Below are positions 1 to 22,500 of a stretch of 22,500 nt of DNA, one piece after another. How positions within the stretch are numbered: the first letter of the stretch is position 1; every line of letters starts with the position of its first letter. This stretch comes from a virus: positions 1-22,500 of IMG/VR virus record IMGVR_UViG_3300046007_005650; one strand, written 5' to 3'. The notes below the pieces were generated by a model. That model ran no database searches. It had not been told where the DNA came from and saw only the letters and a list, made by a program, of their open reading frames with translations. The position numbers and the translations under genes were made by a program.

Positions 1-40
1 AAGGTCACTTAATTTAAGTTTCCTCTCCCTTAGAAATGTA

Positions 41-110
41 CCTAACACATACATACCAAATTTAATCGGTATGGATGTGTTGGCTATTGTTATTGTTTTC
101 ATGTGTTAGG
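41..110. repeat. Nested inverted repeats downstream of the tail tube gene
   Basis: Bases 44-57 and 68-81 form a 14-position hairpin with one mismatch and a 10-base loop. The outer arm CCTAACACAT (41-50) is also a perfect inverted repeat of ATGTGTTAGG (101-110). The left arm can therefore pair with either of two right-hand partners. The element follows the stop codon of the leftward tail tube gene. No T-run follows it on the minus strand, so a simple intrinsic terminator is not obvious. It could be a transcript-end, processing or attenuation structure. Confidence 0.6.
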
Positions 111-118
111 ATTTAAAA

Positions 119-547
119 TTATGCTTTAGTTGTCTTCACGATTGCACCAGTAACCTCAAAGGATGCTGAATAGCTTGTATTCTCTTCTACACCTGCGTTT
201 AAATCTAATGATGTACAAATGGCACTCATTGTAAAAATATTATCGCCCACAACGTCGGTAGTAAATTTAATGGTCAATGCAGTACCTGCTATAAGGTCGG
301 CAAATAAGTCATCAAACAAATAGTTGGTTGAAGCATCGCCCGGGCCCGCGTATAACGCCTCCGTAGATAGTGTTCCAGAAAGTTGTCCTTTCTTTACTTC
401 TCTCCATCCTCCAGCCGCAGAATCCTTTGTAAGAATTTCACGCATAGCAGATGAAATGTTCATTTGGCAGGATGTCGCGTAACCGATAGCAGTACTATCT
501 TTGTAAAGCCTCATTAACGTACCGTTAATTATTCCAGTAGTTGCCAT
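119..547 (-). CDS. Major tail tube protein
   Basis: 142 aa. The protein fits the tail tube subunit of a long non-contractile tail: a short Gly- and Thr-rich beta protein opening MATTGIINGT, with a central part recalling the TP901-1-like major tail protein group (a construct-like LSTEALY stretch, then a DLFADLIAGTALTIKF segment). Such proteins polymerise as hexameric rings around the tape measure. It lies last in the visible late operon, just after the tail terminator and an 82-aa protein, which is the usual place for a tail tube gene in HK97-like clusters. The start follows an A-rich leader. The family call rests on composition, length and position. A tail-fibre or minor tail role is less likely. 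Confidence 0.7.
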   Translation of the reverse strand: MATTGIINGTLMRLYKDSTAIGYATSCQMNISSAMREILTKDSAAGGWREVKKGQLSGTLSTEALYAGPGDASTNYLFDDLFADLIAGTALTIKFTTDVVGDNIFTMSAICTSLDLNAGVEENTSYSASFEVTGAIVKTTKA

Positions 548-549
548 TT

Positions 550-798
550 TTATTTATTTTTTGGTTTAGTAATATTTTCTTCTTCTTCGTTTTGGAAATG
601 TTCTGGATTAACAAATACTGGAATGTAAACAGGATCTTGTTTTACTTCCTCTTTTTTAGGCATATCTTCCACTACAAAATCATTATCAAGTAGTTCTGCT
701 ATGCCATCCTTAATCATTTGTTCTCCATATTCCGAAAGAAATACACCAGTGTTACCCGGTTGTTTTCCATTCCATTCTTTTAAAAGCCTTAGTTTCAT
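550..798 (-). CDS. Small phage head-tail region protein, unknown function
   Basis: 82 aa, not recognised with certainty. The first 40 residues have the pattern MKLRLLKEWNGK...G....GIAELL: a short beta start, a Gly turn and a helix ending in GIAELL. The 70-aa product at 2677-2889 has a similar layout (MKVRFIK...G....AKELIR), so the two may be distant relatives. The C-terminal half is acidic and low-complexity (EEEEN, then KPKNK). It overlaps the tail terminator gene upstream by 4 bases and ends 2 bases before the tail tube gene, so translational coupling within the late operon is likely. Confidence 0.6.
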   Translation of the reverse strand: MKLRLLKEWNGKQPGNTGVFLSEYGEQMIKDGIAELLDNDFVVEDMPKKEEVKQDPVYIPVFVNPEHFQNEEEENITKPKNK

Positions 799-1184
799 CT
801 TTTCATTTTTATCATAAAATCAATACTCACCCAATAGACAGAAAGTTCTGCATTAAATACCTGTGAACTTTGCCTAACATATTTTATAGTTTGCACCTCA
901 ACACCCTCAAGCGTACCAACAAATCTGTCCAATCTATTCCTAATTAAATTAGATAGGTTTTGGGTAGTGTCGTAGTTTTGGGTATAAACGTCAATTTGCA
1001 AATCAATTTCTTCTAAATTACTTTGTCCGTCTTTAAAGTCAACTGGATTGCTATCAATGATGGAATAAACAATAAATGGATAATCAACATTTTGAGGCGT
1101 AATATCAGGATAGATATTAGTGCTAATAATGGCAGTAATATTTGAAGCAGTTGACAATCTTGCATATATTAGTTTACCTATCAT
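795..1184 (-). CDS. Tail terminator/completion protein (DUF3168-like)
   Basis: 129 aa. It fits the tail terminator family (DUF3168; gpU / SPP1 gp17-type), which caps the tail tube and joins it to the head. Visible signs are the N-terminal helix (LIYARLSTASNITAII), the segment IYPDITPQNVDYPFIVYSII typical of the family, the DLQIDVYTQN strand and the following helix with LIRNRLDR. Length is normal. It overlaps the gp10-like gene by 4 bases (the ATGA arrangement), and its own end overlaps the 82-aa gene. Gene order (connector, head closure, gp10-like, terminator, tail tube) supports the call. Confidence 0.8.
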   Translation of the reverse strand: MIGKLIYARLSTASNITAIISTNIYPDITPQNVDYPFIVYSIIDSNPVDFKDGQSNLEEIDLQIDVYTQNYDTTQNLSNLIRNRLDRFVGTLEGVEVQTIKYVRQSSQVFNAELSVYWVSIDFMIKMKR

Positions 1185-1750
1185 ATCTCCCAGAATTTAC
1201 GCGGGTATTCTTTTGCTACCCTTATTGCTTCTTGCGACATCTTTTGAATAACAGCCATTTGACTAGCCCTTTCAGCTTTGTTTTTTACCTTCCTTACCCA
1301 TGCTTTTGTACTTCCGTAAATCATGTGCGCATAAAAACCATCGGTCTTACCTTCGCTTCCTAATGTAGATCCTTTACCTTGTGGTTGATATAAAGGCCCT
1401 ATTGAGGAAGTAGCTTTTTTTAAATTTTTTACGTCTGATATAATTTTAATAGAACGTTGTAAGTTACCGGGCATAATATTGTAAACTAAGCCTTCGCCCT
1501 TAACATAATATTTATGTGGCTTTTTTGAAATAGGTACTTGATTTTTATAAGCCGCTAAAGCTATTGGTTCGGCTGCTTTTGCTATTTCTTTTCTTTTATC
1601 AATAGTAATTTTCTTCATTAAGTCATCGAGTTCAACTACAGCCTCTGCAAGATTGTAAATAGCAAGTAAACTACCCTTTTTTGTAACCTTTTTTTGGGTT
1701 TGGGCTTGAAGTCTCCTAAGATTGTCTAATCTTGCTTGTTTGATAAACAT
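1181..1750 (-). CDS. HK97 gp10-like head-tail protein
   Basis: 189 aa, Lys-rich. It occupies the slot of HK97 gp10-type head-tail joining proteins, between the head-closure protein and the tail terminator. The sequence has a helical N-terminal half with many Lys residues, a central LAAYKNQVPISKKPHKYYV segment and a PGNLQRSIKII motif. 'P.(G)NL+.SI' is a recognisable feature of gp10-like proteins. A later HMIYGSTKAW stretch resembles the family's Y-x-x-x-x-E-F/Y-G region. It is longer than the usual 120-150 aa because of an N-terminal extension. Confidence is moderate: the fold call comes from short motifs and synteny. Confidence 0.65.
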   Translation of the reverse strand: MFIKQARLDNLRRLQAQTQKKVTKKGSLLAIYNLAEAVVELDDLMKKITIDKRKEIAKAAEPIALAAYKNQVPISKKPHKYYVKGEGLVYNIMPGNLQRSIKIISDVKNLKKATSSIGPLYQPQGKGSTLGSEGKTDGFYAHMIYGSTKAWVRKVKNKAERASQMAVIQKMSQEAIRVAKEYPRKFWEI

Positions 1751-1752
1751 AA

Positions 1753-2109
1753 TTAAACGGTTGCGTAGCTATCAAAATAAAAACCAGTAAAGTCAATAAA
1801 TCGCTTATCGTGACTTACGGCTAAATTTTTTACTTGATATACTTTGTTATTAAAAATAACTCTTGATTCCTCGGTAATACTTGAATTATACCTAATAGTA
1901 AATTCAATAACATTCTTAACGGTATTTTTACCCTCAATTACTGTTTCATTTGAGCGAGATAGTTTACTATCCACATAAGCCCAAATAGTAGCTGTGTTTG
2001 TCCATGCTTCGGTTGTAAAACCTGTTAACGTTTTTGTTCGTGTAACATTTTGAAGGATAATCCGATCCCTCATTTTACCAATAACTTCATTCTTATTATA
2101 CCCAGTCAT
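1753..2109 (-). CDS. Phage head closure / head-tail adaptor protein
   Basis: 118 aa, matching the head-tail joining family (SPP1 gp16 / Phage_H_T_join type). It has the pattern MRDRIILQNVTRTK...GFTTEAWTNTATIWAYV, in which the conserved W..VWA-like segment is WTNTATIWAYV. A strand-rich C-terminus follows (NVIEFTIRYNSSITEESRVIFNNKVYQVKNL). 'tIRY...I....ri.y.gk.Y.I' is the hallmark of the family. The product closes the DNA exit channel after packaging and presents a docking surface for the tail. The start overlaps the 3' end of the connector gene by 14 bases. Confidence 0.85.
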   Translation of the reverse strand: MTGYNKNEVIGKMRDRIILQNVTRTKTLTGFTTEAWTNTATIWAYVDSKLSRSNETVIEGKNTVKNVIEFTIRYNSSITEESRVIFNNKVYQVKNLAVSHDKRFIDFTGFYFDSYATV

Positions 2110-2680
2110 ATTTGTGTCTGTTTAACATAACATCCGAAGCCGTAGGCATTTTATAAACACTATCAGTCCTATTCTCGTAAATATTAGCTATCATTTTTAA
2201 AATAGCTATTCTAATATCAGTCGGGCAACTTGTTGCACTTGTTCCAAATCCCGCCACATAAGTAATCGTAACATCATTCAATGAAAGATAAGTATCTGGA
2301 AAGTCCTGGTCAACTGCTTCACCTATTATCCCTCTATATGTGTCAACTTCGTATAAATTTTGTGGTAATGTTTGGATATTCCCATTTTCGTCTAAGTATG
2401 TAATTGAAGTAACACTAATTACCGGGTAAACTAATAATTTAATTACATTTTCGTAATCAGTAGCAACCTTATAAGAAGATGGAAATCTTTCTAATCTTTG
2501 TACAATCGTTTTATTTAAAGTGCTAATATTTTGCCTAGCTTCTACAGCTTCTCTAGCACCTTTAATAATTGTAGTGATTAAAGAGTCGTCCGCTGAATCC
2601 TCAACTTTTAAATAATTTTTGACTTCGCTTAAAGTCCATAATTCATTTGTCTGGTCAACGGTTACTCTCCAAGGTTTCAT
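2096..2680 (-). CDS. Head-tail connector protein (HK97 gp6-like)
   Basis: 194 aa. It matches the gp6-like connector family (Phage_connect_1) that forms a ring under the portal. Diagnostic parts are ELWTLSEVKNYLKVEDSADDSLITTIIKGAREAVE near the N-terminus (L.evK.yLrid...DD..i...i.aA...ve), the central YPVISVTSITYLDENG strand pair, and the C-terminal CPTDIRIAILKMIANIYENR helix. Length is normal. It overlaps the 70-aa gene upstream by 4 bases and the head-closure gene downstream by 14 bases, consistent with one late operon. Confidence 0.88.
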   Translation of the reverse strand: MKPWRVTVDQTNELWTLSEVKNYLKVEDSADDSLITTIIKGAREAVEARQNISTLNKTIVQRLERFPSSYKVATDYENVIKLLVYPVISVTSITYLDENGNIQTLPQNLYEVDTYRGIIGEAVDQDFPDTYLSLNDVTITYVAGFGTSATSCPTDIRIAILKMIANIYENRTDSVYKMPTASDVMLNRHKYDWV

Positions 2681-2889
2681 CTCTTAATAGCTTTTTTTGG
2701 TTTGGTGCTACTTGTATTTTCAATGATTGTTTTAGCCTCTATTTCTTTTGGCTTATCATTTACTTCAATGGCTATTTCTAGCCTAATCAATTCTTTTGCA
2801 GTAATCTCGTTTAGTTCTGCCTCATCCCCCTGAAAATATCCAAGGGAATGAGGCGAACCTGAAGGAGATTTTATAAATCTCACTTTCAT
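2677..2889 (-). CDS. Small protein of the head operon, unknown function
   Basis: 70 aa. It opens MKVRFIKSPSGS, followed by GYFQGDEAELNEITAKELIRLEIAIEV, a beta start plus one amphipathic helix. The Lys/Thr-rich tail (TKPKKAIKR) looks disordered. Short proteins of this shape are common between the capsid and connector genes of HK97-like phages; their role is unknown to me. It starts one base before the end of the signal-peptide-bearing gene upstream and overlaps the connector gene by 4 bases. The related-looking 82-aa gene lies at 550-798. Confidence 0.6.
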   Translation of the reverse strand: MKVRFIKSPSGSPHSLGYFQGDEAELNEITAKELIRLEIAIEVNDKPKEIEAKTIIENTSSTKPKKAIKR

Positions 2890-3330
2890 TTATTCGTTTT
2901 TAGCAACAAAATAAGCAGTATATCTGGTTGATTGAGTACCAACACCAGTTAACACTAATCTATATTTAGTACCACCGATATATGTATCTTCATTAGATTG
3001 CACTAAACCATTTACGTTTAATGTGTCCAATGTAGCTACGTTAGTATAATCAGTTGAACTAGCAGCCTGTAAAACAGTAGGCAAAATATAAGTAGTGCCT
3101 GACAAGTTAGTAGCTACAATAGACCAATAACCTTTCCATGGGCTTAACAAGCTCACTGGAATAGTAATAGTGTCTATTTCAGTGTTAGTAATCGTGTCAC
3201 TTACTGAATAGCTATAAAATGTACTTGAAGCGTCATCATAATTTGCATCAAGTGTTTTGCTTCGGTCGTTTACAAAAGCCGTCAATCCAATCGCGGCAAA
3301 AACAAACAAACCAATTAAAATATTCTTCAT
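2890..3330 (-). CDS. Small protein with N-terminal signal or membrane segment, in head operon
   Basis: 146 aa, function not recognised. The N-terminus has Lys2, then a hydrophobic stretch at about residues 5-19 (LIGLFVFAAIGLTAF), followed by a polar region that looks like a signal peptide or anchor. The rest is Ser/Thr/Tyr-rich and predicted mostly beta, ending YTAYFVAKNE. The gene sits directly after the major capsid gene, where head decoration proteins are often encoded, so a decoration or auxiliary head role is the positional guess. An export signal is odd for a capsid component. Alternatives are a surface-exposed or superinfection-exclusion protein. Confidence 0.6.
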   Translation of the reverse strand: MKNILIGLFVFAAIGLTAFVNDRSKTLDANYDDASSTFYSYSVSDTITNTEIDTITIPVSLLSPWKGYWSIVATNLSGTTYILPTVLQAASSTDYTNVATLDTLNVNGLVQSNEDTYIGGTKYRLVLTGVGTQSTRYTAYFVAKNE

Positions 3331-3341
3331 TTTTTTAATTT

Positions 3342-4679
3342 TTATATGCCAGTAATATCTGCATCTTTAATAGCCGCAAATGAAGCAGCGTGACGTACCG
3401 CAGCATCCCACCATGAGTTAACTACAATAGTAACTAACGCGTTTTTGCTAGATGAATAAGGATCAACCACAACATCTAAGCCAGCCCACTGACCAATAAG
3501 CATTTCGGCAAAGTTTCCGAAAATTACTGAATGCAAATCAGTGCCATTACCTTTAGTAAGGTTGTTTGGAACTTGTGTTGAAACATAAGCACGATACCCA
3601 TTTAACAAATCAGTTCTAATGCCTTGCTGGCCAACAGGAGGCGCACCATCTGACCAAACAAACTGGGCAGTACCTGAAGCTTTTTCAGTATTCTTTAAAA
3701 ATCCTCTCACTCCGGGAGTAGTAAGATATGCTAAAGTACCAAAATCAGCATTATCAGTAGCTAATTCAGTTTCAAGGTCAATAATGTGCTTGTAAGTTAA
3801 CGGACCGCCATCGGTACCAATAGCAACTGAACCAATGCCAGGAGTATTTAAAATACCATAAAATGGCTGGGTTGAATTATCGCCATTAATCAAAGCATAA
3901 TCTAATGCTCTATTAATTGCTTCGCTCAAACGATTTCTTACGAAATTTTCAACGTCAATAGACGATTGAACAAGCAACTGTTTTGAAATATCAGTAAATG
4001 CACCCAAACGATTTGGAGACATACTAATTTTGTCAAAAGTTGGACTTGTTTCATCGTTGGCAGAATTTTCAGTCTCCCAAACCGCAGTAGCCGCAGCATC
4101 ATTACGCGGAAAATCTAAGTTACCTGTTAAGCCAGTCAACAAAGTTGCACCTGCCTGAATAACCGCTAATCTAGGGTCAAGAAATGGAATCAAATCACCT
4201 AAAATAGTCGGTACAGTATTACCACCACCAGCCGCGGAGCTAACAGTCATATCTCTTTTTTCGTTCTTTACAATCATTTTAGGAATGTAAAGATTTCCCG
4301 AAGCAGAAATACCAGCCTGTTTAAATTCTCTTTCGGCTTCCTGGTGCATTTCCAATTCTAAGCCGTCTAAGTTTTTGTTGTTGGCTACTAAGTTAGCGGC
4401 ACGAAGGAATGAGTAATTTTTCTTCACTCTTTGCTCATCGCTAACTTTATTTTCGTTACCCCTAGTAGCAGGAGCCGCCATTCTTTTGGCTTCGGCTTCT
4501 AACATCAAGTGATTTTCAATGTCACTTTCAATATTAGTAACCTCGTTCCTAATAGTTGTTAATTTCGACCTTTGTTCATCGTTAGCATTAGCCCCCAATG
4601 TTTCAATGGCAGAAATTAAAGATCGCATTTCTTCTATTTTAGCGGAACGCGACTGCTTTAATTCATCGGATTTTAACAT
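3342..4679 (-). CDS. Major capsid protein, HK97 fold
   Basis: 445 aa. The N-terminal ~110 residues are a charged coiled-coil (ESRSAKIEEM-like pattern, EVTNIESDIENHLMLEAEAKRM). This matches the delta/scaffolding domain that the prohead protease removes. The HK97-fold part follows, with GGGNTVPTILGDLI, LTGNLDFPRND, a WETENSANDETSPTFDKISMSPNRLGAFTDISKQLL region (E-loop and spine helix area) and the late segment DVVVDPYSSSKNALVTIVVNSWWDAAVRHAASFAAI, which is typical of the P-domain end. Length is normal for a capsid protein with its own delta domain. The protease lies immediately upstream in the operon. Confidence 0.93.
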   Translation of the reverse strand: MLKSDELKQSRSAKIEEMRSLISAIETLGANANDEQRSKLTTIRNEVTNIESDIENHLMLEAEAKRMAAPATRGNENKVSDEQRVKKNYSFLRAANLVANNKNLDGLELEMHQEAEREFKQAGISASGNLYIPKMIVKNEKRDMTVSSAAGGGNTVPTILGDLIPFLDPRLAVIQAGATLLTGLTGNLDFPRNDAAATAVWETENSANDETSPTFDKISMSPNRLGAFTDISKQLLVQSSIDVENFVRNRLSEAINRALDYALINGDNSTQPFYGILNTPGIGSVAIGTDGGPLTYKHIIDLETELATDNADFGTLAYLTTPGVRGFLKNTEKASGTAQFVWSDGAPPVGQQGIRTDLLNGYRAYVSTQVPNNLTKGNGTDLHSVIFGNFAEMLIGQWAGLDVVVDPYSSSKNALVTIVVNSWWDAAVRHAASFAAIKDADITGI

Positions 4680-4680
4680 G

Positions 4681-5574
4681 TTAATATTTTTTTAAATTGT
4701 TTAAAAATTCAACAAACTCATTGAAATTGCATTCCGCTTTTTCATTTTGCTGAATATGTCTTTCCATGCTTCTTGAAGCTACAGTAGTATTTGGATTAGC
4801 TGGGTAAGTTACCGGGCTAACATCGTAAACTTTATTAATCTTTGTAATCGTTCTTTTCATTCTCCCGTCCTTCATTTCCCATCTGTCACCATTTTCCATT
4901 AATGAAAAAGCAAAAGAAGATTGATAAATGTCACCTCTTTTAATTAGCTTCATTACATCTTCGGCTGCATGGGTTTCCGGGGGAAAAATATTATAAACCA
5001 ACGCGTTTCCATCTCTTTTTATAACTAAAGTATTGTTTTTAACTCTACCAAGCACGATATTTTGATCATGATTAAATAAAGCGGCTGCCTCTGAAAAATC
5101 AGCATCATTAAAGGCATCCATGTCTATTTCTTCATCAAAACTACCCATATCATAAGCTCTATTCAATGATGAAGCTATGCCAGTTATTTCCCTAGTTTCT
5201 ATATCGCTTTTAAATTCGATATTAAAATATCTTCTTTCCATTTGATTATTATTTGACCTGTCTTCCATAATTTTATTAGCTGTTTTTTCTGCCCAAGGTA
5301 ACATCGTTGAACCGCCCCAGGCATCATACATTATTGAGCCGCAAATTTCATTTTCATTCTCATCAAAATATTTGCCCTGGTCATAAACTTTTGCGCGACT
5401 TAAAAAACTAAAAGTTCTTATTACTTCATCGTCACTCAATGCTTCTCTATTTGCTAACTGCCTTGCTCTATTCCAACCAACAGATGTACCACACTTACTG
5501 CCATCATCTTCTTTATGTTTCAAAGCTTTCTTCGCTGCATTGCTTGCGGATTGAGGGTAAGTTTTATAAGGCAT
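4681..5574 (-). CDS. Prohead protease (HK97 family) with N-terminal extra domain
   Basis: 297 aa, a two-part protein. Residues 1 to about 100 form a domain seen in other phage proteins (pattern YPQSASNAAKKALKHK...GTSVGWNRARQLANREALS, then AWGGSTMLPWAEK). Residues ~115-290 are the serine protease that matures capsids (U35 type). Candidate catalytic residues are His169 in LFNHD, Ser220 in YQSSFAF and Asp250 in VYDVSPVTYPA. The C-terminal DVSPVTYPANPNT is the family signature. It lies between the portal and capsid genes, as expected. The extra domain makes it about 100 residues longer than a typical 180-200 aa protease. Confidence 0.9.
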   Translation of the reverse strand: MPYKTYPQSASNAAKKALKHKEDDGSKCGTSVGWNRARQLANREALSDDEVIRTFSFLSRAKVYDQGKYFDENENEICGSIMYDAWGGSTMLPWAEKTANKIMEDRSNNNQMERRYFNIEFKSDIETREITGIASSLNRAYDMGSFDEEIDMDAFNDADFSEAAALFNHDQNIVLGRVKNNTLVIKRDGNALVYNIFPPETHAAEDVMKLIKRGDIYQSSFAFSLMENGDRWEMKDGRMKRTITKINKVYDVSPVTYPANPNTTVASRSMERHIQQNEKAECNFNEFVEFLNNLKKY

Positions 5575-5576
5575 CG

Positions 5577-6788
5577 CTAATTATTTTGATTAGTGACTTC
5601 TTTACTATTAGATGCTAATGGCATGCCAAATTTGTCACCACCTTCATAAGGATTAAATCCTTCAAGATTTCTGATTTCATTTGGTGCAATCGCTCGAATA
5701 TTATAAAGTTTAGTGTAAAATTCTGCACGCGCCATTACATCACCTCTATACAACTCATCTAAGTCTAACTTAACAAAATATTTGCCCCAATCCTTTTGTG
5801 GAAATAACTTTGTGTTAAACTCGTTTTCTATTCTTTTAGTCCAAGCCCTTAAAGTGTATTGAACAAAGATTCTATTTAATATTTCAATGTTTGTTGCAGA
5901 AATATTGTTTTGTCCCAATAAAAGAAAGCCTGGAACGCCAGTTAAATTAGAAATATCCTCAATAGTTAACTTTCTTGCGTCAATATCAGCTGCATCTAAT
6001 TTTGAAGATACTGGTTTAAATTTAAAACCAGCCTGTAGGAATGCTACGCCTTGTTGATTGTTGGGCCCTGAATATTTATCTGCCCAACCTTTTTTTATTG
6101 CGTTTAATTGATCCTCATTTAAAATCATATCGGTTTCAACAGTACCCGAAAGGTTAGTACCCTTAGCGTAAACATCATTTCCGTAATCAATTTCGTGCAA
6201 TGCCCTCGAAAAAGTCGTTTTTCCTGCCTCAATTAAACTTTTACCCCAATATCCATTATCGCTAAATGATTTTATATGAAGAACTTCGGACTGGCTATAA
6301 ATTTCATTATTGGATTCTAATTTATAGTAAAATTCGTCGTTAATCTTGTACATTTCCCACGGTTCGTCAACCAAAACCAAATCAATAACATTACCTGCCT
6401 GATTTCTATTGGGAATAATAAGAACATTACCTGACTTTGTGGACATTGAACCGTTTACGGCTTGCCTTACAATGGCTTCCCGAAAACTAAAAGTATCGTA
6501 TTTTTTTGAAGGTCTGTATTTGATTAAGCTATACATTGGGTGATTAATAGCCTCAACCACGTTCCCATCTGATTTTAATTCATATATGGAAAATGGTAAA
6601 CTTGCTATTTGCTCCGATAAAATAGATAATGCCCTAAAGTAAGCAGGAATAGATAATGAAGTTTCATGAGATACGCGCCTTTGGTTAGTACCGAAAAGTT
6701 CTTGGTATAATTTCCAATCTTTAGCAGGCCCTAAATTGGAAATTCTACTTCTTTTTATAAACTTTACTATTTTATTTATAAACTCCAT
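5577..6788 (-). CDS. Portal protein, HK97 type
   Basis: 403 aa, the dodecameric DNA gateway at one capsid vertex. It matches the HK97-like portal family (Phage_portal): IPAYFRALSILSEQIASLPFSIYE near the N-terminus (residues ~45-70), the YDTFSFREAIVRQAVNGS and NVLIIPNRNQAGNVIDL segments, the stem and clip region YGNDVYAKGTNLSGTVE, and FLLLGQNNISATNIEILNRIFVQYTLRAWTKRIENEFNTKL near the C-terminus. Length is normal. The ATG lies 4 bases after a promoter-like -7 element on the minus strand, so a separate, possibly leaderless transcript may begin here. The 44-base gap to the terminase gene is the widest inside the late operon. Confidence 0.93.
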   Translation of the reverse strand: MEFINKIVKFIKRSRISNLGPAKDWKLYQELFGTNQRRVSHETSLSIPAYFRALSILSEQIASLPFSIYELKSDGNVVEAINHPMYSLIKYRPSKKYDTFSFREAIVRQAVNGSMSTKSGNVLIIPNRNQAGNVIDLVLVDEPWEMYKINDEFYYKLESNNEIYSQSEVLHIKSFSDNGYWGKSLIEAGKTTFSRALHEIDYGNDVYAKGTNLSGTVETDMILNEDQLNAIKKGWADKYSGPNNQQGVAFLQAGFKFKPVSSKLDAADIDARKLTIEDISNLTGVPGFLLLGQNNISATNIEILNRIFVQYTLRAWTKRIENEFNTKLFPQKDWGKYFVKLDLDELYRGDVMARAEFYTKLYNIRAIAPNEIRNLEGFNPYEGGDKFGMPLASNSKEVTNQNN

Positions 6789-6792
6789 ACTA

Positions 6793-6824
6793 CAAAGATG
6801 AATATAATAAACTTATTAAGCAAA
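6793..6824 (-). promoter_or_regulatory. Candidate Bacteroidetes-type promoter for the portal gene
   Basis: On the minus strand TTTG (6824-6821) is followed after 20 bases by CATCTTTG (6800-6793). This differs at one position from the TAnnTTTG -7 consensus and has the expected distance to a -33 TTTG element. The portal ATG begins 4 bases further on, at 6788. The spacing predicts a transcript with almost no 5' leader. The call is based on motif and spacing only. Confidence 0.45.
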
Positions 6825-6832
6825 TAAAAAAT

Positions 6833-8479
6833 TTATCCAATAATTAGATTAAAATCCAAATTAATTTTATTTTTTGGGTCAATGGCTTCACCGATAGCCA
6901 TGGCAGCCGCAACCATGCCATCTATTTTTTCATTAGATTTCCTTTTGTCAAATTTTACTAAGCCTGTAGAGTTAATAATCAACGCCACATTTGATAGCAT
7001 CCATTTTGCAACTGGATCACCATTATGAAATATCTTTTTACCTGTTATCATTTTTTCAAATTCGCAAATAGGCGTATTCATTTCTGGAAAACTTTGAGGG
7101 AATGGCTTAACGTTTACCCCTCTTTCTTGTAGTGAAATTACGACGTGAGTAGCCCTCCATGGGTCATAAGCCAAACTTCTTATATTGTATTTTTGGTATA
7201 ATAGGTAAATATCATTGATTATGACATCGTTATCTACTATATTACCATTCGTTACCTTTATGCTTCCATTTAATGCCCAATCCATGTAAGGAACCCCATC
7301 TCTTAAACTCCTTTCTTTTACGTTATCTTCAGGTATCCAATATTTCCACAATAAAAAGGCTGGTTTGCCGTCAAATTCTGGAAAGAACAAACAAAATGCA
7401 CTAATATCTACAGTTTGAGCCAAATCCAAACCTCCGAATGCAGGACGTTTCAATAAAAATTCATCCTTAATGTCCATTTGGCACTCATTCCACATATTTT
7501 CATTTATCCACGTTGCATGAGTATTTGTCCAGTAGTTCAAATTCTTAGTCATGAAACCAATTTGCTTGGCGGCTCCTTCGTTTATGGCTTTTGTGTATTG
7601 GTCTTGTAAATAACCCATTCCTATAGTGACATTCATGGAAGGATTTGATTTTACCCAATTATTGCTATCCTGCCAATCATCTTCCTCATCTAAAGAAAAT
7701 ATAAGTGGAAAAACCGCGTCATCGTGTTTATGTCCTTTAATTATATCTAAACAAACTTTTCTTAATTGGTAACATGGACTTTCTTTGTTAAATCCTGCAG
7801 TAGTAGTAATTAAGATTAAAGGTTGACTTCGGCTTCCAATTCCCGATTCCATGATTTCTAAAATAGAACTATCCGGATGCGCGTGCATCTCGTCAATGAT
7901 TGCCACATGTGGGTTTAATCCATCTAAGGTTTTGGCATCAGAAGATACTGGCACCATCTTTGAATTTGATTGAGTGCTATAAATCGAATGCGCCCGAACC
8001 TGCACCATTTTATTTACCGCCTTGCTATCTTTTTTTAAATACTCTAATATTACCCTGGCAGCATCCCAGCATATACGAGCCTGGTCGCGAGTGGTTGCGG
8101 CTGTGTAAATTTCAGCTCCTTTTTCTTGGTCAAGTATAAAACAAGCAACTGCAGTAAGGGCTGCCGTTTCGGTTTTGGCATTCTTTCTTGATATTTCTAA
8201 GTAAACCTTCCTAAATCTACGTTTTTTATCAATTTTACGCTTCCATCCAAAAATCATAGCCCAAAAGAACTCCTGCCATGGCATAACGTTAACATTCATG
8301 GCAGCATACTCACCTTTAGTCAACCTACACACTTTCATAAAGGAAATATAGGTATCAGCTGCCTTTTGGTCGTAATAATAAGGGTAATTACTACTTTCTG
8401 ACTTTTTTAGGTCATCATAATGCCTTTGAATGGCTAATCTTGCATATTCACCTATCTTTTCATTTTCAAGTTGAAACAT
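6833..8479 (-). CDS. terL: Terminase large subunit (TerL)
   Basis: 548 aa, the ATPase-nuclease motor that packages DNA. The ATPase part shows an adenine/P-loop region KVYLEISRKNAKTE (Walker-A-like residues about 97-104), Walker B IIDE (194-197) and coupling motif LITTTAGF (223-230). The nuclease part shows GGLDLAQTVDISAF (Asp352), LAYDPWRATHVV and a late DGMVAAAMAIGEA acidic motif. These match the HK97/P27-associated terminase group (Terminase_1). Length is normal. The start overlaps the small-subunit stop codon by one base, so the subunits are likely coupled. It should act with the 148-aa small subunit, the portal and the HNH protein. Confidence 0.95.
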   Translation of the reverse strand: MFQLENEKIGEYARLAIQRHYDDLKKSESSNYPYYYDQKAADTYISFMKVCRLTKGEYAAMNVNVMPWQEFFWAMIFGWKRKIDKKRRFRKVYLEISRKNAKTETAALTAVACFILDQEKGAEIYTAATTRDQARICWDAARVILEYLKKDSKAVNKMVQVRAHSIYSTQSNSKMVPVSSDAKTLDGLNPHVAIIDEMHAHPDSSILEIMESGIGSRSQPLILITTTAGFNKESPCYQLRKVCLDIIKGHKHDDAVFPLIFSLDEEDDWQDSNNWVKSNPSMNVTIGMGYLQDQYTKAINEGAAKQIGFMTKNLNYWTNTHATWINENMWNECQMDIKDEFLLKRPAFGGLDLAQTVDISAFCLFFPEFDGKPAFLLWKYWIPEDNVKERSLRDGVPYMDWALNGSIKVTNGNIVDNDVIINDIYLLYQKYNIRSLAYDPWRATHVVISLQERGVNVKPFPQSFPEMNTPICEFEKMITGKKIFHNGDPVAKWMLSNVALIINSTGLVKFDKRKSNEKIDGMVAAAMAIGEAIDPKNKINLDFNLIIG

Positions 8480-8925
8480 TAGGCGTTTTTAATTAGCTTC
8501 ATAATTGGATCTTCTTCCTTCTTATCAGCCCGGTTAAAGTATTCAAGCTTCAATCTAGCCTTAGGGTCTAGTCCAAACCTATCAGACATATCGTTATAAA
8601 TTTCAACTGACTGTTTAAACATCGTCCATTCAGGAGATATTTGTTGGGTACCATTAGGGTAAACAACTACGCCATCATTTTTTAAGATGTTATTGGCTGC
8701 ATGCTGGATAACGGTCAATAACCTTGCTAGCATATTTATAGCAATTATATCAACATTGTAACTAGCATCGGCACTTTCTAAATGCCTTTTGACCAATTCA
8801 ACAGTATTTTGCTCTTCATCCGTTAAATCAAATGGATTTAATGCAATTATTTGTTGCGGAGTAATTCTTTTAACCCGACTAGGTTTTAAGGTGCCCTGAA
8901 GTTCTTTTAATTTTTGTGTTTTCAT
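8479..8925 (-). CDS. terS: Terminase small subunit, P27-like
   Basis: 148 aa, the DNA-recognition subunit of the packaging motor. The order HNH, small subunit, large subunit, portal and the helical content agree with the P27 small terminase family: a C-terminal SPEWTMFKQSVEIYNDMSDRFGLDPKARLKL stretch, where 'FGL.P.aR.rl' is the family hallmark, preceded by helices with LVKRHLESADASYNVDIIAINMLA. The N-terminus is basic and may contact DNA. It begins one base before the end of the HNH gene unit and its stop codon overlaps the TerL start. Confidence 0.88.
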   Translation of the reverse strand: MKTQKLKELQGTLKPSRVKRITPQQIIALNPFDLTDEEQNTVELVKRHLESADASYNVDIIAINMLARLLTVIQHAANNILKNDGVVVYPNGTQQISPEWTMFKQSVEIYNDMSDRFGLDPKARLKLEYFNRADKKEEDPIMKLIKNA

Positions 8926-8926
8926 G

Positions 8927-9340
8927 TTAATTTACTTTTTTAGCTATAATAGCTTTAATAATATTCTCTTTGCTTTGTGGGAGGTAATATCCGTCGATAC
9001 TTGCCATTCTACCGGGTGAAAAGCCTCTACCTTCCATATTGCTTTTTGTGTTATGACATTTTTTACAAAGTGTAAATAGATTTTGTTCATCATACGGGTG
9101 TCCACCTTGTAATAATCTAATAGCGTGATCCGCAATGCCATTATTGTTTCCATCAGAACAATCTGTAATAATTCCTTTAGCTTCGCAAACTTCGCAAATC
9201 GGTTTCCGTATTTTTTGTAAAGTCCTAATTCGTTTCCAGATTGCAGAGCCATAAAATTTTTTATCGGCTGAATCTTTGTAAGTATTTGGTTTTACAGGAT
9301 TTTCAAACCTCCGATACCTTCTATTGTTCAAATTTGGCAT
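8927..9340 (-). CDS. HNH endonuclease (terminase-associated)
   Basis: 137 aa from ATG 9340. Zinc-binding Cys pairs are C49-x2-C52 and C92-x2-C95. The HNH core is His72 (ADHAIRL), Asn87 (QNLFTLC) and His96 (KCHNTKS). The N-terminus is basic (NNRRYRRF). HNH proteins next to HK97-type terminases nick or cut at cos during packaging, and this gene is the first of the packaging block. An ATG at 9355 in the same frame would add five residues. It falls inside a TATATTTG promoter element, so I prefer 9340. The region beyond the start (9356-9552) is a plausible cos site. Confidence 0.88.
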   Translation of the reverse strand: MPNLNNRRYRRFENPVKPNTYKDSADKKFYGSAIWKRIRTLQKIRKPICEVCEAKGIITDCSDGNNNGIADHAIRLLQGGHPYDEQNLFTLCKKCHNTKSNMEGRGFSPGRMASIDGYYLPQSKENIIKAIIAKKVN

Positions 9341-9344
9341 ACGA

Positions 9345-9352
9345 CAAATATA
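9345..9352 (-). promoter_or_regulatory. -7 promoter element of the late (packaging) operon
   Basis: On the minus strand TATATTTG is a full match to the Bacteroidetes TAnnTTTG element. It is followed by four bases and then the HNH ATG at 9340. No convincing -33 TTG is seen at the usual distance. The 13-base block ACAAATATACATT (9344-9356, plus strand) that contains it recurs exactly at 9718-9730, in front of the 49-aa ORF. Confidence 0.5.
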
Positions 9353-9355
9353 CAT

Positions 9356-9552
9356 TATTTTTTTTTACACCACCCTTCGGAAAAAATGGATTGATTCGCT
9401 TACGATTTGGGCCGAAAGTGGATAGACAATCGCGTAAAATTTCGACCCTCCCCCCGTCTTTCAGACATTCGCACCCTTCGCAACATCGATGCAAATAAAA
9501 AAGCCATGGCACACAACCACAGCTCAAACACATCATAGATGCAACATACACA
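9356..9552. other. Intergenic region; candidate cos/packaging site
   Basis: No convincing gene is seen here. The stretch is richer in G+C than its surroundings and contains a C-run (CCCTCCCCCC near 9446-9455). It also has an exact 9-base direct repeat CACCCTTCG at 9371-9379 and 9472-9480, starting 101 bases apart. It directly precedes the HNH-TerS-TerL block. In HK97-like phages cos lies beside that block, so a cos or other terminase-recognition role is inferred. The overlapping open frames on both strands show no family resemblance. Confidence 0.35.
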
Positions 9553-9702
9553 TTAACCTTTACTTTGATTATCAAATAGATAAAGGATAACTTTCTCCAT
9601 AGTTAATAACCATCCTTTATCTCTATATATTTTCATTCTCATTTCCATAAGTAAACAATGTGTTTCATCGCTCATCATTACATTCTTTTTTCTTTGTGTC
9701 AT
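9553..9702 (-). CDS. Small ORF between late and early modules (49 aa), unknown
   Basis: 49 aa, beginning MTQRKKNVMMSDE and ending YLFDNQSKG. It is basic at the N-terminus, then helical (CLLMEMRMKIYRDKGWLLTMEKVILYLF), about the size and composition of a small ribbon-helix-helix or other DNA-binding peptide, but no family is recognised. A full TAnnTTTG element (TATATTTG, 9726-9719) lies 16 bases upstream of the ATG. The gene sits exactly in the divergent region where a late/early switch would be expected. A regulatory role is inference only. Confidence 0.5.
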   Translation of the reverse strand: MTQRKKNVMMSDETHCLLMEMRMKIYRDKGWLLTMEKVILYLFDNQSKG

Positions 9703-9718
9703 AGTTAATAATTTTACA

Positions 9719-9726
9719 CAAATATA
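9719..9726 (-). promoter_or_regulatory. -7 promoter element upstream of the 49-aa ORF
   Basis: TATATTTG on the minus strand exactly fits TAnnTTTG. The ATG at 9702 follows after 16 bases, leaving room for a leader of about 10 bases. The surrounding 13 bases are identical to the element in front of the HNH gene. A -33 motif is not evident. Confidence 0.5.
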
Positions 9727-9768
9727 CATTTTATTTTAATAAAAACTATTTTGTTAATTTTTTTTGTT

Positions 9769-9776
9769 TAGTTTTG
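9769..9776 (+). promoter_or_regulatory. -7 promoter element of the early SSB operon
   Basis: TAGTTTTG fits TAnnTTTG on the plus strand. A TTTG lies at 9750-9753, but only 15 bases upstream, which is shorter than usual. The first start codon of the rightward operon follows 32 bases downstream, at 9809. Together with the element at 9719-9726 this forms a back-to-back promoter pair. Confidence 0.45.
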
Positions 9777-9808
9777 TGTTATTGTTAAACACATATAAAC
9801 ACATTAGC

Positions 9809-9970
9809 ATGATAGATAGAACCAACGTTGCTGAAATAGTATTTTGGATATTGTATATAGGCATCGCATTTGAATGTAACATTGATTTCAGATACCTTAT
9901 ATTGCCATTCATGATTAGCTTCATAACATCTTTAGTAAACTACGAAAACAAAACAAACAATAATGATTAA
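9809..9970 (+). CDS. Small two-pass membrane protein, unknown
   Basis: 53 aa from ATG 9809. An upstream TTG in the same frame lies in the promoter region and is unlikely to be used. Two hydrophobic stretches are visible, at about residues 7-21 (VAEIVFWILYIGIAF) and 29-43 (YLILPFMISFITSLV), with a charged Asn-rich tail (YENKTNNND). It is the first gene of the early operon and overlaps the SSB start by 8 bases. Early small membrane proteins of phages can act in superinfection exclusion or host takeover. Nothing in this sequence proves either. Confidence 0.6.
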   Translation: MIDRTNVAEIVFWILYIGIAFECNIDFRYLILPFMISFITSLVNYENKTNNND

Positions 9971-10400
9971 ACTAATAGTAAGCGGTAGAGTAGGCAATGA
10001 TGCCGAAGTAAAGAACGTAGGCGATAACACTGTATGTTCATTTAGTGTAGCACACACAGAGAAGGTATATGGCCCAACACCATCGGAGAAAGTAATCTGG
10101 GTAACGTGTAGTATTTGGGGCGAACGAGGCGTAAAGTTGGCACCTCACATTTTAAAGGGTACTTTTGTAGTCGTGGAAGGATCGGGAGGCGTTAACGCTT
10201 ACATAAACAAAAACACTGGAGCAGCCGACGCGGTTATTAGGTGCATGGTCAATTCCTTAGAGTTTGGAGGTAAGCCAACGGCAGCAGGTATTCCTACTTC
10301 TAATATAGAAACTAATATAGGTTATAAAAATCCTTTAAATAATCCAGTGGTTCAGGACTTAAGGAATCAATTAAACCTTGAAGAAGAACTACCATTTTAA
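9963..10400 (+). CDS. ssb: Single-stranded DNA-binding protein
   Basis: 145 aa. The OB-fold has the family pattern: MIKLIVSGRVGNDAEVK at the N-terminus, CSFSVAHTEKV, then VIWVTCSIWGERGVKLAPHILKGTFVVVEG (the W..v..wg..ae....l.KG..v.v.G signature). A flexible linker ends in the acidic tip NLEEELPF, the C-terminal hook that recruits replication and repair partners. It protects ssDNA during phage replication and probably works with the Bet recombinase at 18032-18793. It overlaps the 53-aa gene and is followed 2 bases later by a Lys-rich small ORF. Confidence 0.95.
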   Translation: MIKLIVSGRVGNDAEVKNVGDNTVCSFSVAHTEKVYGPTPSEKVIWVTCSIWGERGVKLAPHILKGTFVVVEGSGGVNAYINKNTGAADAVIRCMVNSLEFGGKPTAAGIPTSNIETNIGYKNPLNNPVVQDLRNQLNLEEELPF

Positions 10401-10402
10401 TT

Positions 10403-10612
10403 ATGGATGCAGCGAGAAAAAGGGAGTATAATGCTACATTATCCGACTACCAAAGAAAAAAGTACAACAAATACAGGAAAAACGAATATCATAACTTTAC
10501 CGAAGAAGAAAAGGCAAAATTACTAGCCAAAAGGAAAGTATATTATGAGGCAAATAAGGAGAAAATAAAAGAAAGGCAGTTGAAATATTATCATGCCAAA
10601 AAGAATCAATAA
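10403..10612 (+). CDS. Small Lys/Tyr-rich basic protein
   Basis: 69 aa, highly basic, with a repetitive pattern: DYQRKKYNKYRKNEYHNF, then EEEKAKLLAKRKVYYEANKEKIKERQLKYY. YYxxNKEKIKExQ-type repeats are widespread in phage proteins and are probably one long helix that may bind nucleic acid. No defined function is known to me. A similar protein is encoded at 21757-22014. It lies 2 bases after ssb and before a terminator, so it is the last gene of the first early transcript. Confidence 0.65.
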   Translation: MDAARKREYNATLSDYQRKKYNKYRKNEYHNFTEEEKAKLLAKRKVYYEANKEKIKERQLKYYHAKKNQ

Positions 10613-10657
10613 CAAGGAGCTTTCTAGTTGAGTGTTTTAGTGTATTAGTGTTTCTAT

Positions 10658-10688
10658 GTAGTAAGGGTTAAAATCCTTACTACTTTTT
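10658..10688 (+). terminator. Intrinsic terminator after the SSB operon
   Basis: GTAGTAAGG (10658-10666) pairs perfectly with CCTTACTAC (10675-10683) around an 8-base loop and is followed by five T (10684-10688). The upstream 10613-10657 stretch has no gene and contains a short AGTGTnTT-like repeat. Confidence 0.8.
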
Positions 10689-10710
10689 AAAAAAAACAAA
10701 AACCAAAAAT

Positions 10711-11016
10711 ATGAACGATTACAAACAGTATTTCATTGAACATGAAAAATTAAGGAATAGAATCATTGATATATGTATGCTATTTCATCAGCACGACCCA
10801 GAGTTATATCCTGACATTTGCATTGAGGATATTATTTTTGTTTTCAATAATAAAACCATAATAACGGTAAGTGATATAAATCATTATAAAGACAATATTT
10901 ACTGCTACATTGACATTGAATGGCTTGATGAGGATAATGAAACAATAATCAGAGATATATCAGAACAACGAAAGAAGCGCGAAGATTACTATATTTCAAG
11001 AAGAAGTAAAAAGTAA
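10711..11016 (+). CDS. Small acidic protein, member 1 of a tandem family
   Basis: 101 aa, family not recognised. It contains LRNRIIDICMLFHQHDPELYPDICIEDIIF, then a strand-rich middle and IEWLDEDNETIIRDI. Two following genes (11021-11296, 11359-11631) share this arrangement: a helix with I-I-x-L/C, an H/K-x-x-x-P-E-x-Y motif, a variable hydrophobic centre, then a WL-plus-acidic helix. The tail is basic (RKKREDYYISRRSKK), unlike the others. The start follows an A-rich leader (AAAAACCAAAAAT). Function is unknown. Small repeated early proteins of this sort are often host-takeover or anti-defence factors, which is inference here. Confidence 0.65.
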   Translation: MNDYKQYFIEHEKLRNRIIDICMLFHQHDPELYPDICIEDIIFVFNNKTIITVSDINHYKDNIYCYIDIEWLDEDNETIIRDISEQRKKREDYYISRRSKK

Positions 11017-11020
11017 GGTA

Positions 11021-11296
11021 ATGGAGGAAAATAAAAGGGTAGTTTTTTCTACCGATACAAAAGTCTGGATTAATCGGATAATAGAAATATTAGAACTCCA
11101 TAAAAAATGCTATCCTGAAAGGTATGGTAACATTGATACAAATAAAACTAAGTCGTATGTAAGCAAAGAGAAAATAATAGTAGCTTATCAAGATGATAAT
11201 TGGGAAAATCCTATATGCGAATTTCCTACCATTTGGCTAAGCGAAAAAGATGATGAAATTGCAAAGATTATTTTAAGCGACATTAAGAGAGATTAA
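11021..11296 (+). CDS. Small acidic protein, member 2 of a tandem family
   Basis: 91 aa. It shares with its neighbours the IIEILELHKKCYPERYGNID motif (residues ~20-40) and a C-terminal PTIWLSEKDDEIAKIILSDI helix. The middle (YVSKEKIIVAYQDD) is again beta-like. It starts 4 bases after the preceding gene. Its stop codon lies in a perfect tandem duplication of the 10-mer ATTAAGAGAG (11282-11301). No known domain is recognised. Divergence from members 1 and 3 is high, so duplication is either old or under diversifying pressure. Confidence 0.65.
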   Translation: MEENKRVVFSTDTKVWINRIIEILELHKKCYPERYGNIDTNKTKSYVSKEKIIVAYQDDNWENPICEFPTIWLSEKDDEIAKIILSDIKRD

Positions 11297-11346
11297 GAGA
11301 GGTTTATTAGACATTACTAGACATTTTTTTAGACATTTATTAGACA
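11282..11346. repeat. Tandem 10-mer plus four TAGACA iterons
   Basis: ATTAAGAGAG occurs twice in direct succession (11282-11301). It is followed by four copies of TAGACA starting at 11308, 11318, 11330 and 11341, spaced 10, 12 and 11 bases and embedded in wTTAGACATTt. The spacing is close to one DNA turn, as in operator or iteron arrays. The array ends 13 bases before the third gene of the family. A further ATTAGACATTT lies at 20255-20265, upstream of the tRNA-like element. Confidence 0.6.
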
Positions 11347-11358
11347 AAAAAAATAATC

Positions 11359-11631
11359 ATGATTGAGGAATTTATTTTACTAAGAAAAAAAGTACATGAA
11401 ATATGTCAAATGTTTCATGAAATGTTGCCAGAACATTATGAAGATATTGATATAGAAGATATTTCAATTTCTTTAAATTTTATAATGGATAATTTAGAAA
11501 TTAGAGACAACTGTTTTATGGATAACACATTATTTATTGAAATTCCTTTAGAATGGTTGTCTTTACCAAATTATGAAATTAAAGCACTTATAATTAAAAT
11601 TTACAAATTATACAATTATAACGAAATATGA
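11359..11631 (+). CDS. Small acidic protein, member 3 of a tandem family
   Basis: 90 aa. It has the pattern VHEICQMFHEMLPEHYEDIDIEDI (residues ~12-36), hydrophobic strands, then PLEWLSLPNYEIKALIIKIYKLY. MFHEMLPEHYEDI is closest to CMLFHQHDPELYPDI of member 1, so members 1 and 3 are more alike than either is to member 2. The iteron-like array lies just upstream. The stop codon overlaps the start of the 41-aa gene by the ATGA arrangement, which suggests translational coupling. Function is unknown. Confidence 0.65.
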   Translation: MIEEFILLRKKVHEICQMFHEMLPEHYEDIDIEDISISLNFIMDNLEIRDNCFMDNTLFIEIPLEWLSLPNYEIKALIIKIYKLYNYNEI

Positions 11632-11753
11632 ACGACTTGTTTAAAGCCTCACTTGACAAAACACTCATTTACACCACGCCTGAAAAGTTGTTGGTATGGA
11701 TAAAATTAAAAAGTTTGACTGGGAATCCAGAGTTTAAAAGTAAAGCAAAATAA
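11628..11753 (+). CDS. 41-aa coupled small protein
   Basis: 41 aa: MNDLFKASLDKTLIYTTPEK, then LLVWIKLKSLTGNPEFKSKAK. The ATG overlaps the preceding TGA (ATGA at 11628-11631) and the stop lies 1 base before the next ATG (11755). It therefore fills the gap exactly between two genes, the strongest reason to think it is translated. It is basic at the C-terminus, with one amphipathic or hydrophobic helix (LLVWIKL). No family is recognised. Confidence 0.5.
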   Translation: MNDLFKASLDKTLIYTTPEKLLVWIKLKSLTGNPEFKSKAK

Positions 11754-11754
11754 T

Positions 11755-12174
11755 ATGAAAATTAACGAAAACGAATTTTGGAATGATGAAATACTAATTC
11801 ATCAAGGCAAATATGGAGAAGAACTTAAAATTGTAGATAAACACAAAGTTTTTCGTCATGAGATTACTTGGTATGATGCAAAAACTACAACAGTTGCGCA
11901 AGCTGTTAATTTGTCAAAATCTGAAGACGCATGGATAAGGCATGATATGCTGGATTTAATGTTATTAATAAAACATGAAGCCGATGATGAAGATGTTTTA
12001 CAGTATGCAAAAGGTTTATATATTGAAAGAGATAATATTCCAGAGCCTATTTATCAATTTAGATATTGTGATGAAACTAAGGATTATCGGTATGCGCCAC
12101 CAGAGGGAGAAATTATTGCCTTTTCATTAATTAATGATTTGCCGTTAATGAGAATATTTAATGAGGATGAATAA
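11755..12174 (+). CDS. Hypothetical acidic phage protein
   Basis: 139 aa, strongly acidic, not recognised. Visible parts are MKINENEFWNDEILIHQGKYGEEL, a central ITWYDAKTTTVAQAVNLSKSEDAWIRHDMLDLMLLIKHEADDEDVLQYAKG helix pair, a YQFRYCDETKDYRYAPPEGE turn and a hydrophobic LINDLPLMRIF end. The composition resembles small early phage proteins that bind host factors or mimic DNA, but no motif proves it. It is the last gene before the candidate RNA at 12204 and is coupled to the 41-aa gene by a 1-base gap. Confidence 0.6.
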   Translation: MKINENEFWNDEILIHQGKYGEELKIVDKHKVFRHEITWYDAKTTTVAQAVNLSKSEDAWIRHDMLDLMLLIKHEADDEDVLQYAKGLYIERDNIPEPIYQFRYCDETKDYRYAPPEGEIIAFSLINDLPLMRIFNEDE

Positions 12175-12191
12175 TTTGTAAGGAAATAGGT

Positions 12192-12199
12192 TATATTTG
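12192..12199 (+). promoter_or_regulatory. -7 promoter element of the candidate structured RNA
   Basis: TATATTTG exactly fits TAnnTTTG. With the usual distance to the start site, transcription would begin at about 12204-12206, the first base of the first hairpin. A TTTG is present at 12175-12178, but the 13-base gap is too short for a standard -33 element. Confidence 0.5.
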
Positions 12200-12203
12200 T
12201 AGA

Positions 12204-12303
12204 GTTCTTTAGATGGTGTGGAAGTCGCCTAAAGAATTTGGAACAAGTCCTACATTGTTTCACTTATGCCCAGCGTCTTCCACCGTTGGGCATTTCTTAT
12301 TTT
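12204..12303 (+). ncRNA. Candidate structured RNA with complementary hairpin loops
   Basis: Three hairpins occur in a row. P1: TTCTTTAG (12205-12212) with CTAAAGAA (12229-12236). P2: GGAACAA (12240-12246) with TTGTTTC (12255-12261), one G-U. P3: ATGCCCA (12266-12272) with TGGGCAT (12287-12293), followed by TTCTTATTTT, which is terminator-like. The loop of P1 holds GTGGAAGTCGC (12218-12228) and the loop of P3 holds GCGTCTTCCAC (12273-12283). These are complementary at 10 of 11 positions. Extra loop-closing pairs (GGTG/CGCC; GCG/CGT) would leave 7- and 8-base loops sharing a perfect 6-bp kiss. No known RNA family is recognised. It may be a free-standing RNA or the leader of the HNH-AP2 gene, whose ATG is at 12310. 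Confidence 0.6.
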
Positions 12304-12309
12304 ACAAAA

Positions 12310-12786
12310 ATGGCTAAAGAAATTCAGTTAACAAACCAAATATTTACAATAGTGGACGATGAAGATTTTGAGTATTTAAATCAATGGAAATGGTATTTAT
12401 TAAAATCTAAAACTAATTATTATGCAATAAGAACTAGTAGGCCTGAAAATAAATTAATACAATTACATAGAGTAGTAATTCAAGCCAAAAAAGGTGAAAT
12501 TGTTGACCATGTAAATAGAAATAAATTAGATAATAGAAAAAGTAATTTAAGAATATGTACTATATCTCAAAATAATCAAAATAGAAAAATTAATAAACTA
12601 AATAAGTCTGGATTTAATGGAGTTTCTTGGAATAGTAATAATAAAAAATGGGTTGCTCAAATAGCTTATAATAATAAAAAGGTACATATAGGATTTTTTA
12701 ACGACCCAATACAAGCCGCTAAAGCATTTAATGAAGCTGCTTTAAAATACCATGGGGAATTTGCAAATCTTAATAAAATAGACTAA
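12310..12786 (+). CDS. HNH endonuclease with AP2-like DNA-binding domain
   Basis: 158 aa from ATG 12310. An upstream in-frame start at 12238 would fall inside the RNA hairpins. The N-terminal half is a phage HNH_3-type nuclease: LHRVV (His53), then IVDHVNRNKLDNRKSNLRICT (Asp66-His67, Asn78). The C-terminal half, residues ~100-157, is AP2-like: SGFNGVSWNSNNKKWVAQI, then GFFNDPIQAAKAFNEAALKYHG. This pairing is usual in free-standing homing endonucleases of phages. The gene is very AT-rich with many AAT/AAA codons, unlike ssb or bet, which suits a mobile origin. It interrupts the early operon directly before the replication organiser. Confidence 0.85.
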   Translation: MAKEIQLTNQIFTIVDDEDFEYLNQWKWYLLKSKTNYYAIRTSRPENKLIQLHRVVIQAKKGEIVDHVNRNKLDNRKSNLRICTISQNNQNRKINKLNKSGFNGVSWNSNNKKWVAQIAYNNKKVHIGFFNDPIQAAKAFNEAALKYHGEFANLNKID

Positions 12787-12788
12787 TT

Positions 12789-13757
12789 ATGAAGAACTTA
12801 TTAATACAATTAAACCAACGTCCAATAGCGGTTTACCCTATCTACATAAAGATAACTGGAAGTGTGAACGCTGGATTATTGTTGAGCCAATTAATGTATT
12901 GGTACGGAGCAATGAATGGCAGAATGTTTTATAAAACTGATGCTGAAATAATGGAAGAAACTTGTCTTTCTGAAAGTGAACTAAGAACGGCAAAAAATAA
13001 ATTAAAGTCAATGTCATTTATAGAAATTAAAGCTAAAGGAGTTCCAGCAAAAACTTACTATTCTATAAATGCTGAAAAGTTGATTAGTGAAATTCACAAT
13101 TTCAGTTCCGTTAAATCAACAAAACTGAAAAAGCGAAATCAACAAAACTGTAATAGTGAAATTAACGAAACTATTACAGAGAGTACTACAGAGAATACAA
13201 CAAAGAATACTTCATATATTCTTTCTGAAAATTCAAAAGAATTTTCGCCCATCGAAATAAATGGAATTGAAATTAAGGAAAAAAAGAACGGTAAGGTTAA
13301 TCCTTTTCAACTTATATCTGAATTACAAAAAGAAGAAACAAAAGAAAGTTGCGCAAAAGAAAATAAAGAACGCAAGCCGAACCCAACCTACGAAGCATTT
13401 ACCGTTTTCTGCGAAACTTTCGAAAGATTATCAGGAGCAAATTATCCAAAAGATAAAAAGGGAAATTATATAATGAGTCCGAAAGAAGCTGGGGGTATGG
13501 TTTATCTTTTACGTTGGCTTGAAAAAGTTGACACTTATGGCAATACAATTGAAGCCCTTAAAGTATTTGTTAGGGCCGCTTGGAATTTAAACGACAAATG
13601 GATAAGGGCAAATTTTACTCCTAATACTTTATACGGGCAATTTTCAAAGATATTTACAGGGTATCAGACCAGTTCTCCAGAAATGATTGAAAAGAAAAAG
13701 AATGATCGGATCGCGGAACTTCTTGCTGAAAAGATGAAACAATACGAAAACCAATAA
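12789..13757 (+). CDS. Phage replication organiser with winged-helix domain
   Basis: 322 aa. Residues 1-95 form a winged helix of the kind found in phage replication initiators (Rep_O / DnaD-like): INAGLLLSQLMYWYG-like helix, then FYKTDAEIMEETCLSESELRTAKNKLKSMSFIEIKAKGVPAKTYYSIN, with the recognition helix in LSESELRTAKNKL and the wing at GVPAKTYY. The middle is Ser/Thr/Asn/Lys-rich and looks disordered (residues ~110-200). The C-terminal helical part (EAFTVFCETFERLSGANYP...LLRWLEKV...WIRANFTPNTLYGQFSKIF) resembles a second domain that could contact helicase or loader. It starts a four-gene operon ending at 14956. Confidence 0.75.
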   Translation: MKNLLIQLNQRPIAVYPIYIKITGSVNAGLLLSQLMYWYGAMNGRMFYKTDAEIMEETCLSESELRTAKNKLKSMSFIEIKAKGVPAKTYYSINAEKLISEIHNFSSVKSTKLKKRNQQNCNSEINETITESTTENTTKNTSYILSENSKEFSPIEINGIEIKEKKNGKVNPFQLISELQKEETKESCAKENKERKPNPTYEAFTVFCETFERLSGANYPKDKKGNYIMSPKEAGGMVYLLRWLEKVDTYGNTIEALKVFVRAAWNLNDKWIRANFTPNTLYGQFSKIFTGYQTSSPEMIEKKKNDRIAELLAEKMKQYENQ

Positions 13758-13759
13758 TT

Positions 13760-13966
13760 ATGAACAACGAAATATATTACAAGTCATTGATTGGCAAAAA
13801 GGTATTAGACCTAACGATGAACAGAAAAGGTATTATTAACCACATTGTTTTTAATAATAGCGACTGGAGTATTTGTTGGCTATCTTTTAAGTGGGAGCAT
13901 GGAGAGTATATGAGGCAAATTACCGAATTAGAAATAATTGAGCCAAAACAATTAAGTTTATTTTAA
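13760..13966 (+). CDS. Small protein ending in a beta-clamp-binding motif
   Basis: 68 aa. The body is a small beta-rich domain (YKSLIGKKVLDLTMNRKGIINHIVFNNSDWSICWLSFKW). The last five residues are QLSLF, an exact match to the canonical bacterial sliding-clamp-binding pentapeptide QL(S/D)LF, placed on a free C-terminus after IEPK. It lies between the replication organiser and two small partners, so an early role in capturing or blocking the host DNA polymerase III beta clamp is likely. The domain itself is not recognised. It starts 2 bases after the stop of the preceding gene. Confidence 0.7.
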   Translation: MNNEIYYKSLIGKKVLDLTMNRKGIINHIVFNNSDWSICWLSFKWEHGEYMRQITELEIIEPKQLSLF

Positions 13967-13980
13967 AAAACCAATAAATT

Positions 13981-14205
13981 ATGAACAAAACACCAAAAGA
14001 AAAAGCAAAAGAACTTTTCGACCTGTACTATTTCCTTATTTTAAATATTGGTGGAGAATTAGGGCAGGAAATAATTGTTTCTATGTTAGCAAAGAATTGC
14101 GCTTTGTTTGCAATAATTGAAATTTTAGAAATTAAATCAGTAGATAAAGATTTTGATTTATCTGATTACTGGCAAGAAGTTGAACGCGAAATTTATAAAT
14201 TATAA
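13981..14205 (+). CDS. Small conserved phage protein of unknown function
   Basis: 74 aa. It follows the pattern TPKEKAKELFDLYYF...KNCALFAIIEILE...DYWQEVEREIYKL. Short proteins with KA.EL...Y, K.CAL.A..EI and YW.EVK.EI.KL are frequent in Bacteroidetes phages and prophages; their role is unknown. It is all-helical and neutral. The leader AAAAAACCAATAAATT before the ATG is of the recurrent A-rich type. It is the third gene of the replication operon. Confidence 0.7.
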   Translation: MNKTPKEKAKELFDLYYFLILNIGGELGQEIIVSMLAKNCALFAIIEILEIKSVDKDFDLSDYWQEVEREIYKL

Positions 14206-14218
14206 AAACCAAACCATT

Positions 14219-14956
14219 ATGAACAACTTACCAATGATTGCAAATCGGGTTGATGAGAAAATACAAGACGTTCAACTTGTTATCCAGAACCGAGAATTAA
14301 GGATATTTAAAACAGGAACTAAGGAAGCAATACCGAAAATTACCCACGTTTTAAATCAATTGTTACCGGTATATGGGATTGAGGTAAAACCCGACCAGTT
14401 AATGGAGCTGATAGATTTTGTAGCATCGTACAAATTGATTTCTGTTGATGAGATAAAACTGGCATTTGAGAAATTTGCTAAGGATGAGTTAAATTTGAAT
14501 GAGCATAAATTATACGGCAAAGTGGATCTTCATGCGATAGGGAAAATATTATCTTCCTACATAACTTGGAGGCAAAAAATATACTATGCCATTGATAGCG
14601 ATATTCAGGCAAAGAAAGAAGAAGAGGATAGGATTAAACGATTAGGCAAAGTAGCAGAAGATTACGATAAAGATTTTGATAATAAGCTAAAGAACTTTAA
14701 TAAGACTTTAGATGAAATACCTATCTTTTGGTATGATGAATGCGTGAAAAGGGGATATATTAAAGATTGGTTTTATGGAGAAAAAGAAGAGTTGTGGACT
14801 GAAGCACAGGAGATGGCAAGAAATGAAAAGCCTACTTCGGATAATTTGATAGAAAGAAAGATCCACATGAGAAAAATAGAAGATGGAAATATGCCTAGGG
14901 CCCGCGCACTGGCGTATAAATTAGCCGTATGGCGCAAAGTATTATTAAGAGATTAA
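14219..14956 (+). CDS. Replication-associated phage protein, unknown fold
   Basis: 245 aa from ATG 14219; a longer in-frame opening at 14153 overlaps the preceding gene and is less likely. The N-terminal half contains LINQLLPVYG-like and VKPDQLMELIDFVASYKLISVDEIKLAFEKFAKDELNLNEHKLYGKVDLHAIGKILSSYITWRQK, a helical layout common in Bacteroidetes phage and mobile-element proteins near replication genes. Residues ~135-165 are charged coiled-coil (AKKEEEDRIKRLGKVAEDYDKDF). The C-terminus is basic (RARALAYKLAVWRKVLLRD). Position after the replication organiser suggests a helper or helicase-loader-like role, which I cannot prove from the sequence. Confidence 0.6.
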   Translation: MNNLPMIANRVDEKIQDVQLVIQNRELRIFKTGTKEAIPKITHVLNQLLPVYGIEVKPDQLMELIDFVASYKLISVDEIKLAFEKFAKDELNLNEHKLYGKVDLHAIGKILSSYITWRQKIYYAIDSDIQAKKEEEDRIKRLGKVAEDYDKDFDNKLKNFNKTLDEIPIFWYDECVKRGYIKDWFYGEKEELWTEAQEMARNEKPTSDNLIERKIHMRKIEDGNMPRARALAYKLAVWRKVLLRD

Positions 14957-14989
14957 TCGTTTGTTTTTTGTCATAATTTGGTTTTTTGG

Positions 14990-15020
14990 GTGAGGCATAT
15001 TTTGTGTCTCACTTTTTTTT
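14990..15020 (+). terminator. Intrinsic terminator after the replication operon
   Basis: GTGAGGCA (14990-14997) pairs with TGTCTCAC (15005-15012), one G-U, around TATTTTG, followed by eight T (15013-15020). Confidence 0.8.
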
Positions 15021-15064
15021 ATTTTTTTTTATACAAAATACATACAAGTGATATTTTTTATTTG

Positions 15065-15072
15065 TATCTTTG
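15065..15072 (+). promoter_or_regulatory. -7 promoter element upstream of the 61-aa gene
   Basis: TATCTTTG exactly fits TAnnTTTG. It lies after a terminator and 47 bases before ATG 15120, so it should start a new transcript. No clear -33 element is seen. Confidence 0.55.
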
Positions 15073-15119
15073 AAAGGTCAACAGGACATAACGATTAATT
15101 ACCACTAAAACACATTATC

Positions 15120-15305
15120 ATGACAACTTCAAAGAAAACAGCTCTACAAATTAGAAATTTATTACGCATTACTAAAAAGTATGCGGTTATTGGAGAAAAC
15201 GAATTTCGCAATAAGGACGCAAGGGAATATCTTCATGGCTTGTATTGTGATGATACTATTTTTAATATCATTGATAATGGTTCTCATTATCTTATTTGGA
15301 ATTGA
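15120..15305 (+). CDS. Small protein with its own promoter and terminator, unknown
   Basis: 61 aa: MTTSKKTALQIRNLLRITKK, then YAVIGENEFRNKDAREYLHGLYCDDTIFNIIDNGSHYLIWN. A basic N-terminal helix is followed by mixed secondary structure. No family is recognised. It is the only gene between a promoter-like element (15065-15072) and a strong terminator (15330-15358). It could therefore be expressed separately and strongly, as phages often do with anti-host proteins. An overlapping frame (15181-15366) runs through the terminator and is rejected. Confidence 0.6.
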   Translation: MTTSKKTALQIRNLLRITKKYAVIGENEFRNKDAREYLHGLYCDDTIFNIIDNGSHYLIWN

Positions 15306-15329
15306 TTTTACGCTTAATAATTGTTTCAC

Positions 15330-15358
15330 AGGGCAGTCCCCCAGCTGCCCTATTTTTT
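15330..15358 (+). terminator. Intrinsic terminator after the 61-aa gene
   Basis: AGGGCAG (15330-15336) pairs perfectly with CTGCCCT (15345-15351) around an 8-base loop (TCCCCCAG), followed by A and six T. Confidence 0.85.
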
Positions 15359-15377
15359 ACCACTAAAAACAACCAAA

Positions 15378-17543
15378 ATGACAAATTATCTTGAATTTTT
15401 AAAAACAAAACAAAAAACACATATTAGCAGTGGATTTGATATTGATGATTCAATGTTAAATAATAATATGTTTGACTTTCAGAAATTTATTGTCAAAAGA
15501 GCCTTAAAAGCTGGCAAGTATGCCATTTTTGCTGATTGCGGATTAGGCAAAACATTAATGCAATTAGAATGGGCAAATCAAGTATGTAAACACACTAATG
15601 GCAAAGTATTAATTTTAGCTCCTTTGGCCGTTGTTGGTCAGACAATACAAGAAGGATTAAAGTTTGGTATTGATATGTCTAATATTGATGTAGTAAATTA
15701 CGAGCAATTAGATAATATTTTAGTTAATCAATATTCTGGGATAGTACTTGATGAAAGTAGTATATTGAAAAATTACGAAGGTGCTACAAAAAAGGATATT
15801 TTAGAAAATTTTAAATTTACTCCTTATAAATTAGCTTGCACCGCTACACCATCGCCAAACGATCCGATGGAATTAGGTAATCATTCTGAATTTTTAGACG
15901 TAATGACCAGGAATGAAATGCTATCAATGTATTTTATTCACGATGGAGGCGAAACGGCAAAATGGAGGCTTAAAGGTCATGCTACAAAATTATTCTATCA
16001 ATTTGTTGGTACATGGTCGATTATGCTTAGTAAGCCAATGGATATAGGATACGAGATGAATGGATATAATTTACCTCACTTAAACTTATTGGAAAATCAA
16101 ATAATTACTCCAAAAAGGCAAAATGGACAATTATTTAATGATGCTATAATTTCAGCTACAAATTTTAATAGCGAATTAAGGTTAACCAAAATAGAAAGAT
16201 TAGATGAAGTAGTTGGTATTATAAACTCAAAACCAAATGAAAATTTTATTATTTGGATTAAACAAAATGAAGAAGGAGAATTACTAAAAAAATTACTTCC
16301 TGAGGCGATAGAAGTAAAAGGTAGTGATACTAACGAATGGAAAAAAGAAAAATTACTTGGATTTGCAAACAACGAATTTAGGATATTAATTACTAAAACT
16401 AAAATAGCAAGTTTTGGAATGAATTATCAAAATTGTAATAATCAAATATTTGCAAGTTTAGATTTTTCTTTTGAGGGATTGTATCAAGCAATTAGAAGGT
16501 CTTATAGATTTGGTCAAAAAAATGAAGTTAACATTTATTTGATTACAACAGATACTATGAGTAATGTTAAGCAAGCGATTGATTACAAACAAAAACAATT
16601 TTTACTAATGCAGGAAGAAATGGCAAAAGCGGTAAATTTAAATTTATCTGGAAGTATAATGAGTTCAAAAGTATTTGATATTTCTCATGAAAATAACGAA
16701 TGGTATAATATCAAAAGAGGCGATTCAGTTCAGTTAATACAAGATTTACCGGATGAAAGTATAGGATTATCTGTTTTTAGCCCACCTTTTGCAGAATTAT
16801 ATACTTACTCAAATCACATTGAGGATATGGGTAATTCAAAAGATTACAATGAATTTTTAACTCAGTTTAGTTTTTTAATAAAAGAACTTCATAGGGTAAT
16901 GATGCAAGGAAGGAATGTTTGTGTTCATTGTATGGATTTACCTATTCAAAAAGGTAAAGAAGGCTATATTGGATTAAGAGACTTTTCAGGAATGATTTTA
17001 AAAGCATTTGAAGAAGCTGGATTTATTTATGCGAGTAGAATTACTATTTGGAAGGATCCAGTAGTAGAAATGCAAAGGACTAAAGCATTAGGATTATTGC
17101 ATAAACAGGTAAAAAAAGATTCCACGATGTCCAGAGTAGGTATTCCTGATTATGTTATGATTTTTAGGAAAGATGGAGAAAGAAGTAATCCTGTAAAAAA
17201 TACTGAATTAAGCGTTGATTTGTGGCAAAAATACGCTTCGCCTGTATGGATGGATATTAATTATGGAAATACATTGCAAGGATACAGAAATGGTAGAGAA
17301 GAAAATGATGAAAAGCATATTTGTCCGCTACAATTAGATACCATTGAAAGATTAATTCATCTATATTCAAATAAAGGCGATACTGTTTTTACTCCATTCA
17401 TGGGTATTGGTAGTGAAGTGTATCAGGCTGTAAAAATGAATAGAAAAGGCATAGGTTTTGAATTAAAAGAAAGCTACTATGATTTAGCTAAAGCTAATTT
17501 AAAATCTGTTGTATCGTTAAAATCTCAAACTACATTATTTTAA
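15378..17543 (+). CDS. SNF2-like helicase fused to a DNA methyltransferase
   Basis: 721 aa from ATG 15378; the upstream in-frame opening runs back into the terminator. Residues ~25-400 are a superfamily 2 (SNF2-like) helicase: Walker A DCGLGKT (53-59), motif II LDESS (Asp125-Glu126), motif III TATPSPND (155-162) and motif VI QAIRRSYRFGQ (Arg373-374). Residues ~430-720 are an amino-methyltransferase with the SPPF catalytic motif (468-471) before the AdoMet-binding motif TPFMGIG (672-678), the permuted beta-class order. SPPF suggests N4-cytosine methylation, though N6-adenine is possible. It may methylate phage DNA against restriction while translocating. No nuclease domain is seen. The C-terminus QTTLF also fits the QxxLF sliding-clamp consensus. 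Confidence 0.88.
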   Translation: MTNYLEFLKTKQKTHISSGFDIDDSMLNNNMFDFQKFIVKRALKAGKYAIFADCGLGKTLMQLEWANQVCKHTNGKVLILAPLAVVGQTIQEGLKFGIDMSNIDVVNYEQLDNILVNQYSGIVLDESSILKNYEGATKKDILENFKFTPYKLACTATPSPNDPMELGNHSEFLDVMTRNEMLSMYFIHDGGETAKWRLKGHATKLFYQFVGTWSIMLSKPMDIGYEMNGYNLPHLNLLENQIITPKRQNGQLFNDAIISATNFNSELRLTKIERLDEVVGIINSKPNENFIIWIKQNEEGELLKKLLPEAIEVKGSDTNEWKKEKLLGFANNEFRILITKTKIASFGMNYQNCNNQIFASLDFSFEGLYQAIRRSYRFGQKNEVNIYLITTDTMSNVKQAIDYKQKQFLLMQEEMAKAVNLNLSGSIMSSKVFDISHENNEWYNIKRGDSVQLIQDLPDESIGLSVFSPPFAELYTYSNHIEDMGNSKDYNEFLTQFSFLIKELHRVMMQGRNVCVHCMDLPIQKGKEGYIGLRDFSGMILKAFEEAGFIYASRITIWKDPVVEMQRTKALGLLHKQVKKDSTMSRVGIPDYVMIFRKDGERSNPVKNTELSVDLWQKYASPVWMDINYGNTLQGYRNGREENDEKHICPLQLDTIERLIHLYSNKGDTVFTPFMGIGSEVYQAVKMNRKGIGFELKESYYDLAKANLKSVVSLKSQTTLF

Positions 17544-17554
17544 AAACCAAAATC

Positions 17555-17803
17555 ATGACACAAGAAGAAAGACAAAAAGCAATATCAGAAGCCTTTTACC
17601 ACATAGCTATTTACGCTATGGTAACACACACGCATACACGCGATGGATTACATAGACTTGAATATATGATGAATATAATAAATGAAATTCCTGTTATTGG
17701 AGATACAGATTACAGTAATTTTAATCATAGATATTACAAAGGTATTTTAGAAGATGCCATAAAAATGAATAAAGAGTTTAACGAATCACTTACAAAATTA
17801 TGA
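17555..17803 (+). CDS. Hypothetical helical protein
   Basis: 82 aa, not recognised. It contains EERQKAISEAFYHIAIYAMVTHTHTRDGLHRLEYMMNIINEI and a C-terminal EDAIKMNKEFNESLTKL helix. The run THTHTRDGLHR is His-rich and could bind metal, but no enzyme motif is evident. It follows the helicase-methyltransferase by 11 bases with the recurrent AAAAACCAAAATC leader. Its stop overlaps the next gene's ATG (ATGA), so the two products are probably made together. Confidence 0.6.
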   Translation: MTQEERQKAISEAFYHIAIYAMVTHTHTRDGLHRLEYMMNIINEIPVIGDTDYSNFNHRYYKGILEDAIKMNKEFNESLTKL

Positions 17804-18030
17804 ACGATATAAACGTAATGGTGGTAAATTACCTTAATGATGTTTATCACATAAAAGACACCAGCGTCGAAGGTGTAGAGAAAGCAATAGACGATATTTT
17901 TAATTTTGAAAATGTCTTGCCTCAATACAAATCTTTGTTTAATAGCCTAATGGTTGAAGCTATTGATTTTGAATATGTGAGCGAAAGATTAACTTTTATT
18001 AAACTTAGAGATAAATTAGAAGCTGAATAA
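17800..18030 (+). CDS. Hypothetical small acidic protein upstream of bet
   Basis: 76 aa, acidic, mainly helical: MVVNYLNDVYHIKDTSVEGVEKAIDDIFNFENV, then a second helix through AIDFEYVSERLTFIKLRDKLEAE. It is not recognised. The ATG overlaps the previous TGA by 4 bases, and bet begins 2 bases after the stop. Its tight packing with the recombination genes suggests it belongs to that operon. No further role can be read from the sequence. Confidence 0.6.
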   Translation: MNDINVMVVNYLNDVYHIKDTSVEGVEKAIDDIFNFENVLPQYKSLFNSLMVEAIDFEYVSERLTFIKLRDKLEAE

Positions 18031-18031
18031 A

Positions 18032-18793
18032 ATGGAAGTAGCGAAAATTGGGATAACTCCCGCACAAATTGAAACTTTAGCACAAGCAGGCGTAATTCCT
18101 GCTGGAACACCAGCCGCACAGGTTGAGGTCTTTGCTGAAAGTTGCCGTCAACATGGTTTATCTCCATTTAAAAAGGAGATTTATTTAGTGGCGTATAACA
18201 GCCGCGACGGCATGAAATACCATACCATTGTAGGTATTGATGGTTTACAACAAAAAGCCGCACGCACTGGAAGATTTGCCGGTATAGACGAAGAGCAATA
18301 TAACAGAATGTCAGATGGCACTTTTCAAACATCTAGCCAACTAAAAGCCGCAAAAGAAATGCCTATTTCGTGTACAGTAACTGTATGGGCTATCGTTGGA
18401 GGGATCCGCTGCCCGTTTACTGCAACTGTTTTATTTGCGGAGTATTACCCTGCTGTATCTTCTGGAAAAGATAGCTATTCAAAAGCTGCTACCATGCCAT
18501 TTAACATGATAGCAAAGTGCGCCAGGGCGAAGGCTTTAAAGATTGCTTTTAGTGATGAACTTTCAGGACTACATATTGAGGAAGAAAAAGCCGCTTTTGA
18601 GGATGCTACTATACAGGCTGCTGAAGTTAATCCTGCAGTTGAAATTAATGTAGAGGATTTAAATGCAAAAATACTATCCTGCAAAAATAGAGATGAATTA
18701 ATTAATTTATACGCCTCAAATCCTTTGCACAAAAAACACGCTGCCCTATTTACTGAAATGGCTAATGCTATTAAAAACAAGCCAAATGAATGA
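18032..18793 (+). CDS. bet: Phage recombination protein Bet (RecT/Redbeta family)
   Basis: 253 aa. It matches the single-strand annealing protein of lambda Red: EVFAESCRQHGLSPFKKEIYLVAYNSRDGMKYHTIVGIDGLQQKAARTGRFAGIDEEQY is the conserved core (residues ~30-90), followed by CTVTVWAIVGGIRCPFTATVLFAEYYP and FNMIAKCARAKALKIAFSDELSGLHIEEE. It anneals complementary ssDNA exposed by the exonuclease encoded next door. Length is normal; the C-terminal ~50 residues are a helical tail usually involved in partner contact. The stop codon overlaps the exonuclease start by 8 bases, as expected for a coupled pair. Confidence 0.95.
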   Translation: MEVAKIGITPAQIETLAQAGVIPAGTPAAQVEVFAESCRQHGLSPFKKEIYLVAYNSRDGMKYHTIVGIDGLQQKAARTGRFAGIDEEQYNRMSDGTFQTSSQLKAAKEMPISCTVTVWAIVGGIRCPFTATVLFAEYYPAVSSGKDSYSKAATMPFNMIAKCARAKALKIAFSDELSGLHIEEEKAAFEDATIQAAEVNPAVEINVEDLNAKILSCKNRDELINLYASNPLHKKHAALFTEMANAIKNKPNE

Positions 18794-19589
18794 AATAACC
18801 CATCTTAGTTTTTCGAGATTAAAGGCTTTATCTCATTCCCCTTTATGCTTAAAAAGATACATTGAGCAAACAAGAACATCCACTAAAGCAATGGATGAAG
18901 GTACTTTATTAGATTGCCTTTTATTTGAGAAAGAAACATTTCATGATAGGTTTTTTATCATGCCTGAAGGTGTAAAGAAGCCTACCATAGCACAAATTAA
19001 CGCTAAAAAACCATCGGCCGACACACTGGAACAAATAACCGTTTGGGAAGAAATACAATCAAGAATAGGCAAAAGAATTGTAATTACACAGGATCAATAC
19101 AACGATAGCGAGTATATAGCTGAATGCGTACGAAATAACAGTACAGTTGTGTTTCAGGGCTTACTTCATCCGAATAACTTTAAATTTCAAGTAACAACTG
19201 ATTTCTTTTATAAAGGATTTAAGCACAAAGGAATCAAAGATGCTGAAGGATTAGACAGAAATGGTAAGCACGTTATTTGGGATTTAAAAAGAATGGGAGC
19301 GCGATCCGGTGAACAACTTGTAAGGAGTCAAATCAGACACAACCAGTACGATTTACAGGCAACCATTTATTGCCACAAATACGACATTGAAAATATACCG
19401 GTTGACTACTTTATTATTGCAGTTGATAATGAAGGTTATGTTACTCCTTTTAAAATTTCCCGTGACGCAAGAGAAAAAGCCCGATGGCAATGGCATAGAT
19501 TAATAGCAGCCGCCCACAGGGTAAACATGGAGGGGATGGATATGGGCCCCGAGTTTTGGGGAGATAGTGAAGGATTTTTTGATTTTTAA
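18786..19589 (+). CDS. PD-(D/E)XK exonuclease, RecE / exodeoxyribonuclease VIII-like
   Basis: 267 aa from ATG 18786; a start at 18765 would lie inside bet. It matches the phage putative exodeoxyribonuclease VIII family: ITHLSFSRLKALSHSPLCLKRYIE at the N-terminus, AMDEGTLLDCLLFEKETF, then the nuclease core IKDAEGLDRNGKHVIWDLKR with the Asp166-x-Lys168 motif and upstream acidic residues, followed by QYDLQATIYCHKYD, the Q-x3-Y helix typical of this nuclease class. It should resect dsDNA ends to give Bet its ssDNA. Pairing with Bet strongly supports the call. Confidence 0.9.
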   Translation: MNEITHLSFSRLKALSHSPLCLKRYIEQTRTSTKAMDEGTLLDCLLFEKETFHDRFFIMPEGVKKPTIAQINAKKPSADTLEQITVWEEIQSRIGKRIVITQDQYNDSEYIAECVRNNSTVVFQGLLHPNNFKFQVTTDFFYKGFKHKGIKDAEGLDRNGKHVIWDLKRMGARSGEQLVRSQIRHNQYDLQATIYCHKYDIENIPVDYFIIAVDNEGYVTPFKISRDAREKARWQWHRLIAAAHRVNMEGMDMGPEFWGDSEGFFDF

Positions 19590-19600
19590 AATAAATTAAA

Positions 19601-19789
19601 ATGACAGAGCAAGAAGAAAAACAAACGTCTATCGAGTATCTTGTAAAAAAAATTAATCAACTTGAGCAAGATTTGATAGAATTAGAAAAGCAGCATGAAC
19701 AATCTTTAAAAGTAGCTTTTGAAAAAGGATACGAAGAAGGTGTTAAATATACTAATGGAATAATAAGCAACGAAAGATTTCCATTTTAA
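19601..19789 (+). CDS. Small coiled-coil protein
   Basis: 62 aa. Residues ~8-40 are a heptad-like acidic/basic coiled coil (IEYLVKKINQLEQDLIELEKQHEQSLKVAFEKG), followed by YEEGVKYTNGIISNERFPF. Short proteins ending this way are common in Bacteroidetes phages. The free C-terminal RFPF recalls, weakly, the -PF tip that SSB partners recognise. It lies 11 bases after the exonuclease gene. No function is assigned. Confidence 0.6.
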   Translation: MTEQEEKQTSIEYLVKKINQLEQDLIELEKQHEQSLKVAFEKGYEEGVKYTNGIISNERFPF

Positions 19790-19798
19790 AAAACGATC

Positions 19799-20209
19799 AT
19801 GAAAGAGTATAATAGCAAGATGTTAGAGATTAAGGCTTTTTGTGAAGAGGTGAATACTTGGATTTCGGTCGCGCCTAGTGCTGAAGATCTTGATTCTTGT
19901 GACGAATATTTAAGACAATTATCTGCTTATTACTCTCGATATACGGTTATATCTGGCATGAACGAAAGTATTTATTCTTATCTAATGATGACTTGCATTC
20001 GTGATATGCCAGAGGAGGAGTACAAAAGAGTTAAACACTCCTCCACATTAACCGATTTTTATGTGAAAGGAAAATATCCAAAAGCTACGGCGATATTCGA
20101 ACAATGTCGGGCCGTTCAAAAGTTATTATTAGTAACTTCGGATAATTATAGAACTTTGCTTAGTAGCTTTCGGCAGGAAAGAATATTAGTAGGACACATG
20201 ACTACATAA
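19799..20209 (+). CDS. Hypothetical helical phage protein
   Basis: 136 aa, all-helical: YNSKMLEIKAFCEEVNTWISVAPSAEDLDSCDEYLRQLSAYYSRY, then SIYSYLMMTCIRDMPEEEYKRVKHSSTLTDFYVKGKYPKATAIFEQCRAVQKLLLVTSDNYRTLLSSFRQE. Its sequence type and place after the recombination genes are familiar from Bacteroidetes phages, but no function is known to me. It starts 9 bases after the coiled-coil gene. It is the last gene before the 374-base stretch that carries the tRNA-like element. Confidence 0.65.
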   Translation: MKEYNSKMLEIKAFCEEVNTWISVAPSAEDLDSCDEYLRQLSAYYSRYTVISGMNESIYSYLMMTCIRDMPEEEYKRVKHSSTLTDFYVKGKYPKATAIFEQCRAVQKLLLVTSDNYRTLLSSFRQERILVGHMTT

Positions 20210-20300
20210 GATATTTGCAGACCTCGGGTTTAGGTGATTGTTATTTTCCCTTTGATTAGACATTTCTTTCCACCTATTCGCGTCAGAGGATGAATTGACA

Positions 20301-20318
20301 GCCTGGAAATAGACAGGC
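20301..20318 (+). other. Hairpin immediately upstream of the tRNA-like element
   Basis: GCCTG (20301-20305) pairs with CAGGC (20314-20318) around GAAATAGA, five bases before the tRNA-like 5' end. It may be a processing signal or help define the transcript. The rest of 20210-20300 holds no gene that I can see, apart from one ATTAGACATTT copy (20255-20265). Confidence 0.4.
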
Positions 20319-20322
20319 AAAT

Positions 20323-20475
20323 AGCAAGGTGGCGGAATTGGTAGACGCACTAAGACCAAATAGATTTAAGGATGCACGGTTCTTAAAAATAGAACAAGAG
20401 GTAATTAATCCTTACCTAAACAGTTGGCGGAGTCTGTTAGTGTATTAAATGCAGGTTCGAATCCTGCCCTTGCAA
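20323..20475 (+). tRNA. tRNA-Leu-like element with oversized anticodon arm
   Basis: The acceptor GCAAGG (20324-20329) pairs with CCTTGC (20468-20473); the outermost pair is A-A. TG precedes the D arm GCG-GAATTGGTAGA-CGC, of the type in class II tRNAs (Leu/Ser), with the GG needed for the elbow. The T arm is perfect: GCAGG-TTCGAAT-CCTGC (20451-20467). Between them lie about 100 bases instead of an ordinary anticodon arm. A closing helix CACTAAGAC (20348-20356) pairs with GTC-(TG)-TTAGTG (20432-20442). Inside are TAAGGAT/ATCCTTA (20367-20373, 20408-20414) enclosing GTTCT/AGAAC (20379-20383, 20391-20395). No standard anticodon loop can be assigned and no 3' CCA is encoded. It may be an intron-bearing tRNA, a decayed one or a tRNA mimic. 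Confidence 0.6.
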
Positions 20476-20559
20476 CTTACCAGTCCGAAGGTTATGAGGA
20501 AGCATCTGACACCGTATGTTCATAAAGTAGGCTGGAACGGTGTAATTTTAAACCATATC

Positions 20560-20571
20560 GTTGACGTCAAC
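20560..20571. repeat. Perfect 12-bp palindrome GTTGACGTCAAC
   Basis: The palindrome lies just before the preferred start (20584) of the diphosphohydrolase-like gene, in a region that is noncoding if that start is right. It could be an operator site for a dimeric regulator. No second copy was noticed. Confidence 0.6.
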
Positions 20572-20583
20572 AAGATGCTATTT

Positions 20584-20979
20584 ATGAATGAAGTTGAAAA
20601 ATTAGAAAGAAAAACAAATGAACAAAGGGTTAGGGAATTAATGATAGCTTCTGGCAGGAATCCAGACTATGACGAAAACAAGGCATTTAGGACAAATGAA
20701 AATAAACTTCGATACGACCTTTGCCCAGCGATAGCACAAAGGGAATATGCGAAGGTTTGGACTGAAGGATTAAAAAAATATCCTCCCGGTAACTGGGAGA
20801 AAGGCTTTCCCTTCTCTGTTGTCATTGCCTCCGCTATGCGACACCTTGAAGCCATGCGACTTGGTGAAATGATAGACGAAGAAAGTGGACTACTGCACTC
20901 CGCACACTTAATGGCAAATGCTGCAATGCTGACAGAGTTTTATTTTACGCATCCAGAATTAAATGATTTAAAGAAGTGA
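20584..20979 (+). CDS. dATP/dGTP diphosphohydrolase-like protein (DUF5664)
   Basis: 131 aa from ATG 20584. In-frame ATGs at 20494 and 20575 are possible; one at 20449 falls inside the tRNA T arm and is rejected. The conserved part is NENKLRYDLCPAIAQREYAKVWTEGLKKYPPGNWEKG, then SAMRHLEAMRLGEMIDEESGLLHSAHLMANAAMLTEFY. This is the DUF5664 / dATP-dGTP diphosphohydrolase N-terminal type, a helical nucleotide-pool enzyme with acidic metal ligands (E, DEESG, H). It probably trims or reshapes purine dNTP pools during infection. It overlaps the next gene (GTGA) and sits close to the dCTP deaminase gene, which supports a nucleotide-metabolism cluster. Confidence 0.7.
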   Translation: MNEVEKLERKTNEQRVRELMIASGRNPDYDENKAFRTNENKLRYDLCPAIAQREYAKVWTEGLKKYPPGNWEKGFPFSVVIASAMRHLEAMRLGEMIDEESGLLHSAHLMANAAMLTEFYFTHPELNDLKK

Positions 20980-21224
20980 GCAAACCAACGTCATTAGATT
21001 TGTATGAAAAAGAAATTAATTCTTTAATTGAAAGGTATGAAGCAAAAGAAATTTCAAAAAGAGAATTTATAACAATTAAACACAACCTTTTTTATAATGC
21101 TAAAGAAATGGAAAAAGAGCAGATAACGGAGGCTTTTAAAGAAGGGAATTTATACCATGGATGGGCTTTGAAACATGAGCCTGAACAATATTACAACGAA
21201 ACTTACAAAAAAGAAGACAAATGA
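20976..21224 (+). CDS. Small helical protein, GTG start
   Basis: 82 aa, beginning at GTG 20976, which overlaps the preceding TGA (GTGA). It has the pattern LDLYEKEINSLIERYEAKEISKREFITIKHNLFYNAKEMEKEQITEAFKEG...EQYYNETY. This YEKEI..L...Y....IS..EF...K..LF..AKEMEKEQI..A...G arrangement is very common in Bacteroidetes phages and prophages; function is unknown. Three helices are likely, the last a hub of charged residues. Its end overlaps the dCTP deaminase start by 4 bases (ATGA), so translation of the three genes is probably coupled. Confidence 0.75.
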   Translation: MSKPTSLDLYEKEINSLIERYEAKEISKREFITIKHNLFYNAKEMEKEQITEAFKEGNLYHGWALKHEPEQYYNETYKKEDK

Positions 21225-21754
21225 TACTTACAGACAAAACCATCTTTGACGAATTAGCGGCTGGCAACATTGTTATCGAGCCATTAATCGAGGCAAACAT
21301 TGGGACAAATAGTGTTGACTTAACGCTATCAAAAACTTTATTGCTCTACACCGACCAGGTATTGGATACAAGGAATAAAAACGATTATGCAGAAATTATT
21401 ATTCCCGATGAAGGTATGATTTTACAACCTGGCATTCTTTATCTTGCATCAACCGTTGAATATACGGAGACACTTCGCCACGTTCCAATCATTCAGGGCA
21501 AATCATCATTAGGAAGATTAGGTTTATTTGTTCACATAACTGCAGGTTTTGGAGATGTGAATTTCAAAGGGCATTGGACTTTAGAACTTGCGTGTATCCA
21601 GCCTGTTAAGATTTACCCAGGCATGAAGATAGCGCAAATCTGCTATCATGACATTAGCGAAATGCCTTACACCGATTACGCATCAAAAGCCGATGCAAAG
21701 TATAAAAATCAGGGAAGTGATCCAGTTGCCTCAAAAAACTATTTAAACAAATAG
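21221..21754 (+). CDS. dcd: dCTP deaminase
   Basis: 177 aa. It converts dCTP to dUTP, the first step of the dCTP route to dTTP. It has the dUTPase-superfamily fold: EPLIEANIGTNSVDLTLSKTL (residues ~20-40), catalytic-loop GKSSLGRLGLFVHITAGF (Ser95-Ser96, Arg99) and FKGHWTLELAC with the catalytic-type Glu122, then YPGMKIAQICYHDI. Length is slightly below the 190 aa of bacterial Dcd. It may be mono-functional or a bifunctional deaminase-dUTPase; the sequence does not settle this. It lies beside a purine dNTP hydrolase-like gene. Confidence 0.93.
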   Translation: MILTDKTIFDELAAGNIVIEPLIEANIGTNSVDLTLSKTLLLYTDQVLDTRNKNDYAEIIIPDEGMILQPGILYLASTVEYTETLRHVPIIQGKSSLGRLGLFVHITAGFGDVNFKGHWTLELACIQPVKIYPGMKIAQICYHDISEMPYTDYASKADAKYKNQGSDPVASKNYLNK

Positions 21755-21756
21755 CC

Positions 21757-22014
21757 ATGACCGACGAGGAAAAAAAAGCTCGGAAATCGGAGTATATGAA
21801 AAAATACTACCAAAACATGAATGATTATCAAAGGGAAAAAATAAGGCTTAAAAATTTAGAAAACAAAAAAAGGAGATACGAGGAGAATAAAACGAAGTGT
21901 AAGAATAAAAATTACGACAAATACAAGGCGTATTATTACAAAAACATTGAAAAAATTAAGGCTTATCAAGCCGAATATCGTAAAAAACAAAAAGAAAAAA
22001 AAGAATCATGCTAA
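21757..22014 (+). CDS. Small Lys/Tyr-rich basic protein (relative of 10403-10612)
   Basis: 85 aa, very basic. It opens TDEEKKARKSEYMKKYYQN, then NDYQREKIRLKNLENKKRRYEENKTKCKNKN, and ends with repeats like YKAYYYKNIEKIKAYQAEYRKKQKEKKE. The DYQR-K and YY..N.EKIK..Q units match the 69-aa product encoded after ssb. A long helix with nucleic-acid affinity is plausible. It starts 2 bases after dcd; its end overlaps the next short gene by 7 bases. Confidence 0.65.
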   Translation: MTDEEKKARKSEYMKKYYQNMNDYQREKIRLKNLENKKRRYEENKTKCKNKNYDKYKAYYYKNIEKIKAYQAEYRKKQKEKKESC

Positions 22015-22136
22015 CAGAAAATGAAAAACAAAAATTGATAAAGGATTTGGCTCTCATCATTGTAGCCGCTGGAGGGTTGTTAACTCTTGCTTATGCCATT
22101 TACTTTATTATTGACACTTTAAAAAAATGGTACTGA
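22008..22136 (+). CDS. 42-aa single-pass membrane peptide
   Basis: 42 aa: MLTENEKQKLIKDLALIIVA, then AGGLLTLAYAIYFIIDTLKKWY. A charged N-terminus precedes one hydrophobic helix (~14-36) and a basic-aromatic end. It overlaps the preceding stop by 7 bases, and its own TGA overlaps the next ATG (TGATG at 22134-22138). This gap-free packing supports translation. A holin-like or membrane-regulatory role cannot be shown from one TM segment. Confidence 0.5.
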   Translation: MLTENEKQKLIKDLALIIVAAGGLLTLAYAIYFIIDTLKKWY

Positions 22137-22273
22137 TGTATTGGGAAATAAAATGGAAGTCAGGCAGAATAATCACCAACGCTCCGACAGTTGAAGAAGC
22201 GATAGAAAATTTTAAGAAGCTAAGAATTGAGGTACCGGATAAAGAAATTTCCATTAGTAAGTTTAATAAGTAA
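22136..22273 (+). CDS. 45-aa small protein, unknown
   Basis: 45 aa from ATG 22136: MYWEIKWKSGRIITNAPTVE, then EAIENFKKLRIEVPDKEISISKFNK. It reads as a strand, helix, strand mini-domain. A start at 22127 in the same frame adds three residues. I prefer 22136 because TGATG links it to the preceding stop. It is the last gene before a strong terminator. No family is recognised. Confidence 0.5.
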   Translation: MYWEIKWKSGRIITNAPTVEEAIENFKKLRIEVPDKEISISKFNK

Positions 22274-22297
22274 TTAGTTGTTAAAAGTGTTGTTTTT

Positions 22298-22330
22298 AAT
22301 CCCATATCTTTCGGTATGGGATTTTTTTTT
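22298..22330 (+). terminator. Intrinsic terminator closing the nucleotide-metabolism operon
   Basis: AATCCCATA (22298-22306) pairs perfectly with TATGGGATT (22315-22323) around TCTTTCGG, followed by a run of T to 22330. The next 95 bases (22331-22425) are extremely AT-rich and hold no gene; a promoter for the next unit probably lies there, but no clear TAnnTTTG was found. Confidence 0.85.
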
Positions 22331-22425
22331 AAATAAATACATAAATATTTTTTTATATAATTATTTATACATATTTTTACAAAAGAAACAAAAAAACATT
22401 TTTATTATCACTAAATTTTAACAAA

Positions 22426-22500
22426 ATGGAAAAGCAAATTTACACCGTCATGTACTTCGGCAACGCTAAAATCTATCAAGATTTATGCGAAGAAGTATCT
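22426..22500 (+). CDS. Partial gene, cut by the window end
   Basis: The first 25 codons only: MEKQIYTVMYFGNAKIYQDLCEEVS. An A-rich leader (TTTTAACAAA) precedes the ATG. The fragment reads as a beta strand followed by a helix and is too short for a family call. It begins a new transcript after the terminator at 22298-22330. Confidence 0.55.
   Translation, partial: MEKQIYTVMYFGNAKIYQDLCEEVS

Follow-up and report, generated by a model that had tools for sequence, protein, structure and literature searches.

Organization of the locus

The window (the whole 22,500-nucleotide stretch of viral DNA analysed here) carries a predicted short RNA with three hairpins, followed closely by an HNH-AP2 endonuclease gene and a replication initiation gene. 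All of the following features lie on the + strand.

12192-12199, +, predicted -7 promoter element TATATTTG of the TAnnTTTG type (called from the sequence; fits the Bacteroidota -7 element)
12204-12304, +, predicted RNA with +1 at 12204 and its 3' end within the T-rich tail (from the fold, promoter spacing and relatives)
12202-12239, +, hairpin P1 with loop UGGAAGU at 12219-12225 (from the fold; two-sided changes in 7/9 counted pairs)
12218-12224, +, kiss strand 1, GTGGAAG (complementary to 12277-12283; codes covary)
12240-12261, +, hairpin P2 (from the fold; stem pairing in relatives judged by eye)
12266-12293, +, hairpin P3, terminator-like, with loop UCUUCCAC at 12276-12283 (two-sided changes in 9/9 counted pairs)
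12277-12283, +, kiss strand 2, CTTCCAC (complementary to kiss strand 1; codes covary)
12294-12304, +, T-rich tail TTTCTTATTTT, a broken T-run (most relatives have at least 6 T)
12310-12786, +, HNH-AP2 endonuclease gene, an optional neighbour absent in relatives (Pfam HNH_3 passes its cut-off, AP2 falls below its own)
12789-13757, +, replication initiation O-like gene (PHROG 9773, E=5e-28; tblastn matches, some annotated O-like)
14219-14956, +, conserved downstream gene, the RNA-independent anchor for loci fetched by protein

A preliminary description of this DNA had predicted transcription from the first base of P1, and our reading of the promoter agrees. Because the Flavobacterium -7 element spans -12 to -5 (PMC6847099, the source of both the consensus and the spacing used here), TATATTTG places the predicted +1 at G12204, the base of P1. 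In aligned relatives, TAnnTTT[GA] was found upstream of P1 at a constant short spacing, and the predicted RNA is 91-101 nt long (median 97; the window member runs from 12204 to about 12300). The minimum free energy (MFE) fold of 12200-12309 contained the three hairpins described earlier, P1, P2 and P3, at -33.3 kcal/mol (z = -4.4), and none of 200 shuffles was equally stable. P3, which had been described as looking like a terminator, is the sole terminator-like site within 11700-12900, where 0.3 would be expected. Recomputation also reproduced the complementarity of the loop regions: GTGGAAGTCGC (12218-12228) and GCGTCTTCCAC (12273-12283) match at 10/11 positions, and the kiss in the MFE fold has 6 bp inside loops of 7 and 8 bases. 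A 7-bp kiss, 12218-12224 with 12277-12283, requires opening of the closing pair of P1. The claim that this is a new structured phage RNA also held, as Rfam 15 gave nothing above the gathering threshold in the window, nor any match close to it when E values up to 10 were allowed. No description of the kissing RNA was found in the open-access literature searched.

Relatives and their kiss codes

Pattern scans of viral contigs gave relatives, some of which had the kiss sequence of the window and some of which did not. One of them (L016) had the same 20-base P2 core as the window and the kiss GTAGAGC/GCTCTAC, and another (L003) carried the RNA in a different context. A scan based on P2, with no reference to the kiss, yielded about 40 further members and further codes, namely GTAGGAG/CTCCTAC, CTGGACA/TGTCCAG, GTGAAGG/CCTTCAC, GTGCAAG/CTTGCAC and GTGATAG/CTATCAC. 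A covariance model that included the P1 and P3 pairs and left out the kiss pairs recovered, in many phages, a second copy lying about 1.4-2.5 kb away from the first, and these copies had yet other codes. Altogether, close to 20 kiss sequences occurred among the relatives. Compensated single-step swaps were seen between near-identical RNAs (GTAGACA/CTAGACA in L074 and L100; GTTGAGG/GTAGAGG in L104 and L105). In divergent copies such as L041, the letters of the P2 stem differ and, judged by eye, its pairing is still possible. A test for accelerated (diversifying) evolution of the code gave no clear sign of it, the P3 stem diverging as much as the kiss. In L004 (3257-3346), L007, L009 and L012 the RNA lacks P2 and its P3 is longer; the L012 version stands before a primase-VapE gene.

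Searches of 395 Bacteroidota genomes gave no match at E 0.001, and no homologous RNA matched in the named phages and plasmids searched. A first scan of genome contigs gave matches mostly outside Bacteroidota, none of which was established as a member of the family.

Covariation of the kissing loops

RNAalifold reported both-sided changes in 12/18 predicted P1/P3 pairs. Among 42 registered sequences, two-sided changes were found in 7/7 kiss pairs and in 23/25 pairs of the kiss, P1 and P3 together; these sequences came from a scan requiring complementarity, so their 100% pairing holds by construction, as does a count of 71/71 complementary. Because the figures from the registered set are circular, the case for the kiss rests on the second copies, the anchored loci and the covariance-model matches. 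Among the unfiltered second copies listed, all those having the features of the RNA were complementary over at least 7 bp. In loci anchored by a protein, a scan for a promoter plus two hairpins gave a bimodal distribution of complementarity, 0-5 or 7-10 with 6 never seen, in which the choice among terminator hairpins favours complementarity. The covariance model gave 71 matches scoring 50 bits or more, 41 of them unique, and all had 7-10 bp of cis complementarity; the model was built on rows of which 25 had been selected beforehand for complementarity, a filter that does not apply to second copies. Cross-pairings between RNAs of different code reached at least 7 bp in 13/1482 cases. A pattern search with a scrambled code gave 21 stretches, and 0/23 hits had both hairpins; equivalent searches with two real codes gave 92 stretches (both hairpins in 25/82 hits) and at least 120 stretches (both hairpins in 34/118 hits).

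The P1 and P3 loops thus always match perfectly while their letters vary between phages, which argues that the loop contact is real. On these comparisons, both the RNA and its kiss are almost certainly genuine. The covariance search over relatives that the preliminary description had proposed found that the kiss, P1 and P3 covary, and its judgement that the arrangement exceeds chance is borne out by their maintenance through compensatory change. A chance foldback is rejected by the covariation and by the scrambled-code control.

Genomic position and neighbouring genes

We examined loci that had been fetched by the conserved downstream protein and not by the RNA. Wherever such a locus had at least 3.1 kb upstream, the RNA was present (66/66, some of the contigs being near-duplicates); 64 cases were found by scan, and L102 and L146 by the covariance model. 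The next ATG lies 13-17 nt beyond P3 in 73/82 junctions. The gene that follows encodes a DNA methyltransferase, an HNH-helicase, an HNH-AP2 protein or a replication initiator, the initiators being of several dissimilar kinds.

The preliminary description had tied the RNA to the HNH-AP2 gene. The RNA does stand just before the HNH ATG (12310) in the window, but an HNH-AP2 gene comes next in only 12/77 distinct junctions, with classes defined by N-terminal sequence. The order in the window is RNA, HNH gene and initiator; in L066 the RNA directly precedes the same initiator and the HNH gene is missing. The proposal of an HNH-specific riboregulator or of a mobile- or homing-element RNA is therefore rejected, since the gene is absent in L066 and others and the RNA also precedes initiators, methyltransferases, a helicase and other genes. 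The constant feature is the place before replication-initiator, methyltransferase or helicase genes, not HNH. L002 is nearly identical to the window up to the HNH start, RNA included, and its HNH-AP2 gene (321-806) differs from that of the window (12310-12786), as if endonuclease genes had been exchanged at this site.

Two copies in many phages

Loci with two copies had two different codes in 48/48 cases, and cross-complementarity between the two copies was at most 4 bases in 15 distinct pairs. Matching codes were found in 0/19 distinct two-copy configurations versus about 1.6 expected; the pattern is suggestive of selection for different codes within one phage, but the difference is not significant. 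A search for a second full copy in the window found none. At 15320-15358 the window has ATTGTTTCAC and then a hairpin AGGGCAG-TCCCCCAG-CTGCCCT with T6, shortly before the ATG of a helicase-methylase gene (15380), and this segment resembles what might be left of a second copy. Full RNAs were present at similar helicase-methylase genes in L293, L307 and L342.

Diverged backbones with the same architecture

Pattern searches using two codes, GTGGAAG and GTAGGAG, also brought up diverged backbones, which we grouped by shared architecture and not by established homology. One group has a P1 of the form AATCATTTTTGAG-GTAGGAG-CCAAAAATGATT, a short P2 and a terminator P3, and stands before DnaD-like or initiator genes; it was weakly matched by the covariance model (L193, L200 and L207; E 0.0002-0.01). 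Other diverged backbones stand before a helicase-methylase gene. A further set is without the TAnnTTTG element and has, by eye, sigma-70-like promoters.

Proposed function as a terminating leader

We propose that transcription from 12204 would produce the P1-P2-P3 RNA of about 97 nt, which would end at P3 by default. The gap between P3 and the ATG is too short for a promoter, so the adjacent gene would need read-through or transcription from upstream; from this promoter it would be expressed only through read-through past P3. Because of this lack of room, we favour a terminating leader in which the coded kiss between P1 and P3 decides between termination and read-through, and thereby how much of the replication (and methylation) operon is expressed and when. 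As each RNA has a code of its own, feedback could also arise through pairing of the terminated RNA with nascent molecules of the same kind. This leader model as a whole is our best explanation, with a probability of roughly 0.5. Considering its parts, the RNA is probably the leader of the operon, and control of termination by the kiss is a tentative proposal, given slightly less than even odds. Structure, covariation and genomic position are observed; we infer the activity of promoter and terminator, the leader role, the direction of the effect and whether the RNA acts in cis or in trans.

The leader model draws on the covariation, the 66/66 anchored loci, the tight ATG spacing and the finding that diverged backbones also stand before replication genes. 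Several points speak against it: compact phage genomes alone could bring the ATG close, the gene might also be expressed by transcription that enters from further upstream, the T-run of the window is imperfect, P3 is strong alone so that the kiss might be merely structural, the kiss is not clearly evolving faster than the P3 stem, and a coaxial kiss within one molecule is marginal on geometric grounds.

The kiss may form in cis or between molecules. In a rough geometric model, 29-30 stacked levels span about 82 angstrom versus a reach of about 70-80 angstrom for linker plus P2, and a coaxial intramolecular kiss with all stems intact appears marginal but possible. If terminated copies recognised only nascent leaders of the same code, the RNA would be a self-addressed riboregulator exerting code-specific feedback on phage replication. 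We regard this extension as doubtful. If true, the feedback would amount to copy control or superinfection exclusion; nearly 20 codes would be in circulation, and many phages would run two circuits that do not match each other.

The RNA may be a riboregulator of whichever gene follows or an independent small RNA. The latter would be a stand-alone RNA acting on host or phage mRNA or protein, with the kiss as an internal tertiary contact and the downstream gene a bystander of genome packing. Its own promoter-like and terminator-like signals, the varying kinds of next gene and the rather conserved P2 and P1 stem fit this idea, but replication, methylation and helicase junctions are kept across diverged backbones with a tight ATG distance, and the exposed loops are taken up by the kiss and variable in sequence. 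We consider a stand-alone RNA unlikely.

Still less probable is control of translation, in which P3 and the kiss just 5' of the ATG would tune initiation on a read-through mRNA and the RNA would not be mainly a terminator. The near-constant distance from P3 to ATG, the tuning of initiation by structure near the start codon in Flavobacterium (PMC6847099) and the IsrK precedent discussed below point this way; the ATG itself, however, is not within the hairpins, and most relatives have a terminator-type T-run.

Least probable, by a small step, is self-assembly in the manner of phi29 pRNA or of GOLLD and ROOL, which are RNA-only complexes; closed dimers or rings would arise by kissing of each molecule's P1 loop with the P3 loop of its neighbour. 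Each molecule has two different, mutually complementary loops as in phi29 pRNA (PMC7357161), phage RNAs with intermolecular kissing loops are known (PMC12286853) and the modelled cis kiss is sterically marginal, but packaging genes are not associated, one phage has two copies with differing codes and the RNA is small.

Comparison with known systems

The partners in ColE1-type RNAI/RNAII, sense and antisense transcripts, have 7-base loop-loop complementarity of changeable specificity. The phage RNA likewise has a 7-base kiss with a changeable code; unlike RNAI/RNAII, it has both loops in a single molecule. The nearest precedents in logic are two phage-related RNAs. IsrK of the Salmonella prophage Gifsy-1 has its own promoter and gives a short terminated RNA and a read-through mRNA containing it; the long RNA is the trans target of the short one, and IsrK refolds the mRNA for translation of orf45/anrP (PMC4825925). 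The anatomy of the phage RNA (promoter, terminator, read-through) and its self-complementary code would be compatible with such a scheme, and the phage RNA has no Rfam match. P4 CI RNA is derived from a leader and has complementarity to segments of the transcript it comes from, and premature termination controls the replication genes (PMC4825925). It shares with our RNA the position upstream of replication genes and complementarity to its own leader. In contrast, CI RNA is processed and comes from a lysogenic satellite, whereas the phage RNA has its own terminator-like hairpin. Tyrosine integrase (PF00589) was found in 0/26 records, which may be incomplete, with control matches in 14/14 genomes; for this integrase type, its absence argues against classical lysogenic immunity. 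The phi29 pRNA likewise has two mutually complementary loops within each RNA, but its loop pairing is 4 bp (PMC7357161) versus at least 7 bp here, and it is part of a packaging motor, whereas the RNA described here has replication, methylation and helicase genes as neighbours.

These RNAs constitute a recurrent phage class outside Rfam, at a junction that may set replication, with a readable specificity code. They raise the question of whether private loop codes let phages time or restrain their replication and distinguish themselves from rivals, and the codes could be a natural source of RNA parts that do not match one another.

Other RNAs on the same contigs

The Rfam matches seen in relatives (tRNA in L066, Betaproteobacteria-1 in L188) were all outside the kissing RNA. 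The tRNA match, just above gathering, lies at 4852-4972 on the - strand, upstream of copy A. Betaproteobacteria-1 RNA (RF02932) was found in L188 (1726-1841), L237 (1-108) and L198 (4279-4361, just under the gathering score). These contigs also carry a sigma-70-type kissing RNA, which in L188 stands shortly upstream of the Betaproteobacteria-1 RNA.
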